Below are positions 1-64,000 of a stretch of DNA of 64,000 nucleotides, in pieces. The DNA is from Pseudogemmobacter bohemicus. GTDB lineage: Bacteria > Pseudomonadota > Alphaproteobacteria > Rhodobacterales > Rhodobacteraceae. The position numbers were made by a program, and so were the translations under genes. A model generated the notes under the pieces. It was not told where the DNA came from and ran no database searches. It worked only from the letters and a program-made list of their open reading frames with translations. The DNA lies in contig NZ_QNHG01000002.1 of the NCBI RefSeq assembly GCF_003290025.1, positions 772,417 to 836,416 of the forward strand, in the 5' to 3' direction. Within the stretch, counting starts at the first letter, position 1; every line of letters begins with the position of its first letter.

Positions 1-236
1 AAGGTCGAGGGGTGGAACGGCTTGCCGTCCTTGTCACGCCAGGTCTCTTTGGCGGTGTATTTGCGGTCATGGAAGACCGCCTTCACCGACCAGTTATCGG
101 CCTCGCGCGGGAGGTAATTGCCGCGCTCGATCATCAGCACTTTCGCGCCGGTGGCGGCGAGCCGGTTCGCCATCGCGCCGCCCCCCACACCCGCGCCGAC
201 GATCACCACATCATAGTGTTTCGCGACCGTGTTCAT
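1..236 (-). CDS. GMC-family FAD oxidoreductase, N-terminal part (cut by window edge)
   Basis: Only the first 78 residues are inside the window; the gene runs off the left edge. The N-terminus has a Rossmann FAD-binding glycine motif (GAGVGGG, residues 14-20), and the strand that follows ends in an acidic residue (IERG, E37), as expected for binding the ADP ribose of FAD. The later residues (NWSVKAVFHDRKY, then an ETW..KDGKPFHP stretch) resemble bacterial GMC sugar oxidoreductases that oxidise sugar or sugar-acid hydroxyls. The start is set by a strong GGAGGAG Shine-Dalgarno at about 243-250. It lies 53 bases downstream of the UxaA-family dehydratase on the same strand, so a shared operon and sugar oxidation are inferred. 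The substrate cannot be read from this fragment. Confidence 0.8.
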   Translation of the reverse strand, partial: MNTVAKHYDVVIVGAGVGGGAMANRLAATGAKVLMIERGNYLPREADNWSVKAVFHDRKYTAKETWRDKDGKPFHPST

Positions 237-289
237 ATCCGTTCTCCTCCGAAAGCTGGACCGGCCCGCGTCCCGGGGCCGTCTGGCTG

Positions 290-1831
290 TCACATCACCG
301 CGCCGACCTGCCACGGCACGAATTCATTATCGCCGTAGCCCAGCTCTTCACTGCGGGTGAGCTGGCCCGAGGCGGTGTCGATCAAAAGCTGAAACAGCCG
401 CTTGCCGAGTGTCTCGATATCTTCCTCGCCGGTCACCACGGTGCCGCAATCCATGTCCATGTCTTCGGACATATGGCGGTACATCTGCGAATTGCTGGCA
501 AGCTTGAGCGTCGGCGAAGGCTTGAACCCCGAGACCGAACCGCGCCCGGTGGTAAAGGCCACCAGATTGGCGCCGCCCGCGATTTGTCCGGTCACCGCAA
601 TCGGGTCGTAGCCGGGCGTGTCCATGAAAACGAGCCCGTGTTCGGTTACCTTTTCTGCGTATTCGTAAACCGCGTTCAGCGGTGAGACGCCGCCCTTCGC
701 CACGGCGCCCAGCGATTTTTCCAGGATGGTCGTCAGCCCGCCCGCCTTGTTTCCATGGCTTGGGTTATTGTCCATCTCGGCATTGTTGCGCTGCGTGTAA
801 TCGCGCCACCATTCGATGCGTTCCAGTAGCTTTTCCGCCACTTCCGGCCGCGCCGCGCGCCGCGTCAGCAGATGTTCCGCGCCGTAGATCTCGGGCGTTT
901 CCGACAGGATCACCGTGCCGCCGTGTTTCACCAGCAGATCGGCGGCAAAGCCGAGGCCCGGATTGGCGGAAATGCCGGAATAACCATCCGAGCCACCGCA
1001 TTCCAGCGCCAGCATCAGGCCGGAGGCAGGCTGCGGGCTGCGTTTCGCGGCACCGGTCACCGGCATCATCTCTTCCACCGCGCGAATGCCGGCGGCGATG
1101 GTGGCGCGGGTGCCGCCCACCGCCTGGATCGTCATCGTGCGCAGCCGGTCGGATTCCGCCAGCCCCTCGCGCTCCAGCAGGGCCGGGATCTGGTTGGTCT
1201 CACAGCCCAGACCGATCATCAGCACGCCGCCGATATTCGGATGCGTCGCATAGCCCGCGATGGTGCGGGCGAGATAGGTATAGCCCTCGGCCTTTGTGTT
1301 GAAGGCGCAGCCGCCGCCATGGGTCAGGGCGATGACGCCATCGACGCCCGGCCAGCGCTCCATCACGCCCGGTGCCGAGAAATGCGCCGCAACCGCTTTC
1401 GACACCGTGGCCGAGCAGTTCACCGAGGAGATCACCGCGATATAATTGCGGGTTCCGATGCGGCCATCGGGGCGCAGATAGCCCATGAAGGTTGCGCGAT
1501 CCGCCTCCGGCACCATCGCCGGATCAATGGCATCGACGCCGATGGCGTAATCGCGGGTGAATTCGCCCACGGCGAGGTTTTGCACATGGACATGCGCGCC
1601 GGGGCTGATGTCTTCGGTGGCGAAGCCGATGGTCTGGCCATATTTCGTCACCGCCTCGCCGCGCGCGATGGGGCTCAGCGCCATCTTGTGACCGCGCGGA
1701 ATCTTCGCCAGCGGGCGGATCCCCTCGACCTCGGGCAGGTCTGCCGGGTCGATGGTCTCACGCGCCACCGCGACATTATCCGCCGCGTTCAGTCTGATCA
1801 GCGGCGACACAAAATTCCTGGCCTGAGGCAT
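290..1831 (-). CDS. UxaA-family altronate/galactarate-type dehydratase
   Basis: A 513-residue protein of the D-altronate/D-galactarate dehydratase family, which removes water from an aldonate to give a 2-keto-3-deoxy acid. An N-terminal SAF-like domain (about residues 10-95) precedes the large catalytic domain, which carries typical blocks (GYLRPDGRIGTRNY, THGGGCAF, GLGCETNQ, ECGGSDGYSGI). The length is normal for full-length UxaA. An AGGAAAG Shine-Dalgarno precedes the start, and the gene lies 17 bases after the GntR regulator gene, so it is probably controlled by it. Opposite are a mutarotase, aldose dehydrogenase and lactonase that would produce an aldonate. Dehydration of that product (for example L-fuconate or D-arabinonate) is therefore inferred in preference to hexuronate degradation, which lacks UxaB/UxaC here. 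Confidence 0.9.
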   Translation of the reverse strand: MPQARNFVSPLIRLNAADNVAVARETIDPADLPEVEGIRPLAKIPRGHKMALSPIARGEAVTKYGQTIGFATEDISPGAHVHVQNLAVGEFTRDYAIGVDAIDPAMVPEADRATFMGYLRPDGRIGTRNYIAVISSVNCSATVSKAVAAHFSAPGVMERWPGVDGVIALTHGGGCAFNTKAEGYTYLARTIAGYATHPNIGGVLMIGLGCETNQIPALLEREGLAESDRLRTMTIQAVGGTRATIAAGIRAVEEMMPVTGAAKRSPQPASGLMLALECGGSDGYSGISANPGLGFAADLLVKHGGTVILSETPEIYGAEHLLTRRAARPEVAEKLLERIEWWRDYTQRNNAEMDNNPSHGNKAGGLTTILEKSLGAVAKGGVSPLNAVYEYAEKVTEHGLVFMDTPGYDPIAVTGQIAGGANLVAFTTGRGSVSGFKPSPTLKLASNSQMYRHMSEDMDMDCGTVVTGEEDIETLGKRLFQLLIDTASGQLTRSEELGYGDNEFVPWQVGAVM

Positions 1832-1848
1832 GCTCGGTCTTTCCTGGC

Positions 1849-2526
1849 TCAGTCTTCCCGGGGCTGAAACATGCTCGCCCGGTCCTGGTAGAGGCGGATC
1901 ATCACGTCGAAAGAGGCTTCGAGATGGATCCGCATCGCCAGCTCGGCCTGATCGGCTTTGCCGGCGGCGATTGCGGCGAAAATGGCGGCATGCTGTTCGG
2001 TCACCATGGCCAGATGGCCGGGGACGGGGGCCGAAAGCTGGCGCATGCGGTCCAGATGGACCTTGGCCATGGTGATGAATTTCCAGATGCGGGGCATGCC
2101 GCTCATGCGGGCGATGCCGGCATGGAAGGCGTCATCCTCATCAAGGTAGCGATCCAGCTGGCCAGCGCTGACCAGCGCACGCATCCGCTCGATGGTGGCG
2201 CTCAGCCCGGCGCCGCTTTCCTCGGTATAGCGGGTGGCGGCGCGGCGGACGCTTTCGATTTCCAGCGCGCGCCGGATGGTGAACCCCTCTTCGGCGACCG
2301 GCAGCGAGATGCGGCTGACATAGGTGCCGGAGTGCGGGATCACATTGACCAGCCCCTCTTCTGCGAGGCGCAGAACGGCCTCACGCACCGGGGTCCGCGA
2401 GATCGCAAGTTCGGCGCAAATATCTTTTTCCACGAGAGCAGAACCGGGTTCGATCTCCAGGAGGATGATCGACCGACGCAGCAACTCATATACTTGTTCG
2501 GCCTTTTGCGGCGCACGATTCTGCAT
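1849..2526 (-). CDS. GntR-family (FadR/FCD type) transcriptional regulator
   Basis: A 225-residue regulator. Residues about 8-75 form a GntR winged helix (ending in the AISRTPVREAVLRLAEEGLV recognition block), and the rest is an all-helical FCD ligand-binding domain with the usual histidines (DAFHAGIAR and EQHAAIFAAI), which bind a metal in this subfamily. Such proteins usually repress sugar-acid operons and are released by a pathway acid. It heads the leftward dehydratase/GMC operon and diverges from the iron-type dehydrogenase and transporter genes, so it most likely controls both. A GGAGGAGAGC sequence directly before the ATG supports the start. Candidate operators are described for the intergenic region. 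Confidence 0.9.
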   Translation of the reverse strand: MQNRAPQKAEQVYELLRRSIILLEIEPGSALVEKDICAELAISRTPVREAVLRLAEEGLVNVIPHSGTYVSRISLPVAEEGFTIRRALEIESVRRAATRYTEESGAGLSATIERMRALVSAGQLDRYLDEDDAFHAGIARMSGMPRIWKFITMAKVHLDRMRQLSAPVPGHLAMVTEQHAAIFAAIAAGKADQAELAMRIHLEASFDVMIRLYQDRASMFQPRED

Positions 2527-2710
2527 GCTCTCCTCCCACTCTCCTTACGAATACGCCTTATAAAAAAGAAAATGCAACAGCAATTCTTAGCTTCTTGACA
2601 GACTCATATATCGCTGTGCTATGCAACTCATATATTAGTTGGGTCGTTGTGGTGGTTCAGGAATCGCCCAGAGCGCTGCGGGGCAGCCGGGCCCGATGCG
2701 GGAGGAAGAC
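2527..2710. promoter_or_regulatory. Divergent promoter/operator region of module 1
   Basis: An AT-rich gap between the leftward GntR gene and the rightward dehydrogenase. On the plus strand a perfect TTGACA (2595-2600) is followed 19 bases later by TATGCA (2620-2625), a plausible although slightly long-spaced sigma70 promoter. ACTCATATAT occurs twice in direct orientation (2602-2611 and 2626-2635). An inverted repeat CAACT-N8-AGTTG spans 2624-2641 and overlaps the downstream side of the promoter, where a repressor could act. Leftward, TATAAG about 15 bases after TTGCTG is a weak candidate for the GntR operon. These are pattern observations without footprint support. Confidence 0.5.
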
Positions 2711-2755
2711 ATGCCAAAATCACGTCACCCTGTGCTGCGGAGCGCGGCACTGTGA
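2711..2755 (+). CDS. Possible 14-codon leader peptide
   Basis: An ATG with an excellent GGGAGGAAGAC Shine-Dalgarno opens a 14-codon frame (MPKSRHPVLRSAAL). Its TGA stop overlaps the GTG start of the next gene in a GTGA arrangement. The dehydrogenase start itself has no good ribosome site, so ribosomes ending this small frame may restart on it. The peptide has no run of one amino acid that would suggest classical attenuation. Alternatively a frameshift artefact separates the ATG from the dehydrogenase frame. Confidence 0.4.
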   Translation: MPKSRHPVLRSAAL

Positions 2756-3861
2756 GCACGATCAACTATCTGACCAGGATTGAATTCGCCGAGGGCGCGA
2801 TTGCCCGGCTGCCGGAATTTCTGGCGGGGCTGGGTGTCAAACGCCCGCTGATCGCCACCGATGCGGGGCTGGTTGCGACAGGGCTTGTCGCGAAAGTGGC
2901 GGGTCAGCTGGAAAACGCGGTGGTCTTTGCCGAGACCCCGGCCAACCCGACCGAAGAAGCTGTGATCAAGGCGCATGCGCTTTATGTCGCGGAAGGCTGC
3001 GACGGGATCGTCGGGCTTGGCGGTGGGTCGTCGCTGGATCTGGCGAAGGCGGTGCGGCTTTTGACCGGCCATCCGGGGCCGCTTGAGCAATATACCGCTG
3101 TGGCGGGTGGCGTCGGCCGTATTCACGGCAATATCTGCCCGATGATTGCGGTGCCGACCACTTCGGGCACCGGGTCAGAGGTTGGGCGTGCGGCGGTGAT
3201 CATTACCGCTGATGGTCGCAAGCTGGGCATCGTGTCTGGCTTCATGCTGCCCTCGATCGCGCTTTGCGATCCTGAACTGACCTGGGGGCTGCCGCCTCGT
3301 CTGACCGCCGCAACCGGCATGGATGCGATCTCGCATTGCCTTGAGACTTATATGGCGCCGGCCTTCAATCCGCCGGCCGAGGCGATTGCGCTGCATGGCC
3401 TGGATCACGGGCTGCGCGCGATCGAGCCGGCGATGCAGGACGGGCGCGATGCCGATGCGCGGCGCGACATGATGATCTGCGCGCTGGAAGGGGCGATGGC
3501 TTTCCAGAAGGGCCTTGGCGCCGTACATGCGCTGACCCATCCGTTGGGCGCGATCCGGGCGCTGAACCTGCATCACGGCACGCTGAATGCGGTGCTGATG
3601 CCCGCCGTGCTGCGCTTCAACCGCGCGGTGATCGGCACGAAATGGGATGTGCTGGCGGATCGGATGGGCGGCGCCCCCGATCAGGTCATCGAGGATCTGA
3701 ACCGTCGCATCGGCATGCCCCCGGGCCTGACCGCCATGGGTGTGACTGACGCGATGATGGAGCAGGTAAGCCATGCCGCGCTGAAGGATCACTGCCACGG
3801 CACCAATCCGCGCATCGCGACGCAGGAAGACTATCTCGCTTTGCTGCGCGAAAGCGCCTGA
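2752..3861 (+). CDS. Iron-containing (group III) alcohol dehydrogenase
   Basis: A 369-residue NAD(P)-dependent dehydrogenase or aldehyde reductase of the Fe-ADH family. GGGSSLD near residue 90 binds the cofactor diphosphate and TTSGTGSE lies near residue 140. Metal ligands follow the family pattern: D191, H195, H259 and H274/H275. I chose the GTG at 2752 because the protein then begins STINYLTRI, as relatives do, and the reading frame upstream has no start with a ribosome site. Translation is probably coupled to the small frame at 2711. Next to a fucose-type oxidative pathway it could reduce lactaldehyde, as FucO does, or oxidise a pathway alcohol; the sequence does not decide. Confidence 0.85.
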   Translation: MSTINYLTRIEFAEGAIARLPEFLAGLGVKRPLIATDAGLVATGLVAKVAGQLENAVVFAETPANPTEEAVIKAHALYVAEGCDGIVGLGGGSSLDLAKAVRLLTGHPGPLEQYTAVAGGVGRIHGNICPMIAVPTTSGTGSEVGRAAVIITADGRKLGIVSGFMLPSIALCDPELTWGLPPRLTAATGMDAISHCLETYMAPAFNPPAEAIALHGLDHGLRAIEPAMQDGRDADARRDMMICALEGAMAFQKGLGAVHALTHPLGAIRALNLHHGTLNAVLMPAVLRFNRAVIGTKWDVLADRMGGAPDQVIEDLNRRIGMPPGLTAMGVTDAMMEQVSHAALKDHCHGTNPRIATQEDYLALLRESA

Positions 3862-4002
3862 GCGCGGAGCGAGACCACCCGGATGCCCGCAAGGGCGCCC
3901 GGGCAGACAGCCTTTGGTCCGGGAGGGAGCAAGGGCACGACCCACCAGGGTTTGCACCGGCCGTTATACCCAAAAGGGCAGGGCCGACAGAGGGAGGAAG
4001 AC

Positions 4003-5046
4003 ATGACTGACGACATCAGAACGCCGGAGCTGGTCCATAGCCACAGCGGTTTGCGCCTGACCCGGCGCGGGCTGCTTTCGGCCGGAGCTGCGGCCACCGT
4101 TGCCGCGACGCTGCTGCGCCCGGATTACTCGTTCGCGCAAAGCTCGGATATGAAATTCTGCGCGTCGCTGGGCTGGACGGTCTGGGAATCGGGCCGCAAG
4201 ATCGTCGCGGGCTATCAGGATGCGGTTGACCGTCTTGGCGGCACGCTGACCATCGCAGATGCCAATTACGACGTGAAGAAACAGGCCGACCAGATCCTGG
4301 CCTTTGTTGAATCGAAACCGACCGCGATCTTCATCACCCCGGCGGATGCGGCTGCGATCTCGCCCGCGGTGCAGCAGGCGATTGCCTCTGGTGTGCCGAT
4401 CTTCATCGGCGACAGCTATGTGCCGCATACCACCGCGACCTCGACGGCGATGTCGAACAATTTCGGCCTTGGCTCGCAGGGGGCCGAATATATCGCGGCA
4501 GCATTGAGTGGCAAAGGCAAGGTGGCGCTGGTGTCGCTGCCGTCGAATGAAAGCTGGGATCAGCGTACGCTGGGCGCGAAATCGGTCTTCGTCCGTTTCC
4601 CGGAAATCGAGATCGTCTCGGAGATCGCCTTCGCGCTTGGCGGCTCGACCACGCCGCGCCAGGTTGTCGACCAGATCCTGACCGCCAACCCCGAGCTTGA
4701 TGCGATCTGGTGTGCCTGGGATGGCGCCGCCTCGGAAGGGATGCTCGCGATCCGCGCCGCCGGCCGCAACACCATCATCACCGGTATCGACGGTGGCCAG
4801 CAGTCGTTTGAATATATCAAGGCCGATTCGCCGTTCAAAATCACCATCGCGCAAAGCTTCTACGAGATGGCCTATATGAACGCCTTCTTCGCGCATGAAG
4901 TGGCCGCAGGCCGTGGCGCACCGCGTTTCATCATCACGCCGAGCTATGCGGTGACCAAGGACATGCTCGACAAGCTCGACACCATTCCGGACAATTATGA
5001 TGTCCCGGGCGAAGCGGCCAAGCTTGGCTGGAACCGCGTGCTCTGA
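4003..5046 (+). CDS. Sugar ABC transporter periplasmic binding protein (Tat-type signal)
   Basis: A 347-residue binding protein of the ribose/galactose-binding class (Peripla_BP_4). It has a long N-region with a twin arginine (TRRGLLS, RR at 21-22), a hydrophobic stretch and a cleavage site near FAQ/SS (about 45-46). This suggests export through Tat, which is unusual for this class. The strong GGGAGGAAGAC ribosome site fixes the ATG at 4003, although the frame is open further upstream. It is followed by an ATPase and two permeases that complete the importer. A GC-rich hairpin at 5069-5099 separates it from the ATPase. The enzymes downstream point to a 6-deoxyhexose or pentose ligand, which is an inference. 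Confidence 0.88.
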   Translation: MTDDIRTPELVHSHSGLRLTRRGLLSAGAAATVAATLLRPDYSFAQSSDMKFCASLGWTVWESGRKIVAGYQDAVDRLGGTLTIADANYDVKKQADQILAFVESKPTAIFITPADAAAISPAVQQAIASGVPIFIGDSYVPHTTATSTAMSNNFGLGSQGAEYIAAALSGKGKVALVSLPSNESWDQRTLGAKSVFVRFPEIEIVSEIAFALGGSTTPRQVVDQILTANPELDAIWCAWDGAASEGMLAIRAAGRNTIITGIDGGQQSFEYIKADSPFKITIAQSFYEMAYMNAFFAHEVAAGRGAPRFIITPSYAVTKDMLDKLDTIPDNYDVPGEAAKLGWNRVL

Positions 5047-5068
5047 GGCTTCGCCTCTGACACGCACT

Positions 5069-5099
5069 CGCGGGCGGTGGCACTCCCCTGCCGCCCGCG
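5069..5099 (+). other. Intercistronic stem-loop after the binding-protein gene
   Basis: CGCGGGCGG (5069-5077) pairs perfectly with CCGCCCGCG (5091-5099) around a 13-base loop. No strong U-run follows. In transporter operons such hairpins often protect the upstream mRNA or partly terminate transcription, so that binding protein is made in excess. Similar hairpins follow the other two sugar binding-protein genes in this window. Confidence 0.6.
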
Positions 5100-5130
5100 T
5101 CTTCTGATCCGTCAGACAGGGAAACGGAAC

Positions 5131-6693
5131 ATGGCCGAAGGTACCGGAACTGGCACCCGAGCAGGCGCTGAGGCAGGGGAAATCCTGTCGATGAGCGGTA
5201 TTGAAAAGCGCTTTGGTGATGTGAAAGCGCTGGAGAATGTGGGCTTTGACCTGCGCCATGGCGAAATCCATGCGCTTTTGGGCGTCAATGGCGCCGGCAA
5301 ATCCACGCTGATCAAAATCCTTTCGGGCGTCTATGCTAAAGACGGCGGCGTGATCGAGATCGGAGGCGAGAGCTATGATCTCGGCAGCCCCCGCGCGGCG
5401 ATCGAGGCGGGCGTCGCGGTGGTGCAGCAGCATCCAGAACTGGTCGGCGATCTGTCGGGCGCCGAGAATATCTTCCTTGGCAGTGAGGCGCCGCGCCCCG
5501 GTCTGTTCGCCCGCGTCAACCGCCGGGATATCGCGGCACGGGCCGCACAGCTTTTGTCACGCTTCCCCATCGAGATCGACCTGAGCCGCAAGGTCGCCGA
5601 TATGCCCGCCGTCGAGCGCGAGATCGTTGCGATCCTGCACGCGCTCCGGCTGGAAAACACGCGGATCCTCATCCTGGACGAGCCGACCTCGACCCTGACC
5701 GAGCGCGAGAAGGCCTCGCTTTTCGCGATGATGGCGATGCTGAAAGCGCGGGGAATTGCGATCATCTACATCACCCACCGCCTGGAAGAGGTCTATGAGA
5801 TTGCCGACCGTTTCACTGTCTTCCGGGGCGGCAGGAACGTCGCCTGCCACACCGTGGCCGAGGCGCGCGCGCGCGATATTTCGATCCCGAACCTGATGCT
5901 GGATTCAAAGACCGGCCTGACCTTCCCGCCCCGTTCTGACCGTGCCGATGGCGAGATCGTGCTGGAGACGCGCGGGCTTGGCGTGGAGGGATTGTTCCAG
6001 GACGTGTCTTTCCAGGCGCGCAAGGGCGAGATCCTCGGGATTTTCGGCCTGGTGGGATCGGGCGTTGACGAGCTGTCGAAAGCGCTGTTCGGCGCGATCC
6101 GGCCCGACCGCGGCCAGATCGTGCTGAAAGGGCGTGAGACCCGTTTCACCTCGCCTGCCCAGGCGCTGAAGGCGGGGGTCTTCCTCGTCCCCGGCGACCG
6201 GCGGACCGAGGGGCTGACGCTGGACGAGAATGTCGTCTTCAACACCGTGCTGGCCAATCTTTCCCGGGCATCTGCTGGCGGGCTGCTGCGTTTTGGCGCC
6301 AATCGCCGCGCGGCGACAGAGCTGGCGCAGAAGGTCGATCTTTACCCGCTGAAACCCGACCGCAATCTGCGCGGCTTTTCGGGGGGCAATCAGCAGAAGG
6401 TGGTCATCGCAAGGGGCCTCTACCGCGAGGCGGATGTCTATATCTTTGTAGAGCCTACCGTCGGCGTCGATATCGGCGCACGGTCGCGGATCTACGCGCT
6501 GATGCGCGAGATTTCCAAAGACAAGGCGGTCATCGTGATCTCGTCCGATTGTGACGAGGTGCATGGTGTCGCCGACCGCACGCTGGCACTGTATCGCGGC
6601 CGCCCGATTGGCGCGCCGATGCGGGGCGAGGATCGTGACAGGCTGCTTCATGCCGGCATCATGGGCAGCGAGACCGGGGGGAAAGCAGCATGA
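5131..6693 (+). CDS. Sugar ABC transporter ATPase, duplicated RbsA/MglA type
   Basis: A 520-residue ATPase with two nucleotide-binding domains that powers the importer. The first has Walker A GVNGAGKST (51-59) and Walker B ILILDEPT. The second has the signature FSGGNQQKV, but its Walker B reads YIFVEPT, with V440 in place of the usual Asp. The first domain's signature is also poor (ADMPAVERE). Degenerate second sites occur in this family, so it may still work with one active site. The start at 5131 follows CAGGGAAACGGAAC; the frame upstream has no ribosome site. The stop overlaps the next gene by 4 bases. Confidence 0.9.
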   Translation: MAEGTGTGTRAGAEAGEILSMSGIEKRFGDVKALENVGFDLRHGEIHALLGVNGAGKSTLIKILSGVYAKDGGVIEIGGESYDLGSPRAAIEAGVAVVQQHPELVGDLSGAENIFLGSEAPRPGLFARVNRRDIAARAAQLLSRFPIEIDLSRKVADMPAVEREIVAILHALRLENTRILILDEPTSTLTEREKASLFAMMAMLKARGIAIIYITHRLEEVYEIADRFTVFRGGRNVACHTVAEARARDISIPNLMLDSKTGLTFPPRSDRADGEIVLETRGLGVEGLFQDVSFQARKGEILGIFGLVGSGVDELSKALFGAIRPDRGQIVLKGRETRFTSPAQALKAGVFLVPGDRRTEGLTLDENVVFNTVLANLSRASAGGLLRFGANRRAATELAQKVDLYPLKPDRNLRGFSGGNQQKVVIARGLYREADVYIFVEPTVGVDIGARSRIYALMREISKDKAVIVISSDCDEVHGVADRTLALYRGRPIGAPMRGEDRDRLLHAGIMGSETGGKAA

Positions 6694-7661
6694 TCCGGAA
6701 CCAGCTGATCTGGCGGCTTGGGGCATTCGCGGCACTTGTCGCGCTGATCACCGTGCTTTTTGCCATGCAAAACAGCGCCTATGTGTCCGAGGGCAATATC
6801 CGCGCGCTGATGCGGCATATGTCGGTGCAGGGGCTGGCGGCGCTTGGCCTGACCTTCGTGATCGTGGTGCGCCATTTCGATCTTTCCTTCCCGGGCGTTG
6901 CCTCTCTGGGCGCGATGACTTTGGGCTGGCTGATCGCGATCGGGATGCCGCTTTGGGTCGCGGTGACCGGCGGGCTTGCCATGGGTTTCGCCTTTGGCCT
7001 TGTGAACGGCATTGCCGTGGCGCGTCTCGGTCTGCCTGATATCGTCACCACGATTGCAACCGGCGGGCTGGCCATCGGGTTCTCGTATTTCTATTCGAAC
7101 GGCACGTCGATCTCGCAGAATTTCTTCATGTCGGGGCTGCTTGATCTGAATGACAGCAAGATCATCGGGCTGGATATGCCCTTCGCGATCCTGATCGGCA
7201 CCGCATTGATCGCCTGCCTGCTCTTGCATGCCTCGCGCTTTGGGGCGGGGTTCTATGCGACCGGGCAGAACCGCCTTTCGGCCCGTTTTGCCGGAGTGCC
7301 GACGACCACGCTGATTATCCTTGCTTTCGCGCTCTGCGCCACGCTGGCCAGTCTGTCGATCACGCTGCTGGTGGCCTCGTCCGGTGCCGCCAATGTCACC
7401 GCCGGCAACCAGCTTCTGATGCCCGCCTTTGCCGCCGTCTATCTGGGGGCCGCTTTGTTTGGCCGCCCCTCGGTCGGTGCGACGCTGTCGGGCACGCTTC
7501 TGATGTCGATGATGCTGAATGGGTTCACCCTGCTGGCGATCCCCTATTACTATTCGGACGCCATCGTCTCGACCGTGCTGATCACCGCAATCGCGATCTT
7601 TGACCCGCGGATCTCGGCCGCGCTGCGCCGCCTGTGGCCCTCGCAGAGGCAAGCGGCATGA
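6690..7661 (+). CDS. Sugar ABC transporter permease 1
   Basis: A 323-residue, very hydrophobic membrane protein of the RbsC/XylH permease family (BPD_transp_2). The family EAA-like segment is present (GLTFVIVVRHFDLSFPGVASLGAM), matching the VILTRGIDLSVG block of other members. It starts in an ATGA overlap with the ATPase gene and ends in an ATGA overlap with the second permease, so the three subunits are translationally coupled. With permease 2 it would form a heterodimeric channel in the inner membrane. Confidence 0.9.
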   Translation: MIRNQLIWRLGAFAALVALITVLFAMQNSAYVSEGNIRALMRHMSVQGLAALGLTFVIVVRHFDLSFPGVASLGAMTLGWLIAIGMPLWVAVTGGLAMGFAFGLVNGIAVARLGLPDIVTTIATGGLAIGFSYFYSNGTSISQNFFMSGLLDLNDSKIIGLDMPFAILIGTALIACLLLHASRFGAGFYATGQNRLSARFAGVPTTTLIILAFALCATLASLSITLLVASSGAANVTAGNQLLMPAFAAVYLGAALFGRPSVGATLSGTLLMSMMLNGFTLLAIPYYYSDAIVSTVLITAIAIFDPRISAALRRLWPSQRQAA

Positions 7662-8668
7662 GCGATGTGACCACCCTACACCCGGCGCGACGCTCTGCCC
7701 CGGCGAGACAGGCCCCCAATGGCGGAGAGCTGCTGATGCGCTATGGTTTCTTTATTCTGGTGATCCTGGTCTTTGCCGGCTTTACCTTCCTGCGGCCCAC
7801 CTTCATCGCGCCGGGGAATATCCATGGCATGCTGCTGTCGTCGTCCATCGCGGCGCTGATGTTTCTGGGCCTGACCTGGATCATCGCCACCGGCGAGATT
7901 GACGTCAGCTTCATGTCGGTGGCGGCGCTGTCTAATATGTTCACCGCCTGGCTGGTGCAGGCCGGCTATGGCTGGGAGGCGGCAAGCCTTGGCGGCCTTG
8001 GCACCGGTGTCCTGTTCGGCCTGTTGAATGCGGCGCTGGTGGCGGGGCTGCGGCTGCCGGCGCTGGTGATCACCATCGCGACCGGCGCGCTGGCCGCCTC
8101 GCTGGCGGCGGCGCTTGGCAAGGGTACCTCGATCTCGCTGGCCTCGACCGGCTTTGTCGGCGATCTGCTGGCGGCCAGGATCGGCGTGCTGCCATTGATC
8201 GCGGTGTTTGTGGGTCTCCTTTACGCGCTGTGCTGGTTCGTCCAGGAGAAACTGACCTTCGGCCATTACATCTATGCGATGGAGCAAAACCGCGCCGCCG
8301 TGGTCGAGGCCGGGGTGCCGGTGAACCGCATGCTCTTTATGCTTTATGTGCTGTCGGGCGTGGTCTCGGCACTGGCAGGGGTGCTGCTGGCGGGGAACCT
8401 CTCCTCGGGTCAGCCCTATCTGGGGACGTCTTACTTCCTTGACGGGCTGACGGCGGTGCTGCTGGGGGGGATGGCGCTGAAACTCGGCAAGCCCAATGTG
8501 ATCGGCACGCTGACCGCCGTGATCTTCCTGATCGGGTTGCTGAACGGCGCGGCGCTGCTTGGCTGGACCGACAGCGAGCGTCAGATCGTGCGCGGCTCGC
8601 TTTTGCTGGTCGGCGTCGGCCTGGTGGTCGTTGCCCGCACCCGTCGCCGCAGCGCAGCCCATACCTGA
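7658..8668 (+). CDS. Sugar ABC transporter permease 2
   Basis: A 336-residue RbsC-family permease. About 30 N-terminal polar residues precede the first membrane segment (YGFFILVILVFAGFTF). The conserved cytoplasmic loop block is LTWIIATGEIDVSFMSVAAL. The ATG at 7658 is chosen because it overlaps the stop of permease 1 (ATGA); an in-frame start 24 bases upstream is possible but lies inside that gene. Two different permeases in one RbsA-type system, in place of the usual homodimer, fit a heterodimer. Confidence 0.9.
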   Translation: MSDVTTLHPARRSAPARQAPNGGELLMRYGFFILVILVFAGFTFLRPTFIAPGNIHGMLLSSSIAALMFLGLTWIIATGEIDVSFMSVAALSNMFTAWLVQAGYGWEAASLGGLGTGVLFGLLNAALVAGLRLPALVITIATGALAASLAAALGKGTSISLASTGFVGDLLAARIGVLPLIAVFVGLLYALCWFVQEKLTFGHYIYAMEQNRAAVVEAGVPVNRMLFMLYVLSGVVSALAGVLLAGNLSSGQPYLGTSYFLDGLTAVLLGGMALKLGKPNVIGTLTAVIFLIGLLNGAALLGWTDSERQIVRGSLLLVGVGLVVVARTRRRSAAHT

Positions 8669-8677
8669 GGAACAGCC

Positions 8678-9706
8678 ATGACCATTACCGCCGCAACCCG
8701 CCGCAAAGTCGGCAATACCGGGCTGGAGCTGACCGCGCTTGGCATCGGATCGGCGCCGCTTGGCGGGCTTTATGCCGATGTGCCAACCGCCCAGGCCGTT
8801 GAAATGCTGGAGAAATCCTGGGAACTGGGCATCCGCTATTTCGACACGGCGCCGATGTACGGTCTCACCAGATCCGAGCATCTGACCGGCCAGGTCCTGC
8901 GCGAGCATGACGGCAGCCACGCGATTTCGACCAAGGTTGGCCGGCTGATGACGACCGAACGGGCCGGTCGCAAACTGCCGCCCGAGCCACCGAAGAACCC
9001 GCTCGACCCCGGCTGGTGGAATGGTCTGCCGTTTCGCGAGGTGTTCGATTACAGCTATGACGGTGTGATGCGCAGCTATGATGACAGCCAGCAGCGTCTC
9101 GGCATGGACCGGATCGACCTGCTTTATGTCCATGATATCGGCCGCGTCACCCATGCGGATCTGCATGACCACCATTGGGGGCAGCTGACGAAAGGTGGCG
9201 GTTTCCGCGCGTTGCAGGAGCTGAAGGCTGCCGGCAATATCAAGGGCTTCGGTCTTGGCGTGAACCAATGGGAAGTGATCCGCGACGCGCTGGAGGAGAC
9301 CGATCTCGATTGCTGCATGCTGGCAGGGCGCTATTCGCTGCTCGATCGTGATGCGGGCGAGACCTTCCTGCCGCTCGCGCAAAAGCGCGGTGTCTCGCTG
9401 GTGCTGGCCGGGGTCTATAATTCCGGCATCCTCGCCGCGCCGAAGGGCGGGCGCAAAAAGTTCAACTATGCCGATGCCGACCCCGCCATCGTGGCGCGTG
9501 TCGAGGCTCTGCGCACCGTCTGCGAGGGCTATGACGTGCCGCTTGCCGCCGCCGCGATCCGCTTCCCGATGCGCCATCCCGCCACCACCTGCGTGGTGAT
9601 CGGCGCCAAAACCGCCGCGCAACTGGCGCAGAATGTCGAATGGTTCAACACCGATCTGCCCGAGACGATATGGGCCGATCTCGACCGCGCTCTCGAAAAC
9701 GCCTGA
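8678..9706 (+). CDS. Aldo/keto reductase, D-threo-aldose 1-dehydrogenase (L-fucose dehydrogenase) type
   Basis: A 342-residue TIM-barrel oxidoreductase. Catalytic residues of the AKR tetrad are visible: D and Y in RYFDTAPMYG, K in ISTKVGRL and H in LLYVHDIGR. The sequence most resembles the aldose 1-dehydrogenase and pyridoxal 4-dehydrogenase subgroup, which oxidises L-fucose, D-arabinose or L-galactose at C1 to the lactone with NAD(P)+. It sits 9 bases after the importer and is followed by a mutarotase and a lactonase, exactly the partners such an enzyme needs. Exact sugar preference is inferred from context only. Confidence 0.85.
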   Translation: MTITAATRRKVGNTGLELTALGIGSAPLGGLYADVPTAQAVEMLEKSWELGIRYFDTAPMYGLTRSEHLTGQVLREHDGSHAISTKVGRLMTTERAGRKLPPEPPKNPLDPGWWNGLPFREVFDYSYDGVMRSYDDSQQRLGMDRIDLLYVHDIGRVTHADLHDHHWGQLTKGGGFRALQELKAAGNIKGFGLGVNQWEVIRDALEETDLDCCMLAGRYSLLDRDAGETFLPLAQKRGVSLVLAGVYNSGILAAPKGGRKKFNYADADPAIVARVEALRTVCEGYDVPLAAAAIRFPMRHPATTCVVIGAKTAAQLAQNVEWFNTDLPETIWADLDRALENA

Positions 9707-9718
9707 CTGGAGACTGAT

Positions 9719-10141
9719 ATGCTGAAAACCATCAACCCGCTGCTGACGGGCGAATTGCTCGCGATCCTCTCGGATATGGGGCATGGCGATGAGCTGGTGA
9801 TCACCGACGCCAATTTCCCCGCAGCCGCTGTGGCGCAGCGCCTGGTCCGCCTGCCGCAGATTTCGGCGACCGACACGCTTGAGGCGGTGCTCTCGCTTCT
9901 GCCGCTGGATGATTTCGTCGACCAGCCGACGGCGGCGATGGATGCCCCCGGCGAGCGCCCCGCGATCTATGCCGATTTCGAGGGTCTCTCGAAAGCTGCC
10001 GAGGGTCGCGATATCGGGCTGGAGCTGATCGACCGGTTTGCCTTTTATGACCGCACCAAAGCAGCCTATGCGGTGATCGCGACCGGCGAGCGCCGGCTTT
10101 ACGCCAATATCATCCTGAAAAAGGGCGTGCTGCGCAGCTGA
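9719..10141 (+). CDS. fucU: RbsD/FucU-family L-fucose mutarotase
   Basis: A 140-residue protein matching FucU: the catalytic histidine in SDMGHGDE (H22), ITDANFPA, and the C-terminal block YANIILKKGVL. It interconverts the alpha and beta anomers of L-fucose or a similar sugar so that the dehydrogenase receives its preferred form. The length is that of the FucU branch. It lies between the aldose dehydrogenase and lactonase genes with short gaps, which supports a C1-oxidation route. Confidence 0.88.
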   Translation: MLKTINPLLTGELLAILSDMGHGDELVITDANFPAAAVAQRLVRLPQISATDTLEAVLSLLPLDDFVDQPTAAMDAPGERPAIYADFEGLSKAAEGRDIGLELIDRFAFYDRTKAAYAVIATGERRLYANIILKKGVLRS

Positions 10142-10153
10142 GGAGGGGGACGG

Positions 10154-10984
10154 ATGCTCGACGCACATCAGCATTTCTGGAAGGTCTCGCGCGGGGATTA
10201 CGGCTGGATGAGCCCGGATCTCACCGCGCTTTACCGCGATTTCGGCCCCGGGGATCTGGAGCCGCTGATGCGCGCGGCCGGGATCACGCAAACCGTGCTG
10301 GTTCAGGCTGCCGAGACCCTGGCCGAGACGGATTTCCTGCTGGATATTGCCGCGAAGACGGATTTCGTCGCCGGGGTGGTTGGCTGGATCGACATGCTCG
10401 GTGCGGATTTTGCGGCGAGGCTGGACCATTACACGGCACAGCCGAAATGGGTCGGCCTGCGTCCGATGCTGCAGGAACATGAGCCTTCGCTGATCGCCGA
10501 TCCGCGTTTCCGCGCAAGCCTTGCCGAGGTGGCGCGGCGCGGCACGCCTTTCGACATCCTGACCTTCCCGCGCCATCTGCCGGGCATGGTGGACGCGCTG
10601 CGGGCCACGCCCGGGATCCATGCGATCCTCGACCATATCTCGAAACCCGACATGACCGGGCCGGTCGATGAGGCCTGGGCCAAAGGCATCCGCGCCCTGG
10701 CGGCGGTGCCGGGCCTGCATTGCAAGATTTCCGGCCTCGTGACCGAGGCCGGCGCCGATTGGACACCGGATCGCATCCGCCCCTTCGTCACCCTCGTGGC
10801 CGAGGCATTTGGCCCCGGGCGCCTGGTTTTCGGTTCCGACTGGCCGGTCTGCACCCTGGCGGCAAGCCATGGCCAGGTCGTTGATCTCGCCCGCGACCTC
10901 CTCGGCAGCCTTTACGGTCCCGAAGCGATGCAGGGTATCATGCAGGATAACGGCCTGCGCTTTTACCGCCTCAAGAAAGACTGA
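10154..10984 (+). CDS. Amidohydrolase-family sugar lactonase (L-fuconolactonase type)
   Basis: A 276-residue amidohydrolase. The N-terminal metal motif is LDAHQHFW, followed by WVGLRPML, LDHISKP, HCKISGL and the C-terminal FGSDWPV. This set is characteristic of L-fuconolactonase/L-rhamnono-lactonase enzymes that open the aldonolactone made by the dehydrogenase. An AGGAGGGG ribosome site precedes the ATG. The product aldonate would be the substrate of the UxaA-family dehydratase encoded at 290-1831. Confidence 0.87.
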   Translation: MLDAHQHFWKVSRGDYGWMSPDLTALYRDFGPGDLEPLMRAAGITQTVLVQAAETLAETDFLLDIAAKTDFVAGVVGWIDMLGADFAARLDHYTAQPKWVGLRPMLQEHEPSLIADPRFRASLAEVARRGTPFDILTFPRHLPGMVDALRATPGIHAILDHISKPDMTGPVDEAWAKGIRALAAVPGLHCKISGLVTEAGADWTPDRIRPFVTLVAEAFGPGRLVFGSDWPVCTLAASHGQVVDLARDLLGSLYGPEAMQGIMQDNGLRFYRLKKD

Positions 10985-10986
10985 AC

Positions 10987-12504
10987 ATGATATTCACCCC
11001 GCATGGCAAACATCTGATCGCAGGCGCCTGGGTTTCGGGCGCGGGCAGGTTCCGCTCGGAGCCTGCGCAGGGCGCGGGGTTTGAGTTTTCGACCGGCACG
11101 GTTGCGCAGGTTGACCTTGCGGCGCAGGCAGCCGAGGAGGCCTTCTGGTCCTTCGGCTGGTCGACCCGCGACGAGCGCGCCGTCTTTCTTGAGACCATCG
11201 CCGATGAGATCGAGGCCCGCGCAGAGGCGATCACCGAAATCGGGTCCTCGGAAACCGGCCTGCCCGCCGCGCGCCTCCAGGGCGAGCGCGGCCGCACCAC
11301 CGGCCAGCTGCGCCTTTTCGCGAGCCATATCCGCAAGGGCGATTATCTCGACCGCCGCCATGACGCGGCGCTGCCCGAGCGCCAGCCGCTGCCGCGCCCC
11401 GATCTGAAACTGGTCGAGCGGCCGATCGGCCCGGTTGCGGTGTTCGGGGCCTCGAACTTCCCGCTGGCCTTCTCGACCGCCGGCGGCGACACCGCTGCCG
11501 CGCTGGCTGCGGGCTGCCCGGTCGTCGTCAAGGGCCACTCTGCCCATCCCGGCACCGGCGAGATCATCGCCGAGGCGGTCCATGCAGCAATCACCAGATG
11601 TGGTATCCATCCGGGCGTCTTCAGCCTGATCCAGGGCGGCAATCGCGAGGTCGGCGCCGCCCTTGTGCAGCATCCGCTGATCAAGGCGGTCGGCTTCACC
11701 GGCTCGCTGGCCGGCGGCCGCGCGCTTTTTGACCTCTGCGCGGCGCGCCCCGAACCGATCCCCTTCTTCGGCGAGCTGGGCTCGGTCAACCCGATGTTCA
11801 TCCTGCCCGAGGCCGCCCGCGCCCGCGCCGAGGCGCTTGGCACCGGCTGGGCCGCCTCGCTGACCATGGGCGCCGGCCAGTTCTGCACCAATCCGGGCAT
11901 CGCCGTGGTGGTGGACGGGGCTGATGCCGACCGGCTGGTTGGCGCGATGAAAGAGGCGCTGGCGAAAACCGGGCCGCAGACCATGCTGACCGATGGCATC
12001 GCAAAGGCCTACCGCGACGGCCAGGCCCGTTTTCAGGTGCGCAACAGCGTGAAACCGCTTTACGAGACAGAGTCCGGCGGCCGCCAGGCCTCGCCCAACC
12101 TTTACGAGACCACGGGCGATCAGTTCCTCGCCGATCACACGCTGTCGGAAGAGGTGTTCGGCCCGCTGGCGCTGGTGGTGCGGGTGGAGTCGCTGGCCGC
12201 GATGCAGCGCCTCGCGCGCGGCTTCGAGGGCCAGCTGACCGCGACGATCCATATGGACGAAGGCGATACCGAAGCGGCGAAAGCCCTCTTGCCGGTGCTG
12301 GAGCGCAAGGCCGGCCGGGTGCTGGTCAACGGCTTCCCGACCGGCGTGGAAGTCGCCGATGCCATGGTCCATGGCGGCCCTTACCCCGCCAGTACCAATT
12401 TCGGCGCAACATCGGTCGGAACCCTCTCCATCCGCCGCTTCCTGCGACCCGTTTCCTACCAGAACCTCCCCGATGCCCTCATACCAGCCGATTTCAAAGC
12501 CTGA
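10987..12504 (+). CDS. Aldehyde dehydrogenase, alpha-ketoglutarate semialdehyde (2,5-dioxovalerate) type
   Basis: A 505-residue ALDH with catalytic C300 (GAGQFCTNPG) and general-base Glu in FGELGSVNP (residue 263). The stretch FGASNFPLAFSTAGGDTAAA followed by VVVKGHSAHPGTGE is typical of 2,5-dioxovalerate dehydrogenases, which make 2-oxoglutarate at the end of non-phosphorylating pentose pathways. It starts 2 bases after the lactonase stop. In a D-arabinose route it would complete the pathway, but the 2-keto-3-deoxypentonate dehydratase needed before it is not in the window. In a fucose route it might instead oxidise lactaldehyde. Confidence 0.88.
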   Translation: MIFTPHGKHLIAGAWVSGAGRFRSEPAQGAGFEFSTGTVAQVDLAAQAAEEAFWSFGWSTRDERAVFLETIADEIEARAEAITEIGSSETGLPAARLQGERGRTTGQLRLFASHIRKGDYLDRRHDAALPERQPLPRPDLKLVERPIGPVAVFGASNFPLAFSTAGGDTAAALAAGCPVVVKGHSAHPGTGEIIAEAVHAAITRCGIHPGVFSLIQGGNREVGAALVQHPLIKAVGFTGSLAGGRALFDLCAARPEPIPFFGELGSVNPMFILPEAARARAEALGTGWAASLTMGAGQFCTNPGIAVVVDGADADRLVGAMKEALAKTGPQTMLTDGIAKAYRDGQARFQVRNSVKPLYETESGGRQASPNLYETTGDQFLADHTLSEEVFGPLALVVRVESLAAMQRLARGFEGQLTATIHMDEGDTEAAKALLPVLERKAGRVLVNGFPTGVEVADAMVHGGPYPASTNFGATSVGTLSIRRFLRPVSYQNLPDALIPADFKA

Positions 12505-12520
12505 GGGAAGGAGAAACAAG

Positions 12521-12550
12521 AAAAGGCGCCTCCGGTCGGGGGCGCCTTTT
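12521..12550. terminator. Bidirectional rho-independent terminator
   Basis: AAAAGGCGCCTCC (12521-12533), loop GGTC, GGGGGCGCCTTTT (12538-12550): a 13-pair stem with one GU pair, with A-run and T-run on its two sides. It lies between the convergent aldehyde dehydrogenase and RpiR genes and can stop transcription from both. Confidence 0.9.
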
Positions 12551-12574
12551 CCTTTGCGGGAGTGTGGCAAAGGT

Positions 12575-13456
12575 TCAGAACATCTGGGTCTTGCGGACCT
12601 GGCTCAGGTAGCGCTTCATCCGCAGCAGGCGCTGGCTTTCCACCCGGTCATGCCGTCGCGCCACCAGGGTCGAGAGGATATCCACCGCCACCAGCGCCGC
12701 GATGCGCGAGGTGGTCGGCGTGAAGAGATCGGTGTTCTCCAGCGTCTCGACATTGATCAGCACATCGGAATAATTCGCCAGCGCCGTATTCGAGGCGCCG
12801 GTGATCGAGATGACTTTCGCCCCCTGTTCGCGGGCAAGCCGGGCCAGCTCGATGATCGAAAGCGTCTCGCCGGTATTCGAGATGGTGACCGCCACATCGC
12901 CGGGCCGCATCATCGAGGCCGCCATCAGCTGCTGATGGCTGTCCATCGTGGCATGGCACGGGACGCCCAGCAGCGGGAATTTCTGTTGCAGATCCTGCGC
13001 CACAATCGCCGAGGCACCAAAGCCGAAAATCTCAAGGCTGCGGGCGGTCAGGATCAGGTTCACCGCCTCGTTCATCTGGGCCATGTCCAGCTTGTGGCGT
13101 GCCCAGTCCAGTGAGGTCATGGTGAAATCGAAGATCTTGGCCGCCACCTCTTCGGGGCTGTCGTCAACCGCGATGGCCGATTGTGTGGCGGGGGTGCCCA
13201 GCACCAGGCTCTGGGCGAGGCGGATCTTGAAATCCTGGAACCCCTCGCAGCCCATTGCAGTGCAGAAACGGATTACCGTCGGCTGGCTGACACCGGCGAT
13301 CTCGGCGGTCTCGGCCACGGTCGCATTCATAATACGCTGCGGATTTTCCAGCACAATATCGGCAACCTTGCGGTCGGATTTGCGAAGGTCCGGCCGCATC
13401 ATGCGCACCGCTTCGAGAATATTCCGGGGCGCAAGCGTATCGGCCTGGGTGTTCAT
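12575..13456 (-). CDS. MurR/RpiR-family transcriptional regulator
   Basis: A 293-residue regulator with an N-terminal RpiR helix-turn-helix (about residues 10-85, AGVSQPTVIRFCTAMGCEG) and a C-terminal SIS domain (about 125-270, FGFGASAIVAQDLQQKF and VTISNTGETLSIIELA) that senses a phosphorylated sugar. It is the last gene of the leftward module 2 operon and starts in an ATGA overlap with the metal hydrolase gene. It probably regulates the divergent operons from the 17488-17706 region, with a sugar phosphate made by the FGGY kinase as a possible effector. Confidence 0.9.
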   Translation of the reverse strand: MNTQADTLAPRNILEAVRMMRPDLRKSDRKVADIVLENPQRIMNATVAETAEIAGVSQPTVIRFCTAMGCEGFQDFKIRLAQSLVLGTPATQSAIAVDDSPEEVAAKIFDFTMTSLDWARHKLDMAQMNEAVNLILTARSLEIFGFGASAIVAQDLQQKFPLLGVPCHATMDSHQQLMAASMMRPGDVAVTISNTGETLSIIELARLAREQGAKVISITGASNTALANYSDVLINVETLENTDLFTPTTSRIAALVAVDILSTLVARRHDRVESQRLLRMKRYLSQVRKTQMF

Positions 13457-14325
13457 GTTCTGGGCTCGGCTGGTTCTTGCAGCAACACATAAGACAAATC
13501 GCTTCGCGCTGCGAGGGCCAGCGGTGTTTTACTGACGAAAGTGGCTGTTTCGACCTCATTCCGGGGGGTGGTGTTGAAGCTGAAAAGGTCGAAGTGATGC
13601 GCGATCATCGCGGGGATGCCGGTATCGCGGCAGAGTTCAAGCGCTTCGGCAATGGTCAGATTGCCCGGCACCCCGTTTGCGGCCCTGAGCGCGTCGCGGC
13701 CATTGACCGGCAGCAGCGCCAGATCGGCACCAAGCGCGTGGACCTCGTCCGCCTGGCCCGCAAAGGGGATGGTGTCGCCGGAATGGAAGAGGGTCGTCCC
13801 GGCCAGGCTCAGCGCAAAGCCGAGAAAGCGGTGATTGCCATTGGTATCGCGCTCCAGGCTCTCATGCGCGGCACGGGTGGCGGTGATCGGGATACCTGCC
13901 AGCGTCAGGGTTTCGCCCGCCTCGATCAGGGTCAGCCGGTCGGGCGGAATGGCGGCGCGGGTCAGCGCCGTCTCGCGCGCGGCGCGCGGCGCGATCAGCT
14001 GCGCCTCTGGGTTGGCTTCCAGCAAAGCGGGCAGGGTGCCGGGATCCATATGGTCGGTATGGGCATGGGTCGACAGCACCAGATCGACATGGGCAATCTC
14101 ATGCGGCGCAATCGGGGCCGGCATCATCCGCAGATGCGGAAAGGCGGTGCCGCGGTATTTTTCCGCAAGCGAATCCGAGAGATAGGGGTCGATCACCAGC
14201 CGCTTGCCTGCGCCCTCGATGATGAACCCCGCCTGGCCCAGCCAGTATAGCCGTATATCGGCGCCGGGCGGTTCGGCCATCAGCCGGGGCAGGGGGGCGG
14301 CAAGCGCTTCCTCAACGAGACGCAT
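13453..14325 (-). CDS. Metallo-beta-lactamase-fold hydrolase, UlaG-like
   Basis: A 290-residue MBL-fold protein with the metal motif STHAHTDHMD (H87, H89, D91, H92), a further metal site in FHSGDT, and IAHHFDLFSFNT near the C-terminus. UlaG, its best-known relative, opens L-ascorbate 6-phosphate lactone. In this sugar operon it may hydrolyse a phosphorylated lactone or another ester. The start follows GGAGACGGCA and overlaps the dehydrogenase gene by 14 bases. Assignment as a lactonase is an inference. Confidence 0.8.
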   Translation of the reverse strand: MRLVEEALAAPLPRLMAEPPGADIRLYWLGQAGFIIEGAGKRLVIDPYLSDSLAEKYRGTAFPHLRMMPAPIAPHEIAHVDLVLSTHAHTDHMDPGTLPALLEANPEAQLIAPRAARETALTRAAIPPDRLTLIEAGETLTLAGIPITATRAAHESLERDTNGNHRFLGFALSLAGTTLFHSGDTIPFAGQADEVHALGADLALLPVNGRDALRAANGVPGNLTIAEALELCRDTGIPAMIAHHFDLFSFNTTPRNEVETATFVSKTPLALAARSDLSYVLLQEPAEPRT

Positions 14326-15256
14326 TGCCGTCTCCGGGCAGATGGGTCAGCAGGTTCTCGACCGCGATCCTGGTGGCGCGACGCACACTGGCATCGGTCA
14401 GCCCGCCGATATGGCTGGTGGCGATGACCCTCGGATGTGCGGCCAGGCCGCCCGGCGCCGGCGGCTCGGTGGCAAAGACATCGGTGCCATAGGCGGCGAC
14501 GCGCCCGTCTTCCAGCGCGGCAAGCAGCGCGGTTTCGTCGATCAGGCCCGCGCGGGCGGTGTTGATCAGGATCAGGCCGGGTCGGATCTGCGCCAGCGCT
14601 GCCGCACCGATCACCGGGCTGCCATCCTCGGGCATCGGGCAATGCAGCGACAGGATGCCGGCTTGCGCCAGGATCTCTGCCGGATCGGCATAATCCACCT
14701 TGCCGGCCAGTGCGCCGAGGTCCGGGCGGAACGGATCGGCGGCGATCACTTTGGCACCGAGTTCCGCCATAACCCCCGCCACTTTGCGCCCGATGGCACC
14801 GAGGCCGATGATGCCGACGGTCTCGCCCTCGATCTCGCGGCCCCTGAGGCGCGGCCAGCCGCCCAGGCGCACGCCATGGCTTACATCGGTCAGGTTGCGG
14901 CAGGCGGCCAGCGCAAGGCCGATGGCAAGTTCGGCCACCCCGGTCGCATTGGCGGCCATGGCGCGCTCGATGCGGATGCCGCGCGCGCCGGTGGCGGTCA
15001 GCGGCAGATTGTCGGTGCCGGTGCCGTTCCTGCTGATCACCCTCAGCCGGGCGGCGGCGGCGATCACCGCCTCGGAGACCGGCTCGACCCCGGCCAGCCA
15101 GCCCTCGACCGAGGGGATGAGCCGCAACAGCTCGGCCTCGTCAGGGGTCTGGCCGGGGGTGGAAAAGACCAGCTCATGCCCGGCGGCGCGGAGCGGTTCC
15201 AGCTCGGATGGCGGGTCCGAGGTCAGCGAGCGGGGCGTGATGAGGATGCGTGCCAT
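14312..15256 (-). CDS. D-isomer-specific 2-hydroxyacid dehydrogenase
   Basis: A 314-residue NAD-dependent dehydrogenase of the phosphoglycerate/glyoxylate reductase family. It has the Rossmann motif GIIGLGAIGRKVAGVM (about 145-160) and the catalytic Arg in INTARAGL, while the usual Glu-His region appears as LHCPMPED and ATSHIGG. The family interconverts 2-keto acids and D-2-hydroxy acids. It lies 4 bases after the shikimate-dehydrogenase-like gene. Its substrate is probably a keto or hydroxy acid intermediate of the same unknown sugar pathway. Confidence 0.85.
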   Translation of the reverse strand: MARILITPRSLTSDPPSELEPLRAAGHELVFSTPGQTPDEAELLRLIPSVEGWLAGVEPVSEAVIAAAARLRVISRNGTGTDNLPLTATGARGIRIERAMAANATGVAELAIGLALAACRNLTDVSHGVRLGGWPRLRGREIEGETVGIIGLGAIGRKVAGVMAELGAKVIAADPFRPDLGALAGKVDYADPAEILAQAGILSLHCPMPEDGSPVIGAAALAQIRPGLILINTARAGLIDETALLAALEDGRVAAYGTDVFATEPPAPGGLAAHPRVIATSHIGGLTDASVRRATRIAVENLLTHLPGDGNASR

Positions 15257-15260
15257 CGCC

Positions 15261-16214
15261 TCAGCCCTTCGCCGCCCGATGGGCGATTTCGGTCAGCCGG
15301 TCGATGGTTGCGGCGTCAGAGCCGATGGTGATGTGGAAGACCTCGGCGATCACCTGGGTCCAGCCATGGATGAAATAGGTCCAGCCATCGACGATGGTGA
15401 GGCCGCGCGCCGTGGCCTGCGCCCGGGCCTGGTCGAGAAACACCAGATCACCGCGATAGTTCAGATCCCAGACCACGGCGCTTTCCGGGAAAACCGCCGC
15501 ATCACTCAGCGGCGAGCCGGGCGCGTCCTTGCCAAGCCCCGTCGCGTTGATCACCAGCGAGCCAGGCTTCAGCCCTGGCAGCACCGCGTCATTGTCGGTG
15601 GGCAGCGGCGCCAGAACATATTCCAGCGTCACATCGGTCGGGATCCGGGCGTGGATCTCGCGGATCTCGTCCAGCCGATGTGCCGAGCGGTTCGAGACCA
15701 CGACCCGCGACGGCACATCCGCGCCGCGCGCCTGACGCATCAGATGCCAGGTCAGCGCGATGGTCGAGCCGCCGGCACCAATGGAGAAGACCTCAGACCC
15801 GGTGCGGGCGAAGTAATCCGGGCCAAGGAAGCCGTCGATGGAGAGCCCCGACGAGATCGGATCCTTGGCATGGCAGACCAGCTTGCCATCCGCTTTCGAG
15901 ATGCAGGAGGTTTCCTTCATCAACATCGCAAACGGGTCGATCACGTCGAACATATCGCGGCAGGCATTGAAGAGGTCGATCTTATGGGTGGTGACCAGCG
16001 CGCCCAGCGACATCGGGTCGTCACGGATGAAGGCAACCGCCTCGCGGTAGCTTTCCGGATCGGCATGGAGCGGGAAATCCATCCCGAGGATCTGTACATC
16101 GCCGAGGCCCAGATCTTCCGCCCAGGCGGGAAAGACCTTCATAATCGAGCTTTTCGCGGTGGTGACGCCGATGAAATAGAGGGTCGGCTTTCTGGCGGGC
16201 TGGTAGCGGCTCAT
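15261..16214 (-). CDS. Shikimate-dehydrogenase-fold oxidoreductase with altered substrate residues
   Basis: A 317-residue protein with the shikimate dehydrogenase fold. The catalytic Lys is present in VTTHKID (K78), the NADP Rossmann motif is GAGGST (146-151), and NATGLG (223-228) matches the family NATSxG block. The family catalytic NTD motif is changed to SID (125-127), and the C-terminal substrate glutamine of GxxMLxxQ is replaced by glycine (G284 in GWTYFIHG). It is longer than AroE by about 40 residues. Embedded in a sugar operon and coupled by ATGA to Eda, it is unlikely to act on shikimate; a cyclic or sugar-derived polyol acid is my inference. Confidence 0.8.
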   Translation of the reverse strand: MSRYQPARKPTLYFIGVTTAKSSIMKVFPAWAEDLGLGDVQILGMDFPLHADPESYREAVAFIRDDPMSLGALVTTHKIDLFNACRDMFDVIDPFAMLMKETSCISKADGKLVCHAKDPISSGLSIDGFLGPDYFARTGSEVFSIGAGGSTIALTWHLMRQARGADVPSRVVVSNRSAHRLDEIREIHARIPTDVTLEYVLAPLPTDNDAVLPGLKPGSLVINATGLGKDAPGSPLSDAAVFPESAVVWDLNYRGDLVFLDQARAQATARGLTIVDGWTYFIHGWTQVIAEVFHITIGSDAATIDRLTEIAHRAAKG

Positions 16215-16855
16215 GCGCGAATCTCCTGAACGCGGGCACGGGCGGCGCGGGCGCGGGCGGTGATGCCTTTCCAGTCGCCCGCCTCCATATCGGCGGGGCG
16301 GGCGATCCAGGTGCCGCCCACGGCTGCGATCTGCGGCAAGGCCAGCCAGTCGGCGATGGTGGCTTCGCTCACGCCGCCGGTAGGGATGAATTTCAGCCCG
16401 AGATGCGCGAACGGCGCCGAGATGTTTTGCAGCATCGACACCCCGCCAGCGGCGACCGCCGGGAAGAATTTCATCAGCCGGCAGCCGCGCGCGGCGGCGA
16501 GGCTGATATCCGAAGGCGTCATAATTCCCGGTGCGAAGGGCAGTCCGATCTCAGCCGCCGTGCCGATGATCCCGGGATCAAAGCCCGGGGCCAGGCCGAA
16601 GGTCGCGCCCGCCTTATGCGCGGCAAGCGCCTGGTCGCGGCTGAGAATGGTGCCGGCGCCGGTCAGCAGCTCCGGGCGTTTGTCACTGAGGATCGCGATG
16701 ACCTCGGCGGCGGCCTCGGTGCGGAAGGTGATCTCGGCGACCCCGAGCCCCCCCTCCAGCAACGCATCGGCGAGCGGCACCGCATGGGCGGGCTGTTCGA
16801 TGGCGATGACCGGCACCACCCCAAATCCCGCGACCTGCTCGAACACCGCGCTCAT
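16211..16855 (-). CDS. eda: KDPG/KHG-type aldolase
   Basis: A 214-residue class I aldolase. The Schiff-base lysine is K129 in LMKFFPA; EITFRTE carries the catalytic Glu; GAGTIL, PGIMTPSD, PTGGV and GGTWIA form the usual substrate and phosphate site. The normally conserved Glu after FFPA is Val here, which may shift specificity. It splits a 2-keto-3-deoxy-6-phospho acid into pyruvate and an aldehyde phosphate. ATGA overlaps join it to both neighbours. KDPG itself would be expected beside edd or zwf, which are absent, so another phosphorylated keto-deoxy acid is possible. Confidence 0.88.
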   Translation of the reverse strand: MSAVFEQVAGFGVVPVIAIEQPAHAVPLADALLEGGLGVAEITFRTEAAAEVIAILSDKRPELLTGAGTILSRDQALAAHKAGATFGLAPGFDPGIIGTAAEIGLPFAPGIMTPSDISLAAARGCRLMKFFPAVAAGGVSMLQNISAPFAHLGLKFIPTGGVSEATIADWLALPQIAAVGGTWIARPADMEAGDWKGITARARAARARVQEIRA

Positions 16856-17487
16856 ACTGCTGCTCCGGCGTTTTTCAGGATCGCCGTGACCTCTTCGGTG
16901 CTGCGGTTTGTCCAGGCGGGATTGTCCTCTGCGACCCAGCCACCCCTGCCGTCTTCCATGATGCGCACCCGCATGCCGCCCGAGCGCTCGATGATTCCGT
17001 AATCCTGGCCGGAATCGGCGGGGTAAGAGAAGAACATCACCAGATCCCCGGTGCCGATATTGACCGAGCGATGGATCCAGAAGGGCGGCACATAGCAGAT
17101 CTGCTGCGGCCCCATCTCGATCAGCCGCACCTCGCCATCGGGGCTTTCCATCTGCATGATGCCGCGCCCGGCCAGGGTGTAATACACCTCGGGCCGGTCG
17201 CCATTGGCGTGGATATGGCCGCGCGTCAGGTAATATTCGCGCCCGACACGGCCCGGCTCCATCCGGGTCACGCCCATGATCATATCCGAGGTTTTGGCGC
17301 CCGGTGTGTAGGAGGTGACCTCATAGGCGACCTCATCGGCCTGTCTCGCAAGAATCTGATCAAAGGCGGGTGCATCGGCATAGAGGCCGGTCAGATCCCG
17401 GTAGGTCTTGCGGTAATGCCCGTCGCCGTTTTTCAGCATCCCGGTTCCGACCGAGACATCGCACAGGCGCGGTTCGGCAAAGATCAT
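16852..17487 (-). CDS. Cupin-type (archaeal-like) phosphoglucose isomerase family protein
   Basis: A 211-residue cupin. The metal site typical of cupin phosphoglucose isomerases is seen in TRGHIHANGDRPEVYYTL (two His and a Glu) plus a later His in PPFWIHRSVN. The family interconverts aldose and ketose 6-phosphates using the bound metal. The ATG at 17487 is chosen because GGAGG lies 5 bases upstream; a further start 15 bases upstream would place that ribosome site inside the gene. It is the first gene of the leftward operon, so an isomerisation at the head of the pathway is likely, although the sugar phosphate is unknown. Confidence 0.82.
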   Translation of the reverse strand: MIFAEPRLCDVSVGTGMLKNGDGHYRKTYRDLTGLYADAPAFDQILARQADEVAYEVTSYTPGAKTSDMIMGVTRMEPGRVGREYYLTRGHIHANGDRPEVYYTLAGRGIMQMESPDGEVRLIEMGPQQICYVPPFWIHRSVNIGTGDLVMFFSYPADSGQDYGIIERSGGMRVRIMEDGRGGWVAEDNPAWTNRSTEEVTAILKNAGAAV

Positions 17488-17706
17488 GGCATCCTCCATC
17501 AATATTTGGTAGTAAGACTACCGTTTGATGTGAGAAATACGGTCATGTTCGGGCATGATCAACAAAATTATTGCTAACACTACATTTTATGATGAAATAA
17601 TGTTGACTGACGAAAAAACGCGGCCTAACCTCAGGGATGAGCCAGATCCTGGGGGACCGCGCTATCGGCGCAGCACTGCGGACGGTTCGATCCATGGGAG
17701 GATGAC
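17488..17706. promoter_or_regulatory. Divergent promoter/operator region of module 2
   Basis: A perfect inverted repeat GGTAGT-AAG-ACTACC lies at 17508-17522, just upstream of the leftward operon. On the plus strand TTGACT (17603-17608), a 17-base spacer and TAACCT (17626-17631) form a good sigma70 promoter for the binding-protein gene, leaving a leader of about 70 bases. The sequence just upstream is AT-rich with a TGAAATAA half-site (17593-17600) like those near the second RpiR gene. Operator roles are inferred. Confidence 0.55.
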
Positions 17707-18672
17707 ATGAAAATGAAGACCCTGACTGGCGCCCTGCTGGGTGCCACGCTGATGACGTCTGCCGTTTCGGCCCAGGAGGCCTGTTCTGTCGGCGTCTCGA
17801 TGTATACTTTGGGCGCGCCCTATTTCGCCGCGCAGGAAGTCGCCGCGCGCGCGGCGGCCGAGGCTCTGGGCTGCACCGTGCGCACCGCTGACGGCCAGAA
17901 TGACATGGTCAAACAGATCGGCGATATCGAGGATATGGTTGCCGCCGGTGTCAATGTCCTGATCGTAAACCCGCGCGATCCGCTGGGTCTGGTGCCTGCC
18001 GTCGATGCCGCCACTGCGGCCGGTGTGCATGTCGTGGCGATGGACTCGATGCTCGACACCTCGGCCAATTTCATCACCAATGTCTCTGCCTCGAATGAGG
18101 CGAATGGCAAGCTGGTCGGCGAATGGCTGGCGAAAGAGACCGGTGGCAAGCCGCTGAAGATCGCGCTGCTCTCGGGCTCGCAGGGGAACCTCGTCGGGCA
18201 GGCCCGCCGCATGGGCGTGCTGACCGGGCTGGTGGATGCGCAGCTGAACAATTACGGCAAGGCCAATATCGAGATCGTCGGCCAGGGCTGGGGCAATTGG
18301 GCGACCGAGGGCGGTCTGACCGCGATGGAAGACCTGCTGACCGCGCATCCGCAGATTGATGTCGTGCTGGGCGAGAATGACTCGATGGTCATCGGCGCGC
18401 GCGAGGCGCTGAAGGCTGCGGGCCGTCTGGACGGGGTGCTGCTGGTTGCCGCAGCCGACGGCCAGAAAGAAGCCTATGAGATGATCAAAAACGGCGAATA
18501 TGGTGCTACCGGGCTGAACAACCCCGCCGCGCTGGCGAAACTCGCCGTCGAGATCGGCTATAAGGCGCTGAACGGCGAAGAGCAGAACCTGACCAAGTTC
18601 ACCTTCACCGATCCGGCGGTTGTCACCAAAGACAATGTCGACACCTATTTCGACCCGAATTCGCTGTTCTGA
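17707..18672 (+). CDS. Sugar ABC transporter periplasmic binding protein
   Basis: A 321-residue ribose-binding-protein-like (Peripla_BP_4) component with a Sec signal peptide (MKMKTLTGALLGATLMTSAVSA, cleavage near AQ/EA). Sugar-binding family features include GVSMYTLGAPYFAAQE near the N-terminus, LIVNPRDPLGLVPAVDAA and the C-terminal LLVAAADGQKEAYEMI. A GGGAGGATGAC ribosome site fixes the start. It opens the rightward operon with its ATPase, a permease and a kinase. The ligand is unknown. Confidence 0.9.
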   Translation: MKMKTLTGALLGATLMTSAVSAQEACSVGVSMYTLGAPYFAAQEVAARAAAEALGCTVRTADGQNDMVKQIGDIEDMVAAGVNVLIVNPRDPLGLVPAVDAATAAGVHVVAMDSMLDTSANFITNVSASNEANGKLVGEWLAKETGGKPLKIALLSGSQGNLVGQARRMGVLTGLVDAQLNNYGKANIEIVGQGWGNWATEGGLTAMEDLLTAHPQIDVVLGENDSMVIGAREALKAAGRLDGVLLVAAADGQKEAYEMIKNGEYGATGLNNPAALAKLAVEIGYKALNGEEQNLTKFTFTDPAVVTKDNVDTYFDPNSLF

Positions 18673-18700
18673 GGGGCGATTGCACTCTTTGTGACAAGGG

Positions 18701-18724
18701 CGGGCTGCCAGTCCGGGCGGCCCG
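18701..18724 (+). other. Intercistronic stem-loop after the binding-protein gene
   Basis: CGGGCTGCC (18701-18709) pairs with GGCGGCCCG (18716-18724) through nine pairs including one GU, with a six-base loop. It lies between the binding-protein and ATPase genes, as at 5069-5099, and probably stabilises or partly terminates the upstream message. Confidence 0.5.
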
Positions 18725-18760
18725 TGCTTCTTCCCCATCGGCCAGCACGGGAGGTCGCCG

Positions 18761-20266
18761 ATGACGGCGCTGATCCAGCTCCAGGACATCACCAAGTCCT
18801 TTGCGGGCATCCATGCCCTGACCAATGTTGATTTCGACCTGCAGGCCGGCGAGGTTCATGCGCTTTGCGGCGAGAATGGCGCGGGCAAATCGACGCTTAT
18901 GCGGGTGCTGGGTGGCGAGATGCGCCCCGAGACCGGCCGCACGATGATGCTGGGCGAAGAGCTGCGTCTGCATGGCCCGACCGATGCGATCCGGCGCGGG
19001 ATCTCGGTCATCCACCAGGAAATGGCGCTGGCCCCGGATCTGACCGTGGCCGAGAATATTTTCCTTGGCGCGCTGCCTGCCGGCATCAGCTGGCCGAAAC
19101 TGCGCGAAAGGGCGCGGGCGCTGATCGCCCGGCTGGGTTTCGACATTGCGCCCGGCGACCAGGTTTCCGACCTTTCCGTCGCGCATCAGCAGGTGGTCGA
19201 GATCGCCAAGGCGCTGTCGCGTCAGGCGCGGGTGATCGTCTTTGACGAACCGACTGCGGTGCTTTCAACCGGCGACGCGCGCCGGCTGTTGCAGATCATC
19301 CGCGATCTGAAGGCCGAAGGGGTAGGGATTGTCTATATCTCGCACCGCCTTGATGAGATTTATGAAATTGCCGACCGGATCACGGTGATGAAGGATGGCC
19401 GCCGCGTCGATACCGTGACGCCGGCCTCGACCCCGGTTGATCAGCTGATCCGGATGATGGTCGGCCGCCCGCTGGCCCAGTTGTTTGGCGACAAGCCCGA
19501 GACCAGGATCGGCGACGAGGTTCTGCGTCTGAACGGTCTGACCCTGCCCAATGGTGTCCGCGATGTCAGTTTTGCCATCCGCAGTGGCGAGGTGGTCGGG
19601 CTTGGCGGTCTGGTCGGATCTGGGCGGACCGAGGTGGCGCGGGCGATTTTCGGCGCCGACCCGGTCTCCTCGGGCGAGATGGTGCTGAAAGGCGCCCCTT
19701 ACCGCCCCCGCAATCCGCGCCAGGCGGTGCGGCGCGGCGTCGGCCTTGTCCCCGAGGACCGCAAGGGCCAGGGCATCGTGCTGGATATGGAGATCCGCAA
19801 AAACGCGACCATGGCCAATGCCGCCCCGGTTACCATCGCGGGCTTTTTCCGCCCCGGAGCCGAGCGCGGCCTTGTGCAGCGGCTGATCCAGTCGCTGAGG
19901 ATCAAGCTCGGATCGATGAATGATCCTGTCTCCAGCCTGTCGGGGGGCAATCAGCAAAAAGTCGTGCTGGCCAAATGGTTCAATGTCGACCCCGGGCTGA
20001 TCATCCTTGATGAGCCGACACGCGGCGTCGATGTGGGGGCCAAAACCGAGATCTATACGCTGATCCACCGGCTGGCGGCCGAGGGCAAGGCAGTGATCGT
20101 CATCTCGTCGGAACATGCGGAACTGTTCGGCCTGTGCGACCGTGTGCTGGTCATGGGTGAGGGCGAGCTGCGCGGCGAGCTGCTGCCGCCCGATTACGAG
20201 GAAGAGAAACTGCTGACGTTGTCGATGACCCGCCGTCAGCCCAGGGCAGCCGGGGGGCAGGCATGA
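18761..20266 (+). CDS. Sugar ABC transporter ATPase, duplicated RbsA type
   Basis: A 501-residue tandem ATPase. Domain 1 has Walker A GENGAGKST and Walker B VIVFDEPT; domain 2 has SSLSGGNQQKV and LIILDEPTRGVD. Domain 2 lacks a proper Walker A (LGGLVGSGRTEV), which is normal in this family. Unlike the other two RbsA-type ATPases of the window, its second Walker B keeps the Asp. Its stop overlaps the permease start by 4 bases. Confidence 0.92.
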   Translation: MTALIQLQDITKSFAGIHALTNVDFDLQAGEVHALCGENGAGKSTLMRVLGGEMRPETGRTMMLGEELRLHGPTDAIRRGISVIHQEMALAPDLTVAENIFLGALPAGISWPKLRERARALIARLGFDIAPGDQVSDLSVAHQQVVEIAKALSRQARVIVFDEPTAVLSTGDARRLLQIIRDLKAEGVGIVYISHRLDEIYEIADRITVMKDGRRVDTVTPASTPVDQLIRMMVGRPLAQLFGDKPETRIGDEVLRLNGLTLPNGVRDVSFAIRSGEVVGLGGLVGSGRTEVARAIFGADPVSSGEMVLKGAPYRPRNPRQAVRRGVGLVPEDRKGQGIVLDMEIRKNATMANAAPVTIAGFFRPGAERGLVQRLIQSLRIKLGSMNDPVSSLSGGNQQKVVLAKWFNVDPGLIILDEPTRGVDVGAKTEIYTLIHRLAAEGKAVIVISSEHAELFGLCDRVLVMGEGELRGELLPPDYEEEKLLTLSMTRRQPRAAGGQA

Positions 20267-21264
20267 GCGAGAACGCCACGACAATCACCGAAACAGCCGG
20301 AAAAGAAGCCGGGGGCCGCCGCAAATTCAGCTTTGGCAAGGCCTTCCGGCACTATGGCACTTTCGGCATCTTTATCCTGCTGATCCTGGTCGCCCAGGCG
20401 CAATCAGACGCCTTCCTGACCGAGCGCAATATTATGAACGTGCTGCGCCAGATGTCCGGGATCGGCGTCATGGCGATCGGGATGCTGTTCGTGATCCTGA
20501 CCCGCGGCATCGACCTCTCGGTCGGCTCGATTGCGGCGCTTGGTTCGGTCGCGACGGCGATCCTCGTCAAGGATTACCCATTGCCGGTGGCGCTGGCGAT
20601 GGTGGTGGGGCTTGGGGCGTTTTGCGGGCTGATCTCGGGGATTTTCATCGCCCTCTTCCGGCTGCCGGCCTTTGTTATCACGCTGGCGATGATGACCGGC
20701 GCGCGCGGCTTTGCGCTGATCCTCTCGAACGGGCAGCCGATCACGCTGGGCGCCCCCGGCAAGGCGCTGCAGACTTTCGGCACCTCGTTCACCCTGGGGG
20801 TGCCCAATCCGGCGCTTCTGATGATCGGGCTTTTCGCGCTGGCCTTCCTTGTGCTGAACTATTCGCGCTTTGGCCGTCTGGTGAAGGCCATCGGCTCGAA
20901 TGAAGAGGCCGTCAGGCTTTCCGGGATCCCGGTGCCCTTCTATGTGCTGGCGGTCTATGTGATCTCGGGCGCGCTGGCGGCGGTGGCGGGGGTGCTGGTC
21001 ACCTCGCGCTCGGGTGTTGGATCGGCCTCGGTCGGCGCCGGGAATGAGCTGGACGTGATCGCGGCGGTGGTGATCGGCGGTGCCAGCCTGATGGGCGGGC
21101 GCGGCGGCGTGATCAACACCTTTATCGGCGTGATGATCCTTGGTGTGATCGGCAATATTATGAACCTTGCCGGCGTGCCGGGCTATCACCAGCAGGTTTA
21201 TCTGGGGGTGATCATCGTGGCCGCCGTGCTGATCCAGAACGGATCAAGCCTGTTCCGGCGCTGA
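20263..21264 (+). CDS. Sugar ABC transporter permease
   Basis: A 333-residue RbsC-family permease with about 30 polar N-terminal residues and then multiple hydrophobic segments. The family block is LFVILTRGIDLSVGSIAALG. Only one permease gene is present in this system, so a homodimer is expected. It starts in an ATGA overlap with the ATPase gene and is followed by the kinase gene after 4 bases, so uptake and phosphorylation are co-expressed. Confidence 0.92.
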   Translation: MSENATTITETAGKEAGGRRKFSFGKAFRHYGTFGIFILLILVAQAQSDAFLTERNIMNVLRQMSGIGVMAIGMLFVILTRGIDLSVGSIAALGSVATAILVKDYPLPVALAMVVGLGAFCGLISGIFIALFRLPAFVITLAMMTGARGFALILSNGQPITLGAPGKALQTFGTSFTLGVPNPALLMIGLFALAFLVLNYSRFGRLVKAIGSNEEAVRLSGIPVPFYVLAVYVISGALAAVAGVLVTSRSGVGSASVGAGNELDVIAAVVIGGASLMGGRGGVINTFIGVMILGVIGNIMNLAGVPGYHQQVYLGVIIVAAVLIQNGSSLFRR

Positions 21265-21268
21265 TGCG

Positions 21269-22774
21269 ATGCGGTGCACGGTTGCGATAGATATCGGCAC
21301 GGGGTCCACCCGTGCCGCCCTGATGGGGGATGCGGGCCAGATCCTGTTCGTCGCCGCGCGGGAATATCAGCAGATCACGCCCGCCTTCGGCTGGTCCGAG
21401 CAGCGTCCGGAAGACTGGTGGGCGGCCGCCTGCGCGACCTTGCGCGAGGTGACGGATTTTGCGCGCGGTGCCGGGTATCAGATCGGGGCCGTCTGTGCCT
21501 GTGGCCAGATGCATGGCACCGTGCTGGTCGATGCCGCTGGCAACCCGACCCGCGACGCGGTGCCTTTGTGGAACGACAAGCGCACCCTTGATTATGTCCG
21601 CGCTTTTGAAGCGCGTGAGGCTTTGCCCAACTGGCTGGCGCTGACCGCGAACCCGCCCACCCCCGCCTGGCCTGCCTTCAAGCTGCAATGGCTGCGCGAC
21701 CATGCGCCCGAGGCCTGGGCGCGCACCACCACCGTGATGATGCCGAAGGATTTCATCAATCTGCGGCTGACGGGCGAGCGGGCGATGGACTGGACCGATG
21801 CGGCCTGTTCCTTTCTGATCGACGCGCAATCCGAGACCTGGTCGCCGCGCGTCTTTGAACGCCTTGGCCTTGATGTCGGCATGATGGCCCCGATCCGGCT
21901 GCCTTCCGAAATTCTTGGCCCGGTCACCCGCGCGGCGGCGGCGGCAACGGGGCTGACCGAGGGGATCCCGGTGCTGGTCGGCGGCGCCGATTACCCGGTG
22001 GCGCTGCTTGGCTCAGGCGTCTGTCAGCCGGGGCTGGCCTCGGAAGTCGCGGGGACGTCCTCGATCCTGACGCTGGTGACGAAACGCCCGGTGCTGGATC
22101 CGGAAATCAGCAATGTCGGCACGCCCGAGGGGAATTGGGGCGCCTTTGTCCTGCTGGAGGCGGGGGGCGACTCTGCCCGCTGGGCGCGGCGTGTTTTCCA
22201 TGACAACCAGCTCGGCTATGGCGACATCCTGGCTATGGCCGAGGGCGTCACCGCCGGTGCGGAATCGCTCTTCTTCCTGCCCTTCCTTGTCGGCGAGCGT
22301 CTGGGCGCGCATCGGAATTCCCGCGCACAGTTCTTCGGGCTGAACGCCCGCCACGGGCTGCCGCATATGCACCGCGCCGTGCTGGAAGGCGTGGCCTTTG
22401 CCGTGAACCGCCATCTGGGCATCATGGAAACCGCCACCGGCACCAGCCCAGAGGCGCTGATCGCCTCGGGTGGGGGTGCGAAGGCGGATCTCTGGCTCAG
22501 GATCAAGGCCAGCATCTATGGCAGGCGCATCCTGATCCCGGCCGAGGCCGAATGCGGCCTTGTCGGCTGCGCGATCCTCTCGGCGGTGGCTCTGGGCCAG
22601 GACCGCGATATCGCCTCGGCCGCCGCCCGCATCGTGCGCCATGACCGTGAAATCCTGCCCGATCCGCGCTGGCAGGAAACCTATGCCCGCATGCAGCCGG
22701 TCTTTGACCGCCTCTATGCCAGCGCCCGCGATTTTTACGATGACCTCGACCGGCTCGATGCCGCAAGTGGCTGA
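21269..22774 (+). CDS. FGGY-family carbohydrate kinase (xylulokinase-like)
   Basis: A 501-residue sugar kinase. The N-terminal phosphate loop is VAIDIGTGSTRAAL, CACGQMHGTVLVD matches the xylulokinase GQMHG block, and the C-terminal ATP site is ALIASGGGAKADLW. It phosphorylates a ketose or sugar alcohol after uptake. The start is the second of two close ATGs; the one at 21264 runs into a stop after eight codons. Its product would be a candidate effector for the RpiR SIS domain of the same module. The substrate cannot be read from the sequence. Confidence 0.9.
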   Translation: MRCTVAIDIGTGSTRAALMGDAGQILFVAAREYQQITPAFGWSEQRPEDWWAAACATLREVTDFARGAGYQIGAVCACGQMHGTVLVDAAGNPTRDAVPLWNDKRTLDYVRAFEAREALPNWLALTANPPTPAWPAFKLQWLRDHAPEAWARTTTVMMPKDFINLRLTGERAMDWTDAACSFLIDAQSETWSPRVFERLGLDVGMMAPIRLPSEILGPVTRAAAAATGLTEGIPVLVGGADYPVALLGSGVCQPGLASEVAGTSSILTLVTKRPVLDPEISNVGTPEGNWGAFVLLEAGGDSARWARRVFHDNQLGYGDILAMAEGVTAGAESLFFLPFLVGERLGAHRNSRAQFFGLNARHGLPHMHRAVLEGVAFAVNRHLGIMETATGTSPEALIASGGGAKADLWLRIKASIYGRRILIPAEAECGLVGCAILSAVALGQDRDIASAAARIVRHDREILPDPRWQETYARMQPVFDRLYASARDFYDDLDRLDAASG

Positions 22775-22790
22775 GTTACAGGAGAAACCC

Positions 22791-23555
22791 ATGACCTATA
22801 TGAACCGTTTCCGGCTTGATGGCCGCCTGGCGCTGGTGACCGGCGGTGCGCGGGGGATTGGCCTTGCGACCTGTGAGGCACTGGCCGAGGCGGGGGCGAA
22901 GGTGATCCTGACTGACCGCGACGGCTCCGAGGCCGAAACCGCCGCGGCGCGTCTGCGCGAGGCAGGATTTGACGTTGTCGCCGACCGGCTGGAGGTCACC
23001 GACCCCGCAGCGGTCGAAGCGCTGGCCGCGAAATACACCGCCGTGGATGTGCTGGTGAACAATGCCGGCATCGCCCGCTCGAACGAGCCGGCCGAGACGA
23101 TGTCGGATGATGTCTGGTCCAGCGTGATCGACATCAATCTGAACGGGCTGTTCTGGTGCTGCCGTTCCTTCGGGCGCCGGATGCTGGAGCGCAAGGCGGG
23201 CGCCATCGTCAATGTCGGCTCGATGTCGGGCTTCATCGTCAACCGCCCGCAGGAACAGGCGCAATACAACGCCTCCAAGGCGGCGGTGCATCAGCTGACG
23301 CGTTCGCTCGCCGCCGAATGGGCACCGCGCGGCGTGCGGGTCAATGCCGTCGCGCCCACCTATATCGCGACCGAGATGAACCATTACGTCTATGACGACC
23401 CCGAGCTGATGCGGCACTGGGTTGGCGGCACGCCGCAAAACCGCATGGGCCGCCCGGATGAGGTGGCGGCGGTGATCCTCTTCCTCGCCTCGGAAGCTGC
23501 GAGCCTGATGACAGGTTCGATCGTGCTGGCCGATGGCGGCTATACCTGCTGGTAA
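22791..23555 (+). CDS. Short-chain dehydrogenase/reductase
   Basis: A 254-residue classical SDR: cofactor motif TGGARGIG, VNNAG, and the catalytic Ser-Tyr-Lys set in SMSGF and YNASK. The ATG at 22791 has an ACAGGAGAAACCC ribosome site; the long upstream extension of this frame lies inside the kinase gene. It resembles sorbitol/xylitol-type SDRs, so oxidation of a polyol or reduction of a keto-sugar is likely. It is followed directly by the GldA-like gene. Confidence 0.88.
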   Translation: MTYMNRFRLDGRLALVTGGARGIGLATCEALAEAGAKVILTDRDGSEAETAAARLREAGFDVVADRLEVTDPAAVEALAAKYTAVDVLVNNAGIARSNEPAETMSDDVWSSVIDINLNGLFWCCRSFGRRMLERKAGAIVNVGSMSGFIVNRPQEQAQYNASKAAVHQLTRSLAAEWAPRGVRVNAVAPTYIATEMNHYVYDDPELMRHWVGGTPQNRMGRPDEVAAVILFLASEAASLMTGSIVLADGGYTCW

Positions 23556-23565
23556 GGAGCAAGCG

Positions 23566-24639
23566 ATGAACATGCGTGTGACCGGCGCCCGTTTCCCGGG
23601 CCGCTATATCCAGGCGGCTGGGCTTCTGTCGCGGCTGGGCGAGGAATCGAAAAGCCTGGGAACAAAGGCCCTGATCGTGCTGGATAATTTCCTTGCCAGC
23701 CGTCTTGAAGCCCCGGTTCAGGCCGGGCTGGCGCCGCTGAAGGGCGAGATCCTTGTCCATGGCGGCGAATGCTCGGATGCAGAGATTGCGCGGAGCGTCG
23801 AGGCGGGTCGCGCCGCAGGCGTCGATCTGGTGATCGGCGTTGGCGGCGGCAAGGCACTGGATACCGCCAAGGCGGTGGCATATCGCCTTGGGAGCCTCCC
23901 CACGGTGATCGTGCCGACAATTGCGGCCTCGGATGCGCCCTGTTCGGCGCTGGCGGTGGTTTACCGTCAGGATCACACCGTCGATTACGATTATTTCCTG
24001 CCGCGCAACCCGGACCTTGTTCTGGTCGATACGCAGATCGTGGCCGAGGCGCCTGCGCGCTTCCTTGCTGCCGGGATCGGTGACGCGCTGGCGACCTGGT
24101 ATGAGGCCGAAAGCGCGCGCCTTGCCGATGCGCCGAATTGCTGGGGCACGCATGGCGCAGCCCTCGCCTTCGAGATAGCGCGGTTTTGCCGTGATACGAT
24201 CTTCGCGCATGGCACGCAGGCGCTGGCGGAATGTGATGCCAATACCGCCGGGCCGGCCTTTGAGAAGGTGGTCGAGGCCAATATCCTGCTCTCGGGCGCC
24301 GGGTTTGAATCCGGTGGGGTTGCGGGGGCACATGCCATCCATCACGGGCTTTGCGAGCTTTCGGATGTGCATCATCATCTTCATGGCGAAAAGGTTGCCA
24401 TCGGGGTGCTGGCGACGCTGCTGATCCACGGCCAGCACGAGGAATTCGAAAAGGTCCGTGCCTTTTGCGCCTCGGTCCGGCTGCCGGTGCGCCTTGCCGA
24501 TATCGGCATCACCGAGGTGACGGATGAGAAGCTGCAAAAGGTTGGCGCCCGCGCCTGTCGCCCGGGCGAGATCATGGAAAACGAGCCAATCCGCATCACG
24601 CCCGACATGGTTGTCGCGGCGCTGCGTGAACTGGTCTGA
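23566..24639 (+). CDS. GldA-like glycerol dehydrogenase family protein
   Basis: A 357-residue NAD-dependent, metal-dependent polyol dehydrogenase. Cofactor and substrate blocks are IGVGGGKALDTAKAVA and VPTIAASDAPCSALAVVY, with metal ligands in GIGDALATWYEAE, AGAHAIHHGL and HHHLHGEKVAIG, as in glycerol dehydrogenases. AAGGAG lies 8 bases before the chosen ATG, and the start region overlaps nothing upstream. In this operon it more likely oxidises a C3-C5 polyol intermediate than free glycerol, but this is an inference. Confidence 0.87.
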   Translation: MNMRVTGARFPGRYIQAAGLLSRLGEESKSLGTKALIVLDNFLASRLEAPVQAGLAPLKGEILVHGGECSDAEIARSVEAGRAAGVDLVIGVGGGKALDTAKAVAYRLGSLPTVIVPTIAASDAPCSALAVVYRQDHTVDYDYFLPRNPDLVLVDTQIVAEAPARFLAAGIGDALATWYEAESARLADAPNCWGTHGAALAFEIARFCRDTIFAHGTQALAECDANTAGPAFEKVVEANILLSGAGFESGGVAGAHAIHHGLCELSDVHHHLHGEKVAIGVLATLLIHGQHEEFEKVRAFCASVRLPVRLADIGITEVTDEKLQKVGARACRPGEIMENEPIRITPDMVVAALRELV

Positions 24640-24651
24640 GGAGGGAAAACG

Positions 24652-25413
24652 ATGAAAGACATTCTGGCCACATTCCGCGCCGATCTTTTTGCCGGGCAAC
24701 ATGTGATCCTGTCGGGCGCCACCAGCGGCATCGGCCTTGATATCGCACGCGGTTTCGCGGCGCTTGGCGCTGATGTGACGGCGACCGGCTCGTCGGCGGC
24801 CAAAATCGCGACGCTGAACGGCGAGGATAAGCGCATCCGTTTCGAGGTGCTGGATGTGCGCGACCGCGCGGCGGTGAAAGCATTTTGCGCAGGTCAGACC
24901 CGCTGCGATGTGCTGGTCAATGGCGCGGGCATAGCGCGCGGCGGCGCGGAATGGGACGAGGATATCTGGCTCGACACGATGGAGGTCAACCTCAACAGCC
25001 AGTTCCGCCTTGCCATCGGGCTGAAGGACCGGCTGGCCGAGGCGAAAGGCTCGGTGATCAACATCGCCTCGATGCTCAGTTTCATGGCTGACCCCGGTGT
25101 GCCGGCCTATACCGCCTCGAAAACCGGGGTGCTGGGCCTGACCCGGGCGCTGGCGCATCAATGGGGGCGTGAAGGCATCCGGGTGAATGCGGTGGCGCCG
25201 GGCTATCACCAGACCGATATGACGAAACCGATCTGGTCGGTGCCCTTTGGCAACAAGGCGGTGGCGGATCGCACGGCAGTGGGCCGCTGGGGCACCACCG
25301 AGGACCTTGTCGGGCCGTGTCTGTTCCTTGCTTCGCCTGCGGCGGCCTATGTCACCGGCATGTGCCTTGAGGTCGATGGTGGCTATGTCAGCGGCAACCC
25401 GCTGGCGGAATGA
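24652..25413 (+). CDS. Short-chain dehydrogenase/reductase
   Basis: A 253-residue SDR with LSGATSGIG, VNGAG (a variant of NNAG), S in SMLSF and YTASK. The overall pattern resembles 2-deoxy-D-gluconate 3-dehydrogenase and related sugar-acid SDRs. It is last in the rightward operon and is followed 18 bases later by a strong terminator. The two SDRs of this operon are clearly different in sequence, so they probably act at separate steps. Confidence 0.87.
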   Translation: MKDILATFRADLFAGQHVILSGATSGIGLDIARGFAALGADVTATGSSAAKIATLNGEDKRIRFEVLDVRDRAAVKAFCAGQTRCDVLVNGAGIARGGAEWDEDIWLDTMEVNLNSQFRLAIGLKDRLAEAKGSVINIASMLSFMADPGVPAYTASKTGVLGLTRALAHQWGREGIRVNAVAPGYHQTDMTKPIWSVPFGNKAVADRTAVGRWGTTEDLVGPCLFLASPAAAYVTGMCLEVDGGYVSGNPLAE

Positions 25414-25430
25414 GCCTTCCGCAGCACGGA

Positions 25431-25458
25431 CAAAAGGCGCCCTTCGGGGCGCCTTTTG
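25431..25458. terminator. Bidirectional rho-independent terminator
   Basis: A perfect 12-pair stem: CAAAAGGCGCCC (25431-25442), tetraloop TTCG closed by C-G, GGGCGCCTTTTG (25447-25458). It separates the convergent SDR and permease genes. The stem core is the same as in the terminator at 12521-12550. Confidence 0.93.
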
Positions 25459-25489
25459 CGTGCAGCCTGTGCCCCCTGGGAGGAGGGGC

Positions 25490-26512
25490 TCAGCTGCCGA
25501 TATGCGCAGGCCGCAGCCCGAAAAGCGTGCGCCAGGGCCGCCCGGATTTGCGCAGAACCATGATCGCATCAACCACCACCACAAGCACGAGGATCGCGCC
25601 GATCACCACCGCCTGCCATTCCGAAGGTACGGTCAGAAGGTTGAAAGCATTGGTCAGAAGCGCGATGAACATCACCCCGATCAGCGCTCCGAGATAAGAC
25701 CCTTTGCCACCGGCAATCGAGCCGCCACCGATCAGGCAGGCGATGAAGATCTGCATCTCAAGCCCCTCGCCCATATAGCGGTTGGCCATGCCGACCCGCG
25801 CGGTCATCAGGATCCCGGCCAGCGCCGCCAGCCCGCCTGACAGCATGAAGGCGAGAAATTCGATCTTTGGCCGGTTGAGGCCGGTCGCCTCGGCCGCCTG
25901 GGGGTTGCCGCCCAGAAATAACAGGCTGCGACCGGGGAAGGTCAGGCGCAGGAACAGCTCGAACAGGAGGCACAGGAGCAGCGCAAAGAGGAAAAGGCCG
26001 GAAATGCCGCCGAGACCCCATTGCCCCATCGCGGTGAAGGCGGGGGGGAAGCTGGTGAAGCCTGCCAGTTTGGCGCCGACCATGATCACCTCGATCACGC
26101 CGCGCGTCATGTAAAGGACGCCCAGCGTCACGATCAGATGGTTGATCTTCAGACAGGCGACCATGAACCCGTTGAAGGCGCCGATCGCGAGGCCCGTGGC
26201 CAGCCCCGCCATGATCCCGACCGCCATCGGATAGCCGGAATCGAGCACAATCGCCGTGGTGATCCCCGAAATCCCCATCACAGCGCCCACAGACAGATCG
26301 AACCGCCCGATCATAAACAGCGTCATCATCCCAAGCGCGACGATCAGGTTCGGCGCGATGGAGGTTTGCAGCGAGGCGAGGTTATTGCTGTTCAGGAAGG
26401 CGGGCGAGGCGATGGCCAGGGCAAGGGCCATGATCAGCGCAAAGCCCAGCGTGAGGCTTTCCTGCTCCAGCCGCTGCCTGCGCAGGAATGAGGGTTTCGG
26501 GATCCTGGTCAT
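25490..26512 (-). CDS. Sugar ABC transporter permease
   Basis: A 340-residue RbsC-family permease. After about 25 polar residues come several hydrophobic segments; the family block is MMTLFMIGRFDLSVGAVMGI. It is the last gene of the leftward transporter operon, one base after the other permease gene. The two different permeases imply a heterodimeric channel. Confidence 0.9.
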   Translation of the reverse strand: MTRIPKPSFLRRQRLEQESLTLGFALIMALALAIASPAFLNSNNLASLQTSIAPNLIVALGMMTLFMIGRFDLSVGAVMGISGITTAIVLDSGYPMAVGIMAGLATGLAIGAFNGFMVACLKINHLIVTLGVLYMTRGVIEVIMVGAKLAGFTSFPPAFTAMGQWGLGGISGLFLFALLLCLLFELFLRLTFPGRSLLFLGGNPQAAEATGLNRPKIEFLAFMLSGGLAALAGILMTARVGMANRYMGEGLEMQIFIACLIGGGSIAGGKGSYLGALIGVMFIALLTNAFNLLTVPSEWQAVVIGAILVLVVVVDAIMVLRKSGRPWRTLFGLRPAHIGS

Positions 26513-26513
26513 C

Positions 26514-27497
26514 TCAGCCCCTCCGGCGGTTCATAACAGTGTCGAAAGCGACGGTGACGATCAGCAGGAAGCCGATCACGAATTGCTGGAAGACGGGCTC
26601 GACATCATACATGATCATGCCGTTCAGCACCAAAGCCAGCAGCAAAAGCCCAAGCGCCGAGCCGCGCAGATCGCCCTTGCCGCCGTAAAGGCTGGCGCCG
26701 CCGATGATCGCGGCCGTGACCATGACGAATTCCAGCCCCAGCCCCATCCGCACATCGGCCGAGGTGATGCGGGACGCAGTGAAGATGCCCGCCAGCCCCG
26801 CTGTCATCGCGCTGGCCATGAAGGCGAGGATCCTGATCCGCCCCACGCGGATACCGTGCACCGTGGCGGATTTCACATTCTCGCCGATGAAACACATGCG
26901 GCGGAACAATGCCGAGCGGCGCTGAAAGGCCCAGGCCAGCAGCACCAGCACCACCATCAGAATGACCGTCAGGCGGATGTCGAAGATATTGGTGCGGGCC
27001 AGCTGGCGGAATTCCCTCGGATAGGTCTGGCCGCCAAGCCCATTGGCCAGAACATTGGCAAGGCCCCGGACCAGCAGCATGGTCCCGATGGTCAGCATCA
27101 GCGAGTTGATGTTGAACCGGACCACGAGGAAGCCATTCACGAAGCCGATAAACGCGGCAACCGCCAGCGCCAGCCCGGCGGCAGGCCAGAAACCCCAGCC
27201 GGAGACCAGCAGCGCGCCCGTAAGCGTGCCTGTCAACGCAAAAACCGAGCCGACCGAGAGGTCGATCTCGCGCATCACCATCACATAGGTGAAGCCGACA
27301 ATCGCCAGAAAGTCGATCGAGACCCCGAAGAGGATCGAGTTCAGGTTCTGCGCGGTGGCGAAATTCTCGCGGGTCAGCGCAAGGAAGGCAAAGATCGCCA
27401 GCGTGATCACCGCCAGCGGCAGGATATTGGCGCCAAAGCCGGGGCTGCGGGCGGGTTTGCTGTCCTGGGGGGCGGGGCGTGTGTCGGTCATGGTCAT
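26514..27497 (-). CDS. Sugar ABC transporter permease
   Basis: A 327-residue RbsC-family permease with the block FTYVMVMREIDLSVGSVFAL and a strongly hydrophobic profile. It lies between the ATPase gene (13 bases upstream) and the second permease. The N-terminal 30 residues are polar and probably cytoplasmic. Confidence 0.9.
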   Translation of the reverse strand: MTMTDTRPAPQDSKPARSPGFGANILPLAVITLAIFAFLALTRENFATAQNLNSILFGVSIDFLAIVGFTYVMVMREIDLSVGSVFALTGTLTGALLVSGWGFWPAAGLALAVAAFIGFVNGFLVVRFNINSLMLTIGTMLLVRGLANVLANGLGGQTYPREFRQLARTNIFDIRLTVILMVVLVLLAWAFQRRSALFRRMCFIGENVKSATVHGIRVGRIRILAFMASAMTAGLAGIFTASRITSADVRMGLGLEFVMVTAAIIGGASLYGGKGDLRGSALGLLLLALVLNGMIMYDVEPVFQQFVIGFLLIVTVAFDTVMNRRRG

Positions 27498-27510
27498 TTT
27501 CCCTGATCCC

Positions 27511-29004
27511 TCAGCGGTTTCCGGCCGCCAGCGCCATGACGGATTCCTCGGTCATGGCCGTGCCCTGTACCTCGCCCGCCAGCCGGCGCGAGCGCATCAC
27601 GAGAATGCGCTGCGTCAGCCGCAAAAGCTCTGGCAGGTCGGAGGAGAAGACCAGCACCGCCCGCCCGGCGGCGGCCTCGCGCCTCGCGGCGTCATGCATT
27701 TCGGCCTTGGCACCGACATCGACACCCCGGGTCGGCTCGTTCAGCACGATCACCTCGGGCTGGCTGGCAAGACAGGCCGACAGCGCGACCTTTTGCTGAT
27801 TGCCGCCTGACAGCTGTTTCGGCAGCCCCTCCGGCCCGGGCACCCGGATGGCGAAACGACGGATGTCTTCCTGCGCACGGGCTTTGGTGGCGCGGCGGTT
27901 CACCATGCCAAAGCGGGACAGCTGTTTCAGCACCGGTGCCGCGATATTGTCGGCGATGGAGCGTTCCATATAAAGCCCGGCCTCTTTGCGGTTTGGATGC
28001 AGCCAGGCCATGCCCCGGCGCATCAGGCCCGCGGGCGAAAGGTCGGTGACGGGTTTCCCCAGCAACTCCATCCGGCCAGAAACCGGCGGTACGATGCCGA
28101 AAATCGCCTGCGAGAAATCCTCGGCGCCGGAGCCTTCCAGACCAAAGACGCCAAGGATCTCACCGCGCCGCAGCTCCAGCGCCATATCGGTAAAGGCTCC
28201 GGGCATGGTCAGCCCCTCGATCTTCAGCGCCAGCGGCGCATCGGACAAGGTGGCGCTGGCAGTCGTTGCGGCCGGCTCCAGATTGCGGCCCACCATGCGG
28301 CGGATCAGGTCATCCTCGCAAAGGCCTGCCGCCGCCAGTGTCTCGATGAACTGGCCATCGCGCAGCACCGTGACGTGATCGGCGATGGCCAGCACCTCAT
28401 GCAGCCGGTGCGAGACATAAAGGATCGTATGACCCGAGGCGCGCAGGCGCCGGATCAGCACCATCAGCGTCTCGGCCTCAAGGTTGTTCAGCCCCGAAGT
28501 CGGTTCGTCAAGGATCAGCAGGCTGGCATCGCTTTCGACGGCGCGCAGGATCTCGACGATCTGCTGCTGGCCGGGTGTCAGCTGCCCCAGAATGGTGCCG
28601 GGGTCGATCTGCAACCCGAAGAGCTCCAGCAGTTCGGCCGCGCGCGCCCGCATCCGGGCAAAGTCGATCCGCCCGCCCCGGCGCGGCATCCGGCCGACAA
28701 AGATATTCTCGGCCACCGTCATATTCGGAAACACCGCCAGTTCCTGATGCACCATGGCGATATCGCCCTGCGCCCGCTCGGCGGTCGAGGTGAGGCGCCC
28801 CGAAAGCCGCACCTCGCCCTGATCGGGGTCAACCTCGCCATTGATGATCTTCAGCGTGGTGCTTTTGCCGGCGCCGTTCTCGCCCAGGATGGCATGGACC
28901 TCGCCGCGCCCGACGGCAAAGCTGACGCCGCTGAGCGCCCGCACCGCGCCATAGGTCTTGGAGACGCCCGAAAGCGCGAGGATCGGCGGTGTTTCTGCGG
29001 ACAT
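27511..29004 (-). CDS. Sugar ABC transporter ATPase, duplicated RbsA type
   Basis: A 497-residue tandem ATPase. Domain 1: Walker A GENGAGKST, LTPGQQQIVEIL signature, Walker B LLILDEPT. Domain 2: KQLSGGNQQKV signature, but Walker B is VIVLNEPTRGVD with N422 in place of Asp, so the second site may be inactive. I start at the ATG at 29004, which begins MSAETPPILALSGV and has GGAAAGG upstream; an 18-residue longer form is open but unsupported. It sits downstream of the binding-protein gene, separated by a hairpin. Confidence 0.88.
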   Translation of the reverse strand: MSAETPPILALSGVSKTYGAVRALSGVSFAVGRGEVHAILGENGAGKSTTLKIINGEVDPDQGEVRLSGRLTSTAERAQGDIAMVHQELAVFPNMTVAENIFVGRMPRRGGRIDFARMRARAAELLELFGLQIDPGTILGQLTPGQQQIVEILRAVESDASLLILDEPTSGLNNLEAETLMVLIRRLRASGHTILYVSHRLHEVLAIADHVTVLRDGQFIETLAAAGLCEDDLIRRMVGRNLEPAATTASATLSDAPLALKIEGLTMPGAFTDMALELRRGEILGVFGLEGSGAEDFSQAIFGIVPPVSGRMELLGKPVTDLSPAGLMRRGMAWLHPNRKEAGLYMERSIADNIAAPVLKQLSRFGMVNRRATKARAQEDIRRFAIRVPGPEGLPKQLSGGNQQKVALSACLASQPEVIVLNEPTRGVDVGAKAEMHDAARREAAAGRAVLVFSSDLPELLRLTQRILVMRSRRLAGEVQGTAMTEESVMALAAGNR

Positions 29005-29053
29005 GGCGATACCTTTCCGGCTGCGAAACCGCGCCGGCGGAATGGGAGCAGAG

Positions 29054-29085
29054 GGCAAGACCCACCCCTTGAGGCGGGTCTTGCC
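29054..29085 (-). other. Intercistronic stem-loop between binding-protein and ATPase genes
   Basis: GGCAAGACCC (29054-29063) and GGGTCTTGCC (29076-29085) form a perfect 10-pair stem with a 12-base loop. It follows the binding-protein stop at 29107 in the direction of transcription. It is the third case in the window of a hairpin after a sugar binding-protein gene. Confidence 0.65.
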
Positions 29086-29106
29086 GGTGGAATCAGAACG
29101 GTGTGA

Positions 29107-30135
29107 TCAGAATTTCGGCAGGGCCGAGCGCATGAAATGTTCGACATTGCCGGCGTCGATCACTTCGGTGCCCATATAGACCGCCTCGGGGAAGGGGTTG
29201 ACGCCTGCGGCCTTGTTATCGGCCGAGATCGGCACATCGGCGAGGCCGATGGCGGCATCATTATAGGCCTCGAGGAACTGCACCGCGAGATAGGCCTGCA
29301 ATGCGGTCTTGTTCACGATGGTCGCGTCGATCACCCCGTCCGCGATGCATTCCAGCACGGTATCCTCGCGGTCATGCACGATCACGGTGAGATCGGTGAT
29401 GTCCTTTTCCAGCTCTTCGGCGGCAAGGCAGATGCCGCTGCCCGAAGAGCTGTCCAGCCCGATCACCGCAGTGATATCGGGATAGGTGTTGAACAGCGTT
29501 TTCGATGCATCAATCGCGGTCGAGGTCGTGGCCTTGTCATCGACGCGACCGACAATCTCCCATTTGCTGTTCGCGGCCAGGTAATCGGCAAGGCCCTGCA
29601 TCTTGGCATCGGTATTCGAGGCGCCCCAGTTGCCGGAAACCCCCAGCTTGCCGCTGTCGCCGCCGCGTTTGATCAACTCGCGCGCGGTGTCCTCGCCGGC
29701 CTTGTAATTGTCGAGGCCGATAAAGGTCAGCGCGCCGCCATTGTCGGGGGTGACCGCCTCGATCACCACGACCGGGATGCCCTGTTCCATCGCGCGACGG
29801 ATGCCCGGCACGGCGCCCGGCTCCCATAGTGTGGTGATGATGCCGGCGGGATTGCGGGCGATGGCCTGTTCCACCGCCTCGGCGCCGGCGACCGGATCCC
29901 AGCCCTGCGGGCCCAGCCGTTCAACCGTCACCCCGAATTTCGACTGCGCGTAATCCATGCCCAGCAGGCTGTCGAGCAGATAGGGATGTCCCTGCAATTG
30001 CGAGGCGTAGATATAGGTGCGGGGCGCCTCGTCCTGGGCCAGGGCCGGGCTCAGTGCGGGGCTGGCCAGCATCAGCGCCAGCGCGCTGCAGGTTGCGGTG
30101 CGGCGGGTGGGAAACAGCCGTGTGGAAAGCGTCAT
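29107..30135 (-). CDS. Sugar ABC transporter periplasmic binding protein
   Basis: A 342-residue Peripla_BP_4 protein with a Sec signal peptide (MTLSTRLFPTRRTATCSALA followed by a hydrophobic run, cleavage near ALA/QD). Ligand-domain blocks include GPQGWDPVAGAEAVEQAI and VIGLDSSSGSGI. GGGAGGACCAAAG precedes the chosen ATG. It opens the leftward transporter operon and diverges from an RpiR regulator. The neighbouring kinases and polyol dehydrogenases suggest a sugar or sugar alcohol ligand. Confidence 0.9.
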   Translation of the reverse strand: MTLSTRLFPTRRTATCSALALMLASPALSPALAQDEAPRTYIYASQLQGHPYLLDSLLGMDYAQSKFGVTVERLGPQGWDPVAGAEAVEQAIARNPAGIITTLWEPGAVPGIRRAMEQGIPVVVIEAVTPDNGGALTFIGLDNYKAGEDTARELIKRGGDSGKLGVSGNWGASNTDAKMQGLADYLAANSKWEIVGRVDDKATTSTAIDASKTLFNTYPDITAVIGLDSSSGSGICLAAEELEKDITDLTVIVHDREDTVLECIADGVIDATIVNKTALQAYLAVQFLEAYNDAAIGLADVPISADNKAAGVNPFPEAVYMGTEVIDAGNVEHFMRSALPKF

Positions 30136-30347
30136 CTTTGGTCCTCCCTCTGTTGGAAATCCGATGGTTCCAGCTCCGACCTTGCGTAACGGGTGCAAGG
30201 GCCTCCCGGCCTGGAATCCCGGTTGAAGGAACGCTAGCAGTGTGAAAAATTACTGTCTATAAAAAATTATATCTTGAAAGTTAATTTCCTGGGTGCAAAA
30301 TTTCACGTTATGGAATGGCCCGGGCAGTGTGGGGAGTAAGCGGTTTT
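30136..30347. promoter_or_regulatory. Divergent promoter/operator region of module 3
   Basis: A 212-base gap with a very AT-rich core (30238-30310). TGAAA half-sites recur: GTGAAAAATT at about 30242, TTGAAAGTTAATTTCC at 30274-30289 (a near palindrome) and AAAATTTCAC at 30297-30306, the last being inverted relative to the first. RpiR-family regulators bind such AT-rich palindromes, so this is the likely operator of the adjacent RpiR gene. No clean minus 35/minus 10 pair could be fixed on either strand. Confidence 0.5.
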
Positions 30348-31262
30348 ATGACTGCGAAAATCGGGATTATCGAGCAGATACAGGGCTTTCGTGGCGGCAT
30401 GAAGCCCGCATTGCAGGCGGTGGCCGATGCCATTCTCGCCGATCCAGAAGGGGCGAGAACCAAGAATATCAAAGATCTGGCCGCAGCCTGCGGCACGTCC
30501 GAGGCTTCGATCTCGCGATTCGTGCGCTCGATCGGGCTGGACAATTACCGCGCCTTTCAGCTGAGGATGGTGCGCGAAAGCAGCTGGGGGGCGCCCGAAG
30601 GCGTGCCCTCGCCCGATGACGGGCAGATCTATGAGAATATCGGCCGCCATGACAATGCGCAGACCATCCTGCACAAGGTGGCGCATCGCACCTCGGATCT
30701 GGCCCGCGCCTGTCTGACCACGCTTGACCCCGAGCGGCTGAATGACGCGGCGCGGATGATCTGCGCCGCCGAAGTGGTCTATATTTTCGCGGCGGGCTCT
30801 TCGGCGCTGGCGGCCGAGAATGCGCTTTTGCGCTTTGCCCGGATCGGCAAGCCCTCGATCTTTCACCGCGACCGCAACAATCAGCTGCTGATCGCGGGCG
30901 CCCTGCGCAAGGGCGCGCTGGCGATCGGGATCAGCGATTCCGGCCGCACGCAGCAGACGGTCGCCGCGATGGGCGCGGCGCGGCAGGCGGGGGCGGCGAC
31001 GATTGCCATGACCGCCTTCCCGGATTCGCCGCTGGCGCGCCAGGCCGATCTCTCGCTGATCACCCCGGCCGGTTACATGCCCGGAGGAGAGGAGCCGCTT
31101 TATGAGAGCATGGTCTCGAAATACGGGCAGCTGATGGCGATTGACGCGCTTTATTCGCTGGTTGCGGTGCAGGATTTCGATGCCGCCGCCGCCATGGTCA
31201 GGATCGGGGATCCTGTGATCCAGCAAAGCCGCACTGTGAGGCGCCAGCATGAAGCTGAATGA
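30348..31262 (+). CDS. MurR/RpiR-family transcriptional regulator
   Basis: A 304-residue regulator with an RpiR helix-turn-helix (KDLAAACGTSEASISRFVRS) and a SIS domain (YIFAAGSSALAAENALLRFA, GISDSGRTQQTVAAMGAA). The ATG at 30348 lies 11 bases after GGGGAG; the longer frame from 30315 has no ribosome site. It diverges from the transporter and its stop overlaps the next gene by 14 bases, so it is co-transcribed with the catabolic genes. A sugar phosphate effector is expected from the SIS domain. Confidence 0.88.
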   Translation: MTAKIGIIEQIQGFRGGMKPALQAVADAILADPEGARTKNIKDLAAACGTSEASISRFVRSIGLDNYRAFQLRMVRESSWGAPEGVPSPDDGQIYENIGRHDNAQTILHKVAHRTSDLARACLTTLDPERLNDAARMICAAEVVYIFAAGSSALAAENALLRFARIGKPSIFHRDRNNQLLIAGALRKGALAIGISDSGRTQQTVAAMGAARQAGAATIAMTAFPDSPLARQADLSLITPAGYMPGGEEPLYESMVSKYGQLMAIDALYSLVAVQDFDAAAAMVRIGDPVIQQSRTVRRQHEAE

Positions 31263-32799
31263 TGTCGTGCTGAACCGCCACTGGCCGCATCGCGGCGGCA
31301 CGCTGGAGGACTTGCTGCGCGCGAGCCCCGAGGCGGCGGCGCTGACCCCGCCCGCCGCTGACGAGCTGATCGCGCGGGTCGAGGCGGTGTCGATCTGCTC
31401 GTCAGATATCAAGATCGTCCGGATGGGGGCGAGCCATCCGCTGATCGCCGGTGCTGCCGGTGCGGTCGATACCGTGCTGGGGCATGAGGTCTCGCTGCGG
31501 GTTACGGCGGTCGGTCAGGGTCTTGAGACCCGCTTTCATCCCGGTCAGCGGCTCAGCCTGCAACCGGCGATGGTCGTCAATGGCAAGCGCTCGATCATCG
31601 GGATGGACCGGCCCGGCGGCTTTGCGCAATATCTGCGACTGGGGCCGGAGGCGCTGGCGGCCAATGTGATGGAGGCGCCCGAGGATATCTCGGCCGCCGA
31701 TATCGCGCTGCTGGAACCCTATGGCTGTGTCGAGCGCGCCTGGCGCCCGAATGTCCGCCAAAGCCTGTGCCCCGGTGGGCGGGCGCTGGTCATGGTGGCG
31801 CCGGGTGCCCGGTTCACCCTGTCGGACCCGCTGGCCTGGGGCGGAGTGGCGCTGATCGGCGCGCGGCCGGATTTCCTGTCTGGCCAGCAGGTGACCGAGC
31901 TTCCGGATCTGGCTTCGGCCCCCGGCCCCTATGATGATATCCTGGCGCTTGGCGATATCTCTGCGGCGGATCTTTCGCGGCTGGTGGCGCTGCTGGCGCC
32001 GGATGGGATGCTGCTGCAAGGCCGGAGCGGCGTTGCGCCCGGCCCGGTCGATATCGACCCCGCGCGGATCCATTATGACCGTCTTGCGCTGATCGGCACC
32101 CCGGAGCCCGACCTCGCGGCGGCCTTGCGCCCCGGGGCGCAGCGGTTCGATACCCGCCCTGGCGGTGTCGCGCTGATCCATGGCGCTGGGGGGGCGATGG
32201 GGCGCATCCATGTCCACCGGCTGCTTCAGCTGCAGGACGGACCGCGCGTGATCATCGCCTCCTCGCGCAAAGGGCAGCGGCTGAGCGATCTTGAGGCGGA
32301 TTTCGGCCCGCTTGCCCTTGCCGCCGGTCGCCGGCTGGTGCTGGCCGATGCCGGGGGCCTTGCGGCTGCGGTGGCGGAACATGCGCCGGGGGGGCTGGAC
32401 GATGTGGTCGTGGTCGCCCCCGATCCGGCGGCGGTCGAACTGGCGGCTGGCTGGCTGGCGCCTGACGGGCTGCTCGCGCTGTTTGCCGGCTTTCCCTATG
32501 GGCGGATGCTGGCTTTTGACCTTGCTGGCATCGCGCTGACGGGCAAGCGGGTGACGGGCTCCACCGGCTGTTCGCTGGATGATATGCGCGATGTGCTGGC
32601 GCGGGTCAGGTCGGGGGCGCTGGACCTCTCGGCGAATATCGCGGCGGTGGCGGGGCTGGATCAGCTGCCCCAGGCGCTGCAATCCGTGGCCGGGGGCGCG
32701 GTCTCGGGCAAGATCATCATCTATCCGCAGGTGCCGGATCTGCCGCTCAGGCCGGTCCGGGGCTGGAGCCTTGCCGAGGAGGCGGGGCTGACCGGCTGA
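31249..32799 (+). CDS. Oversized zinc-type medium-chain dehydrogenase (SorE-like)
   Basis: A 516-residue protein, against about 340-410 for usual medium-chain dehydrogenases. The N-terminal catalytic domain keeps zinc ligands in SICSSD and LGHEVS. Then two Rossmann-like segments follow: a degenerate one (about 180-275, GGRALVMVAPGAR onward) and a clear one (about 305-460, GVALIHGAGGAMGRIHV). The domain order and end resemble L-sorbose-1-phosphate reductase types, which act on phosphorylated ketoses and polyols. It overlaps the regulator gene by 14 bases and precedes a kinase. Substrate unknown. Confidence 0.75.
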   Translation: MKLNDVVLNRHWPHRGGTLEDLLRASPEAAALTPPAADELIARVEAVSICSSDIKIVRMGASHPLIAGAAGAVDTVLGHEVSLRVTAVGQGLETRFHPGQRLSLQPAMVVNGKRSIIGMDRPGGFAQYLRLGPEALAANVMEAPEDISAADIALLEPYGCVERAWRPNVRQSLCPGGRALVMVAPGARFTLSDPLAWGGVALIGARPDFLSGQQVTELPDLASAPGPYDDILALGDISAADLSRLVALLAPDGMLLQGRSGVAPGPVDIDPARIHYDRLALIGTPEPDLAAALRPGAQRFDTRPGGVALIHGAGGAMGRIHVHRLLQLQDGPRVIIASSRKGQRLSDLEADFGPLALAAGRRLVLADAGGLAAAVAEHAPGGLDDVVVVAPDPAAVELAAGWLAPDGLLALFAGFPYGRMLAFDLAGIALTGKRVTGSTGCSLDDMRDVLARVRSGALDLSANIAAVAGLDQLPQALQSVAGGAVSGKIIIYPQVPDLPLRPVRGWSLAEEAGLTG

Positions 32800-32829
32800 C
32801 GACTTGCGGTAATACGGGGGAGGGGACCC

Positions 32830-34386
32830 ATGAAAGATCACGTCATCGGCGTGGATATCGGCACGACCGGCACCAAGACCGGCATCTATGACCGGGATGG
32901 CCGCCTTGTGGCCGAGGCCTTCGAGGAATCCATCCTGCATTATCCCCGCCCCGGCGAGGTCGAGCAGGATCCGGAGGACATTTTCCGTTCGGTGCAGAAC
33001 ACGGTGAAGGCGGCGATGGCGCGCTCGGGGCTGGCGCCCGGGCGGATCGCGGCACTGGCGCTGGATGGGCAGATGGCCGGGATCATGGCGATTGACGCCG
33101 CCTGGCAGCCGGTCACCCATTATGACAGCTGGCTCGACACCCGCTGTGCCCCCTTGCTGGAAGAGCTGCGCCCGCATGAAGAGGATATCATCCGCACCTG
33201 CGGTATGGGCCTGGCCTTCAACCATGCGCCGAAACTGCTCTATTGGCGGGACCGGCCGGAGATCTGGGCGAAGATCCACGCTTTCATCCAGCCGGCGGCC
33301 TGGGTTGCGGGGCGGCTGGCGGGGCTGCGGGGCAGCGATGCCTTTATGGACCGGACCTATCTGGTCTTTACCGGCTTCGGCAGCGGCGAGCATGGCACCT
33401 GGAATGAGGAACTCCTGTCCCGTTTCGGGCTGACGACGGAAAAACTGCCGCGCATCGTCGAGCCGTGGGAGATCATCGGCCAGGTGCAACCCGATCAGGC
33501 CGGGGCGCTTGGCCTTGCCGCCGGCACACCGATTGCGGCCGGCTGCGGCGATCAGAGCGCCAATGTGCTGGGCGCCGGCCTTGTCGATCCGGGTGCGGTG
33601 TTCGACACATCGGGCACGGCCTCGGTCTTTGCCACCGTGATCGACCGTTTCGGCACCGATACCCGCTACCGCTGTCTGATGACCTGCCCGCATGTGGTGC
33701 CGGGGCTTTACTTTCCCATGGCCTATGTTGCCGGCGGCGGTCTGAACCTGCGCTGGTTCCGCGATGCGCTTTCGCCGCGCGAAAAGGCGGATTGGGAGGC
33801 CTCGGGCATCAACCCCTATGATGCGCTGGCCTCAGAGGCGGGCGAAATCCCGCCCGGGGCCGAGACGCTGTTGTTCCTGCCGCATCTCTCGGGTCGCAAC
33901 ACGCCGAATGACCCGGATATGCGCGGCGCTTTCCTTGGCCTGACCTGGCGGCATGGCAAAGCGCATATGGTGCGCGCCATCATGGAGAGCATCGCCTTTG
34001 AATATGCGCTTTATCTGCGGGCGGTGCGCGAAATCGCCCCGGATTACGACCCGGCTTTCGCGGTCAATATCGGGGGTGGTGCGAAATCTCCCTTGCTGCG
34101 GCAGATCAAGGCCGATGCGCTCGGGCTGGAATATCGCAGCCCCGACCGCGAGGAATTCGGCACCCTTGGCGCGGCGATTGTCGCGGGTCATGCGGTTGGC
34201 CTCTTCCCCGATCTGGCCGGGACGGCGCGCCGCTTTGCCGGTGTCGCGCGGCCCATGGCGCAGCCCCGGCCCGATGTCACCCGCGCCTATGCGCCTTTTG
34301 TCGACAGCTATATCGACGCGATGGAGACGCTTTCACCACTGTTCAGACGGCTGAACCGTCGCGCTGCGGAGAAATCACATCCGTGA
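32830..34386 (+). CDS. FGGY-family carbohydrate kinase
   Basis: A 518-residue kinase with VIGVDIGTTGTKTGIYD at the N-terminus, ALDGQMAGIMAID, GCGDQSANVLGAG and the ATP-site block VNIGGGAKSPLLRQ. It phosphorylates a ketose, aldose or polyol imported by the adjacent transporter. GGGGAGGGGACCC supplies a strong ribosome site. The stop codon lies inside a palindrome at 34372-34389 that belongs to an operator cluster, so the genes downstream may have their own regulated promoter. Confidence 0.9.
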   Translation: MKDHVIGVDIGTTGTKTGIYDRDGRLVAEAFEESILHYPRPGEVEQDPEDIFRSVQNTVKAAMARSGLAPGRIAALALDGQMAGIMAIDAAWQPVTHYDSWLDTRCAPLLEELRPHEEDIIRTCGMGLAFNHAPKLLYWRDRPEIWAKIHAFIQPAAWVAGRLAGLRGSDAFMDRTYLVFTGFGSGEHGTWNEELLSRFGLTTEKLPRIVEPWEIIGQVQPDQAGALGLAAGTPIAAGCGDQSANVLGAGLVDPGAVFDTSGTASVFATVIDRFGTDTRYRCLMTCPHVVPGLYFPMAYVAGGGLNLRWFRDALSPREKADWEASGINPYDALASEAGEIPPGAETLLFLPHLSGRNTPNDPDMRGAFLGLTWRHGKAHMVRAIMESIAFEYALYLRAVREIAPDYDPAFAVNIGGGAKSPLLRQIKADALGLEYRSPDREEFGTLGAAIVAGHAVGLFPDLAGTARRFAGVARPMAQPRPDVTRAYAPFVDSYIDAMETLSPLFRRLNRRAAEKSHP

Positions 34387-34470
34387 TTTAACTGCACGGG
34401 CGTGATTTCTTTCTTGCGGGAATCGACCGGATAGAATATCACATCCGTGACATCGCATCACATGTGTTGA
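34372..34470 (+). promoter_or_regulatory. Cluster of four operator-like TCAC-N4-GTGA sites
   Basis: Four related sites in about 100 bases: a perfect palindrome AAATCACATCCGTGATTT (34372-34389), GCAC-GGGC-GTGATTT (34394-34408), TCAC-ATCC-GTGA (34439-34450) and an imperfect TCAC-ATGT-GTTG (34458-34469). The half-site starts are spaced 19, 45 and 19 bases. They lie directly before the GatD-like gene, so a regulator (SorC-type at 37055 is the best candidate) probably controls an internal promoter here. Confidence 0.6.
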
Positions 34471-34483
34471 GGGAGGGAGACCC

Positions 34484-35503
34484 ATGCGCGCCATCGTCCT
34501 GCACAGCCCGAAAGATATCCGCCTCGAAGAGCGCCCCAAACCCGTGGCCGGCCCCGGTGAGGTTCTGGTCCGCGTCGCCTCGGTTGGCGTTTGCGGCTCT
34601 GACCTGCCGCGTATGCTGGTCAAGGGCGCCTGGAAAATGCCGCTGATCACCGGGCATGAATTCTCCGGCCATATCGAGGAACTCGGCGAGGGTGTCTCGG
34701 GCTGGGAAAAGGGCGAGCTGGTGGCGATTGCGCCGCTGATTCCCTGCAATGAATGCGACCAGTGCAAGACCGGCAATTTCTCGCGCTGCCGCGATTACGA
34801 CTATTTCGGCTCGCGCCGCGATGGCGCCTATGCGGAATATGTCGCGGTGCCGGTGCCGAACCTGCTCAAGGCGCCGCAGCATGTCGATCCGCGCGCGATT
34901 GCGATGACCGATCCGGCCTCGATTGCCATCCATGCCTTGTGGAAGGCAGGCGGCTTGCAGATCGGCCAGACCGGCGGTGTGGTGGGCTGTGGCCCGATCG
35001 GCCTTTTCGCGATCCAGTGGATGCGACTGATGGGCGCGAAAGACGTGATCGCGGTTGATGTGTCCGAGGAAAAACTGGCACTGGCGCGCGAGGCCGGAGC
35101 GACGATCTGTGTGCTGTCGCAGGACCTGGCCGGTAACAAGGCCCGCGCCGATGTGGTGGTCGAGGCGGTCGGCCTTGATGCCACGATCAATGCGGCGGTG
35201 ATGCTGGCGGGGCCGGGTGGCCATGTCACCTTCATCGGCATCCCGGTGCCGGATGTGAAACTGGCCAATCCCACCTTCCAGTATTTCCTGCGTCAGGAAA
35301 TCTCGCTCCACGGGTCGTGGAACAGCTTTGGTGCGCCGTTCCCGGGGCCGCAATGGACCACCACGCTGGAGAAATTCGGCACCGGCGAGCTGAAATGGGA
35401 ATTTATGATCTCGCATGATCTGGACCTTGCCGAGCTGCCGGGGATCTTCGAGCGGTTCGACAGGAAAGACATCCACTTCTCGAAAGTGCTGTTCCGGCCG
35501 TAA
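34484..35503 (+). CDS. Zinc-dependent alcohol dehydrogenase, galactitol-1-phosphate 5-dehydrogenase (GatD) type
   Basis: A 339-residue medium-chain dehydrogenase. Catalytic zinc ligands are seen in GVCGSD and GHEFSGHIEE; the structural zinc lobe is CNECDQCKTGNFSRC; the NAD site is GVVGCGPIGLFAIQW. The pattern is that of GatD and related polyol-phosphate dehydrogenases that oxidise a polyol phosphate to a ketose phosphate. GAGGGAGGGAGACCC precedes the start. With two kinases beside it, a route through phosphorylated polyols is plausible. Confidence 0.86.
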   Translation: MRAIVLHSPKDIRLEERPKPVAGPGEVLVRVASVGVCGSDLPRMLVKGAWKMPLITGHEFSGHIEELGEGVSGWEKGELVAIAPLIPCNECDQCKTGNFSRCRDYDYFGSRRDGAYAEYVAVPVPNLLKAPQHVDPRAIAMTDPASIAIHALWKAGGLQIGQTGGVVGCGPIGLFAIQWMRLMGAKDVIAVDVSEEKLALAREAGATICVLSQDLAGNKARADVVVEAVGLDATINAAVMLAGPGGHVTFIGIPVPDVKLANPTFQYFLRQEISLHGSWNSFGAPFPGPQWTTTLEKFGTGELKWEFMISHDLDLAELPGIFERFDRKDIHFSKVLFRP

Positions 35504-35535
35504 ATTACCCGGCAGCAGAGGGAAGGGAGGCCCGC

Positions 35536-37062
35536 ATGACCAGAGTTCTGACGCTGGATCTTGGCACCAATGGCGCAAGGGCGGGGGTCTATGACCTGAC
35601 GGCCCGGCGCCTGTTGTCCAAGGCAGAGGCGGGCTATCCGACCAGCCATCTGCCGCCCGACCGGGCCGAACAGCAGCCGGAAGACTGGTGGCGTGCGTTG
35701 GGCCTCGCGGTGCGGGCGGCGCTGTCTGACGCGGGCGAACCCGAAATTGCGGCGATCACGGTTGCGACCTTTGCCTCGACCGTGGTGGTCTCTGACCGTG
35801 CCGGGAACCCGCTGGCGCCGGCGATCCTGTGGATGGATGCCCGCGCCGCGCAGGAGGCGCTGGAGTCGGAAAAGATCAGCCATCCGGTGCTGGACTATTG
35901 CGGCGGATCGAATGCCGTCGAATGGCTGGTTCCCAAGGCGATCTGGCTTTCGCGCCATCAGCCGGAGCTGTGGGCGCGGGTCGAGGTGATTTCCGAGGCG
36001 CTGGATTTCATCAATTTCCGCCTGACCGGCGCCTGGACCGGCTCGGTGATGAATGCGACCTGCAAATGGAACTGGGACAGCCGCAGCCGCAGCTTTCACC
36101 CCGATCTCTATGCGGCCCTTGGCGTGCCGGATCTTGCCGACCGGCTGCCGCAGCAGATCATCGACATTGGCGGCGTGATCGGGCCTTTATTGCCTGATGT
36201 GGCCGGGGTTTGGGGGATCAAAGGCAATCCGCTGGTGATCCAGGGTGGCATCGACGCGCATATGGGCGCCTTTGGTGCCGATTGCGTCGAGCCGGGTACC
36301 ATGCTGCTGATCGGCGGCACCTCGAATGTCCATATCACCCAGGTTCCCGATGACGGGGCAAAGATCTCGGGTGTCTGGGGGCCTTATCCGCATGCTCTGA
36401 CGCAAGGAATGCGGATGATCGAGGGCGGCCAGGTCTCGGCCGGGTCGATCCTGAAATGGCTGTCGCAGGATATTTTTGGCATCAAAGACGAGGATCTGCC
36501 GGCGTTGCTGGCGGCGGCGGGCGCGATTGAGCCAGCTGAGACGCGGCTCCTCGCGCTGGACTTCTGGATGGGGAACCGCACGCCCTACCGCGATGCGCGG
36601 CTCAGGGGCGCTTTCCTTGGCCTCTCGCTCTCGCATGACCGGGCGTCGATCTACCGGGCTGCGGTGACGGCGGTGGCGCTTGGCACTGCGAATGTGATCT
36701 TCGATCTGGAGCGCCAGGGCGTTGCGGTCGGGCGCATCGTCATGGCCGGTGGCATCATGCGCAACCCTTTGTGGCTGCAGGCCACGGTCGATGCGATCGG
36801 CAAGCCGCTGGGCCTTGCACCCGATGACAATCTCACCCTGTACGGCAATGCGGTTGCCGCGGCGGTGGGGCTTGGCCTCTGGCCCGATCTGGCCACGGCG
36901 GCAAAGGCGCTGGCCCCAGAGGTGCGGCTTTTGCAGCCCGATCCCGCCCGCCACGCGCAATATCGCCGCCTGTTGCGGCAATACAGAGAGGCGGTCGAAA
37001 TCCTGACGCCCTTGCTCCATGATCTGGCGGATGCCGGCTTGCAGGGGAATGGCGATGAGTGA
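35536..37062 (+). CDS. FGGY-family carbohydrate kinase
   Basis: A 508-residue kinase: VLTLDLGTNGARAGVYDL, ITVATFASTVVVSD, LWMDARAAQ, IGGTSNVHITQ and the ATP-site block VMAGGIMRNPLWLQ. It differs strongly from the kinase at 32830, so the two probably have different substrates. AGAGGGAAGGGAGGCCC gives a strong ribosome site. Its 3-prime end overlaps the SorC regulator start by 8 bases. Confidence 0.9.
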   Translation: MTRVLTLDLGTNGARAGVYDLTARRLLSKAEAGYPTSHLPPDRAEQQPEDWWRALGLAVRAALSDAGEPEIAAITVATFASTVVVSDRAGNPLAPAILWMDARAAQEALESEKISHPVLDYCGGSNAVEWLVPKAIWLSRHQPELWARVEVISEALDFINFRLTGAWTGSVMNATCKWNWDSRSRSFHPDLYAALGVPDLADRLPQQIIDIGGVIGPLLPDVAGVWGIKGNPLVIQGGIDAHMGAFGADCVEPGTMLLIGGTSNVHITQVPDDGAKISGVWGPYPHALTQGMRMIEGGQVSAGSILKWLSQDIFGIKDEDLPALLAAAGAIEPAETRLLALDFWMGNRTPYRDARLRGAFLGLSLSHDRASIYRAAVTAVALGTANVIFDLERQGVAVGRIVMAGGIMRNPLWLQATVDAIGKPLGLAPDDNLTLYGNAVAAAVGLGLWPDLATAAKALAPEVRLLQPDPARHAQYRRLLRQYREAVEILTPLLHDLADAGLQGNGDE

Positions 37063-38038
37063 CGAAAGCGACCGCGTGCAGAACCGTCTGCCGCTGGATG
37101 ACAGCCGCGACCATCTGATGGTGCGCATCGCGCGCATGACCTATGCCCAGGACAAGACCCTGACCGAGATCGCCCAGGAGACCGGGCTGAACCGCTGGCA
37201 GGTCAGCCGCCTGTTGCAGGAGGCCAGGGATCTTGGCGTGGTCCGGATCGAGATCGTGCCGCGCAGCATGCGCCATCCCGACCTGGAGGCGCGTCTGGCC
37301 GAGGTCTTTGGGCTGCGCGATGCGGTGGTGGTGCCCGGCCCGGCGGAACAGGGGATCGAAGGCGTCGCCCAGGCGGCGGGGCAATATCTCGCGACGCTGA
37401 AACCCAAGCCCCGGGTGATCGGGGTGTCCTGGGGCCGCACAATGGCCGCCGTGGCGCATGGGCTGCCGCCCGACTGGGCCGATGGGGTCAGCGTGGTGCA
37501 GATCAACGGCACCGTGGCGCCGGTCCCTGGCATCGCGCATCACAATGATGTCGCCGAGACCTTCGCGCGCAAGGGCCGTGGCCGGATGATCCCGCTGCCG
37601 GTTCCCGCCATCGTGGGCGAGCGGCTCACCCGCGAGGTGCTTGAGAAAGACCGCATCGTCGCCGATGTGCTGCGCGAGGCGCGAAGCGCCCAGGTGCTGG
37701 CTTTCTCGCTGGGGATCGCGGGCGAGGGCTCGGTGCTGAAACGCTCGGGCAATATCCTGAAACACGAGATGGATGCGCTGCTGAAGGCCGGCGCGGTCGG
37801 CGATGTGCTGGGCCATTTCATCAACCGCCGCGGCCATATCGTCGATCCCGAACTGGATGCCCGCACCATCGGCCTTGGCCTGCAGGATCTGAAAAAATGC
37901 GACCGGGTGATCGGCATCGCTGCCGGCCCCGAAAAGCATGACATCACACTCGGCACCCTGAAAGCCGGACTTATCAATGTCCTCATCACCGATGAGGCCA
38001 CCGCAACCTATGTATTGGAGCACGCACATGACCGCTGA
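37055..38038 (+). CDS. SorC/DeoR-type sugar-binding transcriptional regulator
   Basis: A 327-residue regulator with an N-terminal helix-turn-helix (KTLTEIAQETGLNRWQVSRL) and a SorC-type phosphosugar-binding domain, where VIGVSWGRTMAAVA is a typical block. The ATG at 37055 has AGGGGAATGGCG upstream; it overlaps the kinase stop by 8 bases and its own stop lies 11 bases inside deoC, so the genes are coupled. It is the best candidate to bind the operator cluster at 34372-34470, with a phosphorylated sugar as effector. Confidence 0.88.
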   Translation: MSDESDRVQNRLPLDDSRDHLMVRIARMTYAQDKTLTEIAQETGLNRWQVSRLLQEARDLGVVRIEIVPRSMRHPDLEARLAEVFGLRDAVVVPGPAEQGIEGVAQAAGQYLATLKPKPRVIGVSWGRTMAAVAHGLPPDWADGVSVVQINGTVAPVPGIAHHNDVAETFARKGRGRMIPLPVPAIVGERLTREVLEKDRIVADVLREARSAQVLAFSLGIAGEGSVLKRSGNILKHEMDALLKAGAVGDVLGHFINRRGHIVDPELDARTIGLGLQDLKKCDRVIGIAAGPEKHDITLGTLKAGLINVLITDEATATYVLEHAHDR

Positions 38039-39035
38039 CTCTGCCGCAGGCGGGGCATCTTCGCCCGGCCTGTCACCTCTCGCGAATGATCACCGCAATC
38101 CGGGCATGCCCCTTGATGTCGCGATGTTCGAAGGCCATGCCGTCAACCGTTCCGCAGCCGAGCGCCGGGCGGCTTCGCTGGGTGCGCGCCGTTCGGTCAA
38201 GAAAGACTACCAGGCCGCCTGGCTGATCAATGCGATCCGCTGCATCGACCTGACCACACTGGCGGGTGATGATACCGCCGACCGTGTGCGCCGCCTTTGC
38301 GCGAAAGCCCGCCAGCCGCTGGCCTCGCATATCGTCGAGGGCCTGGGGATCGCGGAACTGCGGCTCACGACCGGCGCGGTCTGTGTCTATCCGACCATGG
38401 TGGGCCATGCGGCAAAGGCTTTGCAGGGCTCGGGTATTCCGGTCGCTTCGGTCGCGACGGGGTTTCCGGCGGGGCTGATGCCGCTCAACCTGCGGCTGGA
38501 AGAGATCCGCTACGCGGTGGCCGAGGGCGCCGATGAGATCGACATCGTCATCACCCGCGAACATGTGCTGACCGGCAACTGGAGCGCGCTTTATGACGAG
38601 GTCGCGGCGATGCGCGAGGCCTGCGGGCCGGCCCATCTGAAAGCGATCCTTGCCACGGGCGATCTGCAGACGCTGAGGAATGTCTATGCGGCGTCCATGG
38701 TCTCGATGCAGGCCGGCGCCGATTTCATCAAGACCTCGACCGGTAAGGAAGGCGTCAATGCGACGCTGCCCGTCAGCCTCGTGATGGTGCGCGCCTTGCG
38801 CGATTATCTCGATGCCACCGGCCACCGCATCGGTTTCAAGCCCGCAGGCGGCATGAAATCGGCGAAAGACGCGCTGAACTGGCAATTCCTGATGAATGAG
38901 GAAATGGGCCGCGACTGGCTGGAGCCGCATCTCTTCCGCCTCGGCGCCTCGTCGATGCTTGGGGATATTGAACGCCAGCTGGAACATCATGTCACCGGAC
39001 GCTATTCGTCCGCATCGCACCTTGCGCTGGCGTGA
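38028..39035 (+). CDS. deoC: Deoxyribose-phosphate aldolase
   Basis: A 335-residue class I aldolase, of the longer DeoC type. The Schiff-base lysine is K235 in DFIKTSTGK; the second essential lysine is K271 in GFKPAGGMK; EIDIVI carries the catalytic Asp. It splits 2-deoxyribose 5-phosphate into glyceraldehyde 3-phosphate and acetaldehyde; relatives may use other phosphorylated sugars. The start at 38028 follows GGAG by seven bases. The aldehyde dehydrogenase gene immediately after could remove the aldehyde product. Confidence 0.93.
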   Translation: MTADSAAGGASSPGLSPLANDHRNPGMPLDVAMFEGHAVNRSAAERRAASLGARRSVKKDYQAAWLINAIRCIDLTTLAGDDTADRVRRLCAKARQPLASHIVEGLGIAELRLTTGAVCVYPTMVGHAAKALQGSGIPVASVATGFPAGLMPLNLRLEEIRYAVAEGADEIDIVITREHVLTGNWSALYDEVAAMREACGPAHLKAILATGDLQTLRNVYAASMVSMQAGADFIKTSTGKEGVNATLPVSLVMVRALRDYLDATGHRIGFKPAGGMKSAKDALNWQFLMNEEMGRDWLEPHLFRLGASSMLGDIERQLEHHVTGRYSSASHLALA

Positions 39036-39045
39036 GGGGGATAAA

Positions 39046-41406
39046 ATGAACAAGATCAACGAGATCCTGAAGACGATGGAATATGGTCCCGCCCCGGAAG
39101 ACAGCGCCGTGGTGCGCGACTGGCTGAAACGCCATGAGGCCGGGTTCGGCCATTTCATCGATGGCCAGTTCACCCAGCCCTCGCAGACCTTCGCGGTGAC
39201 GAACCCCGCCAATGGTCAGACCATCGCGAAAGTCTCGCAAGGTTCTGACGCCGATGTCGAGGCGGCGGTGAAGGCCGCCCGCGCGGCCCAGGGCAAATGG
39301 GCGGCGCTGCCGGGCCATGCGCGGGCAAAGCATCTTTACGCGCTGGCCCGCCATGTGCAGCAACATGCGCGCTTCCTTGCCGTGCTGGAAACCATCGACA
39401 ACGGCAAGCCGATCCGCGAGAGCCGCGATATCGACATTCCACTGGTCGCGCGCCATTTCTACCACCATGCCGGCTGGGCCGAGATCCTCGCCGATGAATT
39501 CCCCGGCGCTGCCCCGCATGGCGTTTGCGGCCAGGTGATCCCGTGGAATTTCCCGCTGCTGATGCTGGCCTGGAAAGTCGCGCCGGCGCTGGCGGCCGGC
39601 AATACCGTGGTGCTGAAACCGGCGGAATACACCCCGCTGACCGCGCTGGCACTCGCCGAAATCGCGCGTGAGGCCGGGCTGCCGAAGGGCGTGCTGAACA
39701 TCGTTACCGGTGACGGCGCGACGGGCGCCGCGATCACCGGCCATCCGGGCGTTGACAAGGTGGCCTTTACCGGTTCGACCGAGGTGGGGCGGATCATCCG
39801 CCGCCAGATCGTCGGATCGGGCAAGGGGCTGACGCTGGAGCTGGGCGGCAAATCGCCCTTCATCGTCTTTGCCGATGCCGATCTTGATGCGGCAGTCGAG
39901 GGCGTGGTGGATTCGATCTGGTTCAACCAGGGCCAGGTTTGCTGTGCGGGCTCGCGTATCCTCGTGGCCGAGGCGGTCTCGGCCCGCTTTACCGATCTGC
40001 TGAAACGCCGCATGGCCAGCCTGCGGGTTGGCGATCCGCTGGACAAATCCACCGATATCGGTGCCATCGTGCATCCGGTGCAGCTGGCGCGGATCACTGA
40101 TCTGGTGGAAAAGGGCCGGGCCGAGGGCGTTACCATCCATCAGGGCACCGCGCCCGCCGGATGCTTCTATCCGCCGACTCTCGTCACCGAAGTGGAGCCC
40201 GCCTCGATCCTCGCGTCTGAAGAGATCTTCGGCCCGGTGGTCACGCTTACGCCCTTCCGCACGCCCGAAGATGCGGTGGCGCTGGCCAATAACACCCGCT
40301 ACGGGCTGGCGGCTTCGGTCTGGTCGGAAAACATCAACCTTGCGCTGGATGTGGCGGGCAAGGTCCGGGCCGGCGTGGTCTGGATCAACTCGGCCAATAT
40401 TTTCGATGCCGGCGCCGGTTTCGGCGGCTACCGCGAAAGCGGCTTTGGTCGCGAAGGCGGGCGTGAGGGCATGGCGGCCTATCTGAGCCATCCGGCCCCC
40501 CGCGCGAAAAAGCCCGAAGAGGCTCCGGTTGCCCCCGATGCCAGCCCGGCGGAAACCCTGCCGGCAAGCGTCATCGACCGCACGGCCAAGCTTTACATCG
40601 GCGGCAAGCAGGCGCGGCCCGATTCCGGCTATTCCTATAGCGTGAACGGCCCGAAAGGGGCGGTCGGTCTGGCGCCTCTGGGCAATCGCAAGGATATCCG
40701 CAACGCGGTCGAGGCCGCCCATGCTGCCAAAGGCTGGGGTGGCCAGACCGGCCATAACCGCGCCCAGGTGCTGTATTACCTCGCGGAAAACCTCGCAGCC
40801 CGGGCGGTTGAGTTCGAAGAACGGCTGAAGAGCTTCGGCCAAACGGCAACCGCCGCCAAAACCGAGGTCGAGACCGCCATCCGCCGTATCTTCTGGTATG
40901 CGGCACAGTCGGACAAATTCGACGGCGCGGTGCATTCGACCAAATCGGCGCATGTGACGCTGGCGATGAACGAGCCGGTCGGCGTGATCGGTCTGGTTTG
41001 CCCGACCGCTTTGCCGCTTCTTGGCCTTGTCTCGCTGGCGCTGCCGGCGGTGGCGATGGGGAACCGGGTGGTGGTGGTGCCCTCGCAAACCCATCCGCTG
41101 GCGGCAACCGATCTTTATCAGGTGTTCGAGACCTCGGACCTGCCCGGCGGCGTGATCAATATCGTGACCGGCGAGCGTGAGGCGCTGGCGAAAACGCTTG
41201 CCGAGCATGACGATGTCGATGCGCTCTGGTATTTCGGCACCGCAGCCGGCGGGCGCGCGGTCGAGACCGCCTCGGCCGGAAATCTGAAACAGACCTGGAC
41301 CGAGGATGGCGCGGCCCGCAACTGGCTGTCAGCCGAGGGCCAGGGCCGCCAGTTCCTGACCCGCGCCACCCAGGTCAAGAACATCTGGGTGCCCTACGGC
41401 GAATGA
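39046..41406 (+). CDS. Two-domain aldehyde dehydrogenase, ALDH16 type
   Basis: A 786-residue protein made of two ALDH domains. The first (about 30-490) is complete, with E265 in ELGGKSPF and catalytic C299 in GQVCCAG. The second (about 515-780, from LYIGGKQARPDSGYSY) keeps the fold but lacks the catalytic Cys and Glu. This architecture defines the ALDH16 family, known in related marine alphaproteobacteria. I chose the ATG at 39046 after GAGGGGGATAAA; the frame upstream lies in deoC. Directly after deoC, it probably oxidises acetaldehyde or a similar aldolase product. Confidence 0.9.
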   Translation: MNKINEILKTMEYGPAPEDSAVVRDWLKRHEAGFGHFIDGQFTQPSQTFAVTNPANGQTIAKVSQGSDADVEAAVKAARAAQGKWAALPGHARAKHLYALARHVQQHARFLAVLETIDNGKPIRESRDIDIPLVARHFYHHAGWAEILADEFPGAAPHGVCGQVIPWNFPLLMLAWKVAPALAAGNTVVLKPAEYTPLTALALAEIAREAGLPKGVLNIVTGDGATGAAITGHPGVDKVAFTGSTEVGRIIRRQIVGSGKGLTLELGGKSPFIVFADADLDAAVEGVVDSIWFNQGQVCCAGSRILVAEAVSARFTDLLKRRMASLRVGDPLDKSTDIGAIVHPVQLARITDLVEKGRAEGVTIHQGTAPAGCFYPPTLVTEVEPASILASEEIFGPVVTLTPFRTPEDAVALANNTRYGLAASVWSENINLALDVAGKVRAGVVWINSANIFDAGAGFGGYRESGFGREGGREGMAAYLSHPAPRAKKPEEAPVAPDASPAETLPASVIDRTAKLYIGGKQARPDSGYSYSVNGPKGAVGLAPLGNRKDIRNAVEAAHAAKGWGGQTGHNRAQVLYYLAENLAARAVEFEERLKSFGQTATAAKTEVETAIRRIFWYAAQSDKFDGAVHSTKSAHVTLAMNEPVGVIGLVCPTALPLLGLVSLALPAVAMGNRVVVVPSQTHPLAATDLYQVFETSDLPGGVINIVTGEREALAKTLAEHDDVDALWYFGTAAGGRAVETASAGNLKQTWTEDGAARNWLSAEGQGRQFLTRATQVKNIWVPYGE

Positions 41407-42053
41407 TCATCTTCGATTGTGACGGCGTTCTGGTCGACAGCGAGATCCTCTCGAATGCCATTGACGCGGATCTGATGACGGGGGCTGGCTGGCCGATCAC
41501 GGCGGCCGAGATCATCCGCGGCCATATCGGCCAGCCCAAAGCGGTGATCTGGGAACAGATCGCCGCGCTCCGGGGCGCGCCCTGGCCCGAGGGTTTGCTG
41601 GAACAGGCCGATGCGCTGCTTTTGCAGCGCATCGAGACCGAATTGCAGCCGGTCCGGGGTATCCGGGCCGCGCTGGAGCGGCTGCCGGGGCCGAAGGCGG
41701 TGGCCTCCTCCTCGGCGCTGCCGAAACTGCGCCGCTCGCTTGAGGTATGCGGATTGATCGGCTTTTTCGAGCCGGATGTCTTTTCCGCAAGCCAGGTGGC
41801 GCGGGGCAAGCCCTTCCCGGATGTGTTCCTCTTTGCCGCCAGCCAATGCGGCGCAGAGCCGCGCGACTGCGTGGTGCTGGAAGACAGCGTCGCCGGGGTG
41901 AAAGCGGGCCTCGCCGCCGGAATGCGGGTCGCAGGCTTCACAGGCGGCCTTCACAGCTATCCGGGCCATGCAGAGCAATTGCTGGCTGCCGGAGCATCCC
42001 GGATCTTCGCCCATGCCGACGAACTGAGCGAAGCCGCGCTGCGCGCGGCCTGA
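41403..42053 (+). CDS. HAD-family phosphatase/phosphomutase-like
   Basis: A 216-residue HAD subfamily IA protein. Catalytic Asp pair in IIFDCDGVLVDSE (D5, D7), the Ser motif in ASSSALPK, Lys in RGKPFPDVF and Asp in VLEDSVAGVKAG. This is the beta-phosphoglucomutase/phosphoglycolate phosphatase class, which dephosphorylates sugar phosphates or moves phosphate. It overlaps the ALDH stop by 4 bases and ends the operon. Confidence 0.88.
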   Translation: MIIFDCDGVLVDSEILSNAIDADLMTGAGWPITAAEIIRGHIGQPKAVIWEQIAALRGAPWPEGLLEQADALLLQRIETELQPVRGIRAALERLPGPKAVASSSALPKLRRSLEVCGLIGFFEPDVFSASQVARGKPFPDVFLFAASQCGAEPRDCVVLEDSVAGVKAGLAAGMRVAGFTGGLHSYPGHAEQLLAAGASRIFAHADELSEAALRAA

Positions 42054-42765
42054 CCGCCGCAGGGCGTGGCAGGCATGCCAGACGGGTGGCGAGCCGTCTG
42101 CCGGGTGGCGGAATGCCCGAAGACAGATGCCGCCGCCGATCCGATTTGCGTGAACCAAAGCTGGTTGCCCCTGTCAGGCAAACCGGCCCTGTCGCCGTCA
42201 GCGCGGATGCGTCACCACCTGGTTCAAACTGCTGAAACAGCCTGATCGGCCACCCGCGTTTCCACTCGTCCGGGCGGCGCAGGATGGGTCAGGTTATGCC
42301 GGGGTACAGCCTGTTTCCTGCGCAGACCTGTTCAGGATCTTCCTGATTCAGGGGGGCGATCGTCGCGCCTGGCGCCTGGGTTTCTGTATCGACCGGACCA
42401 GCCCTGAGACCCGGAGGCATGGCCAGGGCGTCCGTCAGCCCCGACGATCTGCCTGAGGTCCGGGAGCGGCCGGTCGCCGATATCCGATCCCGCCTCGGCC
42501 AGCATGGCCAGGATGTTTCCCTCGCCTGGATGATGGCACCCCGAATTGGCGCTGTCATCTGCCCCCGCGCTTTCACGCGGCCTCCTGCGCCCTGTGGCCA
42601 GGTTCCGGTCGGTTCTGGCCCAGGACCTGGCCACAGGACAGCGCCGATCCAAAGACGCGCTGCATTGAGAAATGCAATTGAATGCTGAAAAGCGTTCATT
42701 AATGCGTAAGCGAAGCACCGAATATCCCTGATCGCAGCCCGTAAAGCAGGCGATCCGGCGGATCG
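42054..42765. other. Gap without a recognisable gene
   Basis: About 700 bases between the HAD gene and the first IS3 remnant. A CAGACGG/CCGTCTG stem with an 8-base loop at 42079-42100 may end the module 3 message, but no U-run follows. Open frames here (including a 302-codon one on the minus strand reaching 43240) have composition like frame shadows, rich in Arg, Ser and Pro, and match no family I recognise. It may be decayed DNA belonging to the mobile remnant that follows. Confidence 0.5.
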
Positions 42766-42766
42766 T

Positions 42767-43110
42767 TTGCAGCTTGGAGGGTTCTGCCGGATTGGCCGCG
42801 AAGAGGGTCTGTCGGTGCAGCGCAGGCATGGCCGCGAGCGGGCGCGGCTGTCGCAGGCCGGTGCCGCTCTGGCCGAACCAGCTCTGGTCTGCGGACCCTC
42901 GCCATGCCACTTGAACCAATGGCATTCCATGGCTCGATTTCCGGCACGTTCGATGCCTGCCGTAAGGCCGCCCGCCATTGCTCCTGAACCCATGGCGCAT
43001 GATGGCTCGTCCTGGCCGGGAACGACGACTGTTGCCGTGAAACCCTTGCCCTGATCGCCGCCACCAGCATCCCGGACGCCCGTGGCGCGTGCGAATCCGG
43101 TGACCGGGCC
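42767..43110 (+). pseudogene. Decayed IS3-family transposase (OrfB, IS407-like) remnant
   Basis: Fragments of an IS3 OrfB integrase survive in different plus-strand frames. GREEGLSVQRRHGRERAR (from about 42797) matches the REEGLxVRRRxGRKRA region. The DNA at 42876-42897 resembles the one for NQRWSLD. VLAGNDDCCRETLALIA and ATSIPDAR (43009-43083) match VLAVVDDxTRECLALVAdTSIxxAR. At least two frameshifts separate them. A weaker match to the SDNG and PGKP blocks may continue to about 43205, just before the XRE gene. No inverted repeats or target duplication were found. Confidence 0.7.
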
Positions 43111-43216
43111 AAAGGAGGAGAGCCAGGGTCCCGGTCCGGGCAGCGACGATCAGCGGCCCCTGGTCCTGATTCCTGAGCGGCAGGGCTTGCAGTTGCCGGT
43201 AATTGGGTCGAAACCT

Positions 43217-43235
43217 GTTCGTTACCAGCGAAATT
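43217..43235 (+). promoter_or_regulatory. Operator 1 of the XRE-cupin regulator (predicted)
   Basis: GTTCGTTACCAGCGAAATT, with TTCG-N7-CGAA dyad symmetry, lies 19 bases before the XRE start. The same sequence with two changes recurs at 43896-43914, before the ABC transporter. Autoregulation is the simplest reading. Confidence 0.65.
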
Positions 43236-43254
43236 CCCAAGGAGCGTCTCCCCT

Positions 43255-43866
43255 ATGGCCAGAGGTCCCATTGTGCGAGAAGAACCCGCATCGGACGATA
43301 TGGAGAGCTCAGCCCGGCGGGATGGACATCAGTTCGGCGCAATCCTGCGCGCCCGCAGACGGGCTCTGGATCTGACCCTGAACGATGTTTCGCTAAAGAC
43401 CGGCCTCGCCAAGGGATTTCTCAGCGATATCGAGCGCGACAAGACATCGCCCTCGGTGGCTTCGCTTGTCAGCCTTTGTGATGCGCTGAACCTGCCGGTG
43501 GGAGATCTTTTTGCGCCCTCGCCGAATGTTCTGGTGCGGGCTGAGGCGCGGCAGCCGATCAAATTCGGCGGCATCGGCGTTTCCGATCACCTTCTCACCC
43601 CCAGCCATGGGGTGAAGATGCAGGCGATCTGGTCGGAAATCGCGCCCGGGGGGACTGCGGGCGACCAGCTTTATGCGCTGCGTTCAGAGGAAGAGCTGGT
43701 TCTGGTCATCAGCGGTGATCTTGCCCTGAACATCGAGGGTGAAGAGACCATTCTTCATCCCGGAGATTCCCTGACCTTCGATCCGAGGCGCCTGCACAGC
43801 TTTCACAACCCCTCGATTTCGCAACCCGCAATTGCAGTTTTCATTATGACGCCGCCGCCGGTTTGA
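43255..43866 (+). CDS. XRE-family regulator with C-terminal cupin domain
   Basis: A 203-residue protein: an N-terminal XRE helix-turn-helix (about 27-80, LNDVSLKTGLAKGFLSDIER) and a C-terminal cupin (about 120-200, DQLYALRSEEELVLVISG, LHPGDSLTFDPRRLHSFHN). Such two-domain regulators often control amine and amino-acid degradation genes by sensing a pathway compound in the cupin. AAGGAG precedes the ATG. The matching 19-base sites before this gene and before the transporter operon suggest that it regulates both. It is the first gene of the nitrogen module. Confidence 0.9.
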   Translation: MARGPIVREEPASDDMESSARRDGHQFGAILRARRRALDLTLNDVSLKTGLAKGFLSDIERDKTSPSVASLVSLCDALNLPVGDLFAPSPNVLVRAEARQPIKFGGIGVSDHLLTPSHGVKMQAIWSEIAPGGTAGDQLYALRSEEELVLVISGDLALNIEGEETILHPGDSLTFDPRRLHSFHNPSISQPAIAVFIMTPPPV

Positions 43867-43895
43867 GGCATGTTGTTACGCTAATGGGGAACAAA

Positions 43896-43914
43896 GTTCG
43901 TTAATAGCGAAATT
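43896..43914 (+). promoter_or_regulatory. Operator 2 of the XRE-cupin regulator (predicted)
   Basis: GTTCGTTAATAGCGAAATT, a near-palindrome (TTCGTTAATAGCGAA), lies 62 bases before the start of the binding-protein gene. It differs from the site at 43217-43235 only in the two central bases. Confidence 0.65.
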
Positions 43915-43975
43915 ATAGTTGACGGAATCGAAGAACGGCTTCACGCTCTGTGAAAACAGAACAGGGAGCAATTTG

Positions 43976-44809
43976 ATGAATACCCACCTCGGCAGATGTA
44001 AGAGACCGGTCACAGCGGCACTGGCCGCGGCTGTTGTCGCCGCCGCCTCGCCCCTCGCCGCCCAGACCGCGCCGGAATTTGCGGCAGATGGCTTTTCGGT
44101 CTGCGTTGACCCGACATTCCCGCCGATGGAATTCATGGCGGATGCCGCCGATAAAGACCCGAGCGGTGTCGATATTGATGTTGCCCGTGCGCTTGCTGGT
44201 CTTTGGGGGGTCGATGCCAGTTTCGTCAGTATGGATTTCGCGGGCCTTCTGCCCAGCCTTGAGGCCGGTCGCTGCGACGCAGTGATTTCCGGCACCGTGC
44301 TGCGCGAGGACCGGCTGAAGACCTTCAATGCGGTTCCCTATCTCGACACAGCCACCGTGCTGATCGCCGGTAAGGGGGCGCCTGCCGTCTCTGATATTGC
44401 CGAACTGGCGGGTAAAACCGTGGCGGTGCAGTCCGGCACGTCTTACCCGGGCCGCATGGAAGAGCTGAATGCAGAGCTGGAGGCCGCAGGCCATGCGCCG
44501 ACCAAAATCCAGCAATATCCCAAGCAAAGCGATGCGATCCAGCAATTGCTGGTTGGGCGGGCGGCCTATGTCGTGACCCAGGACACCGAAATCGCTTATC
44601 GCGAGATGCAGGATCCCGGCAAATTCGACGTGGTTTTCACCATGCCAGCTGCCGCGTTCGAGCCCTTTTCGGTCTATCTGCGCAAGGATGATGCCGAGAC
44701 CGCAAAGGTCGGCGAGGCGGTGAAAGCCCTGGTCGCAAATGGCGAGCTGCTGAAAATCGTCGAGAAATGGAACCTGTCGCCCAGCCAGCTGAACGGCATA
44801 GGCGAATAA
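43976..44809 (+). CDS. Polar amino acid-type ABC transporter binding protein
   Basis: A 277-residue periplasmic protein of the SBP_bac_3 family, with a Sec signal peptide (cleavage near LAAQ, about residue 29). Family blocks: VCVDPTFPPMEFM, SGVDIDVARALAG, GRCDAVISGTVLREDRL and LAGKTVAVQSGTSYPG. ACAGGGAGCAATTTG supports the ATG at 43976. It is followed by one permease and one ATPase. Ligands of this family are amino acids and related cationic compounds, which suits the ureohydrolase downstream; a guanidino acid is inferred. Confidence 0.9.
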   Translation: MNTHLGRCKRPVTAALAAAVVAAASPLAAQTAPEFAADGFSVCVDPTFPPMEFMADAADKDPSGVDIDVARALAGLWGVDASFVSMDFAGLLPSLEAGRCDAVISGTVLREDRLKTFNAVPYLDTATVLIAGKGAPAVSDIAELAGKTVAVQSGTSYPGRMEELNAELEAAGHAPTKIQQYPKQSDAIQQLLVGRAAYVVTQDTEIAYREMQDPGKFDVVFTMPAAAFEPFSVYLRKDDAETAKVGEAVKALVANGELLKIVEKWNLSPSQLNGIGE

Positions 44810-44828
44810 GGGCAAAGACTGAACGGCC

Positions 44829-45554
44829 ATGAGTTTCGATCCCTCAACCTTTTGGGAGGCCCTGTTTTCATGGCCCTTCCTGCGCGGCGCATTGCTTACG
44901 CTTGGGCTGACAATCGCCGCGCATCTGACCGCGATCCTGATCGCATTGCCGCTGGCGGTGGTCCTGAACGGGCCACCCTCGGTGCTGCGCAAACTGATCA
45001 CCGCCTATGTCGGGTTCTTCCGGGCGGTGCCGACGCTTTTGCAGCTTTTGTTCGTCTGGAACGCGCTGCCGCAGATCTTCCCGATCTTCCGCGAGGAATG
45101 GTTCACGCCCTTTCTCGCGGCCTGGATCGCGCTTTCGCTGAACGAATCCGCCTATCAGGTCGAGATCAACCGATCCGCGCTGTCAGCCGTCGATGGCGGG
45201 CAGATGGCGGCAGGCCAGGCGATTGGCCTGAAGAAGTCGCATATCTACCGCTATATCATGCTGCCCCAGGCGCTGCGCGTGGCGCTGCCGCCGACGATGA
45301 ACGAATTCATCACGCTGCTGAAGCTCACCTCACTCGCCTCGATCATTTCCTTGCAGGAATTGATGACCGTCACCCAGATCAATGTCGCGCGCACCTTCCA
45401 GTTCTCTGAATATTACGCGGTGGCACTGACCTGGTATCTGGTCATGGTCTATAGCCTGATGGGGCTGCAAAAACTGGTCGAACGCCGTTTCCGCTGGTCA
45501 AGCCGTACCGAGGCCGCAGCCCTCGCTGAAACCCGTCGCAGCAGGGGGTGGTAA
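44829..45554 (+). CDS. Polar amino acid ABC transporter permease
   Basis: A 241-residue inner-membrane permease of the HisM/GlnP family. The EAA loop is seen around EINRSALSAVDGGQMAAGQA with QALRVALPPTMNEFITLLK after it. Several hydrophobic segments are visible. Only one permease gene is present, so a homodimer is expected. The ribosome site is weak, so coupling to the upstream gene 19 bases away is possible. Confidence 0.9.
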   Translation: MSFDPSTFWEALFSWPFLRGALLTLGLTIAAHLTAILIALPLAVVLNGPPSVLRKLITAYVGFFRAVPTLLQLLFVWNALPQIFPIFREEWFTPFLAAWIALSLNESAYQVEINRSALSAVDGGQMAAGQAIGLKKSHIYRYIMLPQALRVALPPTMNEFITLLKLTSLASIISLQELMTVTQINVARTFQFSEYYAVALTWYLVMVYSLMGLQKLVERRFRWSSRTEAAALAETRRSRGW

Positions 45555-45557
45555 AAG

Positions 45558-46280
45558 ATGATCAGCCTCAGAAACGTCAATAAGAATTACGGCACCTTCC
45601 ATGCGCTGAAAGATGTCAGCCTGGAGATCGCCCAGGGCGAAAAAGTGGTGATCTGCGGCCCCTCGGGTTCGGGTAAATCGACGCTGATCCGCTGCGTGAA
45701 TCATCTGGAGCCGCATGACAGCGGCGAAATCCGGCTCGACGGGCTTGAGGTGGGCGCGGCCCGGGATGTGCTGAAGGTCCGGCGCACCGCAGGGATGGTG
45801 TTCCAGAATTTCAACCTCTTCCCGCATCTTACCGTGCTGGAGAACTGCATCCTCGCGCCGAAACTCACCGGCGCGGTGAGCGACCGCGAGGCGCGGAAGA
45901 TGGCCGAGGATTACCTTGCCCGGGTCCATATCCTGGATCAGGCCTGGAAATATCCGATCCAGCTTTCGGGCGGGCAGCAGCAGCGGGTCGCCATTGCGCG
46001 GGCGCTTTGCATGAAGCCGAAGGTCATGCTGTTCGATGAACCGACATCGGCGCTTGACCCGGAAATGGTGGGTGAGGTGCTCGATGTGATGGGCGAGCTG
46101 GCATCCGAGGGCATGACCATGATCTGCGTCACCCATGAGATGGGGTTCGCGCGCAAGGTCGCGGATCGCGTGGTCTTTATGGATGCCGGTCGTATCGTCG
46201 AGATCGCGCCGCCCGAAACCTTCTTCGCCGCGCCGCAATCGGACCGGGCGCGCGCCTTCCTTTCTCAGATCTCGCATTGA
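45558..46280 (+). CDS. Polar amino acid ABC transporter ATPase
   Basis: A 240-residue ATPase of the GlnQ/HisP class: Walker [10 protein letters not shown], signature [15 protein letters not shown], Walker [15 protein letters not shown] and the switch His in CVTHEMGFA. It starts 3 bases after the permease stop with AGGGGGTGG as ribosome site and completes the importer. Confidence 0.95.
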
Positions 46281-46332
46281 CCGGAAGGGGCCGCACGCCC
46301 CCGGCAATGCCAATATACCCAAGGAGAATGAC

Positions 46333-47334
46333 ATGGCTGATTTCGACATCGAACAGGCCAAAAAGGATGTGGGCCGCTGGTACTGGCATGGTATCCCGAC
46401 CTTCTTCCGCTGCGAGTGGAACGAGGATCCCGCCGCCGCAGATATCGCCCTGATCGGCGTGCCGCACAGTGCCGGCAATGGCTCGACCGAGCGTGACCAG
46501 CATCTCGGGCCGCGGGCGGTCAGGAATATCTCGGCGCTCTATCGCCGCAGCCATGGCCGCTTCGGGATCACGCCCTGGGATCTGGTCACGATCAATGACG
46601 CCGGCGACACACCGCTGCCCGAGGCGATGAACAATGATGTCTCGGTCGGCCATATCGAGGCCTATGCGGCACAGTTTGAGAAGACCGGCACCCGGGTGGT
46701 GGCGATGGGCGGAGATCACGCCATCACCGGCCCGCTGGTCAAGGCCTGCGCGGGCGCGCATTCTTCGCTGACTGTCGGGCAAAAGGTCGCGCTGGTGCAT
46801 TTCGACAGCCATACCGACACGCTGATGCATCTGCCGCACTGGCTGGGCAACAAACGCTCGGCGGCGCATTGGGGCGCCTATCTCGTCGAGGAAGGCCATG
46901 TCGATGCGTCGAAATCCACGCAAGTGGGTATCCGACCGAATGTCGGCACCGCCGGGTCGCTGAACACCTCTGACGCGCTTGGCTACCGCGTCGTCGGCAT
47001 GGATGAGGTCGAGGAGATCGGCTGGAAGGGCGTGGTCGAGATCCTGCGCGAGCGGATCGGCGATGCCCCGGTCTATATCACCTTTGACCTCGACAGCCTC
47101 GACCCCTGCGATGCGCCCGGCGCGTCGAATCTGGAGCCGGGTTACCCGGGCATCCGTATTGGCGAAGCGGTTCGTATGTTGCAGGGCCTGCGCGGGCTGA
47201 ATGTTGTTGGCGGGGATGTGGTCTGCCTGATCCCGACCAAGGACAATCCGAACAAGATCACCGCGCAGAATGCTATGGTCGTCATGTTCGAGATGCTCTC
47301 GCTGATGGCCGATTACATCCACACCAATCGCTGA
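46333..47334 (+). CDS. Ureohydrolase (arginase/agmatinase superfamily)
   Basis: A 333-residue enzyme that should release urea from a guanidino compound. All six metal ligands are present: H129 (GGDH), D158, H160 and D162 (FDSHTD, where most relatives have DAHxD), and D252 and D254 (TFDLDSLDP). The N-terminus (WYWHGIPTFFRC) and NGSTERDQHLGPRAVRNIS differ from classical agmatinases, so the substrate may not be agmatine. AAGGAGAATGAC fixes the start. It lies between a cationic amino-acid-type importer and a demethylating flavoprotein. Guanidinoacetate, creatine-like, guanidinobutyrate or guanidine hydrolysis are all possible. Confidence 0.88.
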   Translation: MADFDIEQAKKDVGRWYWHGIPTFFRCEWNEDPAAADIALIGVPHSAGNGSTERDQHLGPRAVRNISALYRRSHGRFGITPWDLVTINDAGDTPLPEAMNNDVSVGHIEAYAAQFEKTGTRVVAMGGDHAITGPLVKACAGAHSSLTVGQKVALVHFDSHTDTLMHLPHWLGNKRSAAHWGAYLVEEGHVDASKSTQVGIRPNVGTAGSLNTSDALGYRVVGMDEVEEIGWKGVVEILRERIGDAPVYITFDLDSLDPCDAPGASNLEPGYPGIRIGEAVRMLQGLRGLNVVGGDVVCLIPTKDNPNKITAQNAMVVMFEMLSLMADYIHTNR

Positions 47335-47342
47335 GCGCCGCC

Positions 47343-49793
47343 ATGCATATCCCATCAAAGGCCGAAGTCGTCATCATCGGCGGCGGCATCGCGGGCTGTT
47401 CGATTGCCTGGCACCTGGCGAAACTCGGGATCACCGATGTTGTGCTGCTGGAACGCAAGCAGCTGACCTGCGGCACCACCTGGCATGCGGCGGGCCTTGT
47501 GACGCAGTTGCGCGCCTCGCAGCGGATGACTGAACTGGCACAATATACCGGTGAACTGTTCGGGCGGCTGGAGGAAGAAACCGGCCAGGCCACCGGGTTC
47601 AAGCGCAACGGCTCGCTGCGGCTGGCAAAGACTGCTGCGCGCTATGAGGAACTGGCGCGTGGCGCCTCGATGGGGCGCAATTTCGGCCTGCCGGTCGAGG
47701 CGCTGACGCCTGATGCGATCAAGGAACGCTGGGCGCCGATCTCGACCGAAGGGCTGGTCGGTGGCTTCTGGTTCCCTGATGACGGCCAGGTGAACCCTGC
47801 CGATGTGACCATGGCCTATGCCAAAGGCGCGCGGATGGGCGGCGCGAAGATCCTTGAAGGCGTCACCGTTACCAAAATCCTGCATGAAAACGGCCGCGCC
47901 TCTGGCGTGATGACCGAATTCGGCAAGATCGACGCTTCGAAAGTGGTGATCACCGGCGGTATGTGGTCGCGCGATCTGGCGGCGGATATCGGCGTGACGC
48001 TGCCACTTCATGCCGCCGAGCATTTCTATGTCGTGACCGAAGCAATCCCCGATCTGCCGCGCGAATTGCCGGTCATGTTCATGGCCGATGAGTGGAGCTA
48101 TTACAAGGAAGACGCAGGCAAGCTGCTGGTCGGCTTTTTCGAGCCGGGCGCGAAGCCCTGGGGTCAGCAAGGCATTGCGGAAAGCTTCTGCTTCGACGCG
48201 ATCCCGGAAGATATCGACCATATCTCGCCCTATCTTGAAATGGCGATGGAGCGGGTGCCGGTCTTACAGAAAACCGGGATCCAGCTCTTCTTCAACGGGC
48301 CGGAGAGCTTTACCCCCGACAACCGCTACCATCTGGGTGAGACCGCCGAGATCCGGGGGCTGTTCTCTGCCACCGGCTTCAACTCGATCGGCATCCTGTC
48401 TTCGGGCGGGGTTGGAAAATCCATGGCGTCCTGGATCGCCGATGGCCACCCGCCGGTCGAGCTGATCGACGTCGATGTGCGCCGGACGCAAAAATTCCAG
48501 CGCAACCGGAAATATCTGGAAGACCGTTCGGTCGAGACCATCGGCACGCTTTTCGACATGCACTGGCCGGGCAAACAGTTCGAGACCGCGCGCGGCGTGC
48601 GGCGTTCGCCCTTCCATGACCGGATGCTGGAGGCGGGGGCTTTTATGACCGAACTCGCCGGCTGGGAACGGCCCGGCTTCTTTGGCACTGCCGAAGAGCG
48701 CGCGACTATCGACTATTCCTATCACCGGCCCAGCTGGTTCCCGAATGTCGCCGCCGAATGCCGCAACACAGCCGAACATGTCTCGGTCTTTGATTACAGC
48801 TGCTTCGTGAAATACCGCGTCGAAGGGCCGGATGCGCTGTCCGCGCTGAACCGGATCTGCGCCGGGGATTGCGATGTTGCGCCAGGAAAGATCGTCTATA
48901 CCCAATGGCTGAACCCGCGCGGCGGGATCGAGGCCGATGTGACGGTGATCCGCGTTGCGGAATCCGAGTTCCTCGTGATCACTGTCGCGGTCTCGCAGCG
49001 CCGCGACATCAGCTGGTTCCGCCGCAACCTGCCCGAGGAGGCCCGCGCCCATATCAGCGACATCACCTCGGCCACGCCGATGCTGGCGGTGATGGGGCCG
49101 AAAGCGCGCGACCTCCTCAGCCGGGTCTCGCCCGATGATTTCTCGAATGAGGGTTTCCCCTTTGGTACTTCGCGCGAGATTGATCTCGGCTATGCGAGGG
49201 TGCGCGCCAGTCGCCTGACTTTTGTGGGGGAACTGGGGTTCGAGCTGTTGATCGACGCCGAATGCGCAGCCCATGTCTGGGAGGTGCTGGCAGAGGCTGG
49301 CAGGGGTCTCGGGCTGAAACCTGCGGGATATTTTGCGCTGAACGCGCTTCGGATGGAAAAGGGCTACCGGCATTGGGGCCATGATATCGGCGAGGAAGAC
49401 AGCCCCTATAACGCGGGCCTCGGCTTTGCCGTGGCGCTGGAGAAACCGGGCGGCTTCATTGGTCGCGAGGCGCTGCTGGCGCAAAAGGCGGAAGGTCCCC
49501 TGCGCCGCCGTCTGGTGCAGCTTCGGCTGGAGGGTGGTGACGATGCCCCGATGCTCTTCCATTATGAGCCGGTGACCCGCGACGGCGTGCTGGTCGGATC
49601 GGTGATGTCCGGGGCATATGGGCACCGCGTGGGGGCCTCGCTTGGCCTTGCCTATGTCTCCCATCCCGAGGGCGTCACGAAGGAGTGGCTTGCGAGCGGC
49701 ACATGGGAGGTCGAGGTCGCCATGAAGCGATACCGGGTCCGGGTGCAGTTCGGTTCCTGGTATGACCCTGGCGGCGCGAAAATCAAAAGCTGA
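47343..49793 (+). CDS. Sarcosine/dimethylglycine dehydrogenase-like flavoprotein with GcvT domain
   Basis: An 816-residue protein. Residues 8-380 form a DAO-type FAD domain (VVIIGGGIAGCSIAWHLA); TTWHAAGL (H48) matches the histidine that carries covalent FAD in this family. A middle FAO_M-like region is followed by a GcvT-type folate domain (about 430-810). Such enzymes oxidatively demethylate N-methyl amino acids and pass the methyl carbon to tetrahydrofolate. The gene starts 8 bases after the ureohydrolase stop with a weak ribosome site. An N-methylated product of the ureohydrolase or hydantoinase (for example sarcosine) is the likely substrate. Confidence 0.88.
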   Translation: MHIPSKAEVVIIGGGIAGCSIAWHLAKLGITDVVLLERKQLTCGTTWHAAGLVTQLRASQRMTELAQYTGELFGRLEEETGQATGFKRNGSLRLAKTAARYEELARGASMGRNFGLPVEALTPDAIKERWAPISTEGLVGGFWFPDDGQVNPADVTMAYAKGARMGGAKILEGVTVTKILHENGRASGVMTEFGKIDASKVVITGGMWSRDLAADIGVTLPLHAAEHFYVVTEAIPDLPRELPVMFMADEWSYYKEDAGKLLVGFFEPGAKPWGQQGIAESFCFDAIPEDIDHISPYLEMAMERVPVLQKTGIQLFFNGPESFTPDNRYHLGETAEIRGLFSATGFNSIGILSSGGVGKSMASWIADGHPPVELIDVDVRRTQKFQRNRKYLEDRSVETIGTLFDMHWPGKQFETARGVRRSPFHDRMLEAGAFMTELAGWERPGFFGTAEERATIDYSYHRPSWFPNVAAECRNTAEHVSVFDYSCFVKYRVEGPDALSALNRICAGDCDVAPGKIVYTQWLNPRGGIEADVTVIRVAESEFLVITVAVSQRRDISWFRRNLPEEARAHISDITSATPMLAVMGPKARDLLSRVSPDDFSNEGFPFGTSREIDLGYARVRASRLTFVGELGFELLIDAECAAHVWEVLAEAGRGLGLKPAGYFALNALRMEKGYRHWGHDIGEEDSPYNAGLGFAVALEKPGGFIGREALLAQKAEGPLRRRLVQLRLEGGDDAPMLFHYEPVTRDGVLVGSVMSGAYGHRVGASLGLAYVSHPEGVTKEWLASGTWEVEVAMKRYRVRVQFGSWYDPGGAKIKS

Positions 49794-49813
49794 CCGACCA
49801 CCCCGCGCTGACG

Positions 49814-49841
49814 AAAAAAATGGCCGCATCAGATGCGGCCA
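49814..49841 (-). terminator. Rho-independent terminator of the NCS1 permease gene
   Basis: TGGCCGCAT (49821-49829), loop CAG, ATGCGGCCA (49833-49841), a perfect 9-pair stem. On the minus strand it is followed by seven T (complement of the A-run 49814-49820). It stops the leftward permease gene and the stem alone may hinder rightward transcripts from the flavoprotein gene. Confidence 0.88.
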
Positions 49842-49863
49842 CAGTTCCGGGATGCGCCTTGTA

Positions 49864-51492
49864 TTACTGTCTCGCCAGCCCCTCCATGCTTGCGTTGCCA
49901 CTGCAGGCGCGCGCCTCGGCGCGGGCTGCAACCAGAAATTCGCTGCGATCAGACGCACAGGCGAGGCAGATCGGCTGATGGCCCGCCGAGGGGTCACGGT
50001 CCATTTCATGTGCGATATAGGCCTGGTGGCAGTGATGGCAGCGGATGCGGGCTTCCCAGGGATCATCGACTTCCTTGCGGGGGTCGCCGGGTCGCTCCTC
50101 AACAAACCAGTTGCGCTGTGCGACCATCAGGGATGCTGCGTAGATCACAACCGCGATGGCCAGCGTGACCGGAGGCGCCCAGATCCCGCCGAAACTGCCG
50201 CCGAAGATCATCATCAGGCAGCCAGTCGCAGACGCAAGGACCCAGGCTCCAAGTCCGCCCGGATTGACCAGCGGCACCCTGCCAGGCCTGAATTCCAGCT
50301 GATCCGCTCTGACACCGCGCAGGCTGCACCAGGCGATATGGGTCATGGCAACGCCCACCCAGGCGACAATGATCACGCCCTGGAATTGCAACGTCAGCAA
50401 GAGATAGCCAAAGACGTCGGTGAGCATGACCAGGAAGATCACCACTGTCATGATCCCGACCCAGACCGTACGCGGCCAGGAGATTTTGAACGCCCGGGCA
50501 AAGAAGTTCTGCATATTGGTTGAAGAGAGGTAGAAATTGATCGTGTTGATCCGGGTCTGGCTGGCCCAGACCAGCAGCACGCCGAAAGGCCCCATCAGCG
50601 CCACGATGCCGATGATCGCCGAGGTCTCGCTCAATGCGCCCTCAATCGGGATGGTGAAGGTGATGAACATCCCCACGGCGCCATTGATCAGCAGCGTGAC
50701 CACATAAAACGGGATCCCGAAGGTGATGCTGCCGTTGAAAGGCGCATCTTCCTTGCGGCCAAAGCGCGCCACATCCCAGGTCATCATCACCACGACCCAG
50801 ACCCCCATATAGACGGTAAAGGCGAACCACCAGCCAGGGACGCCGACATCGACACCGCCAGCCGGCAGCTGCGTCAGCCAGGCTCCGGAATAGCCATGCC
50901 GCGAGATTGCCCAGATCACACAGGCCACCAGCCCGAAGACATAAAGCGGCAGCAGGATGCCGTTGATCCGGTCAAGCCAGGTCCTCACGCCGCGCATCAC
51001 GAGGGGCGCGCTGTAGAGGCAGACGATGAAATACCAGAGGCTGATCGGGCCGCCGAAATAGTCCTGCAGCGCAATGGCGACGATCGAGCCCTCAGCAATG
51101 GCGTAATAGGTGATCGTGACGCCGAACAGGAGCGCGGCGAAAGTGGCGCCGACCTGACCGAAGACCGCACGGGAGAACAGGGCGACACTGGTGCCGCTGC
51201 GCGCGGCAAACCGCGCCGCGATGCTGCACAGAATGCCGTAGACCACTGTCGAGAGGGCGATCCCGATCAGGGTATTCACGGTTCCGACCGTCAGCGCGAC
51301 CATGCTGCCGACAACGACCCAGAACATTGCGCTCATCAGCCCGAACCAGGCCATCGAAAGCGAGAAGCGCGAACTTCGCCAGCTGGGCGGCACGATATGC
51401 AGAGAGAAATCTTCGGCGGCAGCCTGGCGCAGCACCTCGGGCTCATCATGGTAAATGATGTCGGGGGCAGGATGTGTTCTGGCAGTGCTCAT
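49864..51492 (-). CDS. NCS1-family permease (purine/cytosine/hydantoin type) with C-terminal Cys4 tail
   Basis: A 542-residue membrane protein with many hydrophobic segments and the NCS1 pattern (SLSMAWFGLMSAMFWVVVGS, MTWDVARFGRK). NCS1 members carry nucleobases, allantoin, hydantoins and related compounds, usually with sodium or protons. After the last membrane segment a soluble tail carries RCHHCHQAYI and PICLACAS: Cys 485, 488, 509 and 512 form a CxxC-N20-CxxC zinc-ribbon-like set. This is not a standard NCS1 part. The ATG at 51492 has GAGGAG upstream. Its location between the flavoprotein and the hydantoinase genes suggests hydantoin-type uptake. Confidence 0.88.
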   Translation of the reverse strand: MSTARTHPAPDIIYHDEPEVLRQAAAEDFSLHIVPPSWRSSRFSLSMAWFGLMSAMFWVVVGSMVALTVGTVNTLIGIALSTVVYGILCSIAARFAARSGTSVALFSRAVFGQVGATFAALLFGVTITYYAIAEGSIVAIALQDYFGGPISLWYFIVCLYSAPLVMRGVRTWLDRINGILLPLYVFGLVACVIWAISRHGYSGAWLTQLPAGGVDVGVPGWWFAFTVYMGVWVVVMMTWDVARFGRKEDAPFNGSITFGIPFYVVTLLINGAVGMFITFTIPIEGALSETSAIIGIVALMGPFGVLLVWASQTRINTINFYLSSTNMQNFFARAFKISWPRTVWVGIMTVVIFLVMLTDVFGYLLLTLQFQGVIIVAWVGVAMTHIAWCSLRGVRADQLEFRPGRVPLVNPGGLGAWVLASATGCLMMIFGGSFGGIWAPPVTLAIAVVIYAASLMVAQRNWFVEERPGDPRKEVDDPWEARIRCHHCHQAYIAHEMDRDPSAGHQPICLACASDRSEFLVAARAEARACSGNASMEGLARQ

Positions 51493-51721
51493 GAATTCCA
51501 GCTCCTCATTGGGTTTCTCTGAAATCGGAAAACCGGCTGCAGGCAGGGCAAAGGGCGGGGCCTCCAGGATCGTCAGGCTGGTGGCAGCGCCGTCACTCGC
51601 GCGTTGCCCCGAACCGCCCTGCACCCGGCCAGTCATGTTGAATGGGCGGATGCAAATCCAAGGGGGCGGTGGCAGAAAACCGGTATCCGTCTGAATTTCT
51701 TGTCTTCTGGCAGATCAGAAA

Positions 51722-51749
51722 CAGGGCGGCGGTTCATCGCGCCGCCCTG
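51722..51749 (-). terminator. Terminator-like hairpin after hyuB
   Basis: CAGGGCGGCG (51722-51731), an 8-base loop and CGCCGCCCTG (51740-51749): a perfect 10-pair stem, 17 bases past the hyuB stop. On the minus strand it is followed by a short T-rich stretch (TTTCTGATCT), so termination is likely but not ideal. Confidence 0.7.
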
Positions 51750-51766
51750 CATTTGTCCCGGTTTTC

Positions 51767-53854
51767 TCAGGCTGCGGCTTTTACTCTTTCGCTTGCCTCG
51801 ACGCTGAGAACGGCGAGGGTCTTGCCCCAATAGGGCAGGACGCGGCGCTTCATCATCTCGCGGAACTGGGCGGTGGTATTGGCAAGCAGCTCGCCATTGC
51901 CCCAGTCGAGGATGACGCCATATTGCCGGACGCAGTCCATCTCATTCAGCTCGCCCGCGCGGTAGCGTGCCGCGATCCCGGCCGCATCCACATCAAGCCA
52001 GCCGGGGCGCTCTGCCGCGATCCGGGCGCGTTCCGCCTGGGTTGCCGCAACGTCGACCTCATATTGTGCGAGATCGGCATCAACCACCCGGATGACCACG
52101 CCATAGTCGATCCGCGCCCGTGCGAGGCTGACATATTCGTCGGCAACATCGTCGCAAACGAGGTTCGGATCGCGCAGCAGCGGGTCGCCCACGCCGCCAC
52201 CCCCGGCCGAAGGACGGCTGAAGACATCATCGAGCTCGATCGGCAGGTTCGAGAAGATCGAGCCGAGATAACGCTCGCGGTCCGTGCCCTTGTTCAGCCA
52301 GACGCCATGCGGGATCGACGGCAGGCCGCCCCACATCCCCCAGGTGACCGAGCGCTCGCGGTCGCAGCAATAGGAGACCACGATCCGCTCACCCTCAAAG
52401 ACCGAGCCGCCCTTTTCCGCGCCAAGCCCGCCGCGGGATTCGCCCGGGCCTGCGGAATCCTGCACGAAATCATGGCATTTGGTCAGCACGGGGGCGAGCC
52501 GCTCCTGGCCCTCCAGCGGCTGGATCCCGTATTGCGCGCCAAAGACCGGAGCGGTGGCGTTGAAACCGTCGCGCCCGTTCCGGCCGCCCCAGCCGCCCGC
52601 CATCCAGTCATACCACATGAAATAGGGCTTCTTCTCCAGCCGGGTGTCGCGTCCGCCCACCAGCAGATATTCAAGATTGAAGGCGCATCCCATGGTGCGT
52701 TCGGGCATGATATCGGCCCAGAGCCCGAAGACCGAATTCATCAGTTTCTCGAACGGCCCGGAACAGAACCCGGCGCAGGGGCTGGGCCAGTCGGCATTCA
52801 CCACGGTGCCCGGCTCGCCCACATTGACGGTGACCGCGCGGTAGAGGCCCGAATTCAGCGGCAGATCCGGGAACTGATATTTCGTCCCCGCGACGATCCC
52901 CGCGAAAGATCCGCCATAGGCCGCATTCAGGAAGGTCGAGATCTGCGGATGCGAGCCGGAGAGGTCGTAATGCGCGTGATTGCCCTCGATGGTGAATTTG
53001 ATCCTGATCGGGATCAGACCTTCTTCGAGCTTCGGGTCCTGGTCGATATAATCTTCGGCATACCAGGTGCCATCGGGCAGTTCTGCAAGGCGCTGGCGCA
53101 TCAGCACCTCGACCCAGTCCTGCACCTCGCGGAAGGCGATCTTGATGGTCTCGACGCCATATTTGTCGCAAAGGCGCTGGATTTCACGTTCTGCCACGGC
53201 GGTGGCCTCGGCCTGGGCCTGCATATCGCCGATCACATCGCCCGGGTTGCGGGTGTTGTTGGCGATCATCTTCGCCACATCTTCCAGCCAGACGCCCTTG
53301 CTCCAGACCCGGGTTGGCGTGATACGCAGCCCTTCGCCCATATGATCGAGCGCCGTGATGTTGAAGGAGCCAGGCGTCGCCCCGCCCATATCCGCCCAGT
53401 GGCCATTGGCCTGGGACCAGCCGATCATCTCGCCCTTGTAGAACATCGGGCGCAGGATGCGGGTATCGTTGAAATGGCTGCCGCCCCGGAAGGGATCATT
53501 GACGATGAAGACGTCGCCGGGATGGATATCGCCCTCGAAATCCTCGATCACTGCTTTGCAGGTGTAATGCAGTGTACCGACATGGGCCGCGATATCGCCG
53601 GTGCCCTGCATCACCAGATTGCCCTGCGGATCGCTGAGGCCGGACGAGAAATCCCGGCAATAGATCACGAAGGAGTAGCAGGTGCGCAAAAGCTGTTCGG
53701 CCATCTGGTCAACGATATTGACGAAGGCGTTGCGCAGCACCTCGAAAGTGATCGGATCCAGCTCTGATCTGAACTCTGTCAGCCGTTGCTCTGGCGGCGG
53801 CGGGAACTGGATGCCTTTGTCGGAAAGGCTGAGGGATTGTTTCTTGCCGGTCAT
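51767..53854 (-). CDS. hyuB: Hydantoinase B / oxoprolinase-family subunit
   Basis: A 695-residue HyuB-family protein. It begins its conserved part with LDPITFEVLRNAFVNIVDQM and has FIVNDPFRGGSHFNDT and GHWADMGGATPGS blocks. With HyuA it forms an ATP-dependent hydantoinase (or acetone carboxylase/oxoprolinase relative) that opens cyclic ureides such as N-methylhydantoin. AGGAGGACCCCGGC precedes the chosen ATG. It follows hyuA by 35 bases in the same direction. Confidence 0.9.
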   Translation of the reverse strand: MTGKKQSLSLSDKGIQFPPPPEQRLTEFRSELDPITFEVLRNAFVNIVDQMAEQLLRTCYSFVIYCRDFSSGLSDPQGNLVMQGTGDIAAHVGTLHYTCKAVIEDFEGDIHPGDVFIVNDPFRGGSHFNDTRILRPMFYKGEMIGWSQANGHWADMGGATPGSFNITALDHMGEGLRITPTRVWSKGVWLEDVAKMIANNTRNPGDVIGDMQAQAEATAVAEREIQRLCDKYGVETIKIAFREVQDWVEVLMRQRLAELPDGTWYAEDYIDQDPKLEEGLIPIRIKFTIEGNHAHYDLSGSHPQISTFLNAAYGGSFAGIVAGTKYQFPDLPLNSGLYRAVTVNVGEPGTVVNADWPSPCAGFCSGPFEKLMNSVFGLWADIMPERTMGCAFNLEYLLVGGRDTRLEKKPYFMWYDWMAGGWGGRNGRDGFNATAPVFGAQYGIQPLEGQERLAPVLTKCHDFVQDSAGPGESRGGLGAEKGGSVFEGERIVVSYCCDRERSVTWGMWGGLPSIPHGVWLNKGTDRERYLGSIFSNLPIELDDVFSRPSAGGGGVGDPLLRDPNLVCDDVADEYVSLARARIDYGVVIRVVDADLAQYEVDVAATQAERARIAAERPGWLDVDAAGIAARYRAGELNEMDCVRQYGVILDWGNGELLANTTAQFREMMKRRVLPYWGKTLAVLSVEASERVKAAA

Positions 53855-53889
53855 GCCGGGGTCCTCCTGTTGGTTTGGGGGGAGGGCGC

Positions 53890-55965
53890 TTATGCCGCGC
53901 CGAGCCGGATCTGGATGTTGAGCCATTCGTCGATATAGGCCACGTCGCCGGGCGGGATGACGGTGGTGGAATCGAGCTGGTCGATGACGGCGGGGCCTTT
54001 GATGGTGACGCCGGCCGGCAGGGTCTCGCGGTCGTAAAGTGCGGTTGCCAGCGCGGTCGGATGGCCGTGGAACCAGGCTTCACGGCTGCCTTTCGGAACC
54101 GCCTGCGCATTCGGGTCGATGCTGATCTTCGGGAAAGACGGCTTTGGCGTGACCCCAATGGCGCGCACGGTCAGGCGGTAGATCTCGACCGGGAAATCCT
54201 CGCGGCGGAAGTTGTGGGCCTTTTCATATTCGCTGTGGAAGATCGCCAGCGGCTCTTCGATCGAGGTGATTTCCCCAGGCACCGGCACCGCGAGCGAACG
54301 CCACTGACCCCGGTAACGCATGTCGATAAAGCGCTGGAAGGTCATGTCGCCTGCCTTCACGCCGTCCCGCTCCAGACGGTTGCGGCCTTCCAGTTCCAGC
54401 TTGTGGAACCCGGCTTCGACATCTTCCGGCTTCGCGCTGGCCGCGTCCTCGAAATACATCTGGGTGACGTCATGCTGCACATCGACCAGCATACAGCCCA
54501 CCGCCGAGGTCACGCCGGGATTGGGCGGCACGATGACCACGGGGATGTTGAGTTCGCGCGCAATATCAACACCATGCAGCGGACCTGCGCCGCCGAAAGC
54601 CACCAGCGCAAAGTCACGCGGGTCATGGCCCCGGGCAATCGAGATCAGCCGCACCGCATCGGCCATATTGGCATTGGCAACGCGCAAAGTGGCAAGTGAT
54701 GCCTCGACCAGATCCAGTTTCAGCGGATCAGCGATCTTCTGCATCGCGGTCAGCGCGGCCTCGCGGTTGAGGGATTTCTTGCCCCCCGCCAGCGCTGTTC
54801 CGACCCTGCCAAGGATGATATTGGCATCGGTATTGGTCGGCTCGACGCCGCCCGCCGCATAGCAGGCAGGCCCGGGCACCGACCCCGCCGATTGCGGCCC
54901 GTTGCGCAGCGACCCCGCCTTGTCGAGCCAGGAGATCGAGCCGCCCCCCGCGCCGATTGTCAGCACTTCGATCGAGGGGAAGCAGATCGGATGGCCCCAG
55001 TCGACCTCCCATTTGTCGGTCATGCGGATATTGCCGGCCTCGGCCAGCGAGATATCCGCCGAAGTGCCGCCCATATCGAGGCCGATGGAGTTCTGATAAC
55101 CACAGAGCTCGGCGAAATATTTGCTGGCGATGGCGCCGGCGGCAATGCCCGAGGCCGCCAGACGTGCAGCGTATTTCTCGGCCGTGGCGGGCGTCATCAC
55201 ACCGCCGCCGGAATGCAGCAAAAGCACATCGGCCTCATACCCGGCCTCGGTGGTGCGGCGATCAATATCGCGGGCATAGGGGCGGATGATCGGGGCGAGA
55301 ATGGTATTGGCCACCGTGGTCGAGAAACGGTCATCCTCGAAAATCTCGGGATGGGTTTCATGCGAGGTCGAAATGGCAATATCCGGCCCCAGAACTTCGG
55401 CAAGGATTTCCGCCATGCGCAATTCATGTTCGCCATTCACATAGGCATTGATGAAGCAGACGGCGACGGCATGAACCTCGCGCTTTTTCAGGATCCGCGC
55501 GATTTCGCGGGCGCGATCTTCATCAAGCGGTTCCAGAATCTCACCGCGGAAATTGATGCGCTCTTTGACGGCAAACCGGTCGCGGCGGCGGACATAGGGG
55601 GGCGTGCCCTCTTTATAGGCATCCCAGGGATCTTCACGGGTGCCACGGCCGATTTCCAGAACATCCCGGAAGCCTTCGGTTGTCACCATCGCCACCGGCT
55701 TGAAATTGCGGGTGATCAGCGCGTTGGTGGCGACCGTCGTGCCATGGGTGAAAAGCTCGACATCCGCCCAGTCGATATGGGCGGCTTCGGCGCCATTCAT
55801 AATCGCATCAATCGGGTTCTTTGTGCTGGGAACTTTTGCGACCGTCTGATTTCCATTCGAATCCAGCACAAAAACATCGGTAAATGTGCCGCCAACATCA
55901 ATTGCAAGGCGCGTGCGCGCCCGTTGCGGTGCCGGGCCCGGGCCCGCTCCGTCCATGCTCATCAT
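53890..55965 (-). CDS. hyuA: Hydantoinase A / oxoprolinase-family subunit
   Basis: A 691-residue HyuA-family ATPase subunit with an actin-like phosphate loop (LAIDVGGTFTDVFVLD, from residue 20), THGTTVATNALI, GLDMGGTSADISL, and GAGGGSISWLD. It uses ATP to activate the ring amide cleaved with HyuB. Close relatives hydrolyse N-methylhydantoin, hydantoins or 5-oxoproline. An AAAGGAATCGC sequence precedes the first of several close ATGs (55965, 55962 or 55956 are all possible). It is the first gene of the leftward operon, 371 bases from the ANTAR regulator. Confidence 0.9.
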   Translation of the reverse strand: MMSMDGAGPGPAPQRARTRLAIDVGGTFTDVFVLDSNGNQTVAKVPSTKNPIDAIMNGAEAAHIDWADVELFTHGTTVATNALITRNFKPVAMVTTEGFRDVLEIGRGTREDPWDAYKEGTPPYVRRRDRFAVKERINFRGEILEPLDEDRAREIARILKKREVHAVAVCFINAYVNGEHELRMAEILAEVLGPDIAISTSHETHPEIFEDDRFSTTVANTILAPIIRPYARDIDRRTTEAGYEADVLLLHSGGGVMTPATAEKYAARLAASGIAAGAIASKYFAELCGYQNSIGLDMGGTSADISLAEAGNIRMTDKWEVDWGHPICFPSIEVLTIGAGGGSISWLDKAGSLRNGPQSAGSVPGPACYAAGGVEPTNTDANIILGRVGTALAGGKKSLNREAALTAMQKIADPLKLDLVEASLATLRVANANMADAVRLISIARGHDPRDFALVAFGGAGPLHGVDIARELNIPVVIVPPNPGVTSAVGCMLVDVQHDVTQMYFEDAASAKPEDVEAGFHKLELEGRNRLERDGVKAGDMTFQRFIDMRYRGQWRSLAVPVPGEITSIEEPLAIFHSEYEKAHNFRREDFPVEIYRLTVRAIGVTPKPSFPKISIDPNAQAVPKGSREAWFHGHPTALATALYDRETLPAGVTIKGPAVIDQLDSTTVIPPGDVAYIDEWLNIQIRLGAA

Positions 55966-56336
55966 GCGATTCCTTTGATTTGAGCCAGGCAATACGTCCC
56001 GCGACATGCGGAATCGCAATGCGAATGGCTGCATCTGTGTTTTATTCTGAGAGGGAGAGTGGTTCCCGGCACGCTGGGCGCCATGAGAAACCTGCATTCT
56101 TTGTTGAATGCGCTTTACAAGACTACGCGATGAATATCTTCATCTACAAATGATTTTTTCTGTAATGCAGTCGCAAAGTGAATTTTTATAATTTCATATA
56201 AAACAAGACGCTGCATGTCTTTGTCGCGTGCTGCACTGCAACAGGCTACAAGCAGGTTGAATGCCATAAGGGAGTATTTCCGGCACGCCTCCGGTGATCG
56301 CATCTGTCTCCCGACATCTCGCGGGCCGAAAACGAA
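55966..56336 (-). promoter_or_regulatory. Upstream/leader region of hyuAB
   Basis: A 371-base gene-free gap, AT-rich at about 56110-56210. It must hold the hyuA promoter and probably an RNA leader. On the minus strand GATGAAGATATTCATC (complement of 56124-56139) forms a small hairpin. The next-door ANTAR regulator belongs to a class that binds paired leader hairpins to prevent termination, but the hexaloop here does not show the usual A1/G4 bases and no U-run terminator was found. I could not place a convincing promoter. Confidence 0.4.
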
Positions 56337-57062
56337 TCAGGCAGAGCGGTCGGAGACGCTGATAGCAGCGGACAGATCCCCGGCGGTGAGAAGCCTCGTT
56401 GCCTCGTGCAGATCTGCCAGGTTTGTCGTATCGCCGCCGTCGCCCCAGCCCAGGCGGGTCAGAACCTCGCTCGAAATGGCTTCGACGGTGGTGCGGCGGG
56501 TCATCGCGAGTTGCCGCAATATGGCATAGGACACTTTTTCGGAATGCCCCTCGGCCAGCATGATCGCGAGCTTTGCGCGTTCGACCATCCGACAGGATTC
56601 CAGCTTGGCCTGTGCCCGTTCAAGACTGAGGCGAATGCGCTGTTCCCGCCGGTGGTTGTTCACTGCGGCCAGCAGGTTTGTGAGGATGCCGAAAGGCCGT
56701 ATCGGCAAGCCGATCACGGCGTTGACCCGCATATGCAGCAGGCGGTCGATGGAGAGAGGGTTCTCATAGTCAATGACCGCAATGAGGACGGCTGAGGGGG
56801 TGTCGGCCTGCCAGTGAAAGGTCTGACTGCTCTCGATAACACGGTCGACCATCACGAAAATAATATCAATATCATCGGGATAGGTCTGCGGTGGCGGCCA
56901 TATCTCCTGGACCTGGCAGCCTATCCGTTCCAGATGTGATCTCAGCGCCAGGCCATCGCTGTCCTGAGGCTGAACAAGCAGAAAGCTCAGGGATCGCAGA
57001 TCCTTGATCAGAAAGGGCTGTTCTTTTCCGCTGGCAAAAGGCTCGCTTCGTCCGGGCCGCAT
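56337..57062 (-). CDS. ANTAR-domain antitermination regulator (AmiR/NasT-like)
   Basis: A 241-residue protein with an N-terminal receiver-like domain (about 15-140, LSFLLVQPQDSDGLALRSHL), a helical linker (RREQRIRLSLERAQAKLE) and a C-terminal ANTAR RNA-binding domain (about 160-220, ERAKLAIMLAEGHSEKVSYA). The usual phosphoacceptor pattern is weak, as in AmiR, which is controlled by a partner protein and not by phosphorylation. GAGGA lies eight bases before the ATG at 57062. It follows the AmiC-like gene and precedes hyuAB, so it probably allows read-through into hyuAB when ligand is present. Confidence 0.87.
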   Translation of the reverse strand: MRPGRSEPFASGKEQPFLIKDLRSLSFLLVQPQDSDGLALRSHLERIGCQVQEIWPPPQTYPDDIDIIFVMVDRVIESSQTFHWQADTPSAVLIAVIDYENPLSIDRLLHMRVNAVIGLPIRPFGILTNLLAAVNNHRREQRIRLSLERAQAKLESCRMVERAKLAIMLAEGHSEKVSYAILRQLAMTRRTTVEAISSEVLTRLGWGDGGDTTNLADLHEATRLLTAGDLSAAISVSDRSA

Positions 57063-57138
57063 TTCAGATCCTCTTCTCCGAAGAACGTTCACTGAATACG
57101 ATTGCACAAGGTCACTGATCACCGACCGCAAGGACGGT

Positions 57139-58329
57139 TTATTGCCTCAGACCGGATATCCTGGGCCAGGAGGTTGCCTGCGCAGCTGCATCGGACGAGA
57201 CGCCCATATCATCGTCAAATTCATAGGTGGTGCGATAGGGATCGGGGCGGATGGCTGCCTCTGTCTCGGCAACGATCTCGAACTGGCCATCGGCACGGGC
57301 AACCCCGATTTTAGGCCAGAGATTGCAATGCGCGTTCAGAGGATCGATGCTTATCAGGCCTTGCGGAGCCTCGAATGAGGCTCCGAGAATCCCTGAGCGG
57401 ATCGAATTGAGGTTGTCAGGGTCACCGGTCCGCATTGCCTGTGCCACCACATGGGTCTGGGTATATGCTGCGTCCCAGCACATATTCGCATGTGGCTCTT
57501 CCTGACGCAGCGCCCTGTAGCGTGCCAGGCAGGATCGGTTCGTATTATTTGATTGAGAGGCAAAATAGCTTGCCGCTGTGATATGGCCAAGGGTTGCAGA
57601 GGCGCCGATCTCCCGGATATCGGCCTCGCTTGTGGTCAGGCTTGCCACCATCATCCGGCCGGCATCGAGGCTATTTTCAACATAGGCTTCGTAAAATTTC
57701 CGATTTGCCTCACCAACAAAGTTGTTGAAGATTATGTCGGGATTATCTTTCTTTATTTTTTTAAGGAGCGCATCAAAATCATTGGGTCCGGCCCTGTCGT
57801 CAAGATAGGTTTCGCCTGCGATCCGGCCGCCTCCGGATTGGATCAAATCTCCCATGATTCGCCCGGATTCGCGCGGCCAGACATAATCCGATCCGACGAT
57901 ATAAAGGCGAGGTGCAGGGTTTTTGAGCAGGTGGATTGCCAGAAAGACGCTGTTCTGATTTGGAACGGCTCCGAAATAGACGATATTGTCGGAATACTCA
58001 AAACCCTCATATTGTGCGGCATAGCACAAAAGGGCTGCCTCTCTGTCAACCACGCTCAGCACGGCTTTGCGCTGGCTTGAGGTATAGCATCCCAGAATGA
58101 CCCGAACCTTGTTTTCGGAAATAAGCTCTGCGGCCATTTGCTGATATGCAGAGGGTTCTCCCATTGGGTCGCGTATGATGGGGCAAAGCATGCGCCCATT
58201 GATCCCACCACCAGCATTGATTTCTTCGACGGCAAATTCTGTTGCCGCCAGCATGCTGCGCTCGGTTACGGCAGAACGTCCCGTTTTGGAAAACAGAACT
58301 CCGATATGAATTGGCTGGTCGCTCGTCAT
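57139..58329 (-). CDS. AmiC-like cytoplasmic ligand sensor (Peripla_BP_6 family)
   Basis: A 396-residue protein of the branched-chain-amino-acid/urea binding-protein fold (HIGVLFSKTGRSAVTERSM, NAGGGINGRML, GCYTSSQRKAVL, FVGEANRKFYEAYV). It lacks a signal peptide when started at 58329, so it should stay in the cytoplasm like AmiC, the amide sensor that holds AmiR inactive. Length and gene order (sensor, then ANTAR partner) match the amidase system. GGAAAGG precedes the start. The ligand may be an amide, urea or hydantoin. A periplasmic transporter role is less likely as no permeases follow. Confidence 0.85.
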   Translation of the reverse strand: MTSDQPIHIGVLFSKTGRSAVTERSMLAATEFAVEEINAGGGINGRMLCPIIRDPMGEPSAYQQMAAELISENKVRVILGCYTSSQRKAVLSVVDREAALLCYAAQYEGFEYSDNIVYFGAVPNQNSVFLAIHLLKNPAPRLYIVGSDYVWPRESGRIMGDLIQSGGGRIAGETYLDDRAGPNDFDALLKKIKKDNPDIIFNNFVGEANRKFYEAYVENSLDAGRMMVASLTTSEADIREIGASATLGHITAASYFASQSNNTNRSCLARYRALRQEEPHANMCWDAAYTQTHVVAQAMRTGDPDNLNSIRSGILGASFEAPQGLISIDPLNAHCNLWPKIGVARADGQFEIVAETEAAIRPDPYRTTYEFDDDMGVSSDAAAQATSWPRISGLRQ

Positions 58330-58379
58330 TCGGCGCAAACCTTTCCGGGGGGGAACGGGCGATTGCATCGCAATCATAG

Positions 58380-58445
58380 GCCCGAAGAACCGGGCAGTGC
58401 TGGCCGGTTGAAAATGACCTTAGGGGAGCGCAGACGATGGGTCAA
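58380..58445 (-). promoter_or_regulatory. Promoter and leader hairpins of the AmiC-like gene
   Basis: On the minus strand TTGACC (58445-58440), a 17-base spacer and TAAGGT (58422-58417) form a good sigma70 promoter. The transcribed leader can fold AACCGG/CCGGTT (58388-58409) or GCCCG/CGGGC (58380-58395), which share bases and exclude each other. No U-run follows, so attenuation is only a possibility. Confidence 0.5.
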
Positions 58446-58689
58446 TATTTTTGGTGGCTCGCGAAAGGGTATCCGCAGGCAGATATCGTTCAGGTCGGTC
58501 AGAACCGTTTGGACAGGCCGTGACAGAAGCGGCGGCCCCTGGGCCGCGTCTCTTTGCCGCCGGTTATTCAGACCGGGCCGCCTCTGTCGTTGCAATCAGA
58601 CGGAAAGAATTATTTGCGAATCCAATGTATTATCTGGTCACTATGAGCCGCCCGCCACTGCGGGTCTGCAAGGCCTGGAACGGGCCGAC

Positions 58690-59137
58690 TGCAACAAGGC
58701 GTTTAAGCGCACAGGCGCGCTTACGATTTGCCCTGACCTTTCCATGCCCCGGCGGGCGTGCCTGGCGTCATCCGCTCCGACAACGACCCGCTTGCCATTG
58801 GGCTCCGGCCAATGGCGAGTTGCATCGCCCTGGCGGTTCAGGACCGGATCACCGCCATCAGCGCCCGGACGGCTCACATCGAGCCCGGCGCACATTGGCG
58901 AGTGGTTTCTCCTGCTCGCCCGAGCCAATGACGGCCCGGTGCTCAGCGCGAGAGTGTCAATGCCCGCTTTCGCGATTTACGCCTGAACGGCACGGTCTTT
59001 TGCAGCCTGCGCGAGGTGCAAATCCTGATCCGGCAGCGGCGGCGGCACGCCGGCAAGGAAACAGCCCACAGCGCATTGGGCTGTCGCCCGCCAGCCCCGA
59101 AAACCGTCTTCCCGACGGATCAGGGGCCGTTCATGCC
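58690..59137 (+). pseudogene. Decayed IS3-family transposase C-terminal remnant
   Basis: One plus-strand frame from 58767 matches the C-terminal half of an IS3 OrfB: VIRSDND (DDE Asp), ARTAHIEPGAHW, an in-frame TGA at 58929-58931, then ESVNARFRD (DDE Glu), LNGTVFCSLREVQILI, HSALGCRPPAPKTVFP and TDQGPFM near the end. The consensus reads IRSDNGPEF, ARTAYIEPGSPWENGY, ESFNARFRDELLNGEIFYSL, HSALGYRPPAPE. Upstream sequence to about 58690 is similar in another frame. The stop and missing start make it a pseudogene. It belongs to a different IS3 subgroup from the 42767 remnant. Confidence 0.82.
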
Positions 59138-59187
59138 AAGACTTTCAGGCCGGACCACGCAGGTGGGGCTGATCAGCCTGCGGCCCT

Positions 59188-60825
59188 TCAGGACCCGCCA
59201 CGCGGGGCGGCAAGCTCCTCAAGCAGCCTTGCGACGGCCTCTGCGCCGGGGTCGGTCCGGCCACGCAATTGCTCTTCGTTGATATAGGCAGAGCGCCCGG
59301 CCCTTGCGCGGAGCATGTCTGCGGTCGCTGCGGCGCCGGCGCGTGCCGCGACAGCGGCCGCCGGCAGGCCGGAAGTCGCAAGGGCCTCAAGCGCCGGGGC
59401 AAGCGCATCGACCATGGTGCGGTCGCCCTCGGCTGCGCCACCGATCTGCTGCATCCGCGCGAGGCCCGCCTTCAGCGCCTCGGGCATCGAGGCTCCGCCC
59501 GCCGCAGCATCGCCCGCTGCGGTGAAAAAGATCGCCAGAAGGACACCCGAGGAGCCTCCCATGGTCTGGCTCAGCTCCAGTCCGATGGCGCGGTAAAGCT
59601 GGGTGTGATCGGCCAGCGGCAGCTCGTCCATCGCGAGTTTCAGCGCCCGTGCCGCACCCGCAAGCGTCGAGCCGGTATCCCCGTCACCGGCGCGCGCATC
59701 CAGCAGGTTCAGATCGGTTTCGGCAGCAATCAGGATCTCGCAGCAGCGCAGCAGGAAGGCGCGTGTTGCGGCATGGGTCGAGGGCAGGGGTTTGATCGGT
59801 TTCAGCCCGTCGGGGAGCGCCAGCGGCACCACAGGGACAAGGACATTGATGCCGGGCCATGCCGGCGGCGCCACAGGGGCCGACAGGGCCACAAGATCCG
59901 CATCATCCATGGCCAGAACAGAGACCGAGAAGCCCCGCATATCCAGCGAGGTCATCAGCGCTGCCGGGCCGATCAGATGCGAAATCTGCGCCGCAATCGC
60001 GGATCTGCCCAGCTCATGCGCCAGCACCTGCATCTCAAGCACCGAGGCCCCGCCGAGATTGTTCAGAAGGGCCACATGCCTGCCCTCGGGCAGTGCGGCG
60101 GCCAGTTTTTCGACCACCATCGCCATGGCTGTGCGGGCGTCGCTGTATTGCACCTGCTCGACCCCGGCCTCGCCATGGATGCCAAGCCCCAGCTCGGCCT
60201 TGCCGGGCGGAATGCGGTCTTCCCTGGGCGCGCCGGGCACCGAGCAGGTATCAAGCGACATCCCGATGGAACGGATGCCGCCAATGACCCTCCGGGCAGC
60301 CGTGGTGACGGTTGCCAGATCAGCGCCGCTTTCGGCCAGCGCGCCTGCGATCTTATGGACAAAGAGCGTGCCCGCCACGCCGCGCGCCTGTGGCAGCTCC
60401 GGCAGCGCGATGTCATCACCGACCACCACCATCGAGACATTCAGCCCGAAGGCCCTTGCCCGTTCCGCCGCGAGACCGAAATTCAGCCGGTCGCCGGTAT
60501 AGTTCTTGACGATCAGCAGGCAGCCGGCGGGGCCGGTGACAGCCAAAATTCCCGCCAGCACCGCATCAACCGAGGGGGAGGCAAAGACATCACCGCAGAC
60601 CGCTGCTGTCAGCATCCCCAGGCCGACAAAGCCCGCATGTGCCGGCTCATGCCCGGCGCCACCCCCGGAGACCAGCGCGACCTTTGAGCGGTCAAAATCG
60701 GTGCGGACCACAACGCGGATATGCGGATAGCCATCGAGCCGAGCGAGCCTGCCGCCAGAGCCTGCAACAAGCCCGTCGATTGCCTCGGCAACAAGGTCTT
60801 CCTTGCGGTTGATGAACTGGGTCAT
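59188..60825 (-). CDS. dhaK: Dihydroxyacetone kinase, fused DhaK-DhaL type
   Basis: A 545-residue ATP-dependent kinase. Residues 1-330 are DhaK (SGGGAGHEPAHAGFVG; substrate-binding H217 in GIHGEAG). Residues about 350-540 are DhaL, with the ADP/magnesium motif DARAGDGDTGST and GGSSGVLLAIFF. It converts dihydroxyacetone, or another short keto-sugar, to its phosphate. GAGGACCCCAA precedes the ATG. It lies 15 bases after an importer ATPase gene, so the importer probably brings in the triose, glycerol or a related polyol. Confidence 0.93.
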   Translation of the reverse strand: MTQFINRKEDLVAEAIDGLVAGSGGRLARLDGYPHIRVVVRTDFDRSKVALVSGGGAGHEPAHAGFVGLGMLTAAVCGDVFASPSVDAVLAGILAVTGPAGCLLIVKNYTGDRLNFGLAAERARAFGLNVSMVVVGDDIALPELPQARGVAGTLFVHKIAGALAESGADLATVTTAARRVIGGIRSIGMSLDTCSVPGAPREDRIPPGKAELGLGIHGEAGVEQVQYSDARTAMAMVVEKLAAALPEGRHVALLNNLGGASVLEMQVLAHELGRSAIAAQISHLIGPAALMTSLDMRGFSVSVLAMDDADLVALSAPVAPPAWPGINVLVPVVPLALPDGLKPIKPLPSTHAATRAFLLRCCEILIAAETDLNLLDARAGDGDTGSTLAGAARALKLAMDELPLADHTQLYRAIGLELSQTMGGSSGVLLAIFFTAAGDAAAGGASMPEALKAGLARMQQIGGAAEGDRTMVDALAPALEALATSGLPAAAVAARAGAAATADMLRARAGRSAYINEEQLRGRTDPGAEAVARLLEELAAPRGGS

Positions 60826-60840
60826 TTGGGGTCCTCGCTT

Positions 60841-61833
60841 TCAGAGACGGGCGCCAGCGGCGTCGAAATAGAAGGGATCTTTCGGACGGATCCGCAGGCT
60901 GTCGCCGGGTTGCAGCGCAGTATGGGCATCGGTCACCGTCACCAGGTCATGGTCCTGACAGCGCAGATGCAACCGGGTCTGATCGCCAAGATGTTCAACC
61001 CGGCGCACGGTGCTTTCCGAACCTTCGCCCTGTTCGATCTGTTCGGGGCGCAGGCCGATGGTCGCGGCACCGGGGGGCGCCGCACCGAACAGCCCGGCTG
61101 GCAGGAGGTTGATCCTTGGCTGACCGAGGCGCGAGGCGGCATAGATCGAGACCGGGTTTTCATAGACCTCACGCGGCGGGCCGAACTGCACCAGCCTGCC
61201 ATGATCCAGGACGCCGATATGCGTCGCCATGGTCATGGCCTCGATCTGGTCATGGGTCACATAGAGGAAGGTTGCGCCCAGATCCTGCTGGATGCGTTTC
61301 AGTTCGATCCGCAGGTCGGCGCGCAGTTTCGCGTCCAGAGACGACAGCGGCTCATCCATCAGATAGACCGAAGGCTGGCGCACCAGCGCGCGGCCGATCG
61401 AGACCCGCTGCATCTCGCCCCCGGACAGCGCGGTCGCTTTGTTGTCCAGCTTATGTGCGATCTGGAGGACCTCGGCCACCTCCTGCACCTTGCGGGCGAT
61501 CTCATCCTTTGGGGTGCGCAAAAGCGGTGATTTCAACGGGAATGCGAGATTTTCGCGCACGCTCAGATGCGGGTAAAGGGAATATTGCTGGAAGACCATC
61601 GCCACATTGCGCTGCGCGGGCGTCGCGCGGCTGAGGTCCTGGCCGTCGATCAGCACCTGGCCGGCATCGGCCCGGTCAAGGCCCGAGACCATGCGCAAAA
61701 GCGTGGTCTTGCCCGCACCGGTCGGGCCCAGCAGCACGACAAAGGCGCCATCCGGCACGGTCAGGCTGACCTCCTGCAATGCGGTGACGGCGCCAAAACT
61801 CCTGGTGATGCCGCGAAGCTCGATCTCAGCCAT
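60841..61833 (-). CDS. ABC transporter ATPase (MalK/UgpC-like, second of a pair)
   Basis: A 330-residue ATPase: Walker A GPTGAGKTT, signature LSGGEMQRVSIGRAL, Walker B VYLMDEPLSSLD, switch His YVTHDQIEAM and a C-terminal TOBE/OB region. It starts at 61833 with GAGAAGG upstream and overlaps the previous ATPase gene by 8 bases. Two different ATPases in one operon are a mark of the glycerol-type GlpS/GlpT systems. Confidence 0.92.
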   Translation of the reverse strand: MAEIELRGITRSFGAVTALQEVSLTVPDGAFVVLLGPTGAGKTTLLRMVSGLDRADAGQVLIDGQDLSRATPAQRNVAMVFQQYSLYPHLSVRENLAFPLKSPLLRTPKDEIARKVQEVAEVLQIAHKLDNKATALSGGEMQRVSIGRALVRQPSVYLMDEPLSSLDAKLRADLRIELKRIQQDLGATFLYVTHDQIEAMTMATHIGVLDHGRLVQFGPPREVYENPVSIYAASRLGQPRINLLPAGLFGAAPPGAATIGLRPEQIEQGEGSESTVRRVEHLGDQTRLHLRCQDHDLVTVTDAHTALQPGDSLRIRPKDPFYFDAAGARL

Positions 61834-62923
61834 GGGCCAGCACCTTCTCATTCCCGGCGGAGCGCAGCGCGCGGCCGGTTTCTGTCCCGAAAAGCGTCAG
61901 TTTGCGCGCATCGAACCTCAGACCAACGGTATCCCCCGCTTTCGCCGGGGCCGAAGCCGCCAGCCGTGCCTTGATCTCGCCATGCGGGGTGGCGAGCGTC
62001 ACGATCTGCGTGGTGCCGAGATATTCCGTCGCCGTGATCCGGCCGCGATAGGCGGATGTATCGTCGAAAAGGACATTCTCGGGGCGGACGCCAAGGGCAA
62101 GACCGCCTTGCAGCCCCTCGCGCAATTCGGGGAGGTCAATCCTGGCATCCGCCAGCACCAGTTGCCGGTCACCCGCTGCAAGGCTCCCTTCAAAGCGCAG
62201 CACATTCATCGGCGGCGAGCCGATGAAGCTTGCGACAAACAGGGTGGCGGGCCAGTCATAGATGTCTTGCGGCACGCCGAATTGCTCGACCACACCGTGG
62301 TTCATCACCACGATCTTGTCGCCCATCTGCATGGCCTCCAGCTGGTCATGGGTCACATAGACCGTGGTTGCGCCCATGCGGTCATGCAGGGCGCGCAGTT
62401 CCTCGGCCATATGCTCGCGGAACCCGGCATCCAGCGCGCCAAGCGGCTCATCCATGAAAAACGCTTTGGGGCGGCGCACAATGGCGCGACCCAAAGCCAC
62501 GCGCTGACGGTCACCGCCCGAAAGCCCGCCCACCGGCTTATCAAGGATATTCTCGATCCCGAGGATCTTCGCGACCTCCATCACCCGGGCCTGGATCTCG
62601 GGTTTCGGCACGCCTTGCGCGCGCAATGGGTAAGAGATGTTTTTGCCCACATTCATATGGGGGTAGAGCGCGAACATCTGGAAGACAAAGGCGATATCGC
62701 GCTGGCTTGCGGGTTTTTGCGCCACCTCCTCACCGTCGATATGGATGGTGCCGGAGGTCGGAAGCTCCAGCCCCGCCATCATCCGCAAGGTCGTTGTCTT
62801 GCCGCAACCCGAAGGGCCGAGCAGCATGAAGAACTCGCCGTCTTCGACGGTAAAGGTCGAGGCCTGAACGGCGGTGAAGCTGCCGAATTCCTTGCGGAGG
62901 TTTTCAATGCGGATCTGGGCCAT
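61826..62923 (-). CDS. ABC transporter ATPase (MalK/UgpC-like, first of a pair)
   Basis: A 365-residue ATPase: Walker A GPSGCGKTT, LSGGDRQRVALGRAI (usual GQQ replaced by GDR), Walker B AFFMDEPLGALDAG, switch YVTHDQLEAM, and C-terminal regulatory OB domains. GGAGTGATCC supplies the ribosome site. It lies 3 bases after the small membrane protein gene and pairs with the next ATPase to drive the same permeases. Confidence 0.92.
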   Translation of the reverse strand: MAQIRIENLRKEFGSFTAVQASTFTVEDGEFFMLLGPSGCGKTTTLRMMAGLELPTSGTIHIDGEEVAQKPASQRDIAFVFQMFALYPHMNVGKNISYPLRAQGVPKPEIQARVMEVAKILGIENILDKPVGGLSGGDRQRVALGRAIVRRPKAFFMDEPLGALDAGFREHMAEELRALHDRMGATTVYVTHDQLEAMQMGDKIVVMNHGVVEQFGVPQDIYDWPATLFVASFIGSPPMNVLRFEGSLAAGDRQLVLADARIDLPELREGLQGGLALGVRPENVLFDDTSAYRGRITATEYLGTTQIVTLATPHGEIKARLAASAPAKAGDTVGLRFDARKLTLFGTETGRALRSAGNEKVLAHG

Positions 62924-62926
62924 GGA

Positions 62927-63115
62927 TCACTCCGGGAAATGGCTGGTGATGATGAACATCACCGTGCCGACAAAGGTGACCATGAAGGACCAGGTGAAGG
63001 CCCACATCACAAAGGGCTGCATCAGCATGACGACGCCAAGCGCGATCAGGATCGAGGCCAGCATCTCCCAGGGGGCGCGCTTCAGTCGCAGCAATCCGTT
63101 GATGAAATTCGTCAT
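62927..63115 (-). CDS. Small membrane protein of the ABC operon
   Basis: A 62-residue protein with two hydrophobic segments (about 17-35, LASILIALGVVMLM, and 38-58, FTWSFMVTFVGTVMFI). It starts in an ATGA overlap with the permease gene and ends 3 bases before the ATPase gene, so it is clearly a translated operon member. Glycerol-type ABC operons carry a small membrane protein at a comparable place; shared function is an inference from gene order only. Confidence 0.75.
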   Translation of the reverse strand: MTNFINGLLRLKRAPWEMLASILIALGVVMLMQPFVMWAFTWSFMVTFVGTVMFIITSHFPE

Positions 63116-64000
63116 TTTCGCACCGCCCCAAAAGTGATGCCCCGCAGAAGATGTTTGCGCAGAAGGATGGTGAAGACCATGACCGGCATCAGAAACAGCG
63201 TCGCGCCGGCGGCAACGGCGGGCCAGTCCTGGCCGGCGGTGCCGATGATCGTCGGGATGAAAGGCGGCGCGGTCTGGGCATTGCCGGAGGTCAGGAGCAC
63301 CGCGAAAGCATATTCATTCCAGGCAAAGATCAGGCAGAAGATCGCGGTCGAGGCGATGCCGGTTGCCGCCTGGGGCAGCACGACTTTGTAGAAGGCCTGA
63401 AACCGGGTGTAGCCGTCGATCAGCGCCGCTTCCTCATATTCCTGTGGGATCTCGTCGATGAACCCTTTCAGCAGCCAGACCGAGAGCGAGAGGTTCACGG
63501 CGGTATAGAGGAGGATCATGCCCAGATGCGTGTCGGACAGCCCCAGCTGGCGGAACATCAGGAAGATCGGGATCGCCACGGCAATCGGCGGCATCATTCG
63601 GGTCGAGAGGATGAAGAACAGAAGGTCATCCTTCAGCGGCACCTTGAAGCGGGAAAACGCATAGGCCGCCAGCGTGCCCAGAAAGATCGACAGGAAGGTC
63701 GAGCCAAAGCCGATGATGACCGAATTCAGAAACCGCTCGCCAAAGCGCGACGGCCCCGCGATCACCATGTCATATTTCGCGACGATCTCGGCATACCAGG
63801 TCTGCGGCGGATTGGCGGCGAGAAATTCCGCCGTCTGCCTTGTTCGGGTGGTGAAGAGGTTCACATAGCCTTCGAGCGTCGGGGTAAAGAACACCTTCGG
63901 CGGATAGGCGATGGAATCGGCGGGCGATTTGAAGCCGGTCGCGATGATCCACAACAAGGGCATCAGCGTGATCAGCGCATAGGCGATGACAAGGCTGCCC
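63112..64000 (-). CDS. Carbohydrate ABC transporter permease (MalG-like), cut by window edge
   Basis: The last 295 residues of a MalG/UgpE-type permease; the open frame continues past the right edge (LVIAYALITLMPLLWIIAT is the first membrane segment), so the internal ATG at 63963 is not the start. The EAA loop is seen at EYEEAALIDGYTRFQAFYKV, followed by LPQAATGIASTAIF. A large periplasmic loop after the first segment (about 15-80) is normal for such permeases. A partner permease and a binding protein are expected beyond the window. Confidence 0.9.
   Translation of the reverse strand, partial: GSLVIAYALITLMPLLWIIATGFKSPADSIAYPPKVFFTPTLEGYVNLFTTRTRQTAEFLAANPPQTWYAEIVAKYDMVIAGPSRFGERFLNSVIIGFGSTFLSIFLGTLAAYAFSRFKVPLKDDLLFFILSTRMMPPIAVAIPIFLMFRQLGLSDTHLGMILLYTAVNLSLSVWLLKGFIDEIPQEYEEAALIDGYTRFQAFYKVVLPQAATGIASTAIFCLIFAWNEYAFAVLLTSGNAQTAPPFIPTIIGTAGQDWPAVAAGATLFLMPVMVFTILLRKHLLRGITFGAVRK

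Follow-up and report, generated by a model that had tools for sequence, protein, structure and literature searches.

In the sensor kinases of the SLC5/STAC type, such as CbrA and CrbS/MxtR, a transporter-like domain, a small cytoplasmic module and a histidine kinase are combined. Passages of PMC13022988 describe the STAC module as packing under the SLC5 domain of CbrA, whose motions it may relay to the kinase, and passages of PMC7918813 report that its deletion from CbrA had no visible phenotype in Pseudomonas fluorescens, yet lowered target expression in P. putida. According to passages of both papers, STAC is also found as a separate protein. In the ammonium sensor kinase Ks-Amt5, a transporter has likewise become a kinase-linked nitrogen sensor, there with the Amt domain joined straight to the kinase, without PAS, HAMP or STAC linkers (passages of PMC5764959). 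For NCS1 permeases, which include Mhp1, CodB and the fungal Fur proteins, passages of PMC6597760 indicate that the termini of prokaryotic members are shorter than those of eukaryotic ones, that the cytosolic tails of fungal FurE influence specificity, and that an N-tail motif, N-x-D/S-hydrophobic-x-P, lies about 10 residues ahead of the first helix, the C-tail having no ubiquitously conserved motif.

The permease analysed here is encoded in a 64,000-nucleotide stretch of Pseudogemmobacter bohemicus DNA (the window), and it resembles the NCS1 permeases in matching PF02133 above cut-off (28.8 bits against 23.5). In contrast to the general state of the NCS1 C-tail, the branch to which it belongs carries a conserved Cys module behind the last membrane segment, and in related proteins of other genomes this module stands between a permease and a hybrid histidine kinase. 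The latter proteins share with the SLC5/STAC kinases the combination of a transporter-like domain, a small module and a kinase. However, their permease is NCS1-like and not SLC5, the module is a Cys4 or Cys8, probably zinc-bound unit in place of a four-helix bundle, the three kinases checked have two hydrophobic segments behind it, and the window protein is without a kinase. A Pfam scan of the window protein at E ≤ 1 found no SLC5 (SSF), STAC or kinase domain. We regard the comparison with STAC as a likeness of working and not as one of membership, the module being, on this comparison, unrelated to STAC. Among the 4-20 top-ranked papers listed by each full-text search of the open-licence PMC literature, mostly judged from the listings, we met neither an account of NCS1-type sensor kinases nor one of the Cys module; a listed review of membrane sensor kinases, PMC8399564, contains 'NCS1' once.

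The full minus-strand open reading frame of the permease spans 49864-51636. We take the Met at 51492 as the start, giving a protein of 542 residues (Table 1), because orthologues have a Met at the corresponding place; the sequence around it is common to the L003 and L005 orthologues, and the stretch upstream would add 48 residues. The sequence-only reading had placed Cys 485, 488, 509 and 512 behind the final membrane segment, and translation of the frame confirms these exact positions, with base 50040 opening the codon of Cys485. It had also described a tail of about 60 residues; this holds for the Cys-bearing part, while by hydropathy the last hydrophobic segment stops near residue 460, so that 82 residues remain and the whole tail is longer than described. 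Against the TIGR00800 ncs1 subfamily model, the permease scored 22.2 bits, below the cut-off of 353.1, and it is therefore named here as a member of an NCS1-like branch and not of that subfamily. PF02133 was absent at E ≤ 1 from the Pseudonocardia orthologue (L009) and from two kinases (L032 and L042), and their kinship with the permease therefore rests on direct similarity and on the tree. By eye, the N-x-D/S-hydrophobic-x-P motif was not found in the window permease, which has no Asn from the start Met to the first helix. A search of the window genome gave a single match, the permease itself, and thus no kinase of the permease-fusion type.

Table 1. Permease gene, parts of its product and upstream neighbours, in window positions
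Feature	Position	Strand	Basis
NCS1-like permease gene, C-terminal Cys4 tail, 542 aa	49864..51492	minus	PF02133 match; start Met kept in orthologues
Membrane (permease) domain, residues 1-460	50113..51492	minus	hydropathy; end position of tail-less relatives
Putative cytoplasmic tail module, residues 461-542	49867..50112	minus	orthologue conservation; homology to kinase linker module
First knuckle CHHC, residues 485-488	50029..50040	minus	
HEMDRDP, residues 495-501	49990..50010	minus	nearly invariant; aligned with EDMAxCP of kinases
Second knuckle CLAC, residues 509-512	49957..49968	minus	
HyuB-like subunit	51767..53926	minus	Hydantoinase_B; nearest NCBIfam caprolactamase beta, below cut-off
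HyuA-like subunit	53890..56097	minus	Hydantoinase_A; nearest NCBIfam caprolactamase alpha, below cut-off
AmiR-type antiterminator	56337..57131	minus	AmiR_N + ANTAR
AmiC/UrtA-type binding protein	57139..58377	minus	Peripla_BP_5; NCBIfam UrtA below cut-off

A search for other proteins with the same tail, as the sequence-only reading had proposed, returned orthologues in which the four Cys are well conserved. With all genome samples behind the counts given here being partial, the four Cys are all present, and the tail is in frame, in 16 of 16 window-type permeases from Pseudomonadota and Actinomycetota. The set comprises the window protein, eight loci from GTDB genomes (L002-L009: Paracoccus (2), Cypionkella, two further Rhodobacteraceae, Labrys (2) and the actinobacterium Pseudonocardia), six plasmid proteins (L053-L058: P. 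aminovorans, P. aminophilus, Rhodococcus (2), Arthrobacter and Streptomyces) and L086, the sole addition from a survey of 346 actinobacterial genomes. The query for the eight GTDB loci was the last 98 residues, so that these have the tail by construction; the independent test of Cys retention is provided by L053-L058 and L086, which came from full-length searches, L053-L058 having been selected for reading since their matches extended into the tail. Plasmid records of at least 80% identity had the tail in 3 of 3 cases, two of which were read. In an alignment of ten diverse tails, 23 of the 68 columns do not vary, including the four Cys, D-P-R, E-V, W and E-M-D-R-x-P. In seven pairs, pN/pS was 0.12-0.20 for tail residues 466-525 and 0.09-0.16 for the permease; to judge from these ratios, the tail is under purifying selection. 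In orthologues, permease and tail share one continuous reading frame. That the Cys arose by chance, or the tail from a frameshifted neighbour, is rejected as having practically no chance of being right: nothing was found in favour of either origin, and both the in-frame orthologues across two phyla and the purifying selection argue against them. Among the matches shown (20 candidates per genome scored), a tail-profile search of 299 genomes of the phylum returned the own genome only; the window tail type therefore appears uncommon in its phylum, and the profile too specific for the kinases, which were reached through full-length permease matches.

These full-length searches, which covered 198 genomes from the family and 398 from the phylum, yielded a tail-less group and a kinase group. 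The kinase group has about 23-32% identity to the window permease (best E 1.4e-29) and is encoded by open reading frames of about 890-1370 residues, typically about 1100, the N-terminal half of which is a related permease; many of the matches extend through the tail. In both kinases scanned, HisKA, HATPase_c and Response_reg scored above cut-off, which makes them hybrid histidine kinases. The kinase loci are L012-L017, L031-L052, L061, L083 and L084, with contexts in L109-L128, and L023-L025, being second pieces of L015, L017 and L014, were excluded from counts. In all kinase loci read for the module (28, plus L061, L083 and L084), it lies directly behind the permease, with the consensus C-x2-C..FE.EDMA.CPAY..ICSLCCSLD.RC.D.CK. 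Eight Cys are present in 21 of 21 kinases, and the first four are common to kinases and window type. At the positions of the other four, the window type has Asp500 at one and no Cys at the rest, a lone 'second-site' Cys in L056 and L058 being an unrelated residue further along.

Alignment of 15 stand-alone tails with 28 kinase modules in hhalign gave a score of 33.9 (probability 86%, P 4.7e-6). Controls, in which the Cys columns were fixed and the remaining columns among the first 62 were permuted, had a mean of 13.3 (SD 3.4, maximum 23.6), and 0 of 200 reached the real score; therefore, the likeness exceeds Cys spacing. A run that contained one wrong-frame row (L013, then excluded) scored 26.2 (probability 38%, P 5.8e-5). 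We take these profile alignments to show that the window tail is homologous to the kinase module. Because two hydrophobic segments separate module and kinase in the three kinases checked, the module would lie on the kinase's, cytoplasmic, side. The role of the tail as a linker in permease-type sensor kinases is a wider fact that the sequence-only reading had not foreseen.

Other relatives do without the tail or carry it in altered form. The tail-less permeases, some of which lie beside HyuAB or PxpA and which are often annotated as allantoin permeases, belong to the same clade as the window protein and have similar neighbours, with 41-45% identity to it in genomes and 37-46% in plasmids. They differ from it in their end: the 14 whole proteins stop 8-22 residues past the position of residue 458, and none of the frames on that strand has a Cys module within the 400 bases that follow. 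A fifteenth (L087) is cut by a contig end and was left uncounted, also in the tree labels. The usual NCS1 ending soon past the last helix, with which the sequence-only reading had contrasted this tail, therefore holds in these 14 permeases, and additionally in five CodB-type proteins. In the tree set, the stand-alone kin of the kinase clade, from Klebsiella (L060) and Actinobacteria, have the module as their C-terminal part. Two of them have eight Cys (L091 and L094), five have the first four (L060, L088-L090 and L097), and four have one Cys within the preserved surrounding frame F-E-R-P-D-M..S-S-L (L062, L093, L095 and L099). Of the last, L062, L093 and L095 group with the four-Cys L097 at weak support (87/55), and L099 stands apart.

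In a tree of the permease domain only (62 rows, 61 of them labelled for tail presence), the kinases form a single clade (100/100), which together with tail-bearing stand-alone proteins makes up a larger clade (100/99). Window-type and tail-less proteins form the second clade (100/99), within which 12 tail-less proteins are a sub-clade (100/97) and the tail-less L082 pairs with L009 (100/99). Tail presence costs three changes over the 61 labelled rows. As the kinases are nested in tail-bearing stand-alone permeases, the tail is probably older than the kinase fusion. The simplest account would be an old tail with at least two losses and a kinase gained once; alternatively, the tail could have passed from one of the two clades to the other. 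Long branches (L108, L082, L057, L104 and L012) and the joining of a far outgroup blur the details of these histories.

The sequence-only reading had called the tail zinc-ribbon-like, and this description is borne out in part. The tail has two Cys-x2-Cys knuckles spaced 20-21 residues apart. Among 42 aligned tail-bearing proteins (10 window-type, 21 kinases and 11 others), 38 have the four Cys, four have one, and none has two or three. Such an all-or-none pattern is as expected where a metal site common to the four Cys is lost, although few events underlie it. AlphaFold modelled the full-length protein, from a nine-row alignment, with a poor membrane part (mean pLDDT 38.7), the tail being the best part, and the tail alone at a moderate pLDDT of 71 and pTM of 0.49. 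Hydropathy shows membrane segments in the permease part, for which the 12-helix LeuT fold of NCS1 proteins would be the expected arrangement. The order of elements in the tail model, namely a strand, a knuckle, a strand, a helix beginning in the second knuckle and then a long helix, is treble-clef-like as predicted. The knuckle pattern, the joint loss of Cys and this moderate model thus favour the description. Against it, no significant fold match to the tail model was found with Foldseek (top E 1.2, to the CHFR Cys-rich domain, followed by a mixture of PHD fingers, CW fingers and unrelated proteins) or VIA-align (top Z 2.5, zinc fingers mixed with unrelated proteins), absence from those lists carrying no weight, and Foldseek with the full-length model gave nothing usable. 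No Pfam zinc-finger family scored above cut-off in seven fragments (top Prok-RING_1, 16.4 bits against 29.1). Among solved structures searched by sequence, none matched the permease at E ≤ 1, and the tail profile had two chance-level matches. On balance, the two knuckles probably hold one structural zinc. A c-type haem at CHHCH was also considered, as CxxCH is present in the window protein and L002 and cytochrome c7 (PF14522) gave E 0.02 at 15.1 bits, below its cut-off of 24.8. However, a His follows the second Cys in just 2 of 10 window-type proteins, and the module would be on the cytoplasmic side; contradicted by the orthologues, this reading is rejected with hardly any doubt.

On the minus strand of the window, the genes run in the order amiC-like, amiR-like, hyuA, hyuB and permease. 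Of the 14 other window-type loci searched, nine have HyuA-HyuB adjoining the permease; in the 4.6-6 kb flanks of the remaining five (L005 and L055-L058), the pair was not found. HyuA-HyuB also lie beside four tail-less relatives (L063, L064, L079 and L081). For instance, there is no HyuA or HyuB match upstream in P. aminovorans HPD-2 (L005:1-4638), and P. aminovorans JCM7685 (L053) has both. AmiC-AmiR are next to the permease, and convergent with it, in L005, L006, L008 and L053. One tail-less permease sits behind a pxpA operon. Among the tail-bearing actinobacterial loci, L055 has a carbon-nitrogen hydrolase and luciferase-like monooxygenases as neighbours, L056 a gamma-glutamyltranspeptidase, and L057 (Streptomyces) a 2-nitroimidazole nitrohydrolase and a molybdopterin enzyme. 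From the HyuAB and AmiC-AmiR neighbours, the substrate of the window permease would be a cyclic amide. In the context of caprolactam, an NCS1 permease is not named in seven passages of PMC6061476, and the word 'permease' is absent from PMC8453981. Convergent with the permease operon, a plus-strand cluster at 43919-49793 encodes an apparent amino-acid-type ABC importer (as read from the open reading frames), an agmatinase-like arginase-family protein and a DAO/GCV_T enzyme.

The surroundings of the kinases are more uniform. The 20 kinase loci were picked before their contexts were known, with lower-scoring ones left out and G251 omitted since its tail is close to that of G576. A formamidase or urease is near the kinase in all 20: formamidase in 19, and urease with urt genes in the exception (L126). 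An amide-type ABC importer or amide-binding protein, transcribed away from the kinase, is present in 18 of 20 (L109 has formamidase only), and a LuxR-type response regulator in 17 of 20 (threshold E 1e-12, half of the query). In ten control regions taken 90-100 kb off in ten of the same genomes, formamidase, urease, amidase and amide-binding protein were found in none, and three had weak generic ABC ATPase matches. Annotated records of Burkholderia vietnamiensis pBVIE02 and Methylosinus pOB3b1 concur on this context. Urease also adjoins the permease in 5 of 10 actinobacterial stand-alone loci (L132, L133, L135, L136 and L138) and not in the other five; the tails of L091 and L092 are identical, and L132 and L133 are thus scarcely independent. 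The Klebsiella permease with the four-Cys module (L060:6133-7740) comes after a urease operon, behind ureG, and the Arthrobacter L062 permease lies ahead of an aliphatic amidase.

Taken as a whole, the explanation that we prefer, and to which we give an even chance, is that the tail is a zinc-stabilised cytoplasmic coupling or gating module on an NCS1-like permease branch. The permease would be a member of a deep branch tied to small amides, urea, lactam or hydantoin-like compounds. Its cytoplasmic module, about 50 residues long, would have one structural zinc held by the two Cys-x2-Cys knuckles. Most likely, the module packs against the permease at its inner face, where it would move with, or restrain, the inward-facing gate and so provide intramolecular coupling (gating). 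One clade has the module with four additional Cys and, behind it, two membrane helices and the hybrid histidine kinase, to which the state of the permease would be handed beside amide and urea operons. In the window protein, which is without a kinase, the module may act on the permease itself or on some partner. The zinc, the cytoplasmic docking, the gating and the substrate are what we infer here. The permease-kinase fusions are a candidate amide/urea transceptor family. It is possible, if on the whole doubtful, that the NCS1-like branch is a further, independent transceptor lineage for amides and urea, in which a zinc module, at first a gating tail of stand-alone permeases, became a kinase adaptor and of which the window protein is a stand-alone member that may signal amide status in trans.

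Counted against the gating module are the 14 tail-less relatives, which share the clade of the window protein and presumably work without it, and the four stand-alone relatives that keep its frame with three of four Cys lost; the family as a whole therefore does not depend on the module. The same two groups favour an alternative in which the tail is a zinc-held element for folding, dimer contact or membrane delivery and plays no role in gating or sensing. Since non-Cys residues such as EMDR are kept over two phyla, and the module is reused between permease and kinase, we consider this rather unlikely. The Cys might otherwise be a metal or redox switch, tuning uptake to zinc or oxidant levels through zinc loss or a disulphide. 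Two CxxC pairs would suit a switch, Hsp33 is among the non-significant structural matches, and a TonB receptor and FecR lie upstream in L053 and an ArsR/SmtB regulator downstream in L054. However, these metal-related genes are not common to L053 and L054, none of the kind is among the window operon genes scanned, the kinases have amide/urea surroundings, and their eight Cys are invariant in 21 of 21, as for a structural site; a switch is therefore improbable.

The neighbouring metal-dependent hydrolases had been suggested by the sequence-only reading as partners of the tail, and docking of the HyuA-HyuB lactamase/hydantoinase could serve channelling. Although their adjacency in the window and in nine of the other loci is in keeping with this, the tail occurs without HyuAB in the flanks of five loci and HyuAB adjoins four permeases that have no tail. 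The suggestion is thus not supported, and we regard docking as very unlikely.

To return to the gating module, its presence at the permease-kinase junction suggests that the tail reads transporter state. The NCS1-like branch bears on the route from transporter to sensor, as it spans stand-alone permeases without the module, four-Cys and eight-Cys forms, the Cys-poor remnant and the kinase fusion. Because all these stages are present in one branch, the steps from transporter to sensor are testable singly. In many Proteobacteria, the kinases themselves are candidates for the sensor that serves the formamidase/amide-importer operons and the urease operons.

As a separate observation on the tail end, the Streptomyces permease (L057:5983-7974) runs past the Cys tail into another domain, and the protein is annotated as SCP2 sterol-binding domain-containing.
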